Source: Tsukamurella paurometabola
GTDB lineage: Bacteria > Actinomycetota > Actinomycetes > Mycobacteriales > Mycobacteriaceae
Length of the DNA: 64,000 bases
Direction of reading: 5' to 3'
NCBI RefSeq assembly: GCF_900631615.1
Contig: NZ_LR131273.1
Span: 806,001-870,000, forward strand
The position numbers and the translations under genes were made by a program. Below the pieces are notes generated by a model. That model was not told the origin of the DNA and made no database searches. It saw only the letters and a program-made list of their open reading frames with translations. This document shows, piece by piece, positions 1-64,000 of the stretch (position 1 is its first letter; each line of letters begins with the position of its first letter).

Positions 1-1602
1 CTGCGCGATGTAGTAGCGGTCCTCCTCGTCGGCCGTCATGTAGACGATCTCGTCGGTGGTCTGACCGTTCTCGACCTTGCGGTACGGCGTCTCGATGAAA
101 CCGAACGGGTTGACCCGCGCGTACACCGACAGCGAACCGATCAGGCCGATGTTGGGGCCCTCAGGGGTCTCGATCGGGCACATGCGGCCGTAGTGCGACG
201 GGTGGACGTCGCGGACCTCGAGGCCGGCGCGCTCACGCGACAGGCCGCCGGGGCCGAGCGCCGAGAGGCGACGCTTGTGCGTCAGGCCCGACAGCGGGTT
301 GTTCTGGTCCATGAACTGCGACAGCTGCGAGGTGCCGAAGAACTCCTTGATCGCCGCCGAGACCGGGCGGATGTTGATCAGGGTCTGCGGGGTGATCGCC
401 TCGACGTCCTGCGTGGTCATGCGCTCGCGGACGACGCGCTCCATGCGGGACAGGCCCACGCGGAGCTGGTTCTGGATCAGCTCGCCGACGGTGCGCAGGC
501 GACGGTTGCCGAAGTGGTCGATGTCGTCGACCTCGACGGGCACCTCCTCGCCGCCCGGGACGGTCATGTAGGTCAGCTGCTCCGACGGTGCCTCGTGCAG
601 GCGCACGAGGTACTCGATCGTCGCGACGATGTCCTCCTCGGTGAGCACCAGCGGCTGCGTGCCGTCGGAGTTCGCCGGGAGACCGAGCTTCTTGTTCAGC
701 TTGTACCGGCCGACGCGGGCCAGGTCGTAGCGCTTCTCCTTGAAGAACAGGTTCTCCAGCAGGGTCTGCGCCGACTCCTTCGTGGGCGGCTCGCCCGGGC
801 GCAGCTTGCGGTAGATGTCGAGCAGCGCCTCGTCGGTGCCGGCGGTGTTGTCCTTCTCCAGGGTGGACCGCATGATCTCCGAGAAGCCGAAGCGCTCGAG
901 GATCTGCTCGCTGGTCCAACCGAGGGCCTTGAGCAGCACGGTGACGGGCTGGCGACGCTTGCGGTCGATGCGGACGCCGACGGTGTCGCGCTTGTCCACG
1001 TCGAACTCGAGCCACGCGCCGCGGGCCGGGATGACCTTCACGCTGTGCAGCGGCTTCTCGGTCGACTTGTCGATGGTCTCGTCGAAGTACACGCCCGGGC
1101 TACGGACGAGCTGCGAGACGACGACGCGCTCGGTGCCGTTGATGATGAACGTGCCCTTGTCCGTCATCATGGGGAAATCGCCCATGAAGACGGTCTGCGA
1201 CTTGATCTCGCCGGTGTTGTTGTTGATGAACTCGGCGGTGACGAACAGCGGCGCCGCGTACGTCATGTCCTTGTCCTTGCACTCCTCGATCGAGGCCTTG
1301 ACCTCGTCGAAGCGCGGATCGGAGAAGGAGAGAGACATCGAGCCCGAGAAGTCCTCGATGGGCGACAGCTCAGCGAGGATGTCCTCCAGACCGCCGGTGG
1401 GCTGTGCCTCGCCGCGCGCGGCGGCCTTCTCCCGCCAAGCGGGCGTACCGACGAGCCACTCGAACGAGTCGATCTGCAGGTCGAGCAGGCCCGGCACGGG
1501 AAGGGGCTCGGAGATCTTCGCGAACGACACACGCTTGGGCGCTCCGGGCACCACGGCGTCGTTCTGATCGTTCTGAGTCTGGCTGGAGACGGAGACTGCC
1601 AA
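1..1602 (-). CDS. rpoB: RNA polymerase beta subunit, N-terminal part (runs off window)
   Basis: This is the first 534 residues of the RNA polymerase beta subunit, part of the catalytic core of transcription; the rest lies beyond base 1. The protein carries the actinobacterial beta signatures VSFAKI near the N-terminus, [19 protein letters not shown], and the rifampicin region (about residues 420-450). There the usual resistance positions are wild type: Asp432, His442 and Ser447 (E. coli 516, 526, 531). The start is a TTG at 1600-1602, preceded by AGAGGA eight bases upstream; a TTG start is also what I recall for mycobacterial rpoB. The frame stays open to base 1. The long upstream gap suggests it has its own promoter. 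rpoC is expected just outside the window. Confidence 0.97.
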
Positions 1603-2014
1603 GATGCGTCCTCTGCTGTGACTAGTAACGTTGCCAAAACTGTGCTGACGGCAACCCGCAGAGTACGGCCCCTACGAAGGGCGAATATTCAGATGGGCAG
1701 GAGGCAGCCAGCGCAACGTCCAACATTAACAGAGGAATGACCGCCCCGCAAGGGGCAGTCCAGACTAAGCCCCACCGGGCTCGCGCGCAAGCATGACGCG
1801 CGCCGTTCTTCGAACACCGGCATCGTCGGTCGGCCCTGCCGTAGCCCCGGCCGCGGGCTGGCTGCCGTGCGGACCGAAGGCACCCGAGGATGCTCTCACG
1901 TGGACACGAGCACATCGCGTCCTGCCGATAACTCTGACCCGAATCCGCGCGAACGTCAAGCGAAAGCGCCGATTTCCTTCGAATATCGGAGACGACTCAC
2001 CCGCGGAGACGACG
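1603..2014 (-). promoter_or_regulatory. rpoB upstream/leader region
   Basis: About 410 bases without a convincing gene, between the mkl terminator and the rpoB start. Read on the minus strand it ends with AGAGGA before the TTG start. The part nearest rpoB (about 1620-1740) is less GC-rich than its surroundings and includes an AT-rich patch at 1721-1730 (GTTAATGTTG on the minus strand) that could hold a -10 element. I cannot place the start of transcription. Confidence 0.45.
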
Positions 2015-2047
2015 ACACCGGCCCGGGAATGGTTCCCGGGCCGGTGT
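2015..2047 (-). terminator. Hairpin terminator of mkl
   Basis: Perfect inverted repeat: ACCGGCCCGGGAA at 2017-2029 and its complement at 2033-2045, loop TGG, extended by two more pairs at the base. It lies 25 bases past the mkl stop. There is no T-tract, as is common in high-GC actinobacteria. Confidence 0.85.
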
Positions 2048-2071
2048 TCGGTCAGTGTGACGACGGTGCGG

Positions 2072-3238
2072 TCAGCGCCCGTCCTCCACCTTCGGCAGGT
2101 GATCGGTGGGATTCTCGTCCGCCTGCGTGACCTCGTAGGCCGACGTCGGGGACTCGTCGCCCGCGTACTCCTTCTGGATCGAGACGGGAGCCGTCTCCGG
2201 GGCCTGCTGGTACTGCTGCTGCGCAGCGACCGCCGGCGCGGTGGTGGCGTAGTCCGCCGGATCGTCGCCGAGGTCCTTGCGGATGGCGATCTGCGCCTTC
2301 TCCGGCAGCGTCGGGAGGATCTGGCGGACGCGGGCCTTGCGCCGCTGCTCCCCCTTGCGGGGCGGCATGCCGGGCGTGGGCTGCATCTGCGGCGCGATCT
2401 CGTCCGGAACGTCGACGCCACCGTCGGAGTGGCCCGCGGCGACGCGTGCCATCTCGGCCTCCATCTGCGCCGAGTCCTTCTCCTCCGACATACCGATCGG
2501 GCCGATCATCGAGCCCGAGAGGAACTGCTTGACCACCGGCTCCTCGGAGGTGAGGAGCACCTCGCGGGGGCCGAACATGACGAGGTGCTTGAGGAAGAGC
2601 ATGCCCATGTTGTCGGGCACCGTGCGGGCGATGTTGATGTTGTGCGAGACGATCAGCGTGGTGCAGTCGATCTGCGCGTTGATGTCCATCAGCAGCTGGC
2701 TGGTGTAGGTGGTACGCACGGGGTCGAGACCGGAGTCCGGCTCGTCGACGAGCATGATCTGCGGGTCCATCACGAGGGCGCGGGCCAGGCCGGCGCGCTT
2801 ACGCATACCGCCGGAGATCTCACCGGGGAGCTTGTCCTCCGCGCCAATCAGACCGACCATCTCGAGCTTCTCCATCGTGATCTGACGGATCTCGCTCTCC
2901 TTCTTCTTCGTGTGCTCACGAAGCGGGAAGGCCGTGTTGTCGTACAGGTTCATCGAGCCGAACAGGGCGCCGTCCTGGAACAGCACGCCGAACATCTTGC
3001 GGATCTCGTACAGCTCCGACGACGTACAGGTGAGGATGTCGGTGCCGTCGATGATGATCTCGCCCTCCTCGGGGCGCAGCAGACCGATCAGCGACTTCAG
3101 GAACACCGACTTGCCGGTACCCGACGGGCCGAGCAGAACCGAGACCTCGCCGGCGGGCAGGGTCAGCGAGACGTCGGACCAGATGTTCTGGGACCCGAAC
3201 GACTTCGTCAGGTTCTTGGTAGTTACTTCGACACCCAC
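2072..3238 (-). CDS. mkl: ABC transporter ATPase, Mkl/MceG type
   Basis: ATP-binding subunit that in mycobacteria powers the Mce lipid importers (MlaF/MceG family); the matching permeases and Mce proteins are not in this window. In the 388-residue protein I see Walker A GPSGTGKS (residues 37-44), the ABC signature ISGGMRKR near 141 and Walker B LVDEPDSGLD near 165. A C-terminal extension of roughly 130 residues is typical of the actinobacterial Mkl subgroup. I chose the GTG at 3238 because AAAGG sits nine bases upstream and it directly precedes the conserved VEVTTKNLTKSFG; ATG at 3265 is a longer alternative. The position between rpoB and rplL matches mycobacterial gene order as I recall it. 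Confidence 0.93.
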   Translation of the reverse strand: MGVEVTTKNLTKSFGSQNIWSDVSLTLPAGEVSVLLGPSGTGKSVFLKSLIGLLRPEEGEIIIDGTDILTCTSSELYEIRKMFGVLFQDGALFGSMNLYDNTAFPLREHTKKKESEIRQITMEKLEMVGLIGAEDKLPGEISGGMRKRAGLARALVMDPQIMLVDEPDSGLDPVRTTYTSQLLMDINAQIDCTTLIVSHNINIARTVPDNMGMLFLKHLVMFGPREVLLTSEEPVVKQFLSGSMIGPIGMSEEKDSAQMEAEMARVAAGHSDGGVDVPDEIAPQMQPTPGMPPRKGEQRRKARVRQILPTLPEKAQIAIRKDLGDDPADYATTAPAVAAQQQYQQAPETAPVSIQKEYAGDESPTSAYEVTQADENPTDHLPKVEDGR

Positions 3239-3371
3239 TGTCGGAGACCTTTCGTCGCACTCCATGGTGTGGCTCGCGCCACAGACCGCTGGGAGCACAG
3301 TACCCCAGTACCCGCTGGTGGCGGTACCGGACCTGTTCTATTCGGACCCGGTGGCACCGTCGCAGAACGAG

Positions 3372-3404
3372 AACCGCCCCGTCGCACGGGGCGACGGGGC
3401 GGTT
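3372..3404 (-). terminator. Hairpin terminator of rplJ-rplL
   Basis: Fourteen-base perfect stem (AACCGCCCCGTCGC at 3372-3385 with its complement at 3391-3404) and a five-base loop, starting 26 bases past the rplL stop. Confidence 0.85.
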
Positions 3405-3430
3405 GACAGCACTGACGTGCGGTTCGGCTA

Positions 3431-3826
3431 TTACTTGACCGAAACCGAAGCGCCGGCCTCCTCGAGCTTGGCCTTGGCGGCGTCGGCGGCCTCCTTGTCG
3501 ACCTTCTCCAGGATCGGCTTGGGGGCGCCCTCGACGAGGTCCTTCGCCTCCTTCAGGCCGAGGCCCGAAACCAGCTCGCGGACGACCTTGATGACCTGGA
3601 TCTTCTTGTCGCCGGCACCCTCGAGGATGACGTCGAACTCGTCCTGGTCGGCAGCCGCGCCGGCGTCGCCGCCGGCAGCCGGGGCAGCACCGGCAGCCGC
3701 GACGGCGACCGGAGCAGCAGCGGTGACCTCGAAGGTCTCCTCGAAAGCCTTCACGAACTCGCTGAGCTCGAGCAGGGTCAGCTCCTTGAAAGCATCAAGC
3801 AGCTCGTCGGTGGTGAGCTTCGCCAT
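3431..3826 (-). CDS. rplL: 50S ribosomal protein L7/L12
   Basis: Stalk protein of the large ribosomal subunit that recruits translation GTPases. The 131-residue sequence has the N-terminal dimerisation part ([21 protein letters not shown]), an Ala/Gly hinge around residues 35-57 and the conserved C-terminal domain ([26 protein letters not shown]). ATG at 3826 follows GGAAGGA at good distance; a longer in-frame extension upstream is not needed. It follows rplJ after 99 bases and is followed by a strong terminator, the usual rplJL operon. Confidence 0.97.
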
Positions 3827-3925
3827 GGTGGCGTCCTTCCGTTCAGTCTTGCTCGCTGATCCGCGAGGCAAGGTGGTGATGGTTCCCGCGAGCGGTGCGC
3901 GCGGGGGTTCGCTGGATCAGCGGTC

Positions 3926-4456
3926 TTACGCGGCAGCCTCGTCGGCGGCCTTCTTCTCCTGCAGCGCGGCGGCCAGGCGGGCCACCTGCGAGGCGGGAGC
4001 GTTGAACAGGCCAGCGGCCTTCGCCAAGTTGCCCTTCATGGCACCGGCGAGCTTGGCCAGGAGCACCTCGCGCGACTCGAGATCGGCGATACGCTCGACC
4101 TCGGCCACGGACAGCGCCTTGCCGTCCATGTAGCCGCCCTTGATGACCAGGGCCTTGTTGTCCTTGGCGAACTTCTTGATCGCCTTGGCGGCCTCGACCG
4201 GCTCACCCTCGATGAAGGCGATGGCGGTCGGGCCCTCGAACAGCTCGTCCAGGCCCTCGACGCCAGCATCCTTGGCGGCGAGCTTGACCAGGGTGTTCTT
4301 GGCGACGGAGTAGGTGGCACCAGCTCCGAGCGAACGACGCAGCTCGGTGATGGAACCGACCGACAGCCCGCGGTACTCGGTGACCACGGTGGCCGTGGAC
4401 TTCGAGAACTTCTCGGCGATCTCAGCGACTGCTGCGACCTTCTCGGCGTTTGCCAT
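3926..4456 (-). CDS. rplJ: 50S ribosomal protein L10
   Basis: Base of the ribosomal stalk: binds 23S rRNA and anchors L7/L12 dimers through its C-terminal helix. The protein is 176 residues, normal for actinobacteria, with the family motifs [20 protein letters not shown] and [14 protein letters not shown] near the N-terminus. ATG at 4456 is preceded by a strong GGAGG. First gene of rplJ-rplL, downstream of a roughly 200-base leader where autogenous control by the L10-L12 complex is expected from the family. Confidence 0.97.
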
Positions 4457-4695
4457 ACTTCGCCTCCTCTCTACGTGTCATCCGTCTTGGGAGGCCTTGC
4501 CCTGAAACGACGAAATCCCCGGGCGCAGGGCGCACGGGGAACCTGTAAGAATCCTCGTCCTCCTGCGTGGGTCGCCGGCTCGGGGCCGGACCTTCGATCA
4601 GGCTCGCGCCTGATGACCGACGGTCTTCGGTGGAACGATCCGGTTGTCACCGGATTCCAGGGGACCAGAGTACGCGAGCACCGGTCCGTCGCCAA
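4457..4695 (-). promoter_or_regulatory. rplJ: rplJ promoter and L10-leader candidate
   Basis: On the minus strand a promoter-like pair is visible: TTGGCG (4690-4695) and TACTCT (4667-4672), separated by exactly 17 bases. Transcription from there would give a leader of about 200 bases. The leader contains several GC stems and an ACCGAAGACC segment (about 4620-4632) resembling the conserved part of ribosomal protein L10 leaders. Promoter spacing is seen; the leader assignment is inference. Confidence 0.55.
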
Positions 4696-4746
4696 ATCGT
4701 CGTTCGACGGTGCCGTTCCACCGGGCCGGATGGTCTCCGCCACCCG

Positions 4747-4817
4747 CCGCTCCCTGCAGGGAGCGGGTGTCCCTGGCAGCCGGCTCCCCGGTGGGAGCGA
4801 AACGGCGGGGCCGGCTG
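4747..4817 (-). terminator. Two hairpins after the metallopeptidase operon
   Basis: CCGCTCCC-TGCA-GGGAGCGG at 4747-4766 and CAGCCGGC/GCCGGCTG at 4777-4784 and 4810-4817. Both lie just past the stop at 4847 and before the rplJ promoter, so they probably insulate the ribosomal operon from the upstream one. Confidence 0.6.
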
Positions 4818-4846
4818 TCCCCCACGCAGCGCCGGATCAGCCCGGG

Positions 4847-5332
4847 TCAGCCGACGGCGACGCCGGACTCGGTGTAGACGATGCGCAGGGCAAGGCCCAC
4901 CTCGGGGCCCATGACCTGCGCCGCGAGGTCGACGAAGGCGCGCGTGAACGACGGTCCGTGGGCGGCGCCGTCGGCGCCCTGTTCGGCGACGACGTGATGC
5001 GCGAGCTCGTGCAGGATCACCAGCTCGCGGAGGGCCCAGGCACCGTCGCGCCCGGCGGGGACGGCGACGACCGGACCGCCCGGGCCGCGCTCGTAGTGCG
5101 CGCCGGCGGCGCCCGCCCGGGCCCGCACCCGCACCGCGCGCGGGCCGAGCACGCGATCGGCGTAGGCCTGCACCGCGTCGACGGAGGCGAACCGCGCCTC
5201 GGGCGGCAGCGTCAGCGGCACGCCCAGCACGTCGACGGTGCGCCCCGCCCCGGCGTGCTCGAACAGGCCGCGGACCATCTCCTCCGCACGGTAGACCGCG
5301 GCCCGCTGCACGTCCCTCGCCAGCGCGGTCAC
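4847..5332 (-). CDS. Putative zinc metallopeptidase (TIGR04338-like)
   Basis: Small protein (161 residues) with a clear zinc-binding HELAHH motif at about residues 108-113, followed by HGPSFTRAFVDL, where a third ligand may lie. This matches an actinobacterial family annotated only as putative metallohydrolase; substrate unknown. No signal peptide or membrane segment, so it is probably cytoplasmic. The GTG start at 5332 shares GTGA with the stop of the upstream membrane-protein gene and is preceded by AAGGAGG, so it is the last gene of a tightly coupled four-gene operon (DUF2786 protein, two related membrane proteins, this enzyme). The association suggests a shared but unknown function. Confidence 0.85.
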   Translation of the reverse strand: MTALARDVQRAAVYRAEEMVRGLFEHAGAGRTVDVLGVPLTLPPEARFASVDAVQAYADRVLGPRAVRVRARAGAAGAHYERGPGGPVVAVPAGRDGAWALRELVILHELAHHVVAEQGADGAAHGPSFTRAFVDLAAQVMGPEVGLALRIVYTESGVAVG

Positions 5333-6234
5333 ACCTCCTTGGCGACCTTGAGCTGCGCGATCACGGCCTGCCCGACCGCCGTCAGATCGGGATAGCCGAT
5401 CGGGATGTCGACAGCCAGGTAGGTCTGCGGCGCCGACGCGACCACGATCACCGTCATCTCGTCGCCCGGAACCGTGATGTCGGACCTGCTGACCATGATC
5501 TTCGCGGTGACCTTCGCCGCGGCCACACCGTCCACCGTGATGGCTTCGGGCTTCGACAGCCCCTCGACCCGAGGCGATGCGTTCTTGAACCCCTGCCCGT
5601 CGGCGATGCACTGCATCATCCGAGTGGCGGCCTCCGCCGGCTCCACCTTCGGCTGGAAGTTGGTCTGCCCCACCTCGACGCTGGCCTGCCAGGGCTGGCC
5701 ATCTGCCAGGGATTTGATCAGGCCGGCGGCGCCGATGCTCTCGGCGTACATCGTGTACGTCTCCGCGGTCCACCCCGGCGCTGCGGACACCGGGAAGGAC
5801 AGCGGACCCGACGCGACGCGGTCGCTGATCGGGGACGCCTGGCCGGTCCCCGGAAGTCCGCACCCCGCTTGCGCCGAGGTGTCCGGCGACGCGGTGCGAT
5901 CGGCCTCGTCGGAGCCCGACCGCAGGACGAGGAAGCCGGCGGCGACCGCCACGGCGATCACGAGCACCACCGCGATCCCGATCGCGGCGTACAGGCCCGT
6001 GCGGTTCGGCTTCTGCGGCGGCTGCCCCTGGCCGGGGTACTGCCCCGGATACTGCTGACCCGGGTACTGGTAGCCCTGCTGGAACGCCTGCTGCCCGTAT
6101 CCCTGCTGGTACGGCTGCTGACCGTACGGATTCGTCTGCTGCCCGTATCCGTACTGGTAGCCGCCCTGCGCGTACGGGTCCGGCTGCGCGTACGGGTCGG
6201 GCTGCTGCCCGTTCGGATCCTGCGGGTTGCTCAT
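5329..6234 (-). CDS. Membrane-anchored protein with extracytoplasmic domain, paralogue 1
   Basis: Protein of 301 residues, function unknown. The N-terminal 90 or so residues are a low-complexity cytoplasmic tail rich in Gln, Tyr, Pro and Gly (repeats like YQQGYGQQ and YPGQQYPGQ). One membrane helix (AAIGIAVVLVIAVAVAAGFL) follows, then an exported domain with CGLPGTGQ, GPLSFPVSAAPGW and SAPQTYLAVDIPIG. The upstream gene has the same layout and motifs, and a third, secreted relative lies at 32031-32591. It overlaps its neighbours by ATGA (upstream) and GTGA (downstream), implying translational coupling. The exported domain could belong to an LpqN-like lipoprotein fold, but I cannot confirm that. 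Confidence 0.85.
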   Translation of the reverse strand: MSNPQDPNGQQPDPYAQPDPYAQGGYQYGYGQQTNPYGQQPYQQGYGQQAFQQGYQYPGQQYPGQYPGQGQPPQKPNRTGLYAAIGIAVVLVIAVAVAAGFLVLRSGSDEADRTASPDTSAQAGCGLPGTGQASPISDRVASGPLSFPVSAAPGWTAETYTMYAESIGAAGLIKSLADGQPWQASVEVGQTNFQPKVEPAEAATRMMQCIADGQGFKNASPRVEGLSKPEAITVDGVAAAKVTAKIMVSRSDITVPGDEMTVIVVASAPQTYLAVDIPIGYPDLTAVGQAVIAQLKVAKEV

Positions 6235-6965
6235 ACGTCCCTCGCCACCTTGAGCTGCTCGAAGACCTGCTGGGCCACCGCCGCGAGGGCGGTGTCCCCG
6301 ATCGGGGTGTCCGACTCGAAGTATGCCTGGGGAGCCGAGTCGATCACCACAACAGTAACCACGTCCCCGGGAATCGCGAGGCCCTCGCGGCTGACGAGGA
6401 TCCGGCCGACGACCCGCGCCGCACGCACCCCATCCACGGTCAGCGCCTCCGGCTCGGACGCACCGTCGAGCCGGGGCCGGTACGCGTCGTACCTGCTGCT
6501 CGCGACGATGCACGGGATGATGCGCCGCGCGGCCTCCGCGACCGGGACCCGCGGCGCGAAGGTCGTGAGCCCGACCTCGACGTGCGCGTCCCACGAGTGG
6601 CCGGGCACCCCGGTCCGCAATCCCGCCGCCTGCGCGCCGGGCGAGAACAGCTGGTACCGCTGCGGCGTCCACCCCGGCGCCGCGGAGACGGGGAAGGACA
6701 CCGGCCCCGAGACCACGCGGTCGGTGATCGGTGTGGTCGAGCCCGAGCCCGGCAGGCCGCACGCACTCGCCTTCCCCGACGAAGCCGCGGCGGCAGGGCC
6801 GGCCGACGTCGACGGGCCGGCGGATCCCCGCGCCAGCAGCAACGCCGCGAGCACCGCGACCAGCACGACGACGAGCACCGCTCCCCCGATCGCCCACCAC
6901 AGCCCCGCGTTCCCGCGGGCCGGTGGCGGCGGCGGGACCTGCGGAGGCGGCGGGTACGGGTTCAC
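6231..6965 (-). CDS. Membrane-anchored protein with extracytoplasmic domain, paralogue 2
   Basis: 244 residues: a short Pro-rich N-terminus (NPYPPPPQVPPPPPARG), one membrane helix (about residues 25-48), then a domain clearly related to the next gene (CGLPGSG, ITDRVVSGPVSFPVSAAPGW, SAPQAYFESDTPIGD). The GTG start at 6965 overlaps the stop of the DUF2786 gene in a GTGA. A longer reading frame to 7100 exists but would overlap the upstream gene deeply and lacks the family start. Function unknown; the tandem pair probably arose by duplication and then diverged, mainly in the cytoplasmic tail. Confidence 0.85.
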   Translation of the reverse strand: MNPYPPPPQVPPPPPARGNAGLWWAIGGAVLVVVLVAVLAALLLARGSAGPSTSAGPAAAASSGKASACGLPGSGSTTPITDRVVSGPVSFPVSAAPGWTPQRYQLFSPGAQAAGLRTGVPGHSWDAHVEVGLTTFAPRVPVAEAARRIIPCIVASSRYDAYRPRLDGASEPEALTVDGVRAARVVGRILVSREGLAIPGDVVTVVVIDSAPQAYFESDTPIGDTALAAVAQQVFEQLKVARDV

Positions 6966-7780
6966 GACGTGCCCTGCTCCAATGCCCCGCGGCTGCCGCC
7001 CACCTCCGAGTGGGCCCCCAGACGCGCGGACCGCCCCGCGCGATCGCCGGCACGGCGGGCACCGTCGGAGTACCCGGCCGAGGCGGTGGAACCGCGCCAC
7101 CGGCCCCGCGCCGTCGACTCCTCGCGGTAGAACGACGCGAGCTCGACCTCCTTGTCGCGCAGGGCGAGCGCGGTACCCGGTTCATCCCGCTCGGTGGCCT
7201 GCGCGGTGGCCTCGGCCCGCGCCTCGGCGAGCCGCGCCCCGATGCGCGCTGCGAACGCCGACTGGAAGTTGATCCGGGCGGTGACCGCCGCCACCGGCTT
7301 CGTCTCCACCCAGCGGCGCCGGGTCCGCCGGTCCTCGTAGAGCTGTTGCACCGTCTCCGACTTGTAGGCGCCGGACCGCAGGTAGGCGTCCGACGCGCGG
7401 ACCATCTGGATCACCAGGGAGGCGTACAACGCCTCGCACGCGTCGACGTCCTCCGCGAAGCCGTAGGCGAAGACGAAGGTGGAGTTGGAGGCCACGTCGC
7501 ACCGCACGTCGTTGGACTGCGCGATGGCGACGAACAGCTCGACGAAGGTGCGCAGGCCGCGCCGGCCCGCCTCCCCGATCCGGACGGTCCGCTGCTCGGG
7601 CACCGCGCGGGCCCGCTCGGCGCCGCGCTGGTGCGCGCGGGCGACGGCGAGGTCGATCGACGCGGCCGTGGCGAGCCGCTGCGCCGCCTCCGTGAACGTG
7701 GCCGCCTCGTGCTCGTTGTCGGTGCCCTCCGCCTGCCGCAGCAGGGCCCCGATGCGGGCGAGCAGCCTGTCGTCGTCCAT
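6962..7780 (-). CDS. DUF2786 domain protein
   Basis: First gene of the four-gene operon, 272 residues. Residues 1-45 (LLARIGALLRQAEGTDNEHEAATF.EAAQRLATAASI) match the DUF2786 pattern; the remainder is helical and charged and ends in a basic, low-complexity tail. Role unknown. ATG at 7780 fits the family start; GTG at 7810 is a longer alternative with a weak GGAAA before it. The stop overlaps the next gene by four bases. No signal peptide or membrane segment. Confidence 0.8.
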   Translation of the reverse strand: MDDDRLLARIGALLRQAEGTDNEHEAATFTEAAQRLATAASIDLAVARAHQRGAERARAVPEQRTVRIGEAGRRGLRTFVELFVAIAQSNDVRCDVASNSTFVFAYGFAEDVDACEALYASLVIQMVRASDAYLRSGAYKSETVQQLYEDRRTRRRWVETKPVAAVTARINFQSAFAARIGARLAEARAEATAQATERDEPGTALALRDKEVELASFYREESTARGRWRGSTASAGYSDGARRAGDRAGRSARLGAHSEVGGSRGALEQGTS

Positions 7781-7939
7781 GGGGGCGAGACTACCGGCGC
7801 CGACCGACACGTTTCCGCGCCCGGCACCACGGGCTGCGCGGTCGTTCCGCGGCGGTCCAAGCGAACGCCAAGCGGATCACCGGGCCCCGCGCCCTACCGT
7901 CGATGCCAGTTCCCCGGAACCACGTCGAAGGAGGCGTCC

Positions 7940-8368
7940 GTGTCGGTTCCCCCGCCCGCACCCGGTGCGTACCAGCAGTACCCGCACTACCCGCACTACC
8001 CGCAGCCCGCTCGGGCGTTCGTGCCCCGCGGAGGATTCCCCCACCCCTACGGCCGGTCGTACGCCCCGACCCCACCCCGGGCGGCGTACCCCACCCGCGA
8101 TCCCGGAACGATGACCGCGATCGCCGGCCTGGTGTTGTTCTTCCTCATCACGCTGCCGATCTACGTGCTCGGCACGGTGGCCGAGCTGAGTCCCCTGCTC
8201 TACCTGTCGGCGACGACATCGACGCTGTTCGTCGCGGTGCACTCCTTCACCCTCTCGAAGCGGCACGGGCACACCAACGTGATCGCCATCATCACCATGG
8301 TCCTGTGCACGATGCTCCTGATGACCGCGCTCGTGTCCACCCTCCTCCGGCTCCTGCTGATCCTCTGA
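7940..8368 (+). CDS. Small Pro/Tyr-rich membrane protein
   Basis: 142 residues, function unknown. The N-terminal 60 residues are rich in Pro and Tyr (PHYPHYPQP), followed by three hydrophobic stretches (about 65-85, 88-105 and 115-140). GTG at 7940 has AAGGAGG five bases upstream; the longer open frame upstream is antisense to the DUF2786 gene and has no such site. Divergent from the DUF2786 operon and followed by another small membrane protein. Confidence 0.8.
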   Translation: MSVPPPAPGAYQQYPHYPHYPQPARAFVPRGGFPHPYGRSYAPTPPRAAYPTRDPGTMTAIAGLVLFFLITLPIYVLGTVAELSPLLYLSATTSTLFVAVHSFTLSKRHGHTNVIAIITMVLCTMLLMTALVSTLLRLLLIL

Positions 8369-8454
8369 GCCCGGTCCGCAGCACACCGCCCGTCTCCGCG
8401 CTCGGCTACGCTTGGCGCACACCGATCTCCGCAGTGACAAAGGGAGCGTTCACG

Positions 8455-8841
8455 ATGTCGACGCCCAACGATCCGTCCGGATACGACCCGTACGGTTACG
8501 ACCCGTACGGGCAGCCACCGTCGTACCCCGCCCAGCCCTACCCGGGCGCCCACCAGCCCTACCCCGGCTACCCGCCGCCCCAGCAGCTGCAGGACCCGGA
8601 CCAGGCGATGGGCATCGTCGGGCTCGTCCTGTCGGTCCTGGGCTGCTACCCCGTGGGCCTGATCGTGAGCTGGATCGCGCACCGGCAGTCGCGGGACCGC
8701 GGGTACAAGAACACCCTGGCCACGGTGGGCATGGTCATCGGCGGCGTCTTCACGGGGCTCACGCTGCTCGCGCTCCTGGCGTACGGCGCCATGCTGCTGT
8801 TCTTCTTCGCCGTCGCGTCGTCGGGCAGCTCGCTGCTCTGA
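8455..8841 (+). CDS. DUF4190-like membrane protein
   Basis: 128 residues with a Tyr/Pro/Gly tail (GYDPYGYDPYGQPPSYP) and two membrane helices, the first with the pattern AMGIVGLVLSVLGC typical of DUF4190 proteins. Function unknown. ATG at 8455 follows AAAGGGAG. It probably shares a transcript with the preceding small membrane protein, although an 86-base gap leaves room for its own promoter. A strong hairpin follows. Confidence 0.8.
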   Translation: MSTPNDPSGYDPYGYDPYGQPPSYPAQPYPGAHQPYPGYPPPQQLQDPDQAMGIVGLVLSVLGCYPVGLIVSWIAHRQSRDRGYKNTLATVGMVIGGVFTGLTLLALLAYGAMLLFFFAVASSGSSLL

Positions 8842-8853
8842 CCCCGGGCACGA

Positions 8854-8891
8854 CGAAGCCCCCGACCTCCTCGCGGAGATCGGGGGCTTCG
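8854..8891. terminator. Bidirectional terminator between DUF4190 gene and rplA
   Basis: Perfect 12-base stem CGAAGCCCCCGA / TCGGGGGCTTCG with a further CTCC/GGAG pairing inside. It lies between two convergent genes (stops at 8841 and 8917) and can serve both. Confidence 0.88.
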
Positions 8892-8916
8892 TGGTTCAGA
8901 CCCTGATGAGGGAGGC

Positions 8917-9630
8917 TTACGCCTCTTCCTCGGTGAGGTTGTTCACGCGCTGCGGGTCCACCGGGATGCCCGGTCCGGTGGTCGTCGAGACGGTGACCTT
9001 CTTCAGGTACCGGCCCTTGGCCGCCGACGGCTTCGCGCGCAGGATCTCGTCCAGCGCGGCGCCGTAGTTCTCCACCAGCTGCTTGGCGTCGAAGGACGCC
9101 TTGCCGATCACGAAGTGCAGGTTCGCGGCCTTGTCGACGCGGAAGGTGATCTTGCCGCCCTTGATGTCGCCCACGGCCTTGGTCACGTCGGGGGTGACGG
9201 TGCCGGTCTTCGGGTTCGGCATCAGGCCACGGGGGCCGAGCACGCGAGCGATGCGACCGACCTTGGCCATCTGGTCCGGGGTGGCGATCGCGGCGTCGAA
9301 CTCGAGCCAGCCGCCCTGGATCTTCTCGATCAGGTCCTCGGCGCCCACCTCGTCGGCGCCCGCGGCCTTGGCCTCCTCGGCCTTGTCGCCGACGGCGAAG
9401 ACGATCACGCGGGCCGTCTTACCGGTGCCGTTCGGCAGGTTGACGGTGCCGCGCACCATCTGATCGGCCTTGCGGGGGTCGACACCGAGGCGCATGGCGA
9501 CCTCGACGGTGGCGTCCTGCTTGGTGGAGGAGGTCTCCTTGGCGAGCGTGACGGCCTCGAGCGGGCTGTACAGCTTGTCCTTGTCGACCTTCTCGGCAGC
9601 GGCCTTGTAGGCCTTGCTGTTCTTGCTCAT
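8917..9630 (-). CDS. rplA: 50S ribosomal protein L1
   Basis: 237-residue L1, which forms the mobile stalk of the large subunit and often represses its own operon by binding the mRNA. Family motifs are present: [32 protein letters not shown] and [14 protein letters not shown] at 9630 is preceded by AAAGAGC. Downstream of rplK with a 97-base spacer that contains a hairpin. Confidence 0.97.
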
Positions 9631-9700
9631 GTGTAGCTCTTTCGTTTCTTGCCCAGCTCAGGGGCAGTGAGTGGTTCCGCGGGCCGAGCCGGCCCTCCCA

Positions 9701-9722
9701 CGGGACGCGCAGAGGCGTCCCG
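9701..9722 (-). other. Hairpin in the rplK-rplA spacer
   Basis: CGGGACGC / GCGTCCCG stem of eight bases with a six-base loop, six bases past the rplK stop. It may be an attenuator, a processing site or an L1 target; the sequence alone does not decide. Confidence 0.4.
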
Positions 9723-9727
9723 GCGAC

Positions 9728-10159
9728 CTACTCGACGGTGATACCCATCGAGCGAGCAGTGCCGGCGATGATCTTCGCGGCCTGATCGATGTCGTTCGCG
9801 TTCAGGTCTTCCTTCTTGGTCTCGGCGATCTCGCGCACCTGATCCCAGGTCACCTTGGCGACCTTGTTCTTGTGCGGCTCACCCGAGCCCTTCTGCACGC
9901 CGGCTGCCTTGAGCAGCAGCTTGGCGGCCGGAGGAGTCTTCAGCTTGAAGTCGAAGGACCGGTCCTCGTAGACCGTGATCTCGACGGGGATGACGTTGCC
10001 ACGCTGCGACTCGGTCGCGGCGTTGTACGCCTTGCAGAACTCCATGATGTTGACGCCGTGCTGACCAAGCGCGGGACCCACGGGCGGAGCAGGGTTGGCC
10101 TGCCCGGCCTGGATCTGCAGCTTGATGAGCCCGGCGACCTTCTTCTTCTTCGGGGGCAT
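9728..10159 (-). CDS. rplK: 50S ribosomal protein L11
   Basis: 143-residue L11 of the GTPase-associated centre. It shows the Pro-rich hinge of the thiopeptide site ([20 protein letters not shown]), [12 protein letters not shown] and the C-terminal rRNA-binding signature ([11 protein letters not shown]). ATG at 10159 follows an AAAAAGGAAA-rich leader. Second ribosomal gene after nusG in the conserved secE-nusG-rplK-rplA order. Confidence 0.97.
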
Positions 10160-10181
10160 CCTCAGTTTCCTTTTTCTTCAC

Positions 10182-10205
10182 CCCGCGCCCTTGCACCGGC
10201 GCGGG
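10182..10205 (-). other. Hairpin in the nusG-rplK spacer
   Basis: CCCGCGCC / GGCGCGGG, eight base pairs with an eight-base loop, between the nusG stop and the rplK ribosome-binding site. Possibly a partial terminator or attenuator inside the operon. Confidence 0.4.
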
Positions 10206-10221
10206 AAGCATGTGGGTCTCG

Positions 10222-11052
10222 CTAGGAGATCTTCTCGACCTGGTTGAAGGCCAGCTCGACGGGCGTCTCACGACCGAAGATCGACACCAGCACCTTGAGC
10301 TTGCGCTGCTCGGCGTTGATCTCGCTGATGGACGCGGGCAGGGTGGCGAACGGGCCGTCCATGACGGTGACCGACTCGCCGACCTCGAAGTCGACCTCGA
10401 CCGCGGGGCCCTGCGAGACGGCCGCGCCGGACGCGGCGGCGGCACCGTCGGACGCGGCACCGGCCTTGTCCTTGGCGGGCTTGGTCCGCGCGCTCTCGGG
10501 GAGCAGGAACTTCACGACCTCGTTCATCGTGAGCGGCGACGGCTTGCTGGTCAGGCCGACGAAGCCGGTGACGCCGGGGGTGTTGCGCACCGCGCCCCAG
10601 GACTCGTCGTTGAGGTCCATGCGCACCAGGATGTAGCCCGGCAGCACCTTGCGGTTGACCCGCTTCTGCTGGCCGTTCTTGATCTCGGTGACCTCCTCGG
10701 TGGGGACCTCCACCTGGAAGATGTAGTCGCCGACGTCGAGGTTCTGGACGCGGGTCTCGAGGTTGGCCTTGACCTTGTTCTCGTAGCCCGCGTAGGTGTG
10801 GATCACGTACCAGTCGCCGGGGGCGGTGCGCAGCTGCGCCTTCAGCTCCTCGACGGGGTCGATCTCCTCCTCGGCCTCCTCCGCGACGATCTCGGCACCG
10901 TCGCCGGGCTCGTCCGCGCCGAGGACGCTCTCCTCGACCTCGATCAACGCCTCGTCCTCGGCCGACTCGACCTCGGTCGCCACGGCAGCGTCATCGGCCT
11001 GCACGCCCTCGGGGGAGTCCAGTTCTGCCTCGTTGTGCTCCGGGGTGCTCAC
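10222..11052 (-). CDS. nusG: Transcription termination/antitermination factor NusG
   Basis: 276 residues. An acidic, low-complexity N-terminal extension of about 85 residues (rich in Glu, Asp and Ala) precedes the NGN domain ([16 protein letters not shown] ... [17 protein letters not shown]). After a short Ala/Lys-rich linker comes the KOW domain ([21 protein letters not shown]). NusG binds RNA polymerase and links it to Rho or ribosomes. The acidic extension is normal in actinobacteria. Start ATG at 11052; secE lies 42 bases upstream. Confidence 0.96.
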
Positions 11053-11094
11053 AGCGCCGAAGTTCCTTCCGTCTCGTCTACTCGTGTGGTCCGG

Positions 11095-11484
11095 CTATTT
11101 GCCGAACGCCCACAACATCAGCTTCGCGAAGCCGAGGTCGAGGAGGCTGATCATCGCGGTGAGGACCACCACGAAGACCAGCACGATGATCGTGTAGTTG
11201 ATCATCTGGCTCCGGGTCGGCCAGATGACCTTCCGCAGCTCCGCGACGACCTGGCGGATGAACAGCCAGATGGCGGCGAACGGGTTGCGCGAGGGCTTCG
11301 CGTCCGCGGACTTCTTCGCGGTGCCGGACTCGACCGCCGAACCGGGCTCCGGAGCCTCGGCCAGCGCGGTGCGGCTGCGACGGCCGCTGGAGCGCTTACC
11401 GGAAGGGCGGGCCTGCTGGGCGTCTTCGGCGGCGCTGTCGCCGGCGGTCTCGCCGGTGGTCGCGTCGTCCTTCTCGTCGCTCAC
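11095..11484 (-). CDS. secE: Preprotein translocase subunit SecE
   Basis: Essential small subunit of the SecYEG channel. The 129-residue protein has a variable Ala/Ser/Asp-rich N-terminus, then the conserved amphipathic helix and single membrane span (RQVVAELRKVIWPTRSQM, then TIIVLVFVVVLTAMISLLDLG). GTG at 11484 is preferred over ATG at 11490 because GGAGGG lies at proper distance only for the GTG. First gene of secE-nusG, next to tRNA-Trp as in mycobacteria. Confidence 0.95.
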   Translation of the reverse strand: MSDEKDDATTGETAGDSAAEDAQQARPSGKRSSGRRSRTALAEAPEPGSAVESGTAKKSADAKPSRNPFAAIWLFIRQVVAELRKVIWPTRSQMINYTIIVLVFVVVLTAMISLLDLGFAKLMLWAFGK

Positions 11485-11559
11485 GCACATCCCTCCGCTG
11501 GATCTTCCAGCGGGCGTCGGCCCGCCGATTTCGACAGCCGGGCCCGGGGCCCGCCTATG

Positions 11560-11632
11560 CAGGGGCGACAGGACTCGAACCTGCGACCTGCGGTTTTGGA
11601 GACCGCTGCTCTACCAACTGAGCTACACCCCT
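11560..11632 (-). tRNA. tRNA-Trp (CCA)
   Basis: Complete cloverleaf on the minus strand: acceptor AGGGGTG/CGCCCCT, D arm with AGCTCAGTTGGTAGAGC, anticodon loop CTCCAAA with anticodon CCA, and T arm GGTTCGAGTCC. The terminal CCA is not encoded. It lies between hadB and secE. Confidence 0.96.
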
Positions 11633-11777
11633 TTGCGGGACCTTCCGGCCCCGCATCCACACCGTTCGAGGGCGCGCTTTCGCACGCCCGCCGTTTTGTG
11701 CGGACAGTTCAGTGTACGGCACATCGGTGCCGCACCTCAAAACGCACGGTCATGCGGCCCGCACGGGCCGCGGACCG

Positions 11778-12203
11778 TCAGGCGAACTGGACGGTGGCGA
11801 CCGGCTTGCCGAAGATCTTGCGCTCGCCCTGCTTGACCGTCAGGAAGACGACACCCGTCTTGGTCTCGGCGTCGAGCGACTTGATCTTGCCCGAGTACAG
11901 GAGCTCCGCCTTCTGGTCGGCGGGGACGAACACCGGCGCGGTGAAGCGCACGCTGTACTCCTTGAGCGCACCCGGATCGCCCAGCCACTCGGTGATGTAG
12001 TTCGAGCCCAGGCTCATCGTGAGCATGCCCTGCGCGACGACGTCCTCCATGCCGGCCAGCTTCACGATGTGATCGGACCAGTGGATGGGGTTGGGGTCGC
12101 CGGTGACGCCGGCGTAGTTCACCAGGTCACCGCGGGTCAGCTCGAAGGTGCGCTCCGGGAGCTCCTCGCCCACCGTCACGTCCGCGAAGTTACGAAGCGC
12201 CAT
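11778..12203 (-). CDS. hadB: FAS-II (3R)-hydroxyacyl-ACP dehydratase subunit HadB
   Basis: Catalytic MaoC-like hot-dog subunit that dehydrates 3-hydroxyacyl-ACP during mycolic acid chain elongation. The 141-residue sequence has the hydratase-2 motif with the catalytic Asp and His (YAGVTGDPNPIHWSD, residues about 30-44) and the central GMLTMSLG helix. It overlaps hadA by 14 bases, implying coupled translation of the HadAB heterodimer. Unlike the mycobacterial locus, no hadC follows: the next element is tRNA-Trp. Confidence 0.93.
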   Translation of the reverse strand: MALRNFADVTVGEELPERTFELTRGDLVNYAGVTGDPNPIHWSDHIVKLAGMEDVVAQGMLTMSLGSNYITEWLGDPGALKEYSVRFTAPVFVPADQKAELLYSGKIKSLDAETKTGVVFLTVKQGERKIFGKPVATVQFA

Positions 12204-12756
12204 ACATCATCACCTTTTCCATTGCACCGACGAACTCGGCGTCCTCGTCCTCGCCCGACCGGCCGGCCAGGGTGGTCCAGGACGTGACGAGGGGGTTGCC
12301 GTCCTGGTCGGAGATCTCGTTGCGGGTCACGATCAGGTCGGCGCCCGCGGCCTGCCGGAACGCGTCGAAGTGCACGTGCGTGGTCAGCGTCATCCCCGCG
12401 ACGATCGGCGCGTGGAACTTGACCTCCTGCGCCGACTGCACGACGGGGCGGCGGCCGTAGCCGACGATCGCGTTCTCGAACAGCGGGCGGTGGGCGATGA
12501 TGCCGATCAGCGAGAACATGATCGGGGGCGCCACGATGTCGGCGTACCCGGCCGCGCGGGCGGCCTCGACGTCGTGATGCACCGGATCGGTCAGCTGCGA
12601 CGCGTTCGCGAACTCCCGCACCTTCTCACGGCTGACGTAGTACTTCTCGGAGTACTCGTAGTTGTAACCGACAGCGGCGCGCGTGCGCTCCGCGACTTCT
12701 TCGGGGCTGAGCTGCTCGGTGACCGGTCCACCCGGCACATCGATGTCCTTGCTCAC
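12190..12756 (-). CDS. hadA: FAS-II dehydratase partner subunit HadA
   Basis: 188-residue MaoC-type subunit that pairs with HadB; in this family HadA supports acyl-chain binding while HadB carries the catalytic dyad. It shows the HadA features YEYSEKYYVSREKVREFA, VAPPIMFSLIGI and QEVKFHAPIVAGMTL, and the pair Asp-Pro-Val-His-His where an enzyme would have D-x-N-P-x-H. About 25 residues precede the usual family start, so a shorter start is possible. The 14-base overlap with hadB and the nearby rpmG match the mycobacterial rpmG-hadA-hadB order. Confidence 0.92.
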   Translation of the reverse strand: MSKDIDVPGGPVTEQLSPEEVAERTRAAVGYNYEYSEKYYVSREKVREFANASQLTDPVHHDVEAARAAGYADIVAPPIMFSLIGIIAHRPLFENAIVGYGRRPVVQSAQEVKFHAPIVAGMTLTTHVHFDAFRQAAGADLIVTRNEISDQDGNPLVTSWTTLAGRSGEDEDAEFVGAMEKVMMYGAS

Positions 12757-12849
12757 GTGTCGAACCTACCTATCGTGAATGGGCTGAAGGGCAGTATGCC
12801 AAAAGGGAGGGCATCCCATCGGATGCCCTCCCCCTTGTCGACGTTGACG

Positions 12850-13017
12850 TCAGCGCGACTCTCGGTGCGCCTGGTGCGATCCGCAGTTCGGGCAGAACTT
12901 CTTCAGCTCGAGGCGATCGGGATCGTTGCGACGGTTCTTCTTGGTGATGTAGTTGCGGTGCTTGCACACCTCGCACGCCAAGGTGATCTTGGGGCGAACA
13001 TCTGTCGATGAAGCCAC
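12850..13017 (-). CDS. rpmG: 50S ribosomal protein L33
   Basis: 55-residue L33 with four zinc-binding cysteines in two CxxC pairs (CEVC and CPNC), so it is the zinc-dependent type. Other signatures are [26 protein letters not shown] at 13017 has AAAGAGGA six bases upstream. Located just upstream of hadA, and downstream of tRNA-Met on the same strand. Confidence 0.95.
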
Positions 13018-13050
13018 GACGGTTCCTCTTTCGCGATCTTGTGTCTGTTG

Positions 13051-13124
13051 TAGCGGTGGGGGGGCTCGATCCCCCGACCTCACGATTATGAGTCGTGCGC
13101 TCTAACCAGCTGAGCTACACCGCC
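13051..13124 (-). tRNA. tRNA-Met (CAT)
   Basis: Cloverleaf with acceptor GGCGGTG/CACCGCT, anticodon loop CTCATAA (anticodon CAT) and T arm GGATCGAGCCC. The G-U first acceptor pair fits an elongator rather than an initiator tRNA. CCA is not encoded. Confidence 0.93.
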
Positions 13125-13156
13125 CTGAGCTATCAGCACTTAGCACTGGTCTAGCG

Positions 13157-13229
13157 AGCCCCCTGACGGAATCGAACCGTCGACCTTTTCCTTACCATGG
13201 AAACGCTCTGCCGACTGAGCTAAGGGGGC
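13157..13229 (-). tRNA. tRNA-Thr (GGT)
   Basis: Acceptor GCCCCCT/AGGGGGC, D arm AGCTCAGTCGGCAGAGC, anticodon stem TTTCC/GGAAA around loop ATGGTAA (anticodon GGT), T arm GGTTCGATTCC. Same strand as tRNA-Met and tRNA-Tyr, likely one cluster. Confidence 0.95.
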
Positions 13230-13325
13230 GTGCCTCAGGCCGCCGTTCCCGGCGCTCCAAGAGCCTCAACGAGATTACACACCGCGGCGGAGTTCATCCA
13301 AATCCGCAGGTCAGCTCGTTATCAC

Positions 13326-13359
13326 TGCGGCCTCCGGCGAATGAACGCCGGAGGCCGCA
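13326..13359 (-). terminator. Hairpin next to the tRNA-Tyr gene
   Basis: Perfect 14-base stem (TGCGGCCTCCGGCG at 13326-13339 and its complement at 13346-13359), six-base loop, six bases past the tRNA-Tyr 3' end. Confidence 0.8.
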
Positions 13360-13364
13360 GCGGG

Positions 13365-13446
13365 TGGCACGTGTAGGATTCGAACCTACGTAGGCAAAGC
13401 CGACGGATTTACAGTCCGCTCCCATTGGCCGCTCGGGCAACGTGCC
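13365..13446 (-). tRNA. tRNA-Tyr (GTA)
   Basis: Class II tRNA of 82 bases with a long variable arm: acceptor GGCACGT/ACGTGCC, D arm GCCCGAGCGGCC, anticodon loop CTGTAAA (anticodon GTA), T arm GGTTCGAATCC. Confidence 0.95.
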
Positions 13447-13540
13447 TTTCGCTGCCGGTGAGGGCAGCGGACGATAGACTACAACGCCCCCGTGGGGGGC
13501 GCGCAAACCCGCAGGTCAACTGATTAGGAGTCCAGCCGAG

Positions 13541-14032
13541 ATGGCCGATTCGTCGTTCGATGTCGTGAGCAAGATCGACCGCCAGGAGGTCGCGAACGCC
13601 CTCAACCAGGCCTCGAAGGAGCTCAGCCAGCGGTACGACTTCCGCGGCACCAACACCACCGTGGAGGCGTCCGGCGAGGACAAGATCGTCATCACCTCGG
13701 ACGCCGAGGAGCGCGCCAAGGCCGGCCTCGAGGTGTTCCAGGAGAAGCTCATCAAGCGCGGCCTGTCGCTGAAGGCCTTCGACGCCGGCGACCCCGTCGC
13801 CTCCGGCAAGACGTACAAGATCACCGGCACCCTGGTCGAGGGCATCACCAGCGAGAACGCCAAGAAGATCAGCAAGCTGATCCGCGACGAGGGCCCCAAG
13901 TCCGTGAAGGCGCAGATCCAGGGCGACGAGCTGCGGGTCTCCAGCAAGTCGCGCGACGACCTGCAGGCCGTCCAGGCGCTGCTCAAGAACGCCGACCTCG
14001 ACATCGCGGTGCAGTTCGTCAACTACCGCTAG
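13541..14032 (+). CDS. YajQ family nucleotide-binding protein
   Basis: 163 residues, full length for the YajQ (DUF520) family. It has the N-terminal [22 protein letters not shown] and the later [10 protein letters not shown] and [19 protein letters not shown] signatures. Some members bind cyclic di-GMP and act as transcription co-factors; the role here is unknown. Cytosolic. ATG at 13541 is preceded by TAGGAG. Divergent from the tRNA cluster and followed by a hairpin. Confidence 0.94.
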
Positions 14033-14051
14033 GTCTCCTGGCCCGACGGTG

Positions 14052-14078
14052 ACCGTCGCGCCGCGGCGGCGCGACGGT
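14052..14078 (+). terminator. Terminator after yajQ
   Basis: ACCGTCGCGCCG / CGGCGCGACGGT, 12 base pairs around a three-base loop, 20 bases past the yajQ stop. Confidence 0.85.
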
Positions 14079-14223
14079 GCCGTGCGGCCGGGCCGAAGGG
14101 CGGCATCGCCGCCCTTCGTCCCTCGTTCGGTTCTCCGTCGCCCCGGCGGCCGGCGGTGGCCGGCGGATCGGTGATCTCAGCTGTGTGTTTCCTCACATCG
14201 AGAGAGGGCGGCGGACCGTCGGG

Positions 14224-15084
14224 CTACGACGTGAGTGCCTGCAGGCGCTCGACGCGGCTGTCGACGGGCGGCTGGGTGCGGAAGAGGCGCCCCATGCGGT
14301 CGCTGTCCAGGAAGGGGCACACCAGCATGGTGTTGGCGTGCACCGCGATCTCGGGCTCGGGCGGCAGGGGCGCGCGGGCGGCACCGTCGGACGTCTTCTG
14401 CAGGGCACTGACCAGCGCCGACGGGGCCCCGGTCAGCAGCGCCCCGGTGTGGTCGGCGCGGTAGTCGACGGTCCGCGAGACGCCGAGACGGATGAGCGCA
14501 CCGGCGATGGGCGCGAGCACGGAGAGCATGGCGTCGACGACCCGGCTGCGCCGCGCGCCGCCGTCACCGAAGCCGAGCAGGTAGCCGAATCCGGCGAAAC
14601 CGCAGATCACGGCGCCGAGCGCCCCCGCGACCGACGCGGTCAGCGTGTCGCGGGAACCGATCCGGGCGAGCTGGTGGGCCAGGACGGCTCGCAGCTCGTC
14701 CTCGGTGAGCAGTTCCAGCAGACCGATGGTCACGCAGACCGCGGAGTGGGTGGGGCCGTGACCGGTGGCGAAGGCGGTGGGCGCCGCGGTGGGTGAGACG
14801 TAGATCGCGGGCATGGGCAGCCGGGCGGACGTCGAGAGTTCGCGGACCATCCGGAACAGCGCGGGTTGCTGCAGTTCGGAGACGCTCCGCGCGTGCATCG
14901 CGCGCAGTGGCAGCGACGGCCCGCTGACGTACAGGTAGGCGCACACGCCGGCGGCGAGGACGATCGAGAGCACGAACGCGGTCTGCCCGAAGACCGCACC
15001 GGTCGCCATCAGGAAGCCCGCGACCAGCGCCAGCAGCAGCGCGGTGCGGATCTGATTGCCGGTCCTACTCCCCAGGCCCTGCAC
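14224..15084 (-). CDS. HtpX-like M48 membrane protein with degenerate zinc site
   Basis: 286-residue homologue of HtpX, the membrane zinc peptidase that degrades damaged membrane proteins. Layout is normal: two N-terminal membrane helices (about 15-55), LRAMHARSVSELQQPALFRMVRELS, a domain with AAPTAFATG, further helices, and C-terminal PPVDSRVERLQAL. The catalytic site is not normal. HExxH reads HQLAR (Glu to Gln, second His to Arg), and the downstream zinc glutamate of the ExxAD motif is Asp (DYRAD). The codons CAC-CAG-CTC-GCC-CGG are plain in the DNA. The protein is probably catalytically dead yet intact. Next to the polyprenyl synthase gene, as in mycobacteria. Confidence 0.88.
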   Translation of the reverse strand: MQGLGSRTGNQIRTALLLALVAGFLMATGAVFGQTAFVLSIVLAAGVCAYLYVSGPSLPLRAMHARSVSELQQPALFRMVRELSTSARLPMPAIYVSPTAAPTAFATGHGPTHSAVCVTIGLLELLTEDELRAVLAHQLARIGSRDTLTASVAGALGAVICGFAGFGYLLGFGDGGARRSRVVDAMLSVLAPIAGALIRLGVSRTVDYRADHTGALLTGAPSALVSALQKTSDGAARAPLPPEPEIAVHANTMLVCPFLDSDRMGRLFRTQPPVDSRVERLQALTS

Positions 15085-15093
15085 GGACGAACC

Positions 15094-16086
15094 TCAGCCC
15101 AGGCGGGCGACCGTGAAGGTGACCAGCGATTCGAGCGAGGCGCGCGGCTCGGATTCGGGCAGCTCGGCCAGCTCCGCGCGGGCGTCGTCGGCGTACCGGG
15201 CCAACGTGGCCTGCGCCTCCTTCATGCCCGCGGAGCGGCCCAGCAGCTCGATGGCCTCGTCGACGAGCGCATCGTCGGTGACGGGACCGACGAGGATCTC
15301 CCGGAGCCGGTCGGCGTCCGGTCCCTCGTCGCGCAGGGCGTAGAGCACCGGCAGGGTGAACACGCCCTCGCGCAGGTCCGTGCCGGGCGTCTTGCCGGAT
15401 TCCTGCGCGACGGAGCTGATGTCGATGATGTCGTCGCTGATCTGGAAGGCCATGCCGATCGCGGCACCGATGCGGTACATCCGCTGCGCCGTCTCCTCGT
15501 CGCCGCCGCCGTGCAGCGCGCCGAGCAGGCCGCAGGTCGCGATGAGGCTGCCGGTCTTGCCCCAGATCGTGTCGAGGTAGTGCTGCACCGGGTCCCCGGA
15601 GCCGGCCCCCTTCAACTCCAGCATCTGGCCCGTGACCAGCTCGCCGAAGCACGTGGCGATGACGCCGACGGCGCGGGGGCCGAGGTCGGCGCCGTACGCC
15701 GATGCGCGGGCGAAGAGGTAGTCGCCCGCGAGGATCGCGATCGAGTTGCCCCACTTCGCGTTGGCCGACGGTGCGCCGCGGCGCGTGTCCGCCTCGTCCA
15801 TCACGTCGTCGTGGTACAGCGTGGCGAGGTGGGTCAGTTCCATCGCCGCGGCGGCGGTGATGACCTGCTCGGACGGGGTGCCGCCGATGCGGCCGGAGAG
15901 GATCGTGAACATGGGCCGGAACCGCTTGCCGCCGGCCTGGAACAGGTGCAGGGCCTCCTCGATCACGCATCCGTCGGCCTCGGCGATGCCGTCGGCGATG
16001 ACCTGCTCCACGCGGGCGAGGTCCGCGCGGATGCCCGCCGCGAACTCGTCGGATCCCAGCGAGACCCCGGCTACCGTCTTCTCCAC
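15094..16086 (-). CDS. Polyprenyl diphosphate synthase (GrcC1-like)
   Basis: 330-residue trans-prenyltransferase that builds the isoprenoid chain from isopentenyl diphosphate. Both aspartate-rich motifs are intact: HDDVMDEADTRRG (residues about 92-104) and QISDDIIDI (about 220-228), along with GGKRFRP. In this setting, between menG and the men cluster, it most likely makes the side chain of menaquinone (GrcC1 role in mycobacteria); product length cannot be read from the sequence. GTG start at 16086, four bases after the menG stop, so co-transcribed. Confidence 0.93.
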   Translation of the reverse strand: MEKTVAGVSLGSDEFAAGIRADLARVEQVIADGIAEADGCVIEEALHLFQAGGKRFRPMFTILSGRIGGTPSEQVITAAAAMELTHLATLYHDDVMDEADTRRGAPSANAKWGNSIAILAGDYLFARASAYGADLGPRAVGVIATCFGELVTGQMLELKGAGSGDPVQHYLDTIWGKTGSLIATCGLLGALHGGGDEETAQRMYRIGAAIGMAFQISDDIIDISSVAQESGKTPGTDLREGVFTLPVLYALRDEGPDADRLREILVGPVTDDALVDEAIELLGRSAGMKEAQATLARYADDARAELAELPESEPRASLESLVTFTVARLG

Positions 16087-16090
16087 GTGT

Positions 16091-16780
16091 TCAGCCTAGC
16101 GGGCGGGTCGCGGTGTGCAGAGCGACGATGCCGCCGGTCAGGTTCGTCCAGGCCACGTCGCCCCAGCCGGCCTCCCGGACCCGCTCCGCGAGCTCGGCCT
16201 GCGCCGGCCAGTTGCGGATCGACTCGGCGAGGTACTCGTAGGCCTCGGGGTTCGACGAGCCCTTCGCCACCAGCTGGATGGCCTCCAGCGCGACGTTCTC
16301 GTACAGCGCCCGGAAGGCGCCGTTGGTCGGGGTGGAGAACTCGCACACCACGAGGCGGCCGCCGGGCCGCACGACGCGCGCCATCTCGCGCAGCCCCGCG
16401 ACGGTGTCCTGCACGTTGCGCAGGCCGAAGGAGATGGTGGCGGCGTCGAAGGAGGCGTCGGCGAGCGGCAGCGCCATGGCGTCGCCCGCGACCATGGGCA
16501 CCCGCCGGAACGCGCCGGCCTGCAGCATCCCCGTCGAGAAGTCGCAGGCCGCGACCCAGGCGCCGGATCGGGCCAGGTCGACGGTCGAGACGCCGGTGCC
16601 GGCGGCGAGGTCGAGCACGCGGTCCCCCGGCTTGAGGTCGAGCGCGCGCCGGGTGCGGGCACGCCAGTACCGGTCCAGCCCGCCCGTCATGAGCGTGTTG
16701 GTCCGGTCGTACCGGCGCGCGACACCGTCGAACATCGACGCGACGTCGCCCGGTTTCTTGTCGAGGGAGGCCCTTGCCAT
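16091..16780 (-). CDS. menG: Demethylmenaquinone methyltransferase
   Basis: SAM-dependent C-methyltransferase of the UbiE/MenG family that performs the last step of menaquinone synthesis. The 229 residues contain the SAM motif [16 protein letters not shown] (about 54-69), [13 protein letters not shown] and [13 protein letters not shown], all typical of UbiE/COQ5. ATG at 16780. Upstream of the polyprenyl synthase and downstream of a mannosyltransferase on the same strand. Confidence 0.95.
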
Positions 16781-16802
16781 GTCCCGAAAGCTACACGACG
16801 TC

Positions 16803-17954
16803 TCAGACGGCCCGGCCCATCGAGAAGCCGGGAGGTCCGGCGATCACGCTCGCGTAGTGGCCGAACAGCTGGTCGCAGAGGGCGGGCCAGGTGCGGGCCA
16901 GGACGGACTTGCGGGCGGCCTCGCCGAACCGGGCGCGCAGGGCGGGATCGGCCAGGGTGTCGATGACGCCGGGCAGCAGCTCGGCGAACTCGGCGGTCGG
17001 CAGCAGGTAGCCGTTGCGGCAGTGCGCGACGAGGTCGCGCGGCCCGCCCTGGTCGGGCGCGATCGACGGGACGCCGGAGGCGAGCGCCTCCTGGACGGCC
17101 TGGCAGAACGTCTCGTGCTCGCCGGCGTGCACGAAGACGTCGAGCGAGGCGTAGGCGGCGCCGAGGTCCGCCCCGCCGAGCTGGCCGGTGAAGACCGCTC
17201 CGGGCAGCAGCTTCTCGAGCCGCGCCCGCTCGGGGCCGTCGCCCACGATGACGAGTTGCACGTCGTCGCGGTGCGCGAGGCCGGCGAGCCGCTCGACGTG
17301 CTTCTCGGCGGCGAGCCGCCCGACGAAGCCGACGATCAGCCGGTCGGGCCGGTCCCCCAGCCAGGATGCGCGCAGCGCGGCCGAGCGGTGCGACGGGGCG
17401 AAGCGTTCCGCGTCGACGCCGCGCGCCCACGTCTTGACCCGCGGGATGCGGTGCGCCTCGAGGTCGGCGACCGACGCCGACGACGGCGCGAGGGTGAGGT
17501 CGCACTGCTTGTGCATCTGCCGGGTCCACCACCAGGCGGCGCGCTCGAGCGGCCCGAGCCCGTACGAGCCGGCGAATCCGGCGACGTCGGTCTGGAAGAT
17601 CGCGACGGTCGGGATGCCGAGGCGCTTCGCCGCGGCGAGGCCGCCCGCGCCGAGGAAGTAGGGCGAGGCGAGGTGCACCACGTCGGGCCGGAACTCGCGC
17701 AGCACCTCGACGATGCGCATGTTCGGCTGGCCGATCGGCAGCGAGGAGATCTTCGGCAGCATCCGTGCGGGCACGCGGTGCACGGGGAAGCCGAGGTGTT
17801 CCAGCGACGCGGGCGGCTCGCCCGGCACGCTGTCGGGTGCGATGACGATCGCCTCCGCGCCCGTGCGGCGGCAGTGCTCGAGGACGCGGAGCACCGAGTT
17901 GGTGACCCCGTTGACGTTCGGCAGGAAGGACTCGGCCACGATCGCGATACGCAC
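16803..17954 (-). CDS. mgtA: GT4 mannosyltransferase, MgtA-like
   Basis: 383-residue GT-B glycosyltransferase of family 4. N-terminal acceptor half: [21 protein letters not shown]. Donor half: [13 protein letters not shown] and the [21 protein letters not shown] loop with the catalytic Glu. In mycobacteria and corynebacteria the gene at this position (next to menG and menD) is MgtA, which mannosylates glucuronosyl-diacylglycerol on the way to a lipomannan-like glycolipid. Starts at GTG 17954. The symbol rests on sequence similarity plus synteny. Confidence 0.85.
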
Positions 17955-17992
17955 GTCAGCAGTGTCGCCCGGGGCGGTGACCGTGAGGTTCC

Positions 17993-18445
17993 CTACCGGT
18001 CGACGGTGCGCGGAACGTCAGGTGAACTCTCGCCCCGGTGGTAGCCGGCCGCGATGAGCAGCATGATCGCGCCCACCACCAGCCACGTCCCGGCGGCGAC
18101 GGACGCGGCGGGCAGGATGGCGACGACGGCGGACCGTCCGGCGACGCGCACCAGTTCCGGATCCGAGCGGCTGTACTCGACCTGGATGCGGTCGCCGACG
18201 TTGAGTTCGCTGGGGTACAGGACGCCGAGCGGAGGATTGTGGTTGACGCCGTCGGTCGTGTAGAAGCTGATCGTCGAGCGGCGCGGTCCGGCGGAGAGCA
18301 CCTCGGCGGTCGCGGTGCCGCGGTCGGCGTCGATGGTGCGGTCGTCGCGCACGGCGGCCGCCACGAGGACCACGCACAGTCCGGTGATGAGGATGGCCGC
18401 GCTCAGCAGGACGATCTGCACGCGCCGCAGGGCCGTCCGGCTCAT
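17993..18445 (-). CDS. DUF3592-like membrane protein
   Basis: 150 residues: N-terminal membrane helix (about 8-32), an extracytoplasmic beta-rich part ([21 protein letters not shown] ... [16 protein letters not shown]) and a second helix near the C-terminus. This is the DUF3592 arrangement; function unknown. ATG at 18445 overlaps the menD stop by ATGA, and the equivalent small gene sits beside menD in mycobacteria. Confidence 0.85.
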
Positions 18446-20172
18446 CCGCGGTCCTCCGAGCCCGACGGTCCGCCGGCCGTCCCGCCCGGTGTCGTGCCCG
18501 CTGCGGCGCTGATCCGCGCCCGCATCCCGGCGTGCAGCGCGCGCAGGCCGGTGCGTTCGGTGCGCACTTCGACGACGCGGAGGCCGTCGGCGCGGGCCGC
18601 CTCGGCGAGGTCGCCCAGGTCGGCGCGCACGTACTCGACGCCGTAGGCGGCGCAGAGGGCGCCGATGTCGGTGCCGTGCGGCGTGCCGAAGACGCGGGCG
18701 GCGGCACCGTCGTACTCCGCCCCGGAGTAGCGCTCCTCGCCCTGTTCGAGCAGGTTGAAGATGCCGCCCCCGTTGTCGTTGGCGACGACGACGGTGAGGT
18801 TGGCCGGCCGCGGCTCCTGGGGTCCGATGAGCAGGCCGGAGGCGTCGTGCACGAAGGTCAGGTCGCCCATCAGCGCGACGGTGCGCCGGTCCGGGAAGGC
18901 GAGCGCGGCGCCGACGGCGGTGCTCACGGTGCCGTCGATCCCGGCGACGCCCCGGTTGGACAGCACGCGGACGCCGGTGGGCACCTCGCCGGCGAGGGCG
19001 ACGTCGCGGACGGGGTTGGACGCGCCGACCACCAGCTGGTCGCCGGTGCGCAGCGCGGCGCAGACGGCGCGGGCCACGTGCAGGCCGGTGATGGAACCGC
19101 GGTCGAGGCCCCCCTGCAGTCCCTCCGTGACGGCGGCCCGCGCGGCGGCGTCGGCGTCGGCGCAGCGGCGCAGCCAGGCGTCGTCGGGCTCGCCGACGGG
19201 CAGCACCCGCGTGCCGGTGGCGGCGACGTTGCCGGAGACGTCGGGCCAGCGCGGGCCCGTCGTCACGGCGTAGACGGTGACCTCGGGGTCGGCGAGCAGG
19301 GCGCTCACCTCGCGGTGCAGCGTCGGGCGGCCGCAGATGATGGCCTGCCGCGGTTTGAGGGCCGGCAGGGCCCACGGGTGCAGGAGCATTCGGGGTCCGG
19401 CCTCTGCCGAACTGCTCGCCTGCGGCGAGGTCGGCTCGGCGACGGTGGGCAGCCCCGCGAGAGCGGGGTTCTCGCCGGCGCCGTGCCCGGAGATGACGAC
19501 GGTGTCGGGGGTCAGGTCGATCGGCAGCGGCACGTCGAGGGTGGCGACGGGCGCGACGGTCCACGGTCCGCCGTCGGGCCGGCCGTGGGCGAACTCGGGC
19601 GCCGGGTCGTCGGGGACGAGGGGCTCGCGCAGCGGGATGTCGAACTGGACGGGGCCGGCGTTGCCGGTGCGGGCGCCGCGGGCGGCCGAGAGTGCGCGGC
19701 ACACGGCGCTGCGCCACTGGGAGTTGCGGTCGAGGCCGGGCTCGGCGAGCCCGAGGGACAGCGACGCGCGGACCTGGGTGCCGAAGATCCCGAACTGCTC
19801 GACGGTCTGGTTGGCGCCGGAGCCGAGCAGCTCGTAGGGCCGGTTCGCGCTCACCACCAGCAGCGGGACGCGGGCGTAGTTGGCCTCGAACACCGCCGGC
19901 GAGAGGTTCGCGACCGCGGTACCGGAGGTCATGATCACGGGGACGGGGCGCCGCGACGCGGCGGCGAGGCCGACGGCGAGGAAGCCCGCGGTGCGCTCGT
20001 CGATGCGCACGTGCAGCCGCAGTTCCCCGCGCGCGTCGGCCGCGTGGACGGCGAACGCGAGCGGCGCGTTGCGCGAGCCGGGGCACAGCACCACGTCGGT
20101 GACGCCGCCGCGGACCAGCTCGTCCACGATCACGCGCGCCTGGAGCGTGGACGGGTTCGGCGGCTTCTGCAT
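18442..20172 (-). CDS. menD: SEPHCHC synthase (menaquinone biosynthesis)
   Basis: ThDP-dependent enzyme joining 2-oxoglutarate to isochorismate, the first committed menaquinone step. 576 residues with the substrate-binding N-terminus ([13 protein letters not shown]), [16 protein letters not shown] (with the activating Glu) and the C-terminal ThDP-binding [13 protein letters not shown] and [14 protein letters not shown] prefer ATG at 20172 because TAAGGTGG lies at ideal distance; GTG at 20181 is the alternative. The C-terminal tail is slightly long and Gly/Thr-rich. Overlaps the DUF3592 gene by four bases. Confidence 0.95.
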
Positions 20173-20193
20173 GCGGACCACCTTACGACCGCA

Positions 20194-20607
20194 TCACCCG
20201 TCCGCCAGCTTCGCCAGGACCGGACCGGCGAGCAGGAGCACGCCGCGCTCGAGGTCGGTGAGCCGTTCGGCCATGGCCGTCTCGAGCCAGGCGTTGCGGA
20301 TCTCCCGGTCCTCCTCGATGACGCCGCGGCCCGCCGCGGTCAGCTCGACGTACTGCCGGCGACGGTCGGTCTCGTCCCGGCGGCGGCGCACGAGACCGGC
20401 GTCGGCGAGCGCGTTGAGCGCGGGAGTGAGGGTCTGCGCGCGGACGTGGTGCGCCTCCCCCAGCTCGGCGGGAGTGGCCGGTCCGCCGCGGTCGAGGCTG
20501 CCGAGGATGAGGTACTGGGTCTCGGTGAGCGGGCCCGGGCGGCGGTGCGCGCGGATCTCCCGGCTCAGGGAGTGGACGCCGTAGCGGAGGTCGCTGACAT
20601 CGGACAT
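20194..20607 (-). CDS. MarR family regulator
   Basis: 137-residue winged-helix repressor. The recognition-helix region TPAELGEAHHVRAQTLTPALNALADAGLV (about 45-73) is followed by the wing RRRDETDRRRQYVELTAAG, a standard MarR pattern. Starts at ATG 20607, divergent from the AbrB-family gene; the short, AT-rich intergenic region and an inverted repeat there suggest it controls itself and that neighbour. Ligand unknown. Confidence 0.92.
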   Translation of the reverse strand: MSDVSDLRYGVHSLSREIRAHRRPGPLTETQYLILGSLDRGGPATPAELGEAHHVRAQTLTPALNALADAGLVRRRRDETDRRRQYVELTAAGRGVIEEDREIRNAWLETAMAERLTDLERGVLLLAGPVLAKLADG

Positions 20608-20681
20608 AACAAGATTTTACTTCATACTTTTGCGCATTTCGCGAGTTGCACGCCGTGTTCCACAAGCAGATACTTGTAGTC
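20608..20681. promoter_or_regulatory. Divergent promoter region with candidate MarR operator
   Basis: AT-rich for this genome (20608-20640). The dyad ACAAG-N6-CTTGT at 20662-20677 lies four bases before the start of the AbrB-family gene, where a bound repressor would block it. Inference from position and symmetry. Confidence 0.45.
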
Positions 20682-21767
20682 ATGCGAAGCGAGCTGACGC
20701 GGTGGACCGGCCTGATCGTCGCCTCCTGCGCCCTCTCCGCCGCGCTGAGCGCCGCCGGCGTGCCCAGCGCGCCACTGTTCGCGGCCCTGGCGTGCGCCGT
20801 GGTCGCGGCGCTCGCGGGCCGGGCGCCGGGACCCATCCCGCGGCCGCTGCAGTTGGGCGCGCAGGGCGTCCTCGGCGCGTACATCGGCACGCTCATGCAG
20901 GCGCACACCGTCGCGGCACTGGGTTCGCGGTGGCCCGCGGCGCTGCTCGTCGGGTTCGCGACGCTGCTGCTGTCCGTCGGCGCCGGGGCGCTGCTGGGCC
21001 GGCACCGCGACACCGATTCGATCACCGGCTCGCTCGCGCTGGTCGCGGGCGGCGCGTCCGGGCTCGTCGCGATCGCGCGGGAACTGGGCGGCGACGAGCG
21101 GGTGGTCGCCGTGATCCAGTACCTGCGCGTCGGGCTGGTGACGGTCTCGCTGCCGCTGGTCGCGGCGCTGTACCCGCACACGCCGGGCTCCTCGTCGGTC
21201 GCCTCGGGCTCGGAGCGCGCCTGGTGGTTCGACCTCGGTTTCACCGCGCTGTGCGTGGGCGGTGGCCTGGCCGTCGGGCTCGCGACGCGGCTCCCCGCCG
21301 GCGGGCTGCTCGGCCCGCTGGTCGCCTCCGCCGCACTGTCGCTGTCGGGCGTCGCCGCGGGGGCGACGGTGCCCTTCGCGCTCGTCTTCGCCGGGTACCT
21401 GGTGATCGGTTGGCAGGCGGGGGTCGGCTTCACCCGGGAGTCACTGACGGCGATGGCGCGGCTGCTGCCGTGGGCGACGCTGCTCATCGTGGGGGTCGGG
21501 ATCGGCTGCGCCGGGCTGGGGTTCGCGCTCTCGGCGGTGACCGGCGTCTCCGCCCTGGACGGCTATCTCGCGACCACGCCCGGCGGCATCTACGCGGTGC
21601 TCGCGGTGGCCGCGTCGTCGAACGTCGACATCACGTTCGTCGTCGCCGCGCAGCTCATCCGCGTGCTGCTCATGCTCTTCCTCGCCCCCGCCGCCGCCCG
21701 CGCCTTCCAGAAATGGCGGGCGACGCGCGAGCGCAACCGTGCGAACACTGCTAACATCGCGGCATGA
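20682..21767 (+). CDS. AbrB family (PF05145-like) membrane protein
   Basis: 361 residues, about ten hydrophobic segments and internal pseudo-symmetry (two halves with LLVGFATLLLSVGAGALLG and related stretches; GGASGLVAIARELGGDERVVAVIQYLRV; ATTPGGIYAVLAVAASSNVDITFV). This fits the AbrB/ammonia-monooxygenase-like membrane family, possible transporters of unknown substrate. ATG at 20682 is preferred to an upstream TTG that would sit inside the promoter. The stop overlaps the next gene by ATGA. Confidence 0.87.
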   Translation: MRSELTRWTGLIVASCALSAALSAAGVPSAPLFAALACAVVAALAGRAPGPIPRPLQLGAQGVLGAYIGTLMQAHTVAALGSRWPAALLVGFATLLLSVGAGALLGRHRDTDSITGSLALVAGGASGLVAIARELGGDERVVAVIQYLRVGLVTVSLPLVAALYPHTPGSSSVASGSERAWWFDLGFTALCVGGGLAVGLATRLPAGGLLGPLVASAALSLSGVAAGATVPFALVFAGYLVIGWQAGVGFTRESLTAMARLLPWATLLIVGVGIGCAGLGFALSAVTGVSALDGYLATTPGGIYAVLAVAASSNVDITFVVAAQLIRVLLMLFLAPAAARAFQKWRATRERNRANTANIAA

Positions 21768-23029
21768 CTGCGGGTACCAGGGAGTTCGACCTCATCGTCT
21801 TCGGCGCGACGGGCTTCGTCGGCCTGCTGACGGCGCGCCATCTCGCCAAGCACGCGCCCGACGGGGTGCGCATCGCGCTCGCGGGCCGCACGCAGGCCAA
21901 GCTGGAGAAGGTCCGCGCCGAGCTGGGCGAGCGGGCGCGGGAGTGGGGCATCGTCGTCGCCGATGTCGACAAGCCCTCCACCCTCGACGAGATGGTCGCC
22001 CGCACGACGGTGCTGTGCAGCACCGTCGGCCCCTACGCGCTGTACGGCGAGACGGTCGTGGGCGCGTGCGTCAACGCGGGCACGCACTACACCGACCTCA
22101 CCGGCGAGGTCCTCTTCGCGCGCCGCTCGATCGACAAGTTCCACGAGCAGGCCGTCGCGAACGGCACCAAGATCGTGCACTCCTGCGGTTTCGACTCCAT
22201 CCCGTCCGACCTCGGCACCTTCCTCCTCTACGAGAGGGCCCGGGCCGACGATGCCGGCACGCTCGGCGCCACGACGCTGGTCATCCGCTCGATCCGCGGC
22301 GGCGCGAGCGGCGGCACCATCGCCTCCGCGATCGGCCTGGCCGACGAGGTGAGCACCGACCGCGACGCGCGACGCGTCGCCGGGCGCCCGCACTCGCTGA
22401 GCGTCGACCACACCCGCGAGACGCCGAAGCAGCCGGGCGATCTGTCGGTCGTGGACGCGAAGACCGTCGACCCGTCGCTGACCGGGAAACTGGCGCCGTT
22501 CTTTATGGCCAGCTACAACACCCGCGTGGTGCGCCGCTCCAACGGCCTGCTCGATTTCGCCTACGGCCCCGACTTCACGTACCGCGAGACGATGGCCGTG
22601 CCCGGCCCGCCCGTCGTCACGGCGGTGGCCGCCCGCGCCGTGCAGGGCGCGCTCGCCGTGGGCATGGCGGCGCTCGCGATCAAGCCGCTGCGCCCCGTCC
22701 TCGACCGGGTCCTCCCGTCGCCCGGCGAGGGGCCGAGCGAGAAGTCCCAAGCCAAGGGCTCGTTCATCGCCGACGTCTACACCCGCACGACGGGCGGCCG
22801 GCGCTACCGGTCGACCATCGGCGCGCGCCTGGACCCTGGCTACAGCGGCACCGCGGTGATGCTCGGCGAGTCCAGCCTGGCACTGGCGCTCGACGGCGAC
22901 ACCGCCCGCGGCGGCGCGCCGCTCCCCGAGCGGGCGGGCGTCCTCACGCCGGCCGTCGCGCTGGGCGACGTGCTCGCGGATCGCCTGCGCGCGCAGAACT
23001 TCACCGTCACCGTCGACGAGCTGGCGTAG
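21764..23029 (+). CDS. Saccharopine dehydrogenase-like / trans-acting enoyl reductase family
   Basis: 421 residues. N-terminal Rossmann fold (FDLIVFGATGFVGLLTARHL, residues about 8-27), then STVGPYALYGETVVGACVNAGTHYTDLTGE, and a long C-terminal part ending in ADRLRAQNFTVTV. This is the family that includes the mycobacterial trans-acting enoyl reductase of phthiocerol lipid synthesis (Rv2953) and homologues of unknown role. No polyketide synthase lies nearby, so the substrate is open. Coupled by ATGA to the upstream membrane protein, suggesting linked function under the MarR regulator. Confidence 0.88.
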   Translation: MTAGTREFDLIVFGATGFVGLLTARHLAKHAPDGVRIALAGRTQAKLEKVRAELGERAREWGIVVADVDKPSTLDEMVARTTVLCSTVGPYALYGETVVGACVNAGTHYTDLTGEVLFARRSIDKFHEQAVANGTKIVHSCGFDSIPSDLGTFLLYERARADDAGTLGATTLVIRSIRGGASGGTIASAIGLADEVSTDRDARRVAGRPHSLSVDHTRETPKQPGDLSVVDAKTVDPSLTGKLAPFFMASYNTRVVRRSNGLLDFAYGPDFTYRETMAVPGPPVVTAVAARAVQGALAVGMAALAIKPLRPVLDRVLPSPGEGPSEKSQAKGSFIADVYTRTTGGRRYRSTIGARLDPGYSGTAVMLGESSLALALDGDTARGGAPLPERAGVLTPAVALGDVLADRLRAQNFTVTVDELA

Positions 23030-23036
23030 CCCCCGC

Positions 23037-23297
23037 TCAGGCGAGGGCGAGGAACAGCTTCTCCAGCTTCTTCTGATCCACGTTCTCGGGCCCCTCGGTC
23101 ACGATGCAGTGCTGCAGGCCGGTGGCGACGAGGGCGTAGCCGCTGCGGCCGAGCGCCTTGTTCACGGCGGCGAGCTGGGTGAGCACGTCCTCGCACTCCT
23201 CCCCCTCCTCGAGCATGCGGATGACCGTCGCGAGATGGCCGTGCGCCCGCTTGAGCCGCGTCACGATGGGCTTCGCGCCCTCCTCCGGGATCTTCAC
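23037..23297 (-). CDS. CsoR/RcnR family (DUF156) repressor
   Basis: 86-residue all-helical repressor. It shows VTRLKRAHGHLATVIRMLEEGEECEDVLTQL with the first metal/thiol Cys, and a downstream ATGLQHCIV with the His-Cys pair. Family members bind copper, nickel or persulfides and release DNA. GTG at 23297 shares GTGA with the DUF302 stop, so the two are co-translated. Twin operator-like repeats of the CsoR type lie between this pair and the divergent MMPL gene. Which inducer it senses cannot be decided here. Confidence 0.92.
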   Translation of the reverse strand: MKIPEEGAKPIVTRLKRAHGHLATVIRMLEEGEECEDVLTQLAAVNKALGRSGYALVATGLQHCIVTEGPENVDQKKLEKLFLALA

Positions 23298-23695
23298 GCG
23301 GCCAGCCCCTCGAGCATGCGGCCGAGGCGCTGCCGCGCGTCCTCGGCGACCGGCGACAGCGCCGCGGTGCCGGTGAAGTCGGGCATCACCTTCGGATCCA
23401 TGACCTCCACGAGCGAGGCCCCCGCCGCCGCATCGTCCGCCGAGACCACGACGTTGCACGGCAGCAGCGCGGCGACGCGCGGGTCGATGCCGAGTGCCTC
23501 GTGCGCCAGCTGCGGCCGGCACGCCCCGAGGATCACTTTCGGCGGCACGTCGACGTCGAGCTTCGCCTTGAGAGTGGCCCGGAGGTCGATCTCGGTCAGC
23601 ACGCCGAAGCCGGCGTCCGCGAGGCCCGCGCGCACCCGCGCCACCGCCTCGTCGTACGGCGCGTCGATCGTCGCGCTCATCGTGAATTCCGCCAT
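23294..23695 (-). CDS. DUF302 protein
   Basis: 133 residues with the DUF302 pattern (DAPYDEAVARVRAGLADAGFGVLTEIDLRATLKAKL, then LGACRPQLAHEALGIDPRVAALLPCNVVV). Function unknown; a conserved Cys (ACRP) and a second Cys (LPCNV) stand out. ATG at 23695 is chosen because AAAGGATGG is well spaced for it; the ATG three codons upstream overlaps that site. Co-transcribed with the CsoR-family gene, suggesting part of the stress response it controls. Confidence 0.88.
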   Translation of the reverse strand: MAEFTMSATIDAPYDEAVARVRAGLADAGFGVLTEIDLRATLKAKLDVDVPPKVILGACRPQLAHEALGIDPRVAALLPCNVVVSADDAAAGASLVEVMDPKVMPDFTGTAALSPVAEDARQRLGRMLEGLAA

Positions 23696-23731
23696 GGATT
23701 CCATCCTTTCGCCGTTCGCTCCAGTATTGCA

Positions 23732-23785
23732 TAACCCCCCAGGGGGATGCTAGCTTCGGCCCGTTAGCATCCCCCCTGGGGGTTA
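23732..23785. promoter_or_regulatory. Twin CsoR-type operators in the divergent DUF302/MMPL promoter
   Basis: TAACCCCCCAGGGGGATGCTA at 23732-23752, and the same sequence with a one-base shift in C/G count in opposite orientation at 23764-23785. Each half is a G/C-tract palindrome (CCCCC-AGGGGG) flanked by A/T, the recognised shape of CsoR/RcnR-family sites. The two copies form a large dyad centred between the divergent starts at 23695 and 23802. Confidence 0.82.
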
Positions 23786-23801
23786 CACCGAAGGAGCCGG
23801 C

Positions 23802-25964
23802 ATGCCATCGACCACCGACACGACGCCGCCCGGCGCGGCCGCGACCTCGACCGGGCGCCCGGGCCCGCTGGGCCGTCTCGGCGTCTGGGTCGCCGGGCAC
23901 GGCAGGATCGTCGCGATCGCCTGGATCGCGGTCGTCGTGAGCCTGGGGATCTTCGCGCCGTTCGTCGAGAAGAATCTGTCCGGCGCGGGATGGCAGGCCG
24001 ACGGGTCCGAGTCGGTGCAGGTCCGCGACCTCGCGGAGCGGAACTTCGGCGGCAACGCCAGTCACGCCGTCCAGGTCGTGGTCCGGAGCGACACCACCGC
24101 ACTCACCGAGGGCGACGGGCCGCGGATCCTCGCCGAGGTCACCCGCATCCTGCGGGACGACCCCCGTATCGCACAGGTGGTCGCACCACAGCCCGGTGCG
24201 AGCCTCAGCGCCGACGGCCGCACCGCCGTCGTCCTGGGCGGCGCCGGCGCCGACACCAACGAGATGGTGCGCGCCGCGACCGACCTCAAGGGGCCGCTCG
24301 GCGCCCTCTCCACGGAATCGGTCACGGTGCACCCGACGGGCTCGTCGATGCTCTGGTCGGACTTCAACGCGGCCAACCTCGAGGCGATGCTGACCTCGGA
24401 GATGCTGTCGTGGCCGGTGACCCTCGCCATCCTGGTCGTGGCCTTCGGGGCGCTGGTCGCCGCCGGGCTCCCCCTGCTCCTCACCCTCGCCGGCCTGATC
24501 GCCTCGGCCGGTTCGCTGGTCCTCATCAACGAGTTCGTCCCGGTCTCCATCTGGGCGATGAACTTCGCGATGATGTTCTCGCTCGCCCTCGGCATCGATT
24601 ACGCGCTGTTCCTCGTCGCCCGCTTCCGCGCCGCCCGGGCGGGTGGGACGCGCACCCCGCAGGAGGCCATCGCGCAGACCATGGACACCGCGGGCAAGGC
24701 GGTGCTCCTCTCCGGAATCACCGTGCTCATCTCGCTGTCCGCGGTGATGCTCGTCCCCTCGCCCTCGTTCCGCTCGATGGCGGGCGGGATCATGCTGTCC
24801 GTCGTCTTCGTCCTCGCCGCGACGTTGACCCTCCTGCCCCTGGTGCTGGTCAAGCTCAACGGCCGGATCGACGCCCTCGCGCTGCCCTGGTCCAAGGCGT
24901 CGGAGCCCCGGTCGGCGTCGTTCGCCCGGTGGGGCGCCCTCCTGTGGCGCCGGCCGGTGGCGTTCGGCGCGGGCGCACTCGTCGCCCTGATCGCGCTCGC
25001 GATCCCGCTCGTCGGCCTGAGGACCGCGATGCCGTCGATCGCCGTGCTCCCCGCCGACGCCAGCGCCCGCATCGGGTACAACGAGGTCAAGGCCGCCTTC
25101 GGGCCCGGTGCGCCGGGAACGCTCCAGATCATCGCGCCCACGTCGGCGGCCGACGACGTCGCCCGCCTCGTGGGCGCCGATCCGGGGATCGCCGCCGCGA
25201 TGCCCGCGGCCGTCTCCGCCGTCGACGGCGACCTGGCGATGATCACCGCCGTCCCCACCGTCGACCCCTCCGACCCGGCGCTCGCGGACACCGTCGACCG
25301 GCTGCGGTCCGGGCTGCCCGACGGCGCCCTCGTCGGCGGCGCCGCGGTCGAGAACCTCGACCTGAAGGACCAACTCGACGCGTCGACGCCGCTCGTGATC
25401 GGCGTGGTGCTCGCCCTCGGGTTCCTGCTGCTCCTCGTGGCGCTGCGCGCTCCGCTCATCGCGCTCGTCGGGACCGCGGTCAGCCTGCTGTCGACCGCGG
25501 CCGCCTTCGGCGTGGCCCGCCTGATCTTCCAGGACGGCATCGGGGCCGGCCTGCTCGGATTCGAGTCGCAGGGATTCCTGGACGCCTGGGCGCCCGTGTT
25601 CTTCTTCGCGATGATCTTCGCGATCGCCATGGACTACACCGTGTTCCTGCTGTCGTCGGCGAAGGAGCACTGGGAGCGGACGGGCGATGCGCGCGACGCG
25701 ATGGTCGGCGCCGTCGCGCACTCCGGCCGGGTGATCTTCGCGGCGGGCGGCGTCATGGTCGCGGTGTTCTTCACCTTCGCCCTGTCGGGCCCTCTGCCGC
25801 CCAAGGAGATGGGCGTCATCCTCGGCGTCGCCGTCCTGCTCGACACGTTCCTGGTCCGGCTGGTGCTCCTCCCCGTCGCACTGCGTCTCCTGGGTGCCCG
25901 CGCCTGGGCCTGTCCCGCCTGGCTGGCCCGCGCGCTGCCGGCCATCAGGTTCGCGCATGACTGA
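23802..25964 (+). CDS. MMPL family RND transporter
   Basis: 720 residues, the standard two-times-six helix RND architecture: membrane helix 1 at about 38-55, an extracytoplasmic domain, five helices (about 200-350), then the repeat in the second half. The first half has LALGIDYALFLVARFR, the second AIAMDYTVFLLSSAKEHW, the Asp-Tyr proton-relay motifs of MmpL proteins. It exports lipids or drugs in relatives. The short loops resemble the smaller YdfJ-like subgroup rather than the long mycolate exporters. ATG at 23802 follows GAAGGAG. Divergent from DUF302-csoR with shared operators, so likely induced by the same signal. Confidence 0.92.
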   Translation: MPSTTDTTPPGAAATSTGRPGPLGRLGVWVAGHGRIVAIAWIAVVVSLGIFAPFVEKNLSGAGWQADGSESVQVRDLAERNFGGNASHAVQVVVRSDTTALTEGDGPRILAEVTRILRDDPRIAQVVAPQPGASLSADGRTAVVLGGAGADTNEMVRAATDLKGPLGALSTESVTVHPTGSSMLWSDFNAANLEAMLTSEMLSWPVTLAILVVAFGALVAAGLPLLLTLAGLIASAGSLVLINEFVPVSIWAMNFAMMFSLALGIDYALFLVARFRAARAGGTRTPQEAIAQTMDTAGKAVLLSGITVLISLSAVMLVPSPSFRSMAGGIMLSVVFVLAATLTLLPLVLVKLNGRIDALALPWSKASEPRSASFARWGALLWRRPVAFGAGALVALIALAIPLVGLRTAMPSIAVLPADASARIGYNEVKAAFGPGAPGTLQIIAPTSAADDVARLVGADPGIAAAMPAAVSAVDGDLAMITAVPTVDPSDPALADTVDRLRSGLPDGALVGGAAVENLDLKDQLDASTPLVIGVVLALGFLLLLVALRAPLIALVGTAVSLLSTAAAFGVARLIFQDGIGAGLLGFESQGFLDAWAPVFFFAMIFAIAMDYTVFLLSSAKEHWERTGDARDAMVGAVAHSGRVIFAAGGVMVAVFFTFALSGPLPPKEMGVILGVAVLLDTFLVRLVLLPVALRLLGARAWACPAWLARALPAIRFAHD

Positions 25965-26020
25965 CGATCGCGGGGACTACCGCGGCATCGTCGCCGAGCC
26001 GAGCGCGTAAGGTCCGGCCC

Positions 26021-26182
26021 ATGTGCAGTGCGATCACGTGCCGCGTGTGCGGCAAGACCACCTGGACGGGATGCGGCTCCCACGTCGACGCCGTCCGCGC
26101 GACCGTCCGCCCCGAGGACTGGTGCGACGGTCACGTCGCGCCCGCCGAGCAGCCCGCCAAGCGCGGGTGGTTCCGCCGCTGA
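26021..26182 (+). CDS. Cys-rich 53-residue protein
   Basis: Short open frame: ATG at 26021, AAGG eight bases upstream, TGA at 26180. The product starts MCSAITCRVCGKTTWTGCG, continues through SHVDAVRATVRPEDWCDGH and ends in a basic tail (KRGWFRR). Five Cys and two His suggest a zinc-ribbon-like fold; I recall similar short CRVCGKTTWxGCG proteins in actinobacteria, function unknown. It follows the MMPL gene by 56 bases and precedes a hairpin. Confidence 0.65.
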   Translation: MCSAITCRVCGKTTWTGCGSHVDAVRATVRPEDWCDGHVAPAEQPAKRGWFRR

Positions 26183-26213
26183 TCCGTCGCTCCGGTTCCA
26201 CGATTTCCACGTC

Positions 26214-26252
26214 AGCTGGGCGGCACGGCGTATATCGCCGCGCCGCCCGGCT
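26214..26252. terminator. Hairpin between Cys-rich gene and amidase
   Basis: AGCTGGGCGGC pairs with GCCGCCCGGCT (one G-U pair), with an inner GGCG/CGCC stem and TATAT loop. Lies between convergent stops at 26182 and 26274. Confidence 0.75.
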
Positions 26253-26273
26253 GAACGAGACTTTCGCCGACCG

Positions 26274-27761
26274 CTACCCGTCGATCCGCGCGAAGGGGCG
26301 CAGTTCCTCCACCTCGTAGGCGAGCTCGAGCAGCGTCGCCTCCATTCCCGCGGGGCCCGCGAACTGGGCGCCCAGCGGGAGCCCGGCACCGTCGAACCCG
26401 CACGGCACGGAGATCGCCGGGCCGCCGGAGACGTTGTTGAGCGGGGTGATGCCGACCATCGCGATAGTGCGGGACATGAACTCGTCGAACGGCAGCGCGG
26501 GATCGAGCACGCCGATCTTCGGCGCGGTGCGGGTCATCGTCGGCGACAGTATCGCGTCCACCCCCTGCTCGACGAACCCCCGCTCGTAACCGGCTGCCAC
26601 ACGCCGCAATCGACGGATCGCCCCGGGCATCGACGGTATGCTCTCCCGCCCGGACCGGAGCAGGCTGCGGGTCACGGGGTCCAGGTCGCCGACGGACATC
26701 CGGCCTCCCGCGGCGACCGCCGAGGCCGCGAGCTCCGCCGCGGCGAGGAAGCCCCAGTAGTGCAGGAAGTCCTCGACGAATCCGCTATCGAGGTAGTGCA
26801 GGAAGTCATCGACGAATCCGTCATCGAGCTGCAGGTCACCGAGCCGCAGGTCGCGCATCGACAGCTCGACGATCTCGTGCCCCTGCCCGGCGAGCTCGTC
26901 GGCCAGGGCGCGGACCGGCGCGATGCACTCGTCGGCGATGCCGTAGTCGGTCACCGACTCCGTGACCAGCCCGATCCGCCGGCGCCGCCCGGCCCCGCGC
27001 ACGTGACCGACGGGCGGGAGCGCCGGGTTGCGGTGGTGCCGCTCCGCGGCGGCGACGTACCGGGCCGTGTCGCGAACGGTGCGCGTCAGCACACCCTCGC
27101 ACACCACGTTGACCGGCAGTACCCGCATCTCCGGCATGCCGACCATCCGCCCGCGCGTAACCTTCAGCCCCACAAGGCCGTTCAGCGCGGCGGGGATCCG
27201 GATCGACCCGCCGCCGTCGTTGCCGTGCGCGATCGGCAGCGCGCCCGACGCGACCAGCGCCGCCGCCCCCGAGGACGAGCCGCCCGCGCTGTACCCGATG
27301 TTCCACGGATTCCGCACGGGCGCACGCCCACTCGCGAATTCCGCGCTGGCGGTCAGCCCGAACTCGGGCATCTTCGTCGACGCCAGGATCGTCAGGCCCG
27401 TGGCCTGCAGCTGCTCCGCGACCGGACTCGATCGCTTGGCCGGAGTTGTGCCGAACGCCGTCGACCCCACGGTGGTGGCCAGGCCCGCGTACGGGACGTT
27501 CTCCTTGATCGCCGACGGTACGCCGTACAGCGCAGCGCTCGACGGTGCCGGCGGTGCCGCCTCCGGGCGCGCCCACCAGCGCACCGCCGCAACCTCGGGG
27601 TCGACGGTGCGGATCCGCGCGGTCGCGGCGTCCGCGGCCTCGCGTGAGGCGAACTCCCCCGCGGCGATCGCCTCGGCGACGCCAGTGGCGTCGAGCGTGC
27701 CGAGCACGTCGTCGGCGTACGCGTGGACGCGGGTGGCGTCGTCGGTGGTGTCGATGGTCAT
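26274..27761 (-). CDS. Amidase signature family hydrolase
   Basis: 495-residue amidase. The Ser-cisSer-Lys triad elements are visible: the Lys in SAIKENVPYAGLATTVGS (about residue 95), the Ser of GYSAGGSSSGAAALVASG and the nucleophile region GGGSIRIPAALNGLVGLK. Substrate unknown. ATG at 27761 follows GGGAGAGGGA; the upstream extension runs through the promoter region and is rejected. It contains a 12-residue tandem duplication (around residues 312-335). Divergent from a TetR gene with operator-like repeats between them, so it is probably repressed by that regulator. Confidence 0.92.
   Translation of the reverse strand: MTIDTTDDATRVHAYADDVLGTLDATGVAEAIAAGEFASREAADAATARIRTVDPEVAAVRWWARPEAAPPAPSSAALYGVPSAIKENVPYAGLATTVGSTAFGTTPAKRSSPVAEQLQATGLTILASTKMPEFGLTASAEFASGRAPVRNPWNIGYSAGGSSSGAAALVASGALPIAHGNDGGGSIRIPAALNGLVGLKVTRGRMVGMPEMRVLPVNVVCEGVLTRTVRDTARYVAAAERHHRNPALPPVGHVRGAGRRRRIGLVTESVTDYGIADECIAPVRALADELAGQGHEIVELSMRDLRLGDLQLDDGFVDDFLHYLDSGFVEDFLHYWGFLAAAELAASAVAAGGRMSVGDLDPVTRSLLRSGRESIPSMPGAIRRLRRVAAGYERGFVEQGVDAILSPTMTRTAPKIGVLDPALPFDEFMSRTIAMVGITPLNNVSGGPAISVPCGFDGAGLPLGAQFAGPAGMEATLLELAYEVEELRPFARIDG
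26758..26829 (-). repeat. 36-bp tandem duplication inside the amidase gene
   Basis: Two adjacent 36-base units (26758-26793 and 26794-26829) matching at 32 of 36 positions. They encode DDGFVDDFLHYL followed by DSGFVEDFLHYW, keeping the frame. Confidence 0.9.
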
Positions 27762-27790
27762 GGCCGTCCCTCTCCCCGGCTCGACGCCGA

Positions 27791-27846
27791 GTTTGTACAA
27801 ACTTACAGAGATCGACGATAGGCCGAGTCTGCAAATTTGTACAGAC
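27791..27846. promoter_or_regulatory. Candidate TetR operators between amidase and tetR
   Basis: Perfect palindrome GTTTGTACAAAC at 27791-27802 and a second TTTGTACA at 27836-27843, itself within GTCTG-N10-CAGAC (27827-27846). Both lie between the divergent starts at 27761 and 27873. Confidence 0.65.
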
Positions 27847-27872
27847 TTTGCGGGAGCCCTAGACTGGGAGGC

Positions 27873-28496
27873 GTGGACGAGCGCAGACACCGGCAGAGCA
27901 CGCTGGAGCGCAAGCGCACGCTGATCGACGCGGCGGTGGCGATCGTCGGCGAATCGGGATACGCGTCCGTGACGCACCGCGCCGTCACCGCCCGCGCCGG
28001 GCTGCCGACCACGTCGATCGGCTACTTCTTCTCCTCCATCGACGAGCTGGCGCAGGAGGCCATGCGCGTCTTCGTGGCGGAGGATTTCGCCCGGCTCGAG
28101 CAGCTGGCGGCGTACCTCGACACCACCGACGCCACCCCCGACCAGGTCATCGCGGCGTTCGCCGAGTCCGCCCGCGCACGCCGGCCCGACTCCCTCGCCC
28201 TCATCGAGGCCTACCTGCGGGCCGCCCGCGACCCTGGCGCCCGCGTCGTTGTTCAGGAGTACGTCGAGGCCGCCGACAAGCTCGCGCAGGCGGCGTCAGC
28301 GCTCGCGGGGGCGCGGATCGACGCCGAGACGGCCCGCGGCGCGGTCGCACTGATCAACGGCTTCACGATGATCGAGTCGGCGCTGCCCGAGACCACCGAG
28401 ATCGCGGTCAAACAGCGCGCCCTGCGCACGATGCTGATCGGCGCGCTGTTCGAGCAGGGCCACGAGGACGCGGCCCGCGCGCTGCGCGACGGCTAG
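27873..28496 (+). CDS. TetR family regulator
   Basis: 207 residues with the N-terminal TetR helix-turn-helix (ERKRTLIDAAVAIVGESGYASVTHRAVTARAGLPTTSIGYFF, split over two helices) and a helical ligand domain with a mobile C-terminus. GTG at 27873 is preceded by GGGAGG very close by; a TTG upstream lies within the operator and is unlikely. Likely represses itself and the divergent amidase. Its stop TAG overlaps the stop of the convergent next gene in a shared CTAG. Confidence 0.9.
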   Translation: MDERRHRQSTLERKRTLIDAAVAIVGESGYASVTHRAVTARAGLPTTSIGYFFSSIDELAQEAMRVFVAEDFARLEQLAAYLDTTDATPDQVIAAFAESARARRPDSLALIEAYLRAARDPGARVVVQEYVEAADKLAQAASALAGARIDAETARGAVALINGFTMIESALPETTEIAVKQRALRTMLIGALFEQGHEDAARALRDG

Positions 28497-28969
28497 CCCG
28501 CGTCCGGCGCGAGCGTCCCCGTGATGTCCCGCGCCGCGATGCGCGCCGCCATCCGCTCCTGGGCCTCCCGGATCCCGGACGCGTAGGCCGGATCGATCGC
28601 CGAATCCAGCGCGAAGTCGAACTCGCGGCTGGTCTGCAACCGGTCCGAGGCGTCGGTGAACCGCCCCTGGCGCCGGTACCCCTCGGCGAGATTGAGGTGC
28701 AACGACGGCATGAACCCGGCGACGCTGAGCGACGGATGAACGGCCTGCAGCTCCGCGTCCGAAACGTGCGCGGACTCCGCGAGGGCCACCTCGTCCCACT
28801 CCACCTCGGCGTCCAGCTCCTCCTGGACGTCCGCGATGTAGTGCGCGGCGATGCACCGCGCCGCGTGGTCACCGGGCGCGATCCGCGCCCAGGTCGCCTC
28901 GAGCTTCTGCTTGCGCTCCGAGGGCTCTCCCGTCATCGCGGCGCCGAGCTCGGTCATCAGGTTCTCCAT
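28493..28969 (-). CDS. Conserved hypothetical helical protein
   Basis: 158 residues, not recognised. It looks like a tetratricopeptide-like helical bundle (DHAARCIAAHYIADVQEELDAE, LHLNLAEGYRRQGRFTDASDRLQTSREF), cytosolic, acidic. ATG at 28969 is preferred over the upstream TTG/GTG options by fit to the compositional break; no strong ribosome-binding site. Convergent with tetR, the two stop codons sharing CTAG. Confidence 0.72.
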   Translation of the reverse strand: MENLMTELGAAMTGEPSERKQKLEATWARIAPGDHAARCIAAHYIADVQEELDAEVEWDEVALAESAHVSDAELQAVHPSLSVAGFMPSLHLNLAEGYRRQGRFTDASDRLQTSREFDFALDSAIDPAYASGIREAQERMAARIAARDITGTLAPDAG

Positions 28970-29066
28970 GCCCCGCACCCTAGCGCGCGCCACCGACAGG
29001 TCGCTCCCGACGGACGCGGACCCCGAAATCCCCCGCGGACGGCGTACCCGGGACTACAAAGAAAAG

Positions 29067-29528
29067 ATGAGACGCACGCTGGTGGCCGCCCTGTCCGCGC
29101 TGATGCTCGCGCTGATCGGCGCGCCACCGGCGCAGGCCGCCGACGTCGAGGCCGCGATCGCGCGGGGCATGACGCTCGTCGGCACCGACACCTTCGGCGA
29201 GTACGGCTGCGAGGACTTCGTCGACTTCGCGTACGGGAGGACCACCGCCACCGGGATCCCGCGCGACCACGCCCGCTCGTTCTACGAGGCGCTGGCCGCC
29301 AAGGGCCTCGGTCACCCGGATCTGCCCGCGCCGCGGGGCGCTCTCGTCTTCACCCAGAGCGACTACGGCTATCACGTGGACATCTCCCTGGGCGACGGGA
29401 CGTACCTCAGCGGCGCCGTGCAGGGGCTCAAGCGGGGCTACGGCGACGGCAGCCAGATCCAGGTCATCGACGCCCCGAACCCGCGCCCGCACCGCCTCCT
29501 CGGCTGGGCCCACGCGCCCTGGAAGTAG
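29067..29528 (+). CDS. Secreted NlpC/P60- or CHAP-like protein
   Basis: 153 residues with a clear signal peptide (MRRTLVAALSALMLALIGAP, cleavage near PAQAA). The mature 130 residues have a Cys in GEYGCEDFVDFAYG, a polar region APRGALVFTQ and a His in DYGYHVDISLGDGTYLSG. This order (Cys helix, then His at a strand start) is that of NlpC/P60-type cysteine peptidases or amidases, so a cell-wall hydrolase is plausible. ATG at 29067 follows AAAGAAAAG. Function is inferred from the motif layout only. Confidence 0.75.
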   Translation: MRRTLVAALSALMLALIGAPPAQAADVEAAIARGMTLVGTDTFGEYGCEDFVDFAYGRTTATGIPRDHARSFYEALAAKGLGHPDLPAPRGALVFTQSDYGYHVDISLGDGTYLSGAVQGLKRGYGDGSQIQVIDAPNPRPHRLLGWAHAPWK

Positions 29529-30503
29529 CTACCGGAGCAGGGCGTGGCAGCGGCGCAGGCGGTCCAGCCACCAGGCGCGCCGCTCCCCCGTCACCTCGAC
29601 CGCCGCCAGGCGCTCCGGTGCCGGCGCGACGGTCCGCACCCGCAGTGCGCCGTCCACGAGCGGGTGCTCGCCGAGGTCGGCGGTGAAGAAGCCGCCCGTG
29701 CCGAGGCCCGCGGCGTTGCCGTCCTCGATACAGGCCGCGGCGACGATCCCGGCCGAGAGCCCGACCGCCGTGTCGAGCGCAGAGGAGACGGTGACCCGCA
29801 CGCCCGCAGCGGCTTTCAGCGCATCGGCCACCTCCAGCACCGCGCGGACGCCGCCGAGCGGGGCCACCTTGACGATCGCGACGTCCGCCGCCCCGAGCTC
29901 GGCGACGCGCATCGGATCGCCTGCGCGCCGGATGGATTCGTCTGCGGCGATATCGCACGCACCGTCGAGCCGGCGCCGCACCTCGGCGAGCTCCTCGACG
30001 GTGGCGCAGGGCTGCTCGGCGTAGTCGAGCGGGCCGCCCTCCAGCAGCCGGACGATCGCGCGCTCGGCCTGGTCGACGGTCCACCCGCCGTTCGCGTCGA
30101 CGCGGATCGCGCCGTCCGGCATGGCCTTCCGCACGGCCGCGACGCGGGCGAGGTCGTCCTCGAGGGTCTGCCCCTGCTCCGCGACCTTCACCTTCGCAAC
30201 CCGGCAGCCGGGGAACCGCGCGAGCACCTCGGGGACCCGGCTCGGCCCGACGGCGGGCACCGTCGCGTTGACGGGCACCACGTCGCGCAGCGGCTCCGGC
30301 AGGCCCTCGTACGCGGCCTCGATCCCCGCGCGCAGCCAGTGCGCGGCTTCGGCGTCGTCGTACTCGGGGAAGGGCCCGAACTCGCCCCAGCCGGCGGGGC
30401 CCTCGAAGACCAGCGCCTCGCGGGCCGTGATCCCACGGAAGCGCACCCGCATGGGCAGCTGCACCACGCGGGCCGCGGCCACCAGTTCGTCGACGTCCAC
30501 CAC
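29529..30503 (-). CDS. menC: o-Succinylbenzoate synthase
   Basis: 324-residue enolase-superfamily enzyme converting SHCHC to o-succinylbenzoate in menaquinone synthesis. Motifs: LPMRVRFRGIT near the start, the catalytic Lys in KVKVAEQG, metal ligands in RVDANGGW, EQPC and AADESIRR, and the second Lys in VKVAPLGGV. GTG at 30503 (or the adjacent GTG at 30500) is the likely start; the gap to the divergent menB start is only 24 bases. Stops one base after the secreted-protein gene ends (convergent). Confidence 0.93.
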   Translation of the reverse strand: MVDVDELVAAARVVQLPMRVRFRGITAREALVFEGPAGWGEFGPFPEYDDAEAAHWLRAGIEAAYEGLPEPLRDVVPVNATVPAVGPSRVPEVLARFPGCRVAKVKVAEQGQTLEDDLARVAAVRKAMPDGAIRVDANGGWTVDQAERAIVRLLEGGPLDYAEQPCATVEELAEVRRRLDGACDIAADESIRRAGDPMRVAELGAADVAIVKVAPLGGVRAVLEVADALKAAAGVRVTVSSALDTAVGLSAGIVAAACIEDGNAAGLGTGGFFTADLGEHPLVDGALRVRTVAPAPERLAAVEVTGERRAWWLDRLRRCHALLR

Positions 30504-30527
30504 GCCCCCAACAGTAGAGTCGGAGCC

Positions 30528-31454
30528 GTGACTTTCAACCCCGAGCTGTGGCAGCCGGTCCCCGGATTCGAGGACCTGACCGACATCACGTACCACCGGC
30601 ACATCGCGCAGGGCACCGTCCGCGTGGCCTTCGACCGGCCGGAGGTGCGCAACGCCTTCCGCCCGCACACCGTCGACGAGCTGTACCGCGCGCTCGACCA
30701 TGCGCGGTGCACGGCCGACGTCGGCGCGGTCCTGCTCACCGGCAACGGGCCGGCGCCGAAGGACGGCGTGTGGGCGTTCTGCTCGGGCGGCGACCAGCGC
30801 ATCCGCGGGCGCTCCGGCTACCAGTACGCGACGAGCCACGACTCCGACGTCGAGGCGGCGACCGCGGCCGGCGTCGACGAGGCCCGCGTCAAGGCCGAGG
30901 GCGGCCGGCTGCACATCCTCGAGGTGCAGCGCCTCATCCGGTTCATGCCGAAGGTCGTGATCGCGCTGGTCAACGGCTGGGCCGCGGGCGGCGGCCACTC
31001 GCTGCACGTGACCTGCGACCTGACGCTGGCTTCGCGCGAGCACGCGAAGTTCAAGCAGACCGACGCCGATGTGGGCAGTTTCGACGCCGGGTACGGCAGC
31101 GCCTACCTGGCCAAGCAGGTGGGCAACAAGTTCGCGCGCGAGATCTTCTTCCTGGGCGAGACCTACAGCGCCGAGGAGATGCACCGCATGGGCGCCGTGA
31201 ACCGCGTCGTGGATCATGCTGAGCTGGAGAACGTCGCGCTGGAGTGGACCGCGAAGATCCTGGGCAAGAGCCCGCAGGCGCAGCGCATGCTGAAGTACGC
31301 GTTCAACCTCCCCGACGACGGGCTCGTCGGGCAGCAGTTGTTCGCCGGCGAGGCAACGCGGTTGGCCTACATGACCGACGAGGCCGTGGAGGGCCGGGAT
31401 TCGTTCCTGGAGAAGCGCGCTCCTGACTGGTCCCCGTTCCCGTACTACTACTAG
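30528..31454 (+). CDS. menB: 1,4-Dihydroxy-2-naphthoyl-CoA synthase
   Basis: 308-residue crotonase-fold enzyme closing the naphthoquinone ring. Family features: the oxyanion loop FCSGGDQRIRG, GWAAGGGHSLHVTCDLTLASREHAKFKQ (part), and DVGSFDAGYGSAYLAKQVG with the catalytic Asp/Ser region, ending FPYYY. GTG at 30528 with a weak CGGAG just upstream. Divergent from menC with a 24-base gap, so the two promoters must overlap and transcripts may be leaderless. Confidence 0.95.
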   Translation: MTFNPELWQPVPGFEDLTDITYHRHIAQGTVRVAFDRPEVRNAFRPHTVDELYRALDHARCTADVGAVLLTGNGPAPKDGVWAFCSGGDQRIRGRSGYQYATSHDSDVEAATAAGVDEARVKAEGGRLHILEVQRLIRFMPKVVIALVNGWAAGGGHSLHVTCDLTLASREHAKFKQTDADVGSFDAGYGSAYLAKQVGNKFAREIFFLGETYSAEEMHRMGAVNRVVDHAELENVALEWTAKILGKSPQAQRMLKYAFNLPDDGLVGQQLFAGEATRLAYMTDEAVEGRDSFLEKRAPDWSPFPYYY

Positions 31455-31659
31455 ACCGCGTCAGGCGGGGTGAATCAGGCCCCAGTCCGCAGATGGCAAC
31501 ATCGCTGCCTTCGCGAGCGTGCACGTTGCTGCCGGGGCCGGTTCTCCGCCGTAGGCCACGTGCGGCTGTGGTGTTCAACGGCGTCCTTGCCGACGAGGAA
31601 CCGAGCGCCCGCTGAACCGTCTCGGCGTCGCGGCCCAGCGCCGATCAACCCGCGCGCGA
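31455..31659. other. Intergenic segment after menB, no gene seen
   Basis: About 200 bases without a supported coding sequence or strong hairpin, between menB and the recombinase remnant. The codon pattern is unlike the neighbouring genes. Probably the edge of the accessory island. Confidence 0.4.
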
Positions 31660-31905
31660 AGTAGCGCCTCAGGCAGTGCGGCTTCGCGAGCTTGGTGATG
31701 ACCAGTGGTCACCGGCGCGGTTCGCCGACAGCAACGCCTTGTCGTGCCGGGACCGGGAGGGCGAGCTTCCCCGAGGCCTTGTCGGTGAGGATCTCGTCGC
31801 GGGCCGCAGTGAGCGCGTCGTGCTGGACCTCGGGGATCGGTCGCGGGTCGAGACCCACCGATTCGCCTGCACTCGACCGTATCGAGAACGGGGAAGTGCG
31901 TGATG
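31660..31905 (-). pseudogene. Serine recombinase (resolvase/invertase) remnant
   Basis: On the minus strand pieces of the resolvase N-terminal domain occur in order but in different frames: RYGRV, a short insertion, VSTRDRSP; then EVQHDALTAARDEILTDKASGKLA; then DKALLSANRAGD; then LVITKLAK. An intact protein would read roughly GRVSTRDQ ... DALTAAG ... DKASGK ... RAGD.LVITKLDR. At least two frameshifts and a small insertion are needed to join them, and the C-terminal part is missing. It marks an old mobile-element insertion at the island edge. Confidence 0.62.
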
Positions 31906-31977
31906 TTGTTGCCGACACGGGTCGCGTTACATCTTCGACCTGGGCGAGCTGGTCAGCTGCCGCGTTGTCTCATGAAG

Positions 31978-32023
31978 GATCGAACCCGGACACCGATTCA
32001 TATCTCGGTGCCCGGGTTCGATC
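31978..32023 (-). terminator. Terminator of the 32031 gene
   Basis: Long hairpin: GATCGAACCCGG and CACCGA on one side, TCGGTG and CCGGGTTCGATC on the other, with a single mismatch and eight-base loop. It begins eight bases past the stop at 32031. Confidence 0.85.
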
Positions 32024-32030
32024 TCAGCTT

Positions 32031-32591
32031 CTAGCGGTTCGCGGTGAGTCCTGACTCCGCCGCGTTGGCCTGCGCGATCCGATCCGCAGCCTCAAAAGGG
32101 ACGGCTGAGACGAAGTAGGTCTGCGGCTTAGTATTCACGACAACCACGTGGAACCGATCCGCGGACACAGGAGCCCCCTGCACCTCGATACTCGCTGTAG
32201 CACGGGTCGCCTGGACACCGGAGATGTTGGTCGGAGTGACGACCAAGCCCACCACGCGAGCCTTGTTCTTCACGTAACCCGATGTATTCGGCGCGTTGAG
32301 CACAATCGACCGCGCCACATCCTCGCTTGTCCGACCGTCAGCTCCCGTAATCCCAAGTTCGACGACCGATGCCCAGTTCTTTCCCGGCAGCTTTACCGAG
32401 GCAGCTGTCGTGCCCTCTGTATCGGGACCAGAGACGTTCCACCCCGCAAGCGCCGCTCGCGGTATCGACAAGGGCCCGGCTGCGACACGCTCTGGATCGG
32501 CGGAAACCGCCCCGGTAGCCAGCACTGAGCCCATTACCGTTGCAATCAAACCTCCGGCAACTCCCCGCCGAACGCTAGCGTTAATGCTCAT
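32031..32591 (-). CDS. Secreted relative of the 5-7 kb membrane-anchored proteins
   Basis: 186 residues with a signal peptide (SVRRGVAGGLIATVMGSVLA, cleavage near AVSA). The mature part carries the motifs of the genes at 5329 and 6231: GPLSIPRAALAGW, WASVVELGITG, VQATRATASIEV, NTKPQTYFVSAVPFE. Here the membrane anchor is replaced by a cleavable signal. Function unknown. ATG at 32591 follows GAAAGG and starts one base after the immunity-like gene stops, so the two are co-transcribed. Confidence 0.8.
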   Translation of the reverse strand: MSINASVRRGVAGGLIATVMGSVLATGAVSADPERVAAGPLSIPRAALAGWNVSGPDTEGTTAASVKLPGKNWASVVELGITGADGRTSEDVARSIVLNAPNTSGYVKNKARVVGLVVTPTNISGVQATRATASIEVQGAPVSADRFHVVVVNTKPQTYFVSAVPFEAADRIAQANAAESGLTANR

Positions 32592-32592
32592 T

Positions 32593-33015
32593 TTAAGACC
32601 TTTCGGAAAGGTTGCTGGGGAACCACTCAGGAACATCTTCCTGAGAACGCGGAAACTCCTGCAGATCACGCTCGTACTCGTCGTCGGACGGCCTAGGGCC
32701 ACCGTCCCACTTCGGCTCTGTATCGTAATCGAAATTGTAGCCAAACTCGCCCGATGGTGTTAACGACAGCGTACAGGTGAACCACGGGCCGCTCGGAGTT
32801 GCCATCTCGGTGCGCAGTTCATACAGCCACCCGCCGATATCTATCGGAGCAGAGACGATATTAGGATCACCGTCCACTAGTGTCGCCTCACTGGCATACC
32901 CTCCGACGATTTCGAATCTAAACTCCGCGCTCTGCCATTCGTCCAACGAGTTTACAGCCTCGAACAAGCTTCGCGCGGCCTGCTCCTGCAGGGACGACAC
33001 CTTTTCCGGGTCCAT
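32593..33015 (-). CDS. YezG/DUF600-like immunity protein
   Basis: 140 residues, acidic. The pattern GPWFTCTLSLTPSGEFGYNFDYD followed by EYERDLQEFPR and PEWF resembles the YezG (DUF600) immunity family, which in Bacillus protects against LXG/YeeF-type nuclease toxins. ATG at 33015 has AAGGTG upstream. In the reconstructed ancestral locus it starts 16 bases after the toxin stop codon, the classical toxin-immunity order; now an IS3 element lies just upstream. Family call is from the motif pattern plus context. Confidence 0.72.
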   Translation of the reverse strand: MDPEKVSSLQEQAARSLFEAVNSLDEWQSAEFRFEIVGGYASEATLVDGDPNIVSAPIDIGGWLYELRTEMATPSGPWFTCTLSLTPSGEFGYNFDYDTEPKWDGGPRPSDDEYERDLQEFPRSQEDVPEWFPSNLSERS

Positions 33016-33031
33016 ATCGCACCTTACTTTG

Positions 33032-33098
33032 CTAGTTGAAGAGTCGGCGGGTGACTGTGTTTCCGGATTCGTTTATCCAGGAGACCACGTACGAGGAG
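33032..33098 (-). pseudogene. Orphaned 3' end of the toxin gene
   Basis: After the IS3 insertion this piece holds the last 21 codons of the toxin (product ends WINESGNTVTRRLFN) and its TAG stop at 33032-33034, plus one GAG target copy at 33096-33098. It joins in frame to 34371 and upstream. Confidence 0.85.
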
Positions 33099-33159
33099 GG
33101 GACTGCTGCACCGATAAGGACATCTGATCTGGCTTGCCCGCATAGGGTGGCCTGGAAGG

Positions 33160-33477
33160 ATGACTATCGTGCCGAAGCCGTATCCGCAGGAGTTCCGTGA
33201 TGACGTGGTCCGCGTGGCCCGTGAGCGCGAGTCGGGGGTGACGCTCGCCCAGATCGCGAAGGACTTCGGGATTCATGAGATGACGCTGCAGAAGTGGTTG
33301 CGCCGCGCGGATATCGATGACGGCCGCAGGCCGGGAACGACATCAACGGAATCGGTTGAGCTGCGTGAGCTGCGGAAGCGGAATCGCTTGCTGGAGCAGG
33401 AGAATGAGGTATTGCGGCGGGCGGCGGCGTATCTGTCGCAGGCGAATCTGCCGGGAAAAGGCTCTACCCGCTCGTGA
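33160..33477 (+). CDS. IS3-family transposase OrfA
   Basis: 105-residue DNA-binding half of the transposase: helix-turn-helix (VTLAQIAKDFGIHEMTLQKWLRRA, about 27-50) followed by a leucine-zipper-like coiled coil (LRELRKRNRLLEQENEVLRR). ATG at 33160 follows GGAAGG. Ends overlapping the orfB start (GTGA) and contains the frameshift heptamer GGGAAAA. Confidence 0.93.
   Translation: MTIVPKPYPQEFRDDVVRVARERESGVTLAQIAKDFGIHEMTLQKWLRRADIDDGRRPGTTSTESVELRELRKRNRLLEQENEVLRRAAAYLSQANLPGKGSTRS
33453..33459 (+). other. Predicted -1 ribosomal frameshift site
   Basis: Heptamer G-GGA-AAA in the orfA frame, of X-XXY-YYZ form. A -1 slip continues as KRLYPLVKELAADG into orfB without a stop, giving a fusion transposase of about 391 residues, the active form in IS3 elements. 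Confidence 0.7.
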
Positions 33478-34334
33478 AGGAGCTCGCCGCCGACGGCATT
33501 CCCGTGGCGGTGACGTGCCGGGTTCTCAAGCTCTCTCGTCCGCCGTACTACCGGTGGCTGACCGAGGCGGTCACCACGGCTGAACGAACCGAGGCCGTGC
33601 GGGCGAACGCGCTGTTCGATGCCCACCGTGATGACCCGGAGTTCGGGTATCGATTTCTCGCCGATGAGGCCGAAGCTGCTGGCCAGAGCATGAGTGCGCG
33701 GACGGCGTGGCGGATCTGCTCGGAGAACAGCTGGTGGTCAAGGTTCGGGAAGAAACGCGGCCGGAACGGGAAGAAACCCGGCCCGCCGGTGCACGACGAC
33801 CTCGTCGAACGCGACTTCACCGCCGAATCTCCGAACCAGTTGTGGCTCAGCGATATCACCGAGCATTGGACTGACGAGGGCAAGGTCTACCTTTGCGCGA
33901 TCAAGGACGCCTGCTCGGGGCGGATCGTCGGCTACAGTATCGACTCCCGCATGCAATCACGTCTCGCCGTCAGTGCGTTGAACAATGCGGTTGCCCGCCG
34001 TAGCCACGACGTCGCAGGTTGTATTGTGCACTCCGACAGAGGCTCTCAATTCCGGTCCCGCAAATTCGTGTCGGCGTTGAACCGACACCATCTGGTCGGA
34101 TCGATGGGCAGAGTCGGCGCCGCCGGCGACAACGCCGCGATGGAGTCGTTCTTCGCACTGCTGCAGCGCAACGTCCTCGACCGGCAGCGATGGAGCACCC
34201 GCGAGCAACTCCGGATCGCGATCGTCACCTGGATCGAACGGACCTACCACCGCCGGCGCCGCCAGGCCCGCCTCGGCCGGTTGACGCCGATCGAATACGA
34301 GGCGATCATCAACACAGCCGCATCAGCGGCATGA
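33474..34334 (+). CDS. IS3-family transposase OrfB (DDE catalytic half)
   Basis: 286 residues with a complete integrase core: Asp127 in LWLSDITEH, Asp188 in VHSDRGSQF and Glu224 in GDNAAMESFF, giving the D-D(35)E spacing. The C-terminus has the usual TYHRRRRQARLGRLTPIEYE. It may start at GTG 33474 but is probably made mainly as the OrfAB fusion by frameshifting. Confidence 0.95.
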   Translation: MKELAADGIPVAVTCRVLKLSRPPYYRWLTEAVTTAERTEAVRANALFDAHRDDPEFGYRFLADEAEAAGQSMSARTAWRICSENSWWSRFGKKRGRNGKKPGPPVHDDLVERDFTAESPNQLWLSDITEHWTDEGKVYLCAIKDACSGRIVGYSIDSRMQSRLAVSALNNAVARRSHDVAGCIVHSDRGSQFRSRKFVSALNRHHLVGSMGRVGAAGDNAAMESFFALLQRNVLDRQRWSTREQLRIAIVTWIERTYHRRRRQARLGRLTPIEYEAIINTAASAA

Positions 34335-34370
34335 CACCGTAACTGTCTCTATCGGTGCAGCAGTCCCGAG

Positions 34371-35075
34371 GGTCGTACTGAGTCGCCCTTGTAGGCGAGT
34401 TTGATTGTAGCATCGACCGGGTTTCCACCGGCGATTTGCTTTGCCCATTGCTCTTCAATTTTGTAGAAGGAGTTCTTTCCTGCCTGGTTGAGGCTTTCCT
34501 TCATTGCGGTGATGTTGATTCCTTCTCCGGGGCCGCCGAATCGGGTGCCCCAAAGGTGTCCGCCTTGGTCGCCTGGGAGGCGGTCTGCTCGACCTGAGAC
34601 CTTCTGCTGGTAGCCGTTGCGGTCGGATGGTTTGAGATCGGAGAGGAGCCCTCGGGTTTCGGTTACGCGCCCCTTGGAGTCTGTGTTGTAGATGAACTTT
34701 CCGCCGTCGACGATGTAGGTGGTGTCAGGCTTTGGCTTGTGAAGTTCCTTGGTCCAGTTGCCTGTGCCGCCAGAGGTTAGTTCGGCCACGTTGCGTCCTG
34801 ACTGGGCGGCTGCGTCTCGTGCCGCGTCGGCTGCATCGCCGGCCGCATCTGTTGCGGTCTTGCCGGCGGTTTGGGCGGCGTCGGAAGCTGCCTGCGTACC
34901 GGCACTTGTCGCATCGCCAGCAGCATCTGTCGCAGTCCTGCCTGCCGTGCTGGCTGCGTCACCTGCGGCGTCTGTCGCGGCTCGTCCGGCTGTTTGCGCC
35001 GCGTCGGAAGCGACCCGTGTACCGGTACTCGCGGCATCGCCAGCGGCGTCCGTCGCGGCCCTCCCCGCGGTGCTA
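34371..35075 (-). pseudogene. Toxin middle fragment: repeat stalk and nuclease domain
   Basis: Residues about 633-867 of the reconstructed toxin. It starts at the IS630 edge without a start codon, runs through the Ala-rich repeats and into the nuclease domain (GGHLWGTRFGGPGEGINITAM with the catalytic His). Read onward into IS3 it gains only GLLHR before a stop at 34349. A GTG at 34789 could in principle start a free nuclease-domain protein of 146 residues, so residual toxicity is conceivable. Confidence 0.8.
34829..35074 (-). repeat. Two 123-bp tandem repeats in the toxin stalk
   Basis: Units at 35074-34952 and 34951-34829, each encoding 41 residues built from ATDAAGDAA, ASDAAQTAG and STAG modules. 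A further partial unit lies on the far side of IS630 (about 36223-36300). The encoded stretch is Ala/Asp/Thr-rich and predicted helical. Confidence 0.85.
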
Positions 35076-36222
35076 GTGGCGCGTGTCGTTAATCATTGAA
35101 CAGTTTGGTGCCTGCGAGAATTGAGGCATGGCGAATCATCCTGCTCCGGCGTTGACGCTGCGCGATGGTGATCGGGAGGTGCTGGAGTCGTGGACCCGGT
35201 CCGCTTCGGTGCGGGCGTCCGCGGCCAAGCGGGCGCGGATCGTGTTGCTGGCCGCTGATGGTGAGTCGAATCAGCGGATCGCTGAGTTGGTCGATGCGAG
35301 CCGGACGACGGTGATCGCGTGGCGGGATCGGTATCTCGAGCGTGGCCTGGAGGGCCTGTCCGATCGGGTTCGGCCAGGCCGGCCGCGGGAGCTCGATCAG
35401 GATGCGATCATCGTCGCAACGCTCACGCCGCCGCCGAAAAGCCTTGGGGTGACGCATTGGTCGACGAGGCTGCTCGCCGCCCGGATCAAGGTGTCGCCGG
35501 CCGCGGTGGCGCGGGCGTGGCGCGCGTACGGGATCAAACCGTTCAAGGCCGAATCGTTCCGGTTCTCCACCGACCCCGAGCTGGTCGGCAAGGTCACCGA
35601 CATCTGCGGCCTGTACTTGAACCCGCCTCAGAACGCGATCGTGCTGTGCGTGGATGAGAAGTCGCAGATCCAAGCCCTGGATCGGACGGTGCCGATCCTG
35701 CCGACCCAGCCCGGGAAGGTCGAACGCCGCTCCCATGACTACTACCGGCACGGCACCACCACCTTGTTCGCCGCCCTCGACATCGCGACCGGCAAGGTCA
35801 CCGCCGCCCTCAAACCCAAGCACCGGCACCAGGAGTTCCTGGCGTTCCTGCGTCAGATCGAGCGGGCCTACCGCGACGTGCTCGACTCCGACGGCAACCC
35901 GGTCGAGCTGCACCTGGTGATGGACAACTACGCAGCTCACAAGCATGCGAACGTCAAGGCCTGGCTCGCCAAGCATCCCCGGATCGTCGTGCACTTCACC
36001 CCGACACACGCCTCCTGGATGAATCTCGTCGAGGCCTGGTTCGGGATCGTCGAACGACAGGCCATCCGGCGCGGCGTGTTCACCTCCGTCCAGGACCTCA
36101 ACGCCAAGATCCGGGCGTTCATCGACGGCTGGAACCCGAGAGCACAGCCGTTCGTCTGGACCAAGACCGCCGAGCAGATCCTCGAGAAGGCGAACCGTCC
36201 AACAACTTCAAACCCGCGCCAC
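35076..36222 (+). mobile_element. Complete IS630-family insertion sequence
   Basis: 1,147 bp bounded by GTGGCGCG and CGCGCCAC, flanked by TA on both sides (35074-35075, 36223-36224), the standard IS630 target duplication. Imperfect similarity of the ends continues inward for about 35 bases. One transposase gene. It inserted exactly at a boundary of the toxin repeat region. Confidence 0.94.
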
Positions 36223-36225
36223 TAG
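35128..36225 (+). CDS. IS630-family transposase
   Basis: 365-residue single-frame transposase. N-terminal helix-turn-helix region (ESNQRIAELVDASRTTVIAW, about 48-67), winged-helix linker, then DDE domain with Asp176 (LCVDEKSQIQ), Asp266 (VMDNYAAHK) and Glu302 (WMNLVEAWFGIVERQ), spacing D(35)E. ATG at 35128. Its TAG stop at 36223-36225 is made of the duplicated target TA plus the next host base, so termination depends on the insertion site. Confidence 0.95.
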   Translation: MANHPAPALTLRDGDREVLESWTRSASVRASAAKRARIVLLAADGESNQRIAELVDASRTTVIAWRDRYLERGLEGLSDRVRPGRPRELDQDAIIVATLTPPPKSLGVTHWSTRLLAARIKVSPAAVARAWRAYGIKPFKAESFRFSTDPELVGKVTDICGLYLNPPQNAIVLCVDEKSQIQALDRTVPILPTQPGKVERRSHDYYRHGTTTLFAALDIATGKVTAALKPKHRHQEFLAFLRQIERAYRDVLDSDGNPVELHLVMDNYAAHKHANVKAWLAKHPRIVVHFTPTHASWMNLVEAWFGIVERQAIRRGVFTSVQDLNAKIRAFIDGWNPRAQPFVWTKTAEQILEKANRPTTSNPRH

Positions 36226-38119
36226 CAGCATCACCTGCAGCATCCGTCGCGGTCTTACCTGCAGTGCTGGCTACGTCTCCAGCCGCTTCTGCTGCTTTGC
36301 CTGTTGTCTTAGCCGTGGCTTGGGCGGCTTCTTCGGCACCCTTGGCAACCTTGCCAGCCGTAGAGGCAGCCTTCCCTGCTCCCTTGGTGGGGTCGACGAT
36401 TGTCTGGAGGACATTGCCGACGACCTTGCCGGAGGCGTACGCAGTGTCGCCGCGGTCGAAGTCATCCTTGGCGATGAAGGCGTTGCCAACGGCTTTCCAG
36501 GAGTCGGCGACCCCGGGGCCGCCTTCTTCGCCCAGGCCGACGAGTGGGGCCATGCCCTTGGCAGTGTCGACGGGGTGGGCGACCATCTGGCCGACGCCTT
36601 CGGCGGTGTCGAGCACGCTGCGGCCGACGCCGGCACCGAAGTTCTTCACACCGCTGCCAACGCTCTTAACCTTGTCCCAGAACGGATCGGCGATGATCGG
36701 GTATACGTTGTCCGGCCCGGGCTCGATGTGCTGGACCATCTCGTCGCCCTCGATGTCGTACCAGGTGGGTACCTCCTTGCCGTTGGCGTCGTAGGCCCAA
36801 GGGGCGTTGAACTGGCCGACCTGCTCGCCATTGCGGTCGAAGACGGAGATGGAGCCGTCATCGTTCTTGACCGAGCGGCCGCCTTCGGGGGGGTTGAGCG
36901 GGAATCGGTACTGCTTGGGAGCGTCCTGGTTCTTCATCAGGATCAGCTTCTGGTAGTCCCCATCTTCCTTGGGGACAGTGATGATGTCGTAGCTCGGGTC
37001 AGCACTGGTGCCGTCCGGGTTGAGCTTGAGGCCCGCCATTCGGGCCATCTCTTCCGGGCTGCGGCCGGCGCTGCCTCCGGGCTGCGCCTGGTCCCACAGC
37101 TTCCACGCCTGATCGGCGGTGGGCTTGGAACCGCCGCTGGTGTTGCGGCGACGGCCGGCCATGACACCGGTCGCTTCGGCGACGAGGTAGGACCACGACG
37201 GTGCACCGTCCTTGTTCTCACCGTCCCCGTCGGGACCGCTGCCGCCTTCCGCGCCGGGCGCACCGGGTCCACCGTTGCCCCCACCGGGGGCGCCGCCGTT
37301 GCCGGCGGCGCCGGGAGCGGGGCACTGCGACTGGGTCTGCGTGACGGTCACCGTCGACTGAGAAGGCTGTCCGGACTGTGTCGGCTGGCCGGTCTGCTGC
37401 TGGCCTGTCTGGTCGGGGCGTCCGGGTGCGGTCGTGCGGACCGGGTTCTGCTGTCCGGTCTGCTGGCCCTGGCCGGGCTGCTGGCCCTGGCCGGTCGGGT
37501 TACCCGGAATGTTCGGCGCCTGCCCACCCGGGCTACCGAAGTCCGGGGTCTGGGCCTGGATGTTTCCGCCGTCGTTGCCGCCGCTGCCGGCGGGTGAGGT
37601 GGCGATGCCGTTGTTGTCCTGACCGCTGCCCTGACTCCCCTGCTGCCCACCGGGAGCGGTGGTCTGCTGCGCGGGCGGGGTGATCGTCAGCTCCGGGCCG
37701 GGGCCGGGGCCACAGGTCGCCGGCCCACCACCGGGGCACGGCGCCGCCGACGCGACACCGGCGCCGGGCCCGGTCGCGGCGAAGCCCATCATTCCGACCG
37801 CCACCACGATCCCGGCCACGGCGGCGGCCGCGCGCACCTGCTCCGGTGCGGGTGCACCGACACCGGCGGAGCGAAGCTTGCTCAGCCCGGTGAAGAAGAT
37901 CCGGCCGACGATCACCATGATCAGCCAGAAGGTCAGGAACACCACGGGCACCGGGGTGAACCGGGGTGCCTCGATGGAGAACATCACCCCACCGAACATC
38001 CCGGCCAACCCGATCACTGTCAGGAACGCACCCTGAAGACGCTGCTGGGCCACCGACCCGCCGGCGTCTCCGGCCGAGCCCGAGGCGTGGACCGGATTGC
38101 CCCTCGCGTGCGCTGCCAT
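36223..38119 (-). pseudogene. Toxin N-terminal fragment
   Basis: Codes for residues 1-632 of the reconstructed toxin and, as it stands, reads a further 34 codons into IS630 before stopping at 36119. The fragment could still be translated: it keeps the start, the membrane segments, the Gln/Pro/Gly linker (PGQGQQTGQQNPVRT) and the conserved YDIEGDEMVQHIEPG domain, but lacks the nuclease. Confidence 0.85.
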
Positions 38120-38417
38120 AGATCTCACTCACCTTCATTTCGAACAAGCCCCTCGTCGACCCTGAGGTCAGATCGAGGCGGTACGCCCGGCAGCGCGTCG
38201 ATGAATCCCAGTCCGCCAGCGAACCGCAACCGAGTCAATCGGGGTGCCGTACGTCGAACGCACATAACCCCAGTTCAGACGGCATATGAACGCGACGCAT
38301 ATAGGGCTCTCGTTGAACGCTCATGGCCGTCTCGGCGGCGTACAGCGACCCGCTATACGCCCAGGTCGGTATGGAGAACGGCTTCCGACGTAGGCTGACC
38401 ACTCTCCCGCCGGGTCG
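38120..38417 (-). promoter_or_regulatory. Upstream region of the toxin gene
   Basis: Nearly 300 bases between the HTH-TM gene and the toxin. AAGGTGAG precedes the toxin ATG. I see no convincing gene; small open frames here have no ribosome-binding site or typical codon use. A promoter for the toxin is expected here but not located. Confidence 0.4.
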
Positions 38418-39431
38418 TCATCCCGCCATCACCCCGAGCGCGATCCCGAGGCCGAGCACCATGACTGCCAGCGCCACGATGACGCCCATGACGATCTGAT
38501 GGGTGCGCAGTTCCGACAGGGCCGCCGACTGCGACGCGGTCCAGAACTCGATCGCGCTTTCCGGCACCTGCGACGCCGCCGCTCCACCGAATCGGAAATC
38601 GGGATCCGCGTTGCCGTTGCCGACGGGCACGCCCGTCGACGAGAGCGCGATCAACGCATCCGCCGTCAGTACCAGCCTGGTGTGGTCGTACAGCCACACA
38701 CGGGGGCGACCGGCGGAGGTCCACCGTTGCGCGTCGTGCTCCAGCCCGGTTCTGGCGATCAACGTCGGATAGGAGTCGGCCACCCACCTCGCCAGACGTG
38801 GCCAGGCATCGATCAGCGCCACGTCGACCAGGGCAACGCGCCCGACCTCGAAACCGCCGTCCGCCATCCGCAGCACCGGCTCGACGAGGACGCCGAGATC
38901 GATCAGTTCCGACGTCACCGTTCGCGCGCCGTCATCGCCCGATGAGGTGGGGGCCCACGCCCGCGTCGTGACAGCCCCGTCGACGGAGATCTCGAGACAG
39001 TCGAGAAGCATGGTTCGCACCGCCTCGACGGTCAGGTCGTCGGACGCCCCCACCCACTTCTCGGCCGACGCGGCGATCTGACCGACTGCGGGCGTCTTCG
39101 CCTCTGCGCCGATGGTGGTATCGAACAGGGACTGCCACTGCCGTACTGTGAGCACAGTCGCGCCGCCCTCGGGGCCGGTGCTGTTCCGACGAAGCCGATG
39201 CGCGCGGTCAGTCAGCAGGACCAATAGTGGCTCGATCGTCGAGAAGTCGGTCGGAAAATGTCGTCCCGTGCGCCAGTGCGAGATCGTGCCGTTACTGACC
39301 CCCGTCAGTCGCGCGACCTCCGCGACCGTCGGCGACCCCGCAGCGACGAACAGCCGACGCAGGGAGGCCGCGAAGAAGGCGGCGTCGCCGTTACCGGATG
39401 TTCCTCCGTTCGCGGGTGATCTCGCCACCAC
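38418..39431 (-). CDS. HTH protein with C-terminal membrane helix
   Basis: 337 residues, not assigned to a named family. XRE-like helix-turn-helix at about 33-57 (SPTVAEVARLTGVSNGTISHWRTGRHFP), a long middle domain, and one C-terminal membrane helix (about 314-336, QIVMGVIVALAVMVLGLGIA). This layout places the DNA-binding domain in the cytoplasm and almost nothing outside, so it could be a membrane-tethered regulator or a structural DNA-membrane link. GTG start at 39431 (or 39428). Seven bases downstream of the next small membrane gene, so one operon with it and probably the porin. Confidence 0.78.
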   Translation of the reverse strand: MVARSPANGGTSGNGDAAFFAASLRRLFVAAGSPTVAEVARLTGVSNGTISHWRTGRHFPTDFSTIEPLLVLLTDRAHRLRRNSTGPEGGATVLTVRQWQSLFDTTIGAEAKTPAVGQIAASAEKWVGASDDLTVEAVRTMLLDCLEISVDGAVTTRAWAPTSSGDDGARTVTSELIDLGVLVEPVLRMADGGFEVGRVALVDVALIDAWPRLARWVADSYPTLIARTGLEHDAQRWTSAGRPRVWLYDHTRLVLTADALIALSSTGVPVGNGNADPDFRFGGAAASQVPESAIEFWTASQSAALSELRTHQIVMGVIVALAVMVLGLGIALGVMAG

Positions 39432-39438
39432 AGCGAAC

Positions 39439-39768
39439 CTAACTGCGGCCGTTACGAACCGCCGCCCAGATCGCCGAGAATCCCCCGACGACGAGCTGGC
39501 TCGCGATCAGCATCACCAGGACGAACGCCACGAACACGGCGGGCATCGTCCACCGTTGCCCCCACTCACCGAGATGCTCGACCGCGAAGCCACATCCCAC
39601 CAGCATCGCGAGCCCGATCACGAAACCGAGTGCCTTGAACGCCAGCGTGCGCAGCGCTTCGGCATCCCCGGTACTTGCTGCAGAGTGCTGCGGGTCGTGC
39701 TGCACCGCGGAATATTGTCCTCGCTGCATCGGAACCTGTTGCGTGTCCGCCGAGTTGGCGTCAGTCAT
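39439..39768 (-). CDS. Small membrane protein with two helices
   Basis: 109 residues, unrecognised. A polar, Gln-rich N-terminus of about 45 residues, then two membrane helices (AFKALGFVIGLAMLVGCGFA and PAVFVAFVLVMLIASQLVV). ATG at 39768 follows GGAGGGG. Lies between the porin gene (46 bases upstream) and the HTH-TM gene (7 bases downstream). Confidence 0.78.
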   Translation of the reverse strand: MTDANSADTQQVPMQRGQYSAVQHDPQHSAASTGDAEALRTLAFKALGFVIGLAMLVGCGFAVEHLGEWGQRWTMPAVFVAFVLVMLIASQLVVGGFSAIWAAVRNGRS

Positions 39769-39814
39769 TGCGATCCACCCCTCCACAAGGAATCAGTCGT
39801 CGTCACGATGCGCA

Positions 39815-40609
39815 CTACGGGCGGGTGATGAAGATCGGCTTGCCGTACGTCGTGATCGAATCGTCGGTCCGGTCGGTCTGCAGCGCGATCGTCGCGTACG
39901 AGCGGACCTGAACACCGCCGATGCAGTTGTCCACCGCCACCCGGACCTCACGCGTGTAGGTGGCCGCATCCGGGCCCTCGAGACTCTTCTTGGCGTACGG
40001 AATATCCTTGGTCGTTCCCGGCTTCAGTACGCCCGAGATCGATCCGGTCTCGGTGAGGGTGTCGCCGATCGTGGCCGAGATCCCCGGCGTCACACCGGCC
40101 GACACACTACCGCCACCGCTGCCGCCGGTCGTGCCGCCCTGCCCCGTCGCGGTTCCAGTGAGATTCGCTGTCACCGACGGGGTCACCCCCACGTTGGTCG
40201 CATTCGAGATGCTGCCGCCCACGGTCAAGCTGTCCGCAGTGACGGCGCAGCCCACCTGCAGCCCTGTGGTCAGAACGGCCGACTTCACCTTCGACTTCGG
40301 CTTCTTCGTGGGATCGGCGACCGAGACTGTGGCCTCACCTCCGATGGTCGAGAAAGCTTCGAACGACTGCGGCGAGCGGTTCAGTGGGGGAACGGAACGC
40401 AACGCTTCCATCGTCTTTGTGACCACCACCTTCCAGCCATCGCGCGTGACCACGGTGCGCGAACTGTCGGCGAACTGATCGTCGGCTTTGGGTTTGGTCT
40501 CACCCGAGGGCTTCGGGGCCGGCGCGGCGTTCGCGATCGGGGCAACCGTCAGCGTCGCAGCGATGACGACGGTGAGACCTGCAAGCGCATGCGTTGTGCG
40601 AGAAGACAT
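39815..40609 (-). CDS. MspA-family outer-membrane porin
   Basis: 264-residue exported protein with a signal peptide (ALAGLTVVIAATLTVAPIA, cleavage near ANAAP). The rest follows the MspA pattern: DGWKVVVTKTMEALRSVPPLNR, GLQVGC with SISNATNVGVTPSVT, GVTPGISATIGDTLTETGSISG, and the C-terminal YATIALQTDRTDDSITTYGKP that mirrors the end of mycobacterial MspA. MspA forms octameric pores through the mycolate outer membrane. The rim segment holds a Gly/Ser/Thr-rich stretch (GQGGTTGGSGGG). ATG at 40609 follows AGGAG at seven bases. Confidence 0.85.
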   Translation of the reverse strand: MSSRTTHALAGLTVVIAATLTVAPIANAAPAPKPSGETKPKADDQFADSSRTVVTRDGWKVVVTKTMEALRSVPPLNRSPQSFEAFSTIGGEATVSVADPTKKPKSKVKSAVLTTGLQVGCAVTADSLTVGGSISNATNVGVTPSVTANLTGTATGQGGTTGGSGGGSVSAGVTPGISATIGDTLTETGSISGVLKPGTTKDIPYAKKSLEGPDAATYTREVRVAVDNCIGGVQVRSYATIALQTDRTDDSITTYGKPIFITRP

Positions 40610-41096
40610 AGAGATACTCCTGTTGTGGTGACGCGGCAGTTCACGCCCTCCCTGCCACCGGCACGAGCGCGTCTCGGTGAGAGCGGGCTCGACGTCGACG
40701 CGAGGGCGCGGGTCGTCTTCCGCAAGCCGGCAACGCACGGGCTACCGGCACCGGGCCTCGCCTCCCGCAGGGCCCGGGCGGGGTATGCGCGTTTCAACCT
40801 CGGCGACACCTCGCGTACTAGCTGCGCCGCGTTGAAACTTGCTTTACCTAAGAGGAAGATTAGAGCAGTCTGTCTTGAATCGCAACTAGTGCATCTATGT
40901 CATCTTGTCGAATACTCGATTTCGTCCTGTGCGCAGGGCCGACGGGTTCCGAGGATCTCCGACGATAGGGCCGACGACGTCGCGCACGGAACCCGCTTCA
41001 CGCATCCGTCACACGATCTCCACACCGGTACCATCCGCCCTGGGAGTCGGCCCTGAGACGATCAGCCTCGGCCGGTCCACCACGTAGTCTGACCGC
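40610..41096. promoter_or_regulatory. Porin/HIT intergenic region
   Basis: About 490 bases with no supported gene. It contains the upstream region of the porin and, at 40830-40920, an AT-rich patch unusual for this genome (CTTTACCTAAGAGGAAGATTAG and onward), where a promoter is likely. The right end holds the start region of the HIT gene. The compositional change near 40950 probably marks the island boundary. Confidence 0.4.
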
Positions 41097-41516
41097 GTGC
41101 AGAGCTGCAACTTCTGCGCGATCGTCGCGGGTGAGGCGCCCGCGGCGATCGTCGCCGAGACCGACGAGCTGATCGCCTTCCTCGACGTCCGCCCCGTCAG
41201 CGAGGGCCACACCCTCGTGGTCCCGAAGCGGCACGCGGCGCGTCTGGCGGACCTCCCCGCCGAGGACGGCACCCGGATGTTCGCGCTCGGGCACCGTCTG
41301 GCCCGGGCGGCGCGCGCCGGCGAGCTCGGGGCCGATGGCGTGAACCTCGTCGTCAACGACGGCCGCGCGGCCTTCCAGACCGTCGATCACGTGCACCTGC
41401 ACGTGATCCCGCGCTTCGCGGGCGACAAACGCGCCCTGCTCGGCCGGTTCCTCCGCCGCGGGCCCCGCACGTCCGACGGTGCCGCTCTCCTCCTCCGCGC
41501 GGCCCTGCCGGACTGA
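41097..41516 (+). CDS. HIT family nucleotide hydrolase
   Basis: 139 residues with the N-terminal CNFCAIVAGEAPAAIVAE, a GHTLVVPKRH segment and the histidine triad VDHVHLHVIPRF (about 98-109), where the middle His attacks the nucleotide alpha phosphate. Substrate not predictable. GTG start at 41097. Confidence 0.92.
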   Translation: MQSCNFCAIVAGEAPAAIVAETDELIAFLDVRPVSEGHTLVVPKRHAARLADLPAEDGTRMFALGHRLARAARAGELGADGVNLVVNDGRAAFQTVDHVHLHVIPRFAGDKRALLGRFLRRGPRTSDGAALLLRAALPD

Positions 41517-41547
41517 CACCGGGCGGCGCCGCGCGTATCGTGCTCGC

Positions 41548-41997
41548 ATGGACGTCGATGTGGTGGTCGAGCGCGTGATTCCCGTTGCGCGCGAGCGGGT
41601 CGCGGAGTTCGCGGGCGACCCGTCGAACGCCCCGCGCTGGTACGCGAACATCCGGTCCGTGGCGTGGCGGACGGAGCCGCCGGTACGGATCGGCTCGCGG
41701 ATGGACTTCGAGGCCCGGTTCCTGGGGCGGCCGCTGGCGTACACCTACGAGGTGACCGAGCTCGTCGCGGACGAGCGGATGGTCATGCGCACCGCCGACG
41801 GCCCCTTCCCCATGGAGACCACGTACACCTGGGAGTCCGTGCCCGGCGGCACGCTCATGCGCCTGCGGAACCGCGGCACGCCGAGCGGATTCGCGCGCAT
41901 GGCCGCTCCGGTCATGGCCCGAGCGATGCGGTCCGCGATGACGAAGGACCTCGACCTCCTGAGCCGGCTCCTGTCCGACGCCGCCCCGCAGCCCTGA
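41548..41997 (+). CDS. SRPBCC family protein
   Basis: 149 residues in the START/SRPBCC fold (VVVERVIPVARERVAEFAGDPSNAPRWYANI, GSRMDFEARFLGRPLAYTYEVTEL, LMRLRNRG). These bind hydrophobic ligands; function unknown. ATG at 41548. The stop codon is inside a hairpin shared with the convergent VOC gene. Confidence 0.88.
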   Translation: MDVDVVVERVIPVARERVAEFAGDPSNAPRWYANIRSVAWRTEPPVRIGSRMDFEARFLGRPLAYTYEVTELVADERMVMRTADGPFPMETTYTWESVPGGTLMRLRNRGTPSGFARMAAPVMARAMRSAMTKDLDLLSRLLSDAAPQP

Positions 41998-42014
41998 GGG
42001 CATGTGTCCCTCAG
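41994..42014. terminator. Compact bidirectional hairpin over two stop codons
   Basis: CTGAGGG at 41994-42000 pairs with CCCTCAG at 42008-42014, loop CATGTGT. Both TGA stops (41995-41997 and complement of 42011-42013) lie in the stem. Confidence 0.6.
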
Positions 42015-42355
42015 CCGTGAGCGCGGGGATGGCGCGGCTGGTACAGCCCGATCTCGCCGCCGCCGGGGAGGGGCAGCGAGGTGAGCAGACCCCAGCCCTG
42101 ATCGGTGATCGGCGCCGCCTCGACGCCCTTCGCCCGCAGCGCCGCGACCTCCGCCTCGACGTCGTCGCACATCAGGTACAGCTCCTGCTTCGGCGGGCCG
42201 TCGGTGGGATGCACCGCGACCTCCGAGGCGGGCAGCGGCAGGATCAGCCAGCCCTGGCCGGCGTCCACCCCCTCGACGCCGAGCACGTCGCGCAGGAACG
42301 CGCGGTCGGCGTCCGCGTCGGCGGAGTAGTGGATGATGTGCGCCCCGTTGATCAT
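42011..42355 (-). CDS. VOC family (glyoxalase-like) protein
   Basis: 114 residues, one vicinal-oxygen-chelate domain: MINGAHIIHYSADADADRAFLRDVLG, LPASEVAVHPTDG and ELYLMCDDVEAEVAALRAKGVE. Metal ligands His and Glu are plausible but the substrate is unknown. ATG at 42355; the longer frame upstream lacks a good start. Confidence 0.85.
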   Translation of the reverse strand: MINGAHIIHYSADADADRAFLRDVLGVEGVDAGQGWLILPLPASEVAVHPTDGPPKQELYLMCDDVEAEVAALRAKGVEAAPITDQGWGLLTSLPLPGGGEIGLYQPRHPRAHG

Positions 42356-42439
42356 CCGCCCACGGTAGCGCCGAAACTTCGGTGCAACTCTGCGACGACA
42401 CGCCGATGTCCGATCGCAGCATCGCACCGAAGTAGGCGG

Positions 42440-42892
42440 CTACCGCTCCAAGCGGTCCGAGGACGCGTCCTCGACGGGCCACCCGGCGTCGACGTCGGCG
42501 CGCCGTGACTCGTCGACGGCCTCGAACCGGATGCCGAGCGCGTCCGCGGCGAAGTACGCGAACCGGCGGCCGTCCTCCCGGCCGTCGTAGTCCAGCCGCA
42601 GGCCGTCGCAGGCGGTCCACCGGTCCACCGTCGACTCCAGGGATTCCGCCCAGAAGCCGAGGTGGTCGAACCGCGGTCCGGTCGCACTCACGTCCCACGG
42701 ACTCCCGACCGATCCCTCGACGAGTTCGATCCGCGGCTCGGCCGTGCTGAAGACGATGCGGTACGTCCAGTCCCGGAGCGTCGCGGTCTGCGGCTCGTGC
42801 CAGCGCACGCCCACCGATGCGGTGATGGTCGCCATCGCCGCATCGAGGTCCGGGACCGCGAACGCGACGTGGTAGAAGCCGGCGGGCGGCAC
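42440..42892 (-). CDS. VOC family protein
   Basis: 150 residues with GFYHVAFAVPDLDAAMATI at the start and RFDHLGFWAESLESTVDRW in the second half, the paired beta-alpha-beta units of the VOC fold; GIRFEAVDES carries the last ligand-type Glu. GTG at 42892, one base after the EmbR-like stop, so co-transcribed with the regulator. Confidence 0.85.
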   Translation of the reverse strand: MPPAGFYHVAFAVPDLDAAMATITASVGVRWHEPQTATLRDWTYRIVFSTAEPRIELVEGSVGSPWDVSATGPRFDHLGFWAESLESTVDRWTACDGLRLDYDGREDGRRFAYFAADALGIRFEAVDESRRADVDAGWPVEDASSDRLER

Positions 42893-42893
42893 G

Positions 42894-44033
42894 CTACTCC
42901 TCGATCACGTGGAAGCGGAAAGTGGTGCGGCCGAGCGTGAGCTCGTCCCCGTCGGACAGCGGGTGCTGCCCGGCGACCCGCCGCTCGCCCACGTAGGTGC
43001 CGTTCGAGGACTGCAGGTCGCGGACGGCGAAACCGCTCACGGACCCGGTGATCACGGCGTGCTCGCGGGAGACCTTGGTGTCGTCGATGCTGATGTCGTT
43101 GTCGGGCAGGCGGCCGAGCCGCACCTCGCCGTGCACCGGGTACTCGGTGCCGTCGGCGGCGGTCAGGCTGCCGCGCGGGCCGGCCCCGTCGATGGTCACG
43201 TCGGTCTCGGTCTTCTCGAAGGCGCGCCCGTCGCCCGGCTGCGCCGACGGGCGCGCCGCGGTGAAGGCCAGCTGCTCCTGCCGCAGCACCTTGCCCTCCA
43301 ACTCGACGAGCGCCGGCGTCGGATCGGCACCGAGCTCGTCGGCGAGGGTGCGGCGCAGCTCGCGTGCGGCCTCGAGGGCGTCGGCCTGCCGACCCGTCAC
43401 GTAGAGGGCGGTGATGAGCTGGCCCCACAACGGCTCCTGCAGCGGATGCTCGGAGACCAGGCGGCGCAGCTCGCCGATGACCGACGACGCGCGGCCGGCG
43501 GCGATCTCCGCGTCGTACATCGCGGACTGCACCGCGGCCCGCTCCTCGGCCATGCCGATCGCGAAATTGTCCGCGAACTGCAGCCCGCGCAGGTCGGCCA
43601 CCGCGTCGCCGCGGAACTCCGCGAGCGCGGAGGCGAAGGCGAGCGAGGCCTGGTCGTAGCGGCCGGCGGCGGCGAGCTCGGCGCCGCGACGGCGGGCCGA
43701 GTCGAACCGGCCGATGTCCGACTGCTCCGGTTCCAGGTCCAGGCGATAGGTGGAGCCCGAGGTCACCAGCAGAGCGTCGAGACCCGAACCGGCGCCCGGT
43801 CCGCGGAGCGCCTTGCGGAGGCCGCTGACGAAGACCTGCAGGCTGGCCCGGGCGGAGGCGGGCGGGTTGCCGTCCCAGACCTGCTCGCTGAGCGAGTCGA
43901 CCGTGACGGCACGGCCGCGGTTCATCACCAGCAGCGCGAGCACGGAGCGCGGCTTCACGCCCGACACCTCGTTGGGTGCGCCGTCCACGGAGAGCGAGAC
44001 CTGGCCCAGCACACGGATATCCAAAGACGCCAT
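42894..44033 (-). CDS. EmbR-like SARP/FHA regulator
   Basis: 379 residues: N-terminal OmpR-type winged helix (IRVLGQVSLSVDGAPNEVSG, LVMNRGRAVTVDSLSEQVW), a bacterial transcriptional activator domain (about 100-250) and a C-terminal FHA domain (RLGRLPDNDISIDDTKVSREHAVI, then DLQSSNGTYVG). EmbR in mycobacteria reads a phosphothreonine from PknH and activates arabinosyltransferase genes; no emb genes or kinase lie in the window, so the target is open. ATG at 44033, divergent from pitA. Longer upstream frames have no family support. Confidence 0.9.
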   Translation of the reverse strand: MASLDIRVLGQVSLSVDGAPNEVSGVKPRSVLALLVMNRGRAVTVDSLSEQVWDGNPPASARASLQVFVSGLRKALRGPGAGSGLDALLVTSGSTYRLDLEPEQSDIGRFDSARRRGAELAAAGRYDQASLAFASALAEFRGDAVADLRGLQFADNFAIGMAEERAAVQSAMYDAEIAAGRASSVIGELRRLVSEHPLQEPLWGQLITALYVTGRQADALEAARELRRTLADELGADPTPALVELEGKVLRQEQLAFTAARPSAQPGDGRAFEKTETDVTIDGAGPRGSLTAADGTEYPVHGEVRLGRLPDNDISIDDTKVSREHAVITGSVSGFAVRDLQSSNGTYVGERRVAGQHPLSDGDELTLGRTTFRFHVIEE

Positions 44034-44126
44034 GCCGGAATAGTAGTCGTCGCACGTCAGCGGTTCGCACGGCATAGGAATAACGGGACAAATCGGACAT
44101 CGAGTCCGCAATCTGAGAGCGCACTG

Positions 44127-44144
44127 AATGAACATTGGGTGAAC
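44127..44144 (+). promoter_or_regulatory. PHO/RegX3-type box upstream of pitA
   Basis: AATGAAC-ATTG-GGTGAAC: two copies of a seven-base half site with a four-base spacer, so 11 bases apart, the spacing of actinobacterial phosphate boxes (complement GTTCACC-N4-GTTCACC). It sits 96 bases before the phosphate transporter start. Confidence 0.6.
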
Positions 44145-44239
44145 GCTCGCCGGACGAGCGAGAACCTGCAGGTCAGAAGGATGTCGGACCCGTCTCACCC
44201 GTTTGGTGGAACGGGCACCTCGGCCTCAGTATTTTCACC

Positions 44240-45499
44240 ATGAACAGCGAACTCATCATCCTGCTGTTGGTGATCGTGACGGCCCTCGCCTTCGACTTCA
44301 CCAACGGCTTCCACGACACGGGCAACGCGATGGCGACGTCCATCGCGACCGGCGCCCTCAAGCCCAAGACCGCCGTGAGCCTGTCGGCGATCCTGAACCT
44401 GGTCGGCGCCTTCCTGTCCGTCGAGGTCGCTCTCACCGTGACCAACGCGGTCATCAAGATCCAGAACAAGGACGGCTCCCCCAAGGCCGAGTTCACCGCC
44501 AACCACGGGCGCGCGCTGCTCATCATCGTGCTCGCCGGCCTCATCGGCGGCATCGTCTGGAACCTGCTGACCTGGCTGCTCGGCCTGCCGAGCTCCAGCT
44601 CGCACGCGCTGTTCGGCGGCATGATCGGCGCCACCATCGCGGCCCTCGGCCTCAGCGGTGTCGTCTGGATCGGCCACGGCAAGCTCGACGGTGTCATCGG
44701 CAAGGTCGTCCTCCCGGCGCTGTTCGCCCCGGTCGTCGCGGGCCTCGTGGCCGCGGCCGGCACGTACCTGATCTTCAAGATCGTCGCCGGCGTCGCCGAG
44801 CGGTTCACCGAGGAGGGCTTCCGCTGGGGCCAGATCGGCACCGCCTCGCTCGTCTCCCTCGCGCACGGCACCAACGACGCGCAGAAGACCATGGGCGTCA
44901 TCACCCTCGCGCTCATCGGCTACAGCGCCGGCTCCCCCGAGGCCAGCGGCGGCTTCCTGTTCTGGAACGACACGCACGGCGTCCCGCTGTGGGTGAAGTT
45001 CTCCGCCGCCGCCGCGATCGCCCTGGGCACCTTCCTGGGCGGCTGGCGCATCATCCGCACCCTGGGCAAGGGCCTCATCGAGATCAGCTCGCCGCAGGGC
45101 ATGGCCGCCGAGGCGTCGTCGGCCACCATCATCCTCACGTCGAGCCACCTCGGCTTCGCCCTCTCCACCACGCACGTCGCCACCGGCTCGATCCTCGGTT
45201 CGGGCGTCGGCAAGCCGGGCGCCAAGGTGCGCTGGAACGTCGCCGTCCGCATGGTCGCCGCGTGGCTGATCACCCTCCCGGCCGCCGCCGTCGTGGGCGC
45301 GGCCATGTGGTTCGTCGCCGCGAAGATCCCCGGCCTCGCCGGCCCGCTGGTCGCCTTCGCCATCCTCTGCGCCCTCTCCGGGTACATGTACTGGCGCGCG
45401 CAGCAGCAGAAGGTCGACTCCAACAACGTCAACGCCGAGTGGGACGACGAGACCAACGCGGTCGCGCCGACCGCCGACGAGAAGATTGCGAAGGTCTAA
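44240..45499 (+). CDS. pitA: Low-affinity inorganic phosphate transporter PitA
   Basis: 419-residue PiT-family symporter. The two family signatures are present in inverted halves: FDFTNGFHDTGNAMATSIATG (part) and LVSLAHGTNDAQKTMG. About ten membrane helices; hydrophilic C-terminal tail with many Asp/Glu/Asn. ATG at 44240. Followed three bases later by a small membrane protein gene, the same order as in mycobacteria. The upstream PHO-like box suggests phosphate-responsive expression. Confidence 0.94.
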   Translation: MNSELIILLLVIVTALAFDFTNGFHDTGNAMATSIATGALKPKTAVSLSAILNLVGAFLSVEVALTVTNAVIKIQNKDGSPKAEFTANHGRALLIIVLAGLIGGIVWNLLTWLLGLPSSSSHALFGGMIGATIAALGLSGVVWIGHGKLDGVIGKVVLPALFAPVVAGLVAAAGTYLIFKIVAGVAERFTEEGFRWGQIGTASLVSLAHGTNDAQKTMGVITLALIGYSAGSPEASGGFLFWNDTHGVPLWVKFSAAAAIALGTFLGGWRIIRTLGKGLIEISSPQGMAAEASSATIILTSSHLGFALSTTHVATGSILGSGVGKPGAKVRWNVAVRMVAAWLITLPAAAVVGAAMWFVAAKIPGLAGPLVAFAILCALSGYMYWRAQQQKVDSNNVNAEWDDETNAVAPTADEKIAKV

Positions 45500-45502
45500 G
45501 AC

Positions 45503-45805
45503 ATGGAAACCATCTCCCTCGCCCTCAACGCGGTCTGGAAGGTCCTCCTCGTGGGCCTCATCCTCGGCGCCGGCCTGCCCGCCCTCTTCGCTGTGGGTGT
45601 GCGCGGCCTGGCCATCGGCAACGGCCACGAGCAGGAGGACGGCACCGTCCACCAGCCCAACCCGCTGGGCAACGTGCTCGCCGCGGTCGCGTTCGTCATC
45701 GTGATCGCCGCCGTCGTGCTCGGCATCGCGATGATCGTCGCGTCGGGCTTCAAGTACGAGCTCACGTTCGACAACATCTACCCGTGGTTCGAGAAGAAGA
45801 AGTAG
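45503..45805 (+). CDS. Small membrane protein linked to pitA
   Basis: 100 residues with two membrane helices (LVGLILGAGLPALFAVGVRG and NVLAAVAFVIVIAAVVLGIA) and a Lys-rich end (FEKKK). Function unknown; a similar protein follows pitA in mycobacteria (Rv0544c), which suggests an accessory role in phosphate transport. ATG at 45503, three bases after pitA. Confidence 0.87.
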   Translation: METISLALNAVWKVLLVGLILGAGLPALFAVGVRGLAIGNGHEQEDGTVHQPNPLGNVLAAVAFVIVIAAVVLGIAMIVASGFKYELTFDNIYPWFEKKK

Positions 45806-45815
45806 GGGCGGACGA

Positions 45816-46127
45816 ATGACCACCGAGAACAACCAGGACGGCATCCTCCAGCAGGTCCTCGACTGGCTCCGCGTCGGCTACCCGGAGGGCGTCCCGCCGA
45901 AGGACTACTTCCCGCTGCTCGCGCTCCTCACGAAGCAGCTCTCGGAGACCGAGGTCGACGCGGTGATCGGCCGCATCCTGGCCCAGCGTCCCGACGAGGT
46001 CCACAAGAACGAGATCGAGGCCGCGATCACCAAGGTGACCCAGGCCGAGCCCAGCGACGAGGACCTGCGCCACGTCGCGAGCAAGCTGGCCGCGGGCGGC
46101 TGGCCGCTCACGGGTTTCGCCGGCTGA
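45816..46127 (+). CDS. DUF3349 protein, copy 1
   Basis: 103 residues, all helical, with DWLRVGYPEGVPPKDYFPLLALL and a C-terminal VASKLAAGGWPL. DUF3349 function is unknown. Ten bases after the pitA-linked membrane protein gene, so in the same operon; a terminator follows. Confidence 0.88.
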   Translation: MTTENNQDGILQQVLDWLRVGYPEGVPPKDYFPLLALLTKQLSETEVDAVIGRILAQRPDEVHKNEIEAAITKVTQAEPSDEDLRHVASKLAAGGWPLTGFAG

Positions 46128-46171
46128 AACACGTTCCGCTTCGCTGAGCGGTCGATGCACCGCATCGCGCA

Positions 46172-46204
46172 CGGCCCCCTATTGTGGTGAGCGATAGGGG
46201 GCCG
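46172..46204 (+). terminator. Terminator of the pitA operon
   Basis: CGGCCCCCTAT / ATAGGGGGCCG, 11 perfect base pairs with an 11-base loop, between the two DUF3349 genes. Confidence 0.85.
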
Positions 46205-46279
46205 TTCCCGTATCGGTATCCGTATCACCAGCACTATCGCGCCCCGCCGGGGCGCACCTCGCACCGGAGGTGGGGTCTC

Positions 46280-46630
46280 ATGAGTTCGAGTCCGGGCTTT
46301 CTGGCCAGGATCGTGGATTGGCTGCGCGCCGGCTATCCCGACGGGGTGCCCAGCACCGACTACCAGCCGCTCCTCGCGCTGCTCGACCGGCAGCTGACGA
46401 AGGAGGAACTCAAGGAGGTCACGCGCGAGCTGATCAACGACGCGCAGCTCTCCGCCGAGGGGCTCGAGCCCATCACCCGCGTCGACGCCGGCGTCGCGAT
46501 CAGCGGCCGCACCCACGAGTTGCCGCTCGAGAAGGACATCGCCCGCGTCCGCGAACGCCTGGAGCGCAAGGGCTGGCCCTTCGACGACGACCCGCTGCGC
46601 CACGAGGGGCATCCCGGCGAGGCGCAGTAG
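46280..46630 (+). CDS. DUF3349 protein, copy 2
   Basis: 116 residues, paralogous to copy 1 (DWLRAGYPDGVPSTDYQPLLALL; VRERLERKGWPF). ATG at 46280 with GGAGG upstream. Separated from copy 1 by a terminator, so it probably belongs with menE, which starts ten bases later. Confidence 0.88.
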   Translation: MSSSPGFLARIVDWLRAGYPDGVPSTDYQPLLALLDRQLTKEELKEVTRELINDAQLSAEGLEPITRVDAGVAISGRTHELPLEKDIARVRERLERKGWPFDDDPLRHEGHPGEAQ

Positions 46631-46639
46631 CCTCGACCC

Positions 46640-47785
46640 GTGAACCTCGAGCCGCTGCCGATCGACACCGTCGAATCCGCCCTGCCGCAGCTCAGCGCCC
46701 TCCTGGACGGTACGGCGCCCGCGTGGCTGCCCGTGCCCGCCCGCGATCCGCGCGAGACCGAGCGGCTCGCCGGCGCGCTCGCCGCGGGCACGCCGATCGA
46801 CGAGCGCGTGGCCCTCGTCGTCGCGACCTCCGGGACGACGGGCACGCCGAAGGGCGCCATGCTCACCCGCGCCAACCTCACCGCCAGCGCCGCGGGAACG
46901 CACGCCCGGCTCGGCGGACCGGGGCAGTGGCTGCTCGCGATGCCGCCGCACCACGTCGCGGGGGTGCAGGTGATGCTGCGCTCCCTCGCCGCGGGCCACG
47001 CGCCCGCGCAGCTCGACGTGCGCGCCGGCTTCGATCCCTCCGGCCTCGCGGCCGCGCACGCGAACATGACCGCGGACCGCCGGTACGTCTCCCTGGTGCC
47101 GACCCAGCTGGTGAAGGTGCTCGCCGACCCCGCCGCGACGGAGGCCCTGGCCCGGTTCGACGGGGTGCTCATCGGCGGCGCCGCCTGCCCCGCCCCGGTC
47201 CGGGAGGCGGCGCTCGCCGCGGGGATCCGCATGGTCCGCACGTACGGGATGAGCGAGACCGCCGGCGGATGCGTGTACGACGGTGCGCCCCTCCCGGGCG
47301 TCGAGATCCGCCTGGACGGACCGCAATCGCGCGTCGTCCTCGGCGGCCCGACGGTGGCCCTCGGCTACCGGAACCTGCCCGAGCATCCCGCGTTCGCCGA
47401 GCCCGGCTGGTTCCGCACCGACGACGCGGGGACGCTCACGGACGGCGTCCTCGCCGTCACGGGCCGGCTCGACGAGGCCATCTCCACCGGGGGCCTGACG
47501 GTGCTCCCCCAGGTCGTGGAGGCCGTCCTCGCCCGGGTGCCGGGTGTGGCCGAGGTCGCCGTCTTCGCCCAGCCGGATCCGCGGCTCGGCCAGCGCGTGG
47601 CCGCCGCGGTCGTGCCGGCGCCGGGGGCGGAGGTCACCGTCGACCTGCTGCGCGCGGCCGTCGAGCGCGAGCTGGACCGGACGGCGGCGCCGCGGGCGCT
47701 GTACCTGCTCGACGAGCTGCCGCGGCGCGGGCCCGGCAAGGTCGACCGGCGGGCACTGACCGATCGTTTCTCAAATATTCACTGA
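46640..47785 (+). CDS. menE: o-Succinylbenzoate-CoA ligase
   Basis: 381-residue ANL-superfamily ligase for menaquinone synthesis. P-loop VATSGTTGTPKGAML (about 62-76), the A5 region RTYGMSETAGGC, hinge with TGRLDEAI, and the C-terminal lysine in GPGKVDRRAL. Shorter N-terminus than generic acyl-CoA ligases, typical of actinobacterial MenE. GTG at 46640. Confidence 0.93.
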   Translation: MNLEPLPIDTVESALPQLSALLDGTAPAWLPVPARDPRETERLAGALAAGTPIDERVALVVATSGTTGTPKGAMLTRANLTASAAGTHARLGGPGQWLLAMPPHHVAGVQVMLRSLAAGHAPAQLDVRAGFDPSGLAAAHANMTADRRYVSLVPTQLVKVLADPAATEALARFDGVLIGGAACPAPVREAALAAGIRMVRTYGMSETAGGCVYDGAPLPGVEIRLDGPQSRVVLGGPTVALGYRNLPEHPAFAEPGWFRTDDAGTLTDGVLAVTGRLDEAISTGGLTVLPQVVEAVLARVPGVAEVAVFAQPDPRLGQRVAAAVVPAPGAEVTVDLLRAAVERELDRTAAPRALYLLDELPRRGPGKVDRRALTDRFSNIH

Positions 47786-47801
47786 TGTAGGATTTGGAGC
47801 C

Positions 47802-49595
47802 ATGAAGCAGAACATCGCAGCGCAGACCCCGCTGCTCAGCCCCCGCGACGTCGACTTCCTGCTCTACGAGTGGCTGAATGCGGAGGAACTGACCAAGCGC
47901 GAGGCCTTCGCGGACCACTCCAAGGAGACCTTCGACGCCGCCCTCGATCTCGCCGCCGACATCGCGGTGCAGAAGCTGTCGAACCACTACAAGGACGCGG
48001 ACGCGAACGAGCCGACGATCCAGCCCGACGGCACCGCGAAGACGCTGCCCGCGACCAAGGCCGGGCTCGACGCGATCAACGAGGCGGGCTTCACCTTCGC
48101 CGAGCTGCCCGCGGAGGAGGGCGGCATCGGCCTGCCCTCGCTGATCAGCAAGGCCGCATTCGCGTGGATGCAGGCCGCGAACGTCTCGACCACCGTGTAC
48201 TCGGGCCTCACGCTGGGCAACGGCAACGTCATCCGCTCCTTCGGCACCGACGAGCAGAAGCGCCTGTTCCTCGAGCCGATGATCGAGGGCCGGTTCACCG
48301 GCACCATGTGCCTCTCGGAGCCCGACGCCGGCTCCGCGCTCGCCGACATCAGCGCCAAGGCCGAGCCCCGCGGCGACGGCACCTACGCCATCACGGGCAC
48401 CAAGATGTGGATCACCGGCGGCGACCACGAGATGACCGAGAACATCGTGCACCTGGTGCTCGCGAAGGTCCCCGGCGCACCGGACGGCGTCAAGGGCATC
48501 TCCCTGTTCATCGTCCCGAAGTACCTGGTGAACGAAGATCAGTCGGTCGGCGAGCGCAACGCCGTGCACCTGGTGAGCCTCAACCACAAGATGGGTAACA
48601 AGGGCACCACCAACTGCCTGCTCTCCCTCGACGGTGCGACCGGCTACCTCGTGGGCGAGGAGAACCGCGGCCTGGTGCAGATGTTCCAGATGATGAACGA
48701 GGCCCGCGTCGCGGTGGGCCTCGCGTCGTCGGCCATCGGCTACACCGGCTACCTGCAGTCCCTCGAGTACGCCAGGACCCGCGTGCAGGGCCGGCCGGTC
48801 ACGGCACCGTCGGGCCCGCAGGTCCCGATCATCGAGCACCCCGATGTGCGCCGCATGCTGCTCGCGCAGAAGAGCTACGTCGAGGGCGGGCTCGGTCTCG
48901 CGCTGTTCGGGGCGCGGCTGGTGGACGACGCGCACACGGCGCCGTCGGAGGAGGAGCGGACGGCCGCGAGTCAGCTGCTGGACTTCCTCACGCCGATCAT
49001 CAAGAGCTGGCCGAGCGAGTGGGCGACGAAGGCGAACGACTTCGCCATCCAGATCCACGGCGGCTACGGGTACACGCGCGAGTTCAACGTCGAGCAGCTC
49101 TACCGCGACAACCGGCTCAACGCGATCCACGAGGGCGCCAAGGCGATCCACGGACTGGACCTGCTCGGCCGCAAGGTCCCGCAGCACGGGGGCGCCGCGT
49201 TCGGCGCGCTGCTCGGGCGGATCGAGGCGACCGCCGCCCGTGCCGAGAAGATCGAGGAACTCGCGCCGCACGCCGCCGCGCTGCGGGCGGCCGCGCAGCG
49301 CGCGGTCGAGGTCACGATGGCACTGGGCGGCACCGGAGATCCCGCGCTGTCGCTGGCGAACGCGACCTCGTACCTGGACGGCCTCGGCCACGTCGTGGTG
49401 GCGTGGCTGTGGCTCGACCAGGCGCTCGCGACGTACGCCGAGGACGGCACCGCGCGCGACGACGCCTTCTACCGCGGCAAGCGGGCGACCACGCAGTACT
49501 TCTTCGTGTACGAGCTGCCGAAGGCGCACACCGAGTTCGACCTGCTGGCGAAGCTCGATCGCACCACGCTCGACCTGGACACCTCGGTCCTGTAG
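47802..49595 (+). CDS. Acyl-CoA dehydrogenase (FadE5-type)
   Basis: 597-residue FAD enzyme of the long subgroup. N-terminal extra domain, then FTGTMCLSEPDAGSALADI and MWITGGDHEMTENIVHL (FAD binding), NEARVAVGLASSAIGYTGYL, the QIHGGYGYTREFNVEQLYRD motif and the catalytic Glu in NAIHEGAKAIHG. A C-terminal helical extension resembles broad-range FadE enzymes of mycobacteria. ATG at 47802 with GGAG upstream, 16 bases after menE. Confidence 0.92.
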   Translation: MKQNIAAQTPLLSPRDVDFLLYEWLNAEELTKREAFADHSKETFDAALDLAADIAVQKLSNHYKDADANEPTIQPDGTAKTLPATKAGLDAINEAGFTFAELPAEEGGIGLPSLISKAAFAWMQAANVSTTVYSGLTLGNGNVIRSFGTDEQKRLFLEPMIEGRFTGTMCLSEPDAGSALADISAKAEPRGDGTYAITGTKMWITGGDHEMTENIVHLVLAKVPGAPDGVKGISLFIVPKYLVNEDQSVGERNAVHLVSLNHKMGNKGTTNCLLSLDGATGYLVGEENRGLVQMFQMMNEARVAVGLASSAIGYTGYLQSLEYARTRVQGRPVTAPSGPQVPIIEHPDVRRMLLAQKSYVEGGLGLALFGARLVDDAHTAPSEEERTAASQLLDFLTPIIKSWPSEWATKANDFAIQIHGGYGYTREFNVEQLYRDNRLNAIHEGAKAIHGLDLLGRKVPQHGGAAFGALLGRIEATAARAEKIEELAPHAAALRAAAQRAVEVTMALGGTGDPALSLANATSYLDGLGHVVVAWLWLDQALATYAEDGTARDDAFYRGKRATTQYFFVYELPKAHTEFDLLAKLDRTTLDLDTSVL

Positions 49596-49616
49596 CGACT
49601 GCATAGGCTGGGGTCC

Positions 49617-50492
49617 ATGGCAACCGCAGCGCAGTGGCTCGAAGGGGCCCGGCCCCGCACGCTCCCGAACGCGATCGCCCCGGTGATCGCGGGGACGGGG
49701 GCGGCGGGGTTCCTGGGCGAGGCGGTCTGGTGGAAGGCGCTGCTCGCGCTCGTGGTGTCGCTGTCGCTGATCGTGGGCGTGAACTTCGCCAACGACTACT
49801 CCGACGGAATCCGCGGCACCGACGACGAGCGCGTCGGGCCGCTGCGGCTCGTCGGGTCCGGGCTCGCCTCGCCCGCCGCGGTGAAGCGCGCCGCGTTCGC
49901 GTGCTTCGGGGTCGGCGGGATCGCGGGTGTGGTGCTGTCGCTGACCTCAGCGCCGTGGCTGATCCTCGTGGGGCTGGCGTGCGTGGCCGGGGCGTGGTTC
50001 TACACGGGCGGGAAGAAGCCCTACGGCTACCTCGGCTTCGGCGAGATCGCGGTGTTCGTCTTCTTCGGCCTGGTCGCGGTGCTGGGTACGGAGTTCGTGC
50101 AGGCCGGCCGGGTCGACGCGGCCGGCTGGCTCGCCGCGTGCGCCGTGGGCTCGTACAGCTCGGCGGTGCTCGTCGCCAACAACCTGCGCGACATCCCCAC
50201 CGACCGCGAGTCCGGCAAGATCACCCTCGCCGTCCGGCTGGGCGACGCGCGGACCCGCGTGCTGTTCTCCGTCCTCGTCGCCGTCCCGACGGTGCTGGGC
50301 CTGGCCCTCGCGGCCGTCGCCACCCCGTGGGCGCTCCTGTCGCTCGCCTCCGCCCCGCTCGCCGTGCGTGCCGCGCTGCCGGTGGCGCGCGGCGGCCAGG
50401 GCCCGGCCCTGATCCCCGCGCTCGCCCAGACCGGCCTCGCCATGCTCGTCTGGTCCATCGGCGCCGCGATCGGCCTGTTCCTGGGCGCGTGA
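49617..50492 (+). CDS. menA: 1,4-Dihydroxy-2-naphthoate octaprenyltransferase
   Basis: 291-residue UbiA-family membrane enzyme that attaches the prenyl chain to the naphthoate ring. Aspartate motifs [17 protein letters not shown] (about 59-75) and [14 protein letters not shown] (about 190-203) are intact; about nine membrane helices. ATG at 49617. It likely uses the product of the polyprenyl synthase at 15094-16086. Confidence 0.94.
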
Positions 50493-50530
50493 GTCCCGCC
50501 CTGACAATCCGGACCTGTAGTCGATCCGGG

Positions 50531-50612
50531 AAGCCATGCGTGCCGCGCATGGCTTCGATACTTGCAGTTCAGAGCCACTTTCTCGCGCCCGCGCTATGCG
50601 CGGCACGCATGA
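50531..50612. repeat. Left arm of an inverted repeat: two 15-bp palindromes 60 bp apart
   Basis: ATGCGTGCCGCGCAT at 50536-50550 and its exact reverse complement ATGCGCGGCACGCAT at 50596-50610. Each is a near-palindrome ATGCG-N5-CGCAT, containing T-N11-A. The outer copy sits in a longer stem (AAGCCATGCG/CGCATGGCTT). Upstream of the short LysR-type gene. Confidence 0.85.
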
Positions 50613-50724
50613 CCTGACGTCCCGGACTCTCGCGTCGCCGCCGATGCGGCCGACACGGCCTCCGCGGCCCGTCTCCCGCGCCGTGCTCACGAAACTCGTC
50701 GGTGGTCGGCGGTACCGTCCCGGC

Positions 50725-51276
50725 ATGTCGGACATCGAACGGTTGCGAGTGGTGGCGACAGTGGCCCGCACGCACAGCATCAGCGAGGCGGCCCGGGTGC
50801 ACGGCGTCGCGCAATCCACGGTCACGCGGTCGGTGGCGAAGACGGAGGAGCTCGTGGGCTTCGCACTGTTCCGGCGCACCGCGGAGGGCGCTCCGCCGAC
50901 CCCAGCAGCACGTCCCGCCATCGCCCTGATCGAGCGCATCGTGAGCGGCTTCGACGAGCTTCGCGCGCTCGGCGGCGACCGCCCCGCATCGCTCCGCCTG
51001 GCCCACCGCGCGGACCTGCCGATCCCCACCCGCCTCGAGGACACGATCGTCCTGTGGAACCGCGAGAACACTCCCACCGTCGAACCAGTGATCCTGGACG
51101 ATCCGGTGGCGGCCGTCCACGCCGGCGAGGCCGCGTTCGCCGTGGTACGCAACACCGGCCCGCTGCGCCCGGACCTCGACACGGTCATGGTGAGGGTGAC
51201 CCGCCTGGAACGGATCGAGCTGCTGCACCTGCCCGACCCGCCCACCGAGGCGGAGTCCTTCCTCCTGCGGGTCTGA
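50725..51276 (+). CDS. Short LysR-type regulator
   Basis: 183 residues. The N-terminal helix-turn-helix is complete (LRVVATVARTHSISEAARVHGVAQSTVTRSVAKTEELVGFALFRR, split by turns), but the effector domain of LysR proteins, normally over 200 residues, is reduced to about 110 residues (residues 70-180). ATG at 50725. Flanked by two arms of an inverted repeat with paired palindromes; convergent with cds1. It could be a truncated LysR that still binds DNA, or a distinct compact family. No partner pathway is evident. Confidence 0.8.
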   Translation: MSDIERLRVVATVARTHSISEAARVHGVAQSTVTRSVAKTEELVGFALFRRTAEGAPPTPAARPAIALIERIVSGFDELRALGGDRPASLRLAHRADLPIPTRLEDTIVLWNRENTPTVEPVILDDPVAAVHAGEAAFAVVRNTGPLRPDLDTVMVRVTRLERIELLHLPDPPTEAESFLLRV

Positions 51277-51318
51277 CCGCGTTGAGCGACGTGCGCGGAG
51301 CGACAACGCCTGCCCGGG

Positions 51319-51400
51319 CCATGCGTCCGGCGCATGACCCGCGTCAGGAAAAAAGCCCCTGACCTGCGGAAATCATAGCCATGCGTGGCACGCATGGCTT
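51319..51400. repeat. Right arm of the inverted repeat: two 15-bp palindromes 60 bp apart
   Basis: ATGCGTCCGGCGCAT at 51321-51335 and ATGCGTGGCACGCAT at 51381-51395, same 60-base offset as the left arm. Read as reverse complement this arm aligns with the left one through the palindromes and at about 25 of 45 spacer positions. It lies between the convergent stops of the LysR-type gene and cds1. Confidence 0.82.
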
Positions 51401-51450
51401 CCCGGACCGAATAGTTACCCGATCCGCGTGCCGAGACCCGCCGTCGGCCC

Positions 51451-52551
51451 CTACTCCCGCCAGGACCCGTCGGCGAGGAAGCGCTCGACGGTGAGCGTGG
51501 GCGGGATGAGGTCGAAGCCGTTGGACTGCACCCAGGCGTCGTCGAAGTAGGTGTCGAGGTAGCGGTCACCGTCATCGGCGAGGAGGGTGACGACGCTGCC
51601 GGACCGGCCGGCCTGCAGCATCTCGGCGATCACGCCGAAGGCGCCCCACAGGTTGGTGCCGGTGGAGCCGCCCACGCGCCGTCCGAGCATCGAGGAGGCG
51701 ATGCGGGCCGCGGCGATCGAACCGGCGTCGGGCACGCCCACCATGCGGTCGACGATCTCCGGGATGAACGACGGCTCCACGCGCGGACGGCCGATGCCCT
51801 CGATGCGGGAGGACCGCCCCGTCTGCACCGAGCAGTCGCGCGCGACGAACCCGGGCAGGAAGCTGGAGTTCTCGGGGTCCACGACGCACAGGCGGGTGGC
51901 GTGGCGCCGGTAGCGGATGTAGCGGCCGATGGTCGCGGAGGTGCCGCCGGTGCCCGCGCCGACCACGATCCACGCCGGCTCCGGGTGCTCCTCCAGTGAG
52001 AGCTGGGAGAAGATCGACTCGGCGATGTTGTTGTTGCCGCGCCAGTCCGTCGCGCACTCGGCGTGCGTGAACTGGTCCATGTAGTGGCCGCCGCGCTCCT
52101 CGGCGAGCCTGGCGGCCTCGGTGTACACCTGGTCGGCGCGGTCCACGAAGTGGCAGGTGCCGCCCTCGCGCTCGATGAGCGCCACCTTCGCCGGCGACGT
52201 CGACTTCGTCATCACGGCGACGAAGGGCAGGCCCAGCAGCTTGGCGAAGTACGCCTCGGACACCGCGGTGGAGCCCGACGACGCCTCGATCACCGTCGTG
52301 CCCTCGCGCACCCACCCGTTGCACAGCGAGTACAGGAACAGGGACCGGGCCAGCCGATGCTTGAGGCTGCCCGTGATGTGCGTGGTCTCGTCCTTGAGGT
52401 ACAGGTCGATCCGCGCATCCCGCGCCCAGTCCCCCAGCGGGAACCGCAGCAGGTGCGTGTCCGCGCTGCGGCGCGCGTCGGCCTCGATCAGCCGGACGGC
52501 GTTGTCGACCCACGACCGGTCGGCGGACCGGTCGTGAACGACGGTCGTCAC
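51451..52551 (-). CDS. cds1: PLP-dependent cysteine desulfhydrase Cds1
   Basis: 366-residue fold-type II PLP enzyme of the cysteine synthase family. The Schiff-base Lys is in [11 protein letters not shown], followed by [19 protein letters not shown] and phosphate-binding [17 protein letters not shown]. Long matches to mycobacterial Cds1 (Rv3684), which releases sulfide from cysteine: [52 protein letters not shown] at 52551 overlaps the DUF4229 stop by ATGA. Confidence 0.88.
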
Positions 52552-52847
52552 TCGTCCACGCCCTGCAGCCGCCGCCGGAAGTCGTCGCGCTTCGCCCGGC
52601 GCGCCTCATCGATCACCGCGGCGCTCTCGTTCACCCGCGTCCGCAGCTTCTTGCCGAGCACCATCGACAGTGGCAGCGACACCACGAGCGCGAAGAGGAA
52701 GACGGGAACGGGCGGCACCTCGTCGAGGACGAGGTACCCGATCCCGTAGAGCACCGCGAAGACGGCGACGACGAGTCCCAGGCGGAACAGCGTATAGAAA
52801 AAAATGTCGCGTGCCAGGGCCTTCTTGGCCGCACCCGTATCGGTCAT
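52548..52847 (-). CDS. DUF4229 membrane protein
   Basis: 99 residues: two membrane helices ([20 protein letters not shown] and [16 protein letters not shown]) and a charged C-terminal tail ([15 protein letters not shown]), the DUF4229 pattern. Function unknown. ATG at 52847; its stop overlaps the cds1 start, so the two are coupled. Confidence 0.87.
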
Positions 52848-52946
52848 GCCCCAGAGCCTACTCCCCGTCCGAAATCCGACTTTACCAATTCTTGGCACTC
52901 GGATAGAGGTTCGAGTACTCGGGCAAATCGCTGCATACTGGGCATC

Positions 52947-53186
52947 ATGACGACGGCACACTCGAACATCGCCCAGCGCGCAGCGGACCCGCGGGCCGCT
53001 GCTCCCCGACAGCCCGAGCGCCTCATGACCCCAGGCCAGGTGGCCGCGCTGTTCAACGTGAACCCCAAGACGGTCACCCGGTGGGCCGGCGCGGGCCTCC
53101 TCGGCTCCGTCCGGACGCCCGGCGGGCACCGTCGCTTCCGCGCCTCGGAGGTCTTTGCTCTGTTGAACCAGAACACCACCGCGTAG
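52947..53186 (+). CDS. bldC: BldC-like MerR-type DNA-binding protein
   Basis: 79 residues with LMTPGQVAALFNVNPKTVTRWAGAGLLGSVRTPGGHRRF (two stretches of a single winged HTH) and no effector domain, the exact layout of BldC. BldC controls developmental timing in Streptomyces and has homologues across actinobacteria with less clear roles. ATG at 52947, divergent from DUF4229-cds1. Confidence 0.92.
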   Translation: MTTAHSNIAQRAADPRAAAPRQPERLMTPGQVAALFNVNPKTVTRWAGAGLLGSVRTPGGHRRFRASEVFALLNQNTTA

Positions 53187-53202
53187 CTCCCCGCGACGCG
53201 CG

Positions 53203-53248
53203 GAAGGGCGCCGCTCCACCGAGATCCCTCGGCGGGGCGGCGCCCTTC
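53203..53248. terminator. Bidirectional terminator between bldC and ccsB
   Basis: GAAGGGCGCCGC pairs with GCGGCGCCCTTC (12 bp), with an inner CCGAG/CTCGG stem. Lies between convergent stops at 53186 and 53307. Confidence 0.88.
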
Positions 53249-53306
53249 TCGTACGCGGGTCGCCGGGCCCGCGGCGGGCCGCGGTGCCCGGGATCAGCGG
53301 GCGGGA

Positions 53307-54311
53307 TCAGCCTGCGTAGGAGTGCAGGCTGCCCGTCGCGAAGTAGTTGATGATGAACAGGTTGAACACGATCACCGCGAAGCCGAGGATGTTCAGGTAG
53401 GGCGCGGCCTTGCGCCACACCGACGTCGCCCGCGCGTGCAGGTACGCCGCGTAGAGGACCCACGCGATGAACGAGGTGGTCTCCTTCGGGTCCCAACCCC
53501 ACGGCCGGCCCCACGCCGCCTCGGCCCACACCGCGCCGCAGATGACGCCCGCACTGAACAGGGGGAAGGCGACGATCACCGTGCCGTACGCGACGCGGTC
53601 GAGCACCTGCGTGGACGGGATGGCCTGCAGCAGCCGCCCGCCGACGCCGGAGGTGACGGTGACGGAACCGTCGGGCAGCTCGAACCGGCGGCGGATCAGG
53701 TACAGCAGGCTGGCGACGCCGGACACCAGGAAGATGCCGGCGCCGATCGACACGATCGAGACGTGGATCGCGAGCCAGTAGGACTTCAGCGAGGGCACCA
53801 CGGGACCGGCGGTCGTGTACAGCACGCCCTCGGCGACGAACATGAAGATCAGGATCGGGACCAGCACGAACCCGAGGATCGGGCGGGCCTCGGGCTTGCG
53901 CAGCAGCACCAGCGAGGCCAGCACCGCGCCCGCGCACATGATCGACATGAACTCGTACATGTTGCCCCACGGCATGCGGCCGGTGGCGACACCGCGCAGC
54001 ACGATCGAGCTGACGTGCACGAGCAGTCCCGCGACCACGAGGGCGTAGCCCATGCGCCCGATCCGCTCGGACTTCGTGCGCCGCGGACCGTCGTCGACCA
54101 CCCGCCCGGGAGTGTTCTCGGTGGCGATCGGTCCGCCTCCCGCGGCGACGAGCTCGCGCTTGCGGTCGCGCGCGGCGGTCGCGTCCACCTGCGATGTCGC
54201 GAGCTCGATGACCATCAGGACCAGCGCGAGGGCGTAGATCCCTGTCGCGCTGGTGAACAGCACGTCGGCGAAGTTCGCCAGGTCGACGTTGGTCTCGGTT
54301 CCCATGGTCAT
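53307..54311 (-). CDS. ccsB: Cytochrome c biogenesis protein CcsB (ResC-type)
   Basis: 334-residue membrane protein of System II cytochrome c maturation, which with ResB delivers haem to apocytochromes outside the membrane. It has the tryptophan-rich WGRPWGWDPKET haem-binding motif near the C-terminus and about eight helices. ATG at 54311 overlaps the resB stop (ATGA). Confidence 0.94.
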   Translation of the reverse strand: MTMGTETNVDLANFADVLFTSATGIYALALVLMVIELATSQVDATAARDRKRELVAAGGGPIATENTPGRVVDDGPRRTKSERIGRMGYALVVAGLLVHVSSIVLRGVATGRMPWGNMYEFMSIMCAGAVLASLVLLRKPEARPILGFVLVPILIFMFVAEGVLYTTAGPVVPSLKSYWLAIHVSIVSIGAGIFLVSGVASLLYLIRRRFELPDGSVTVTSGVGGRLLQAIPSTQVLDRVAYGTVIVAFPLFSAGVICGAVWAEAAWGRPWGWDPKETTSFIAWVLYAAYLHARATSVWRKAAPYLNILGFAVIVFNLFIINYFATGSLHSYAG

Positions 54312-55912
54312 GCCACTTTCTCACCGTCGGGGCCGACCAGGCGGTCGGCCAGTGCTTCGAAGTCCTCGGTCCACCCGGCCTCGTCGGTGCGGGCCAGTCC
54401 GGCGATCTCCATCACGGTACCGCCGTGCTCGCGCGGGGTCAGCCGCACGAACACCCTCCGGCGCCGCACGGTCAGCGAGACGATGAGCCCGCCGAGCATC
54501 CCGATCGCGAACACCAGCGTCCAGTTCTGCGCCGGGTTGTGGCTGACCTGGAGCGCCGCGAAGTTGGTGACCCCGTCGAAGCGCACCTGGGTGCCGTCCT
54601 CGAGCGTGGTCGACTGTCCCACGCCGAGGTTCACGCGGGCCTTCTTCTCGAGCCGCTTCGAGTCGATCTGGTCGCGGCTGAGCGAGAAGATGTTCTGCGG
54701 CTTCCCGGTGTCGAGGCCGGTGTCGCCCTGGTAGATGTCCACCGCGACGGCCGGATCGTTCGGTGCGGGGAACCGCGAGGTCAGCAGCGTCCCGTCGAGC
54801 TGCTTGGTGGGGGCGAGCAGCCCCTCGATCCCGATCTGCTTGGTGCGCCGCTCGTCCTCGGTGCGGTACAGCTCGGCGGGCGGGTCGAAGCGCAGCGCGC
54901 CCGAGGAGAGGAAGTTGACCTTGTCCTGCGGCGCGAACTGCATCGTCTGCGTGCGGACGGCGCCGTTCGGGTAGGTCACGGTGAACGTTCCGGCGTAGCC
55001 GTGGCCGAGCATGTAGACGCGCACGCCCTCCATGCGGAGCGGCTTGTTGACCTCGATCGCGTACTTCTTCCACGTGTCGTTGCGCAGGCCCTCGCTGTCC
55101 TGGTACGAGGCCATCGTGCGGAACATGTCGGGCTGCGCGTTCGGCAGGAAGGTGGCCTGCACCTCGTCGGCCTTGAGGCAGAAGGGCGCGAGCCCGGTCC
55201 CGTCGACGAGGTTGCCGGCGCGGAAGTTGTCGTAGTTCGACGAGGTGTTGCAGAAGCCGTCGTCGCCGGCGATGACGATGCGCGAGCCCTCGTAGGAGAA
55301 CTGCTGGCCGACACCGATCGCGATGAGGATGCCCACCAGCGAGATGTGGAAGATCAGGTTGCCGGCTTCGCGGAGGTAGCCCTTCTCGGCGGAGACGGTG
55401 ACGGTGGCGCCGCCATCGGTGCCGGCCTCGGCGGCCTTTTCCACCCGGGCGATCTTGCGCCAGCCGCGCAGGCCGGCGAGCACCGTCTGCGCCGCGGCCT
55501 CGGGATCCTGGTCGCTCTCGCGGGTGGTGTGCCGCGGCAGTCGCGACAGGTTGCGGGGCGTCGCGACGGGCGGGGTGCGCAGGGCGCGGAAGTGTTCGAC
55601 GGTCCGCGGCAGGATGCAGCCGACGAGCGAGACGAACAGCAGCGCGTAGATCGACGTGAACCACACCGACTTGAAGACGCCGAAGAACTGCAGCTCGTCC
55701 ATGATCTCGCCGAGCCTGCCGTGGTCGGCGATCCACTTCGCGGTGGCCTCGGCCTCGACGTCGCGCTGCGGCAGCAGCGCGCCGGGCATCGCCGCGACGG
55801 CGAGCAGGAACAGCAGGACCAGCGCGGTCTTCATGGACGTGAGCGAGCGCCACGCGTTGCGGACCGCGGCGACGGCGCGGCGGAGTGGGGACTGTTTGAC
55901 GGGTGTGGTCAT
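54308..55912 (-). CDS. resB: Cytochrome c biogenesis protein ResB
   Basis: 534 residues. Three N-terminal membrane helices (about 26-45, 80-100, 180-205), a large extracytoplasmic domain (DDGFCNTSSNYDNFRAG, MLGHGYAGTFTVTYPNG) and a C-terminal helix. Partner of CcsB in haem delivery. ATG at 55912 overlaps the ccdA stop by one base (TGATG). Confidence 0.94.
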   Translation of the reverse strand: MTTPVKQSPLRRAVAAVRNAWRSLTSMKTALVLLFLLAVAAMPGALLPQRDVEAEATAKWIADHGRLGEIMDELQFFGVFKSVWFTSIYALLFVSLVGCILPRTVEHFRALRTPPVATPRNLSRLPRHTTRESDQDPEAAAQTVLAGLRGWRKIARVEKAAEAGTDGGATVTVSAEKGYLREAGNLIFHISLVGILIAIGVGQQFSYEGSRIVIAGDDGFCNTSSNYDNFRAGNLVDGTGLAPFCLKADEVQATFLPNAQPDMFRTMASYQDSEGLRNDTWKKYAIEVNKPLRMEGVRVYMLGHGYAGTFTVTYPNGAVRTQTMQFAPQDKVNFLSSGALRFDPPAELYRTEDERRTKQIGIEGLLAPTKQLDGTLLTSRFPAPNDPAVAVDIYQGDTGLDTGKPQNIFSLSRDQIDSKRLEKKARVNLGVGQSTTLEDGTQVRFDGVTNFAALQVSHNPAQNWTLVFAIGMLGGLIVSLTVRRRRVFVRLTPREHGGTVMEIAGLARTDEAGWTEDFEALADRLVGPDGEKVA

Positions 55913-56697
55913 CAGATCGGCATCACTGTGTTGGAGACGAAGAGGCGGCGCACCAGGTCGATGAACTCGGCCCAGTAGCCGGTGACCAGCGCGACGCCGA
56001 CGGCGATCATCAGCACGCCGCCGAAGATCTGGATGCGGCGCGAGTTGCGGCGCAGCCAGCCGACGGCGCGGACGGCCACCGTCGACCCGAGGGCCAGGAC
56101 GATGAAGGGCAGGCCGAGACCCGCGCAGTAGGCGACGATGAGGACCGCACCGCGGGCGGGCTCGGCGTCGGTGCCGACGACGATGGACAGGATCCCGGCC
56201 AGTGTGGGGCCGATGCACGGGGTCCAGCCGAGCGCGAAGACGCCGCCCAGCAGCGGCGCGCCGGCGAGGGTGGTCCACTGTCGCGGCGCGAAGCGGACAT
56301 CGCGCTCGAGCATCGGGACCAGGCCGATGAAGGCGAGCCCCATGACGATGGTGACGACCCCGCCGATCCGCATGAGGGTGTCGGCGTTGAGCCGGATCGA
56401 CGTGGCGAGCCCGAACACCGACATCGTCATCAGCAGGAAGACGGCGGTGAAGCCGGCGACGAACAGGATCGCGGCGCCCATGACGCGCCAGCGGCCCGCC
56501 CGCGCCCCCGCCTTCGCCTCGTCGACGGTGGCGGCCGGCGCCTCGGCGCCGACGAGCCCTGCCAGGTACGACAGGTAGCCGGGCACGAGCGGCACGATGC
56601 ACGGCGAGGCGAAGGAGACGAGCCCCGCGAGCAGGCACGCGCCGAGCGCGAGCAGCAGCGGCCCGGAGACGGCGGCGTTGGCGAAGGCGTCCCCCAT
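55912..56697 (-). CDS. ccdA: Thiol:disulfide interchange membrane protein CcdA
   Basis: 261 residues with six membrane helices and the two redox cysteines in [15 protein letters not shown] and [12 protein letters not shown]. It passes electrons across the membrane to the TlpA-like thioredoxin encoded just upstream, keeping apocytochrome cysteines reduced. ATG at 56697 overlaps the tlpA stop by one base. Confidence 0.94.
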
Positions 56698-57317
56698 CAG
56701 CCCTCCCCCAGGACCTTCTCGATCGTGGCGGTGAGTTCCTTCTCGCCGACGGTCGTGAGGTAGGAGGCGGCCACGCGGTGCTGCCGGTCGAGCACGAAGG
56801 TCATCGGCACGACGGTGGTCGGGTACTGCTCGCCGATGGCCAGCAGCGTCTTGCCGGGCGGGTCGTAGATCGACGGGTAGGTCAGGCCCTGCGAGCCGAT
56901 GAAGTCGCGGGCGGCGTCGTCGCCGGCGGTCTCGCGGACGTTGATGCCGAGGAACTGCACGCCCTTGTCCTTGGTGGCGAGGTAGGTGCGTTCGAGTTCG
57001 GGGGATTCGATGCGGCACGGGGCGCACCAGCTGCCCCACACGTTGACGACGACGACCTTGCCGGCGTAGTCGGAGAGCTTGATCGTGGTGTTCGGGTCGG
57101 TCACGCTGCGCCCGGACAGGTTCTCGACGGTGCTGCGCTGCCCGGGCTCGTAGAACTGCCGGACCTTGCCGCCGGGCGCGATGACGCCGCCCTTGCTGGC
57201 CTGGTCGGAGAGCTGGACGCAGCCGGAGGTGCCGAAGGCGACCGCACCGGCGACGAGGAGCGCGGCGGCGCGGCGGGCGGTCGTGGCGCGCGCGGCGCCG
57301 CGGCGGGCGCGCCTCAC
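56697..57317 (-). CDS. TlpA/ResA-like thioredoxin lipoprotein
   Basis: 206 residues. Basic N-terminus, hydrophobic stretch and a lipobox-like GTSGC around residue 27, then a thioredoxin fold with WCAPC in [18 protein letters not shown] and the cis-Pro region VVPMTFVLD. Outer-face reductant for cytochrome c maturation. GTG at 57317 overlaps the phosphatase stop (GTGA). Confidence 0.92.
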
Positions 57318-57955
57318 GCGCCGCGCACCAGCGGGTCGGTGGCGCCCGCCGGCTCGGAGTACACGATGTCCACGAGCTCGTCGCCGTCGTAGACGAGGCT
57401 GGTGAGCGAGGCGAGGGAGCACTGCCGGTTGCGGGGGTCGTGCCAGAGCCGCTTGCCCTCGAGGTGGCGGCGCAGGGTCACGACGGGCAGCTGGTGGCTC
57501 ACCAGGACGGCCTCGTGGCCGCGGGCGCGCTCGCGGGCGATGTCGACGACGCCGACCATGCGGTGCGCGATCTGCAGGTAGGGCTCGCCCCACGAGGGCG
57601 TGAAGGGGTCGCGCAGCTTGGGCCAGTGCTTGGGCTGGCGCAGGGCGCCGTCGCCGACGGCCACCTTGAGGCCCTCGAACCGGTTCCCGGCCTCGATGAG
57701 CTCCTCGTCGGTGATGATCGACAGTCCGTGGGAGGCGGCGATGGGGGTCGCGGTCTCCTGGGCGCGCTGCAGCGGCGAGGCGAAGACGGCGGTGATGTCG
57801 TGGTCGGCGAGCGTGTCGGCCACCGTCTGCGCCTGGGCCCGGCCCTTCTCGGACAGGCGGAACCCGGGCAGGCGCCCGTAGAGGATGCCGTCGGGGTTGT
57901 GCACCTCGCCGTGCCGCATGACGTGCACGATCGTCGTTTCGGGGGTGGCGGTCAT
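57314..57955 (-). CDS. Histidine phosphatase (phosphoglycerate mutase-like)
   Basis: 213 residues with the catalytic [10 protein letters not shown] at the start, [16 protein letters not shown] and [17 protein letters not shown], and the second His in [10 protein letters not shown]. Substrate unknown. First of the overlapping series leading into the ccs genes, downstream of hemL by eight bases; the same order occurs in mycobacteria (Rv0525). Confidence 0.92.
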
Positions 57956-57963
57956 CGGGCCTT

Positions 57964-59289
57964 CTATTCTGTCGCCGCGGCGGCCGCGCGGGCGGCGGCG
58001 GGCAGTGCCGCCTCGATGGATGCGAAATCGTCGTCGCTCAGCGCGGCGGAGACGAACCACGCCTCGAAGGCGCTGGGCGGCGGGTAGATCCCCTGCTCGA
58101 GCAGGGCGTGGAAGAACGGCGCGAAGCGGAAGGTCTCGGCGGCCTTGGCCTGCGCGTAGTCGGCGACGGGGCCGTCGGTGAAGAAGACGGAGACGAGGTT
58201 GCCGGCGTACTGGACGTGGTGCCGCACGCCCTCCGCGGTGAGCGCGTCACCGATGAGCCCGCCGAGGCGGATCGAGTTCGAGTTGAGCTGGGCGTACACC
58301 TCGTCGGTCGCGTTCTGCAGCGTGGCGAGGCCCGCGGCCACGGCGACGGGGTTCCCGGACAGCGTGCCGGCCTGGTAGACGGGGCCGAGCGGCGCGAGAT
58401 GGCCCATGACCTCGGCGGACCCGCCGAACGCCGCAGCGGGCAGGCCTCCCGACATGACCTTGCCGAAGGTGAACAGGTCGGCGTCCACGGGGTCGAGGCC
58501 GTACCAGCCGGACCGGCTGACGCGGAAACCCGTCATGACCTCGTCGAGGATGAGGAGGGCACCGTCGGCCCTGGTGATCTCGCGCAGGCCCTCGTTGAAA
58601 CCCGGCGCCGGGGGCACGGCGCCCATGTTCCCGGCGGCGGCCTCGGTGATGACGGCCGCGATCTGACCGGGGTACTGGGCGAAGGCCGCGCGGACGGCGG
58701 CGAGGTCGTTGTAGGGCAGGACGACGGTGTCGGCCGCCTGCGCGCCCGTCACGCCGGGGCTGGTGGGCAGGCCCAGGGTGGCGACGCCGGAGCCCGCGTC
58801 GGCGAGCAGCGCGTCGACGTGGCCGTGGTAGCAGCCGGCGAACTTGATGATCTTGGCGCGGCCGGTGACGCCGCGGGCCAGGCGGACGGCGCTCATGGTG
58901 GCCTCGGTGCCGGAGTTGACCAGGCGCACCCGGTCGACGGGCGCGACGCGGGCGATGATCTCCTCGGCGAGCGCGACCTCGGCCTCGGTGGGGGCGCCGA
59001 AGCTCAGGCCGGTGGTGGCGGCGCGCTGCACGGCGTCGACGACGGCGGGGTGCGCGTGGCCCAGGATCATCGGCCCCCAGCTGGAGACCAGGTCGACGTA
59101 GGTGTTGCCGTCGGCGTCGGTGAGCTGCGAGCCCGCGGCGCTGGTGATGAACCGCGGGGTGCCGCCGACGGCCGAGAAGGCACGCACCGGGGAGTTCACC
59201 CCGCCGGGGATGGAGCGGGCCGCGCGCTCGAAGAGGGCGGCGCTGGCCGGGGCCGCTGTGTCGCTACCGGGGACGATGGGAGAACTCAC
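57964..59289 (-). CDS. hemL: Glutamate-1-semialdehyde 2,1-aminomutase
   Basis: 441-residue PLP enzyme making 5-aminolevulinate, the precursor of haem. Motifs: [57 protein letters not shown] and the PLP lysine in [21 protein letters not shown] at 59289 next to GGAGG is the likely start. The position ahead of the cytochrome c maturation genes links haem supply and use. Confidence 0.94.
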
Positions 59290-59414
59290 GACCTCCAGTC
59301 TCCCAAACGAGGGCAAGTCGTCAACTACAGGGTGTAGGAGTTCAGCGGAAATCCGCCTCGTCGGGCGGATCGAAAGGCGATACGACTTCGACAACGCCCG
59401 TAGCGGCCGCACCC

Positions 59415-59434
59415 TATAGTGGAACAGGTTCCAC
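59415..59434 (+). promoter_or_regulatory. Promoter/operator of the wax ester synthase gene
   Basis: A -10-like TATAGT at 59415-59420 abuts the palindrome GTGGAAC-AG-GTTCCAC at 59419-59434, 37 bases before the start codon. A repressor bound there would block transcription. Confidence 0.5.
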
Positions 59435-59470
59435 CCACGGGGCCGCGCCGCGCACGGTAGGAGTAGAGCC

Positions 59471-60889
59471 ATGGAACGACTCAGCGGGCTGGACGCCTCC
59501 TTCCTCTATCTCGAGTCCCGGTCCCAGCTGATGCACGTCAGCGGGATCCTCGAGCTGGATCCCGGCACCGTCGAGGGCGGCTACCGGTTCGAGGACCTGC
59601 GCAGTGAGCTGGCGCGGCGGATCACCGCGATGCCGGCCTTCCGGCGCAAGCTGCACGACTCCGTCGTGAACCTCGACCACCCCGTGTGGGTGGAGGACGA
59701 GTCCTTCGACATCGAGGCGCACGTGCACCGCATCGCGGTCCCCGCACCCGGCGGCGAACAGGAGCTCGCGGAGCTGTGCGCGCACATCGCGGGCCAGGCG
59801 CTGGACCGCAGCAAGCCGCTGTGGGAGATGTGGGTCATCGAGGGCCTCGCCGACGGGCGGATCGCGATCATGATGCGCATGCACCACGCGGGCGTCGACG
59901 GGGTGACCGGCGCCGGCCTCATGGCCCAGCTGTGCTCGCTCACCCCCGAACCGCCGGCGCTCGACCCGGCGATGGTGGACAAGTCCACGGGCGGGGCGCC
60001 GCTGCTCGCCCTCGCCGCCGACGGTGCGAGGAACGTCCTGCTCCGCCCGCTGTCGCTGGTCTCGCTGCTCCCCCGCACCGTGCCGGTCCCCGTCCGGTGG
60101 TGGACCCGCTCGCGCCGCGGCGCGGCCATGCCCGCCCCGTTCAGCGCGCCCCGCACCTCGCTGAACAGCTCCATCACCGGCCACCGCGCCATCGCCTTCG
60201 CCTCGGTGCCGCTGGCCGACGTGAAGAAGGTCAAGGACCACTTCGGCGTCAAGGTCAACGACGTGGTGCTCGCGGCCTGCTCGGGCGCGATGCGCGAGTT
60301 CCTGCACGACCGGGGCGAGCTCCCCGAGCAGCCGCTGGTCGCGATGATCCCCGTCTCGGTGCACGAGGCGGAGATCGGCGCGACGCTCACCGAGGGCACC
60401 AACAAGGTGACGGGCATGTTCACCCGCATGACGACGGACGTCGACGCCCCGGTCGCGCGGCTGGAGGCGATCCGCGAGCGGGTCGCGACGAGCAAGGAGC
60501 ATCACGGCGAGCTCGACGACAACCTGCTCCGCTCGTGGGCGCAGTTCGCGCCGGCGTCGATCATGCAGATCGGCGCCCGGATCTACGGCGACAACAACCT
60601 GCCCGAGCTGCACCCGGTGATCTACAACCTGGTGATCTCCAACGTCCCGGGCCCCGACTTCCCCCTGTACTTCCTGGGCGCGCGGATCCACTCGATGTAC
60701 CCGCTGGGGCCGGTCTTCCACGGTGCGGGCCTCAACGTGACGGTCTTCTCGCAGGAGGGCACACTGAACATCGGTGTGATCGCCTGCAAGAAGCAGGTGC
60801 CCGACCCGTGGCCGATCGTCCGCGCCTTCGAGCGCGACATCGCGGCGCTGGTCGCGGCCGTCGATGCGGCCAGGAACGAGGAAGGCTGA
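59471..60889 (+). CDS. Wax ester synthase/diacylglycerol acyltransferase
   Basis: 472-residue WS/DGAT bifunctional acyltransferase making triacylglycerol or wax esters for storage. Start [12 protein letters not shown], catalytic HHxxxDG as His138-His139-Asp143 ([11 protein letters not shown]), and family motifs [26 protein letters not shown] and [19 protein letters not shown] (part). ATG at 59471 follows AGGAG. A carboxylesterase gene starts three bases after the stop, so lipid synthesis and hydrolysis genes are coupled. Confidence 0.93.
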
Positions 60890-60891
60890 CC

Positions 60892-62382
60892 ATGACCGAG
60901 GGCCCGCGGGTACGGATCGACAGCGGCGAGATCTCCGGCCGCGACCAGAAGACGGTGCACGCCTACCGCGGTATCCCGTACGCGCAACCGCCCGTCGGGC
61001 CGCTGCGTTACCGCGCGCCCCAGCCGGTCGAGCCGTGGGCCGGGGTCCGCTCGGCGACGGAGTTCAGCGCGGCCGCCCCGCAGAACAAGAAGTACACGCT
61101 GGTCGGCTTCCGCGAGTACCAGCCCACCAGTGAGGATTCCCTCACGCTCAACGTGGTCGCGCCGGCCCGCGAGGCGACGACGCCGCGCCCCGTGATGGTC
61201 TTCATCCACGGCGGGGCGTACCTCATGGGCAGCTCCGCGACGCCGCTGTACTACGGCAACTCGCTGGTCGAGCGGGGCGACATCGTCTACGTCTCGATCA
61301 ACTACCGCCTCGGCGCCCTCGGCTACCTCGATCTCACGGAGTTCTCCACCGCCGAGCGCCCCATCGACGGGAATCTCGGCCTGCGCGATCAGGTCGCGGC
61401 CTTGGAGTGGGTGCACCGCAACATCGCGGCGTTCGGCGGCGATCCGGGCAACGTCACGATCTTCGGCGAGAGCGCGGGCGGCAACGCCGTCACCACGCTC
61501 CTCGCGACGCCCGCGGCCCGCGGACTGTTCCACCGCGCGATCGCGCAGAGCTCGGCCCCCGGGCTCACCGTCGACGCGGTGACCGCACGCGGCTGGGGCA
61601 AGCGGTTCGTGGAGATCATCGGCGGCCCCGAGCACATCGACACGGCCACCTCCGAGGAGCTGGGCCGCGCCGGCAACCGGCTCATGGGCGAGCTCAACCG
61701 GGAGCAACTCGGCGTGGTGCCCTTCGGTCCCACGGTCGACGGTGACTACCTCCCGGAGGACCCGGAGGTCGCGATCGCGGCCGGACGGGGCGCGCAGGTG
61801 CCGCTCATCATCGGCACGAACCGCACCGAGGCGACGCTGTTCACGAAGATGCCCGGTATGGGCAAGCCGTCGGCCGAGCGGGCGGCGCACACCGTGGGTG
61901 CCACGACGGAGGGTTTCGCGCCGCTCGCCGCCGCCTACCCGGGCTTCCCGGACGTCGCGTCGCTGAACCGGATCATCGGCGACTACATGTTCTGGGCGCC
62001 GTCGCTGCGGATCGCGCAGGCGCACGCCAAGCACGCGCCGACATACTTCTACCGCTACGACTTCTCCCCGAAGACGCTGGATCTCCTGGGCTACGGCGCC
62101 ACGCACGCCTCCGAGCTGATGGCCGTCTTCGGCGTCTACCACGGCACCACGGGGTGGGTGCTCGGCGCGCTCGGCGACCGCCGCATCGCGATGCGCGTCT
62201 CCGACGGCATGCAGCGCGACTGGATCACGTTCGCCCGCACCGGCCGCCCGGCCGGCGAGTGGCCCACGTACAACGGCACCTCCCGCGCGACGCTGGTGAT
62301 CGACGACCGGAACCGCATCGTGTACGACCCGTCGCCCGAGATCCGCCGCGCGTGGGACGCGTTCGAGGCCGCCCGCCGCTGA
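60892..62382 (+). CDS. Type B carboxylesterase
   Basis: 496-residue alpha/beta hydrolase of the carboxylesterase family. Oxyanion loop IHGGAYLMGS, nucleophile Ser194 in IFGESAGGNAVT, acid in the NRTEATLF region, His405 in THASELMAVFG. No signal peptide. Substrate unknown but the operon with the WS/DGAT gene suggests a lipid ester. ATG at 60892 with GAGGAAGG upstream. Confidence 0.92.
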   Translation: MTEGPRVRIDSGEISGRDQKTVHAYRGIPYAQPPVGPLRYRAPQPVEPWAGVRSATEFSAAAPQNKKYTLVGFREYQPTSEDSLTLNVVAPAREATTPRPVMVFIHGGAYLMGSSATPLYYGNSLVERGDIVYVSINYRLGALGYLDLTEFSTAERPIDGNLGLRDQVAALEWVHRNIAAFGGDPGNVTIFGESAGGNAVTTLLATPAARGLFHRAIAQSSAPGLTVDAVTARGWGKRFVEIIGGPEHIDTATSEELGRAGNRLMGELNREQLGVVPFGPTVDGDYLPEDPEVAIAAGRGAQVPLIIGTNRTEATLFTKMPGMGKPSAERAAHTVGATTEGFAPLAAAYPGFPDVASLNRIIGDYMFWAPSLRIAQAHAKHAPTYFYRYDFSPKTLDLLGYGATHASELMAVFGVYHGTTGWVLGALGDRRIAMRVSDGMQRDWITFARTGRPAGEWPTYNGTSRATLVIDDRNRIVYDPSPEIRRAWDAFEAARR

Positions 62383-62422
62383 GTCGGGTCCCGGCGTCCC
62401 GGCGCCGCACCGCCGGCGGTGC

Positions 62423-62440
62423 GTTCACCGGGTGCTCATG
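62423..62440 (+). promoter_or_regulatory. PHO-like box upstream of phoD
   Basis: GTTCACC-GGGT-GCTCATG: two TCAY cores 11 bases apart, the pattern of actinobacterial PHO boxes, about 44 bases before the phoD start. The second half is degenerate. Confidence 0.45.
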
Positions 62441-62483
62441 TCGGCGACGCGCCCGCGTCACCCCGGGCGGGCACGGTGCAGGT

Positions 62484-64000
62484 ATGCCCTCGCCTTTCGT
62501 TTCCCGTCGTACGTTCCTCCTCGGCGCCGCGGGAGCCGCGGCCCTGGCCGGCGCCGGCTGCGCGCCGGGCGGCCCGGCCGCGCCGAGCGCCTCGCGGAGC
62601 GCCACGCCCCGCGGCGACCTCTTCGCCCTGGGCGTCGCCTCGGGCGATCCCGCCCCCGACGGTGCGGTGCTCTGGACCCGCCTGGCCCGCGATCCCCTCG
62701 CCGACGACGGCATGGGCGGGATCCCGGCGCGGGCCTTCCCCGTGCAGTGGGAGGTGGCCGAGGACGAGCGGTTCGCGAAGGTCGTGCAGCGCGGCGACGC
62801 GACGGCGGCGCCCGAGGCCGGGCACAGCGTCCACGTCGAGCTGGCGGGCCTGCAGCCCGGGCGGGAGTACTTCTACCGCTTCCGCGCCGAGGGCGCGCTG
62901 TCGCCGACGGGGCGCACGCACACCACCCCGGAGCCCGGCGCCATGACGCCGCTGGCGATGGCCTTCGCCAGCTGCGCGCAGTACGAGCACGGCTATTTCA
63001 CCGCGTACCGGCACATGGCGGAGGAGCGGCCGCAGCTGATCCTGCACCTCGGCGACTACCAGTACGAGTACGAGGCCGGCGGGTACGAGCTCAAGACCGG
63101 GAACGTGCGCGACCACCGCGGCCCGGAGACCGTCACGCTGGCGAACTACCGGCAGCGGTACGCGCAGTACAAGTCCGATCCGGATCTGCAGCTGGCGCAC
63201 GCGGCGGCGCCGTGGGTGGCGGTGTGGGACGACCACGAGGTCGACAACAACTGGGCCGGCGAGGTCTACGAGAAGCCGGAGAAGCCGCAGCCGGACTTCC
63301 TGGAGCGGCGCCGCGCGGCGTTCCAGGCGTACTACGAGAACATGCCGCTCCGGCGGGCGCAGGTGCCGAACGGGTTGTCGCTGCGCCTGTACCGCCGCGT
63401 GCAGTGGGGCGACCTCGCCACCTTCCACATGCTGGACACCCGCCAGTACCGCGACGATCAGGTCGGGAACGACAAGGTGCCGGCCACCGACCCCGAGAAC
63501 CGCAACCCCGCCCGCAGTCTCACGGGCGCGGAGCAGGAGCGCTGGCTGCTCGACGGGTTGCACGCGTCCCGCGCCCGCTGGGACGTGCTCGGCCAGCAGG
63601 TGATGTTCGCCCCGATCGATTACGACCCCACCGACGCCGCCGGCTACAACCCCGACGCGTGGGACGGCTACGTCGGGTCGCGCGACCGCGTGATCGACGG
63701 CTGGCAGGCGGCGGGCACACGCAATCCGGTGGTGCTCACCGGCGACGTGCACACCCACTACGCCAACGACATCCGGCGCGGCGACGCCGTGGTGGCCTCC
63801 GAGCTGACGGCCACGTCGATCACCAGTGGCGGCGACGGCTCCGCGGAGCTCGACGAGAAGGGCAAGGCGCAGCTGCGCGACAATCCGCACATCCGGCTGC
63901 TGCGCAACCAGCGCGGCTACATCAGCACCCGGATCACGCCGGAGACCGTCCGCGCGGATTACCGTGTGCTGCCGTACGTCTCGAAGCCGGGTGCACCGGT
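62484..64000 (+). CDS. phoD: PhoD-like secreted alkaline phosphatase (runs off window)
   Basis: 505 residues seen; the C-terminus lies beyond the window. Twin-arginine signal (SRRTFLLGAAGAAALAGAGC) with a lipobox-like Cys, so Tat export as a lipoprotein is likely. PhoD N-terminal domain (FALGVASGDP, VLWTRL) and metallophosphatase core: ILHLGDYQYEYE, WDDHEVDNNW and VVLTGDVHTHY. Releases phosphate from esters outside the cell. ATG at 62484. The upstream PHO-like box fits induction by phosphate shortage, as known for phoD in Streptomyces. Confidence 0.93.
   Translation, partial: MPSPFVSRRTFLLGAAGAAALAGAGCAPGGPAAPSASRSATPRGDLFALGVASGDPAPDGAVLWTRLARDPLADDGMGGIPARAFPVQWEVAEDERFAKVVQRGDATAAPEAGHSVHVELAGLQPGREYFYRFRAEGALSPTGRTHTTPEPGAMTPLAMAFASCAQYEHGYFTAYRHMAEERPQLILHLGDYQYEYEAGGYELKTGNVRDHRGPETVTLANYRQRYAQYKSDPDLQLAHAAAPWVAVWDDHEVDNNWAGEVYEKPEKPQPDFLERRRAAFQAYYENMPLRRAQVPNGLSLRLYRRVQWGDLATFHMLDTRQYRDDQVGNDKVPATDPENRNPARSLTGAEQERWLLDGLHASRARWDVLGQQVMFAPIDYDPTDAAGYNPDAWDGYVGSRDRVIDGWQAAGTRNPVVLTGDVHTHYANDIRRGDAVVASELTATSITSGGDGSAELDEKGKAQLRDNPHIRLLRNQRGYISTRITPETVRADYRVLPYVSKPGAP

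What the first reader, a model, noticed from the sequence alone, without database searches (positions are those of the whole stretch)
33032..38119. Nuclease toxin broken twice by transposons; both excisions restore one 888-residue frame
Seen: deleting IS630 (35076-36222) with one TA and IS3 (33099-34367) with one GAG gives 2,667 nt, exactly 889 codons, without a stop, joining AGDAAS to TAGRAATD and SVRPS to SYVVSWINE. Known: the C-terminal pattern (GGHLW..RFGGP....NI.., Tyr-rich helix, RP..) is the DNA/RNA non-specific endonuclease toxin domain of LXG/YeeF-type polymorphic toxins. Inference: a contact-dependent toxin with membrane segments, a Gly/Gln/Pro linker, an unknown conserved domain and an Ala-rich stalk, inactivated recently. 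The N-terminal architecture is not one I recognise from LXG, WXG or CDI toxins, so the delivery route may be undescribed in mycolata.
Basis: partly seen in the sequence, partly recalled or inferred. Interest (0 to 1): 0.9.

Follow-up and report, generated by a model that had tools for sequence, protein, structure and literature searches.

The report
Porin-linked toxin family, IS-broken copy
A DNA-cutting bacterial toxin gene interrupted by two jumping genes turns out to belong to a family of toxins with exchangeable killing ends in Tsukamurella, many of which lie beside their own kind of outer-membrane pore protein, which hints at an undescribed way for these waxy-coated bacteria to export toxins.

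Summary
A minus-strand toxin gene (38119 to 33032) is cut by an IS630 (TA duplication) and an IS3 (3-bp duplication). Its pieces were searched apart, never joined. The middle piece is an EsaD/YeeF-type nuclease with catalytic His and Asn in place. The next gene, a distant YezG relative, is its likely immunity gene: the pair recurs elsewhere.

The larger finding: the N-piece, in no Pfam or NCBIfam family, belongs to a polymorphic-toxin family with matches in 15 of 16 Tsukamurella genomes. Members share three membrane helices, a Cys pair, usually an A-x-A site, a linker and a junction motif; their C-ends differ. At the window's own chromosomal site three species carry three different C-ends. 25 of 32 N-module places lie within 6 kb of an MspA-family gene (0.76 expected); in a tree of 56 of 128 MspA matches the toxin-linked ones share one clade.

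Best reading: Sec-exported polymorphic toxins with a dedicated MspA-type mycomembrane partner. The link is genomic; export through MspA is inference. The IS damage looks recent, and the same IS3 also cut a second paralog.

The parts
39815..40609 (-). MspA-family secreted protein (signal-like N-terminus) of the toxin-linked clade
   Evidence: PF09203 E 2e-45; clade in tree
39439..39786 (-). Small protein with two predicted membrane helices; relatives found in 24 of the 32 N-module loci
38418..39431 (-). HTH protein with C-terminal membrane helix; probable regulator
   Evidence: HTH_31 below cut-off (E 0.00033), nSTAND1 C-terminal part E 2.5e-9; hydropathy; near 27 of 32 N-module places
36223..38119 (-). 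Toxin N-piece: three membrane helices, A-x-A site, Cys pair, linker, junction motif, middle domain, start of Ala-rich stalk
35076..36222 (+). IS630-family element inserted in the toxin gene, TA target duplication
34370..35071 (-). Toxin middle piece: rest of the stalk and most of the His-Me nuclease domain
   Evidence: PF13930, EssD/EsaD
33099..34367 (+). IS3-family element inserted near the end of the nuclease domain, 3-bp target duplication
33032..33094 (-). Toxin C-terminal tail, 20 residues
32593..33015 (-). Likely immunity gene, distant YezG-like (below cut-off)
32031..32591 (-). 186-aa protein with a signal-like N-terminus, recurring near toxin cassettes

Best explanation
The gene is an IS-inactivated member of a polymorphic toxin family that diversified in Tsukamurella. 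Shown by sequence: a conserved N-module, variable C-ends with different genes behind them, exchange of C-end plus immunity at one chromosomal site, and close linkage to one clade of MspA-family proteins. Inferred: the toxin enters the inner membrane by Sec, its third helix works as an internal signal sequence cut at the A-x-A site, the freed part reaches the surface or medium with help from the partner MspA-type protein in the mycolate outer membrane, and the C-end (nuclease, membrane-active domain or hydrolase) harms neighbours that lack the matching immunity protein. The HTH-membrane protein probably regulates the set and the small two-helix protein probably assists. In this strain the window copy has lost its nuclease end to IS630 and IS3, a second paralog has lost its end to the same IS3, and a third has an open frame; the immunity gene in the window is kept.
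For: N-module matches in 15 of 16 genomes; Cys pair invariant in 29 of 29 rows; three hydropathy segments in the 6 proteins scanned; A-x-A in 27 of 28 scorable rows; junction motif in 25 of 27; different C-ends; three C-ends at one syntenic site; nuclease and immunity side by side again in G006 and G002 and low GC of both; MspA within 6 kb of 25 of 32 places against 0.76 expected, HTH protein near 27 of 32; 26 of 26 toxin-linked MspA in one clade with one more that lies beside a toxin remnant; a similar set in another genus; identical IS copies and IS3 in a second paralog.
Against: No expression, secretion or killing data. 7 of 32 places have no MspA within 6 kb, and MspA lies on the opposite strand in 10 of 25. 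Only 56 of 128 MspA matches are in the tree, which warns of long branches. 9 of the 23 proteins scanned had a toxin- or hydrolase-type or Gly-zipper Pfam match, 5 of these below cut-off... see full report for the list. Immunity family match is below cut-off. In 7 of 8 loci with the middle domain outside Tsukamurella no MspA was seen except one weak profile hit.
Confidence: 0.6

Rival explanations
1. Polymorphic toxin family as described, exported by Sec and released by another route; the MspA neighbour serves something else (entry into target cells, permeability, or shared control by the HTH protein) and is no toxin channel.
For: MspA on the opposite strand in 10 of 25 and absent within 6 kb in 7 of 32; known MspA pores are narrow solute channels (recalled).
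Against: Linkage far above chance and one MspA clade only.
Confidence: 0.28
2. Type VII (ESX) substrate with an unrecognised signal.
For: The same nuclease type is carried by T7SS toxins EsaD and YeeF (PMC9616950 passages); M. abscessus prophage polymorphic toxins have WXG100 domains (PMC8092301 passages).
Against: No LXG or WXG model at E up to 1; no W-x-G in the first 330 residues; three membrane helices at the start. L-x-G occurs twice and Y-xxx-[DE] once in that stretch, the latter at residue 311, so short motifs do not decide. ESX genes themselves were not surveyed.
Confidence: 0.07
3. MspA and toxin genes are merely neighbours inherited together at an old site, without functional link.
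For: Near-identical or identical MspA copies occur within G013 and G012, so whole blocks may have been duplicated.
Against: The set recurs at up to three separate sites per genome, in two diverged subfamilies, in both relative orientations, and in part in another genus.
Confidence: 0.05

Closest known systems
EsaD/EsaG (EssD) and YeeF/YezG nuclease toxin-immunity pairs of Firmicutes type VII systems
   Same: Nuclease C-end (PF13930; His and Asn of the active site line up) and a YezG-like gene next to it
   Different: No LXG/WXG N-terminus; here three membrane helices and an MspA neighbour; immunity similarity is below the family cut-off
Polymorphic toxin systems as defined by Zhang et al. 2012 (PMC3482391, term-search passages)
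   Same: Constant N-part, variable C-ends, different genes behind them, exchange at one site
   Different: N-module and the MspA/small-membrane/HTH-membrane set; the held text of that paper has no hit for MspA or Tsukamurella
CdiA/CdiB two-partner secretion (recalled)
   Same: Works-like analogy only: toxin gene linked to an outer-membrane protein gene
   Different: No TPS domain, no Omp85-type CdiB; MspA family instead; no evidence that MspA transports the toxin
CpnT/TNT of Mycobacterium tuberculosis (abstracts of PMC7810871 and PMC8593097)
   Same: Toxin as C-terminal domain of a larger protein in a mycolate bacterium
   Different: CpnT is itself an outer-membrane protein and TNT secretion needs WXG100 proteins EsxE and EsxF; here a separate MspA-family gene and no WXG motif
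MspA porins
   Same: PF09203 (155 bits against cut-off 22.9)
   Different: Toxin-linked clade apart from the other Tsukamurella MspA sampled, with a Gly-rich stretch

Membership tests
Polymorphic toxin systems | Conserved N-part with differing C-terminal toxin domains | tested here: met
   32 N-module places; WHH, PF13930 (two diverged) and Ntox44 above cut-off, HNH, Gly-zipper, Tox-REase-5 and GH19 below cut-off
Polymorphic toxin systems | Immunity gene directly behind the toxin | tested here: inconclusive
   Small genes directly behind many toxins; for the window, the nuclease-immunity pair recurs in G006 and G002, about 1 kb apart in G003, not seen in G001; protection not tested
Polymorphic toxin systems | Exchange of C-end and immunity cassettes | tested here: met
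   Three C-ends at one syntenic site; L023 aligns on both sides of the cassette only
Polymorphic toxin systems | Killing of related cells | not testable with these tools
   needs competition assays
EsaD/YeeF nuclease domain (PF13930) | Profile match over cut-off and catalytic His and Asn | tested here: met
   80 bits against 27; GGH His and LNQ Asn fall on EsaD H528 and N551, numbering counted by hand from the alignment (residues named in PMC9616950); the last stretch is cut off by the IS3
YezG-like immunity (PF04634) | Profile match over cut-off | tested here: not met
   16.5 bits against 21.7; best of 6 relatives scanned 19.2
LXG / WXG100 type VII toxins | LXG or WXG100 N-terminal domain | tested here: not met
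   No such model at E up to 1; no W-x-G in first 330 residues
CDI / two-partner secretion | TPS domain in the toxin and an Omp85-type partner | tested here: not met
   No such Pfam match in the toxin pieces; the neighbouring outer-membrane candidate is MspA family
MspA family (PF09203) | Profile match over cut-off | tested here: met
   155.3 bits against 22.9; single-sequence PDB search found none at E 0.001, profile A5 (13 toxin-linked and 5 other rows) matched 2v9u and 1uun weakly
MspA family (PF09203) | Oligomeric pore in the mycomembrane | not testable with these tools
   needs biochemistry

The most novel reading that the evidence does not exclude
A dedicated toxin secretion system of the mycolate outer membrane: an MspA-clade protein is the outer-membrane channel for a cognate Sec-exported polymorphic toxin, a two-partner-like system built on MspA instead of Omp85 and independent of type VII secretion.
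Probability: 0.3. Interest if true: 0.92.

Novelty: new variant of a known kind. Interest (0 to 1): 0.74.

Why it matters
How proteins cross the mycolate outer membrane is a long-standing open question (recalled). A toxin family that travels with one clade of a pore family gives a small gene set in which the question can be tested by single deletions. It adds a candidate interbacterial weapon to a genus for which searches listed no paper on polymorphic toxins, and would give MspA-family proteins a role beyond solute uptake.

Tried and rejected
Type VII export: no LXG/WXG model and no W-x-G motif; ESX genes were not surveyed. Anti-phage defence: PADLOC gave one weak match, mad1 E 0.0012, for the HTH protein among 7 proteins. 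L033 as an intact relative with the same nuclease: only E 0.069 by BLASTP, although it also matches PF13930. Immunity fold: single-sequence model, mean pLDDT 46.4, not used. PDB search with the immunity protein found nothing up to E 10. Plasmid records: 18 hold a relative of the middle piece, all under 60% identity, none covering 80% of it. A first, stricter junction regex matched 10 of 28 proteins; I relaxed it after looking at the sequences, so the 25 of 27 is descriptive, not a blind test.

Literature: searches listed no paper whose title or start of abstract links MspA with polymorphic toxins or describes polymorphic toxins in Tsukamurella; two searches showed only the top 20 of 538 and 15 of 61. 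This is the open-licence PMC library only. Read: term-search passages of PMC8092301, PMC3482391 (first 300,000 characters held) and PMC9616950; listings with starts of abstracts for the rest. One passage against full novelty: M. abscessus plasmids pGD33 and pGD36-2 carry WXG genes and an MspA porin gene together (PMC8092301, figure legend).
Full report
Setting. The window is bases 806001-870000 of a single-contig 4.70-Mb genome.

The observation. On the minus strand a gene starting at 38119 is interrupted by an IS630 and an IS3. Terminal repeats, transposases and target duplications are as expected. The genome holds 3 IS3 and 7 IS630 matches, all 100% identical to the window copies, so the insertions look recent. 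Four congeners (L023, L024, L025, L026) carry the N-piece and the stalk of the middle piece in the same order in one ORF.

The nuclease and its neighbour. The middle piece matches PF13930 (E 2.4e-22) and the solved EssD/EsaD nuclease (E 6.3e-16). In that alignment its GGH histidine and the Asn of its LNQ stretch fall on EsaD H528 and N551, which PMC9616950 names as a catalytic residue and the Mg ligand (passages); I counted the numbering by hand. The gene after it (140 aa) is YezG-like only below cut-off (16.5 bits against 21.7; best of 6 relatives 19.2). Pairing is the better evidence. In G006 an 83% relative of the nuclease (with two in-frame stops) is followed by a 95% relative of the immunity gene and a 69% relative of the 186-aa protein. 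In G002 a 32% nuclease relative is followed by a 30% immunity relative. In G003 an immunity relative lies about 1 kb downstream. In G001 none was found in the 3.3 kb held. In more distant genomes I picked by eye 5 of 19 loci with a nuclease-like protein upstream of an immunity relative; 3 of the 5 match PF13930, all below cut-off. The nuclease and immunity genes are 57% and 56% GC in a 70% GC window, as an acquired cassette would be.

A family found by its N-module. The N-piece has no Pfam or NCBIfam family over cut-off (one sub-threshold match, Bflower E 0.31). It has matches in 15 of 16 Tsukamurella genomes, that in G011 weak (E 1.1e-4). Of 43 match rows I took 32 as N-module places (21 close, called I; 11 more distant, called II) and set aside 11 (7 second segments of places already counted, 4 middle-domain only). 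In the alignment of 29 of these the Cys pair is invariant. Hydropathy gives three membrane segments in each of the 6 proteins scanned. An A-x-A stands just before the first conserved Cys in 27 of 28 scorable rows; L041 lacks it, L034 could not be scored. After a linker comes a junction motif (PSWxYLVxExxxxxxGRRR or PYQAAExxxxxGTYRRK) in 25 of 27 proteins scanned; L041 and L052 show variants by eye. In 11 of the 21 close places the first match segment ends at query residues 329-354, just after that motif, and in 6 of the 11 a second segment resumes later.

C-ends. 23 proteins were scanned (L056 among them has only the middle domain). 9 gave a toxin-, hydrolase- or Gly-zipper-type match: above cut-off WHH (L035), PF13930 (L033) and Ntox44 (L046); below cut-off HNH (L026), Gly-zipper (L028), Tox-REase-5 (L038, L040, L051) and GH19 (L045). 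The other 14 gave none, L025 included although its end is 79% identical to that of L026. Calling the ends of L029, L030 and L032 Gly-zipper-like or membrane-active is by eye. In the order search (397 genomes drawn evenly) the N-module alignment matched 6 genomes: 4 Tsukamurella strongly, two others weakly (9.2e-5, 1.9e-4).

Cassette exchange at one site. The window aligns with G004 (L026) and G014 (L029) through flanking genes on both sides, yet the window has the nuclease end, G004 an HNH-like end and G014 an end like that of L028 (53% over 68 residues). Against G002 (L023) the N-part (86% DNA identity) and the 186-aa gene (90%) align, while the C-end and immunity between them do not.

The MspA link. 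An MspA-family match lies within 6 kb of 25 of 32 N-module places (0.76 expected from MspA density), and a match to the HTH-membrane protein near 27 of 32. 8 of 40 HTH match rows lie elsewhere. A relative of the small two-helix protein was found in 24 of the 32 loci. MspA and toxin are on the same strand in 15 of 25, opposite in 10. In a tree of 56 of the 128 MspA match rows, the 26 labelled toxin-linked (25 by N-module, 1, L055, by a broken middle-domain fragment) and one more form a clade (100/98) apart from the other 29. That one more, in the window's own genome, lies beside a reading frame ending like the L028/L029 toxins and an unrelated downstream ORF. The tree warns of long branches and is midpoint-rooted; 72 rows were not sampled. 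Places without MspA within 6 kb: two in G006, one each in G014, G005 (contig end), G000, G013 and G007.

Outside the genus. The small-protein alignment matched 14 of 397 order genomes: 4 Tsukamurella, G089 (E 8e-15) and 9 weak ones (2.5e-6 to 3.3e-4). In G089 an MspA split over two frames (51 and 60 bits), the small protein and a toxin-like gene with one signal-like helix, two Cys, a linker and the middle domain lie together; that gene is interrupted by an IS3-type transposase region. The middle domain matched 19 of 397 genomes in 12 genera. Of 8 such loci outside Tsukamurella that I inspected, 1 (G089) has clear MspA and the small protein; L144 has a weak MspA-profile hit (E 0.0038) and the other 6 none.

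Inactivation. In the window's genome the close N-module occurs at three places: the window copy (two IS); L036, cut by the same IS3, whose relative L030 in G006 aligns to both sides of the element; and L040, with an open frame. A fourth place (4608044) matches only positions 89-137 of the profile. The third IS3 copy lies outside any toxin seen here. Given the window copy, the rough chance that either other IS3 copy falls in either other paralog is about 0.002, ignoring target preference and selection. A broken nuclease beside a kept immunity gene is also seen in G006. Selection against toxin cost and tolerance of insertions in dispensable genes both fit; I cannot separate them.

Mechanism. Shown: architecture, linkage, exchange, recent IS damage. 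Inferred from established knowledge of signal sequences and porins: Sec export with helix three as internal signal sequence, cleavage, outer-membrane passage with the MspA partner, harm by the C-end. The MspA step is the least certain: the known MspA pore is narrow (recalled), so an unfolded toxin or a modified pore would be needed. The linked clade does differ in a Gly-rich stretch.

Literature. PMC3482391 (first 300,000 characters, term search) has no hit for MspA or Tsukamurella. M. abscessus prophage toxins are WXG100-type, and two of its plasmids carry WXG genes and an MspA gene together (PMC8092301 passages). No paper linking MspA with polymorphic toxins was seen in the listings.

Verdict. 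The broken gene alone is a modest finding. The family behind it appears undescribed in what I searched: a polymorphic toxin family with an N-module of its own and a probable dedicated MspA partner. In the Against line the words 'see full report' point to the C-end paragraph above: of the 9 matches, 6 are below cut-off and 3 above, and the '5' printed there should read 6.

Noticed in passing
L114 (G089 C1:793000-811000), 6795-11152: In another genus of the same family, a split MspA, the small two-helix protein and a toxin-like gene lie together, and that gene is also interrupted by an IS3-type element.
   Followed up: partly
L102 (G000 C1:2304000-2320000), 7877-9902: In the window's own genome an MspA of the toxin-linked clade stands beside a frame that ends like a Gly-zipper toxin, followed by another ORF: probably what is left of a further toxin locus.
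   Followed up: partly
L168 (G006 C2 near 4113949): A separate cassette of nuclease (with two in-frame stops), immunity gene (95% identical to the window's) and 186-aa protein, with no N-module match in the 3.4 kb held.
   Followed up: partly
L045 8217-9983; L046 6126-7829: Subfamily II members end in a GH19-like domain (just below cut-off) and an Ntox44 domain, so this branch also carries differing C-ends.
   Followed up: partly
window 32031-32591; L023 4357-4929 and 11209-11784; L036 5025-5807; L168 429-994: A 186-aa protein with a signal-like N-terminus recurs near toxin cassettes; no Pfam family.
   Followed up: no
window 36668-36997 (middle domain); alignment A6: The middle domain (YRF ... 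PWAYD ... PILADP) occurs in 19 of 397 order genomes, 12 genera, mostly without MspA nearby in the loci inspected; possibly a general pre-toxin domain.
   Followed up: partly
L082 (G009 C1:3956000-3972000), 6864-10629: A degraded copy of the whole set (MspA, small protein, HTH, toxin N-module) with apparent frame changes.
   Followed up: no
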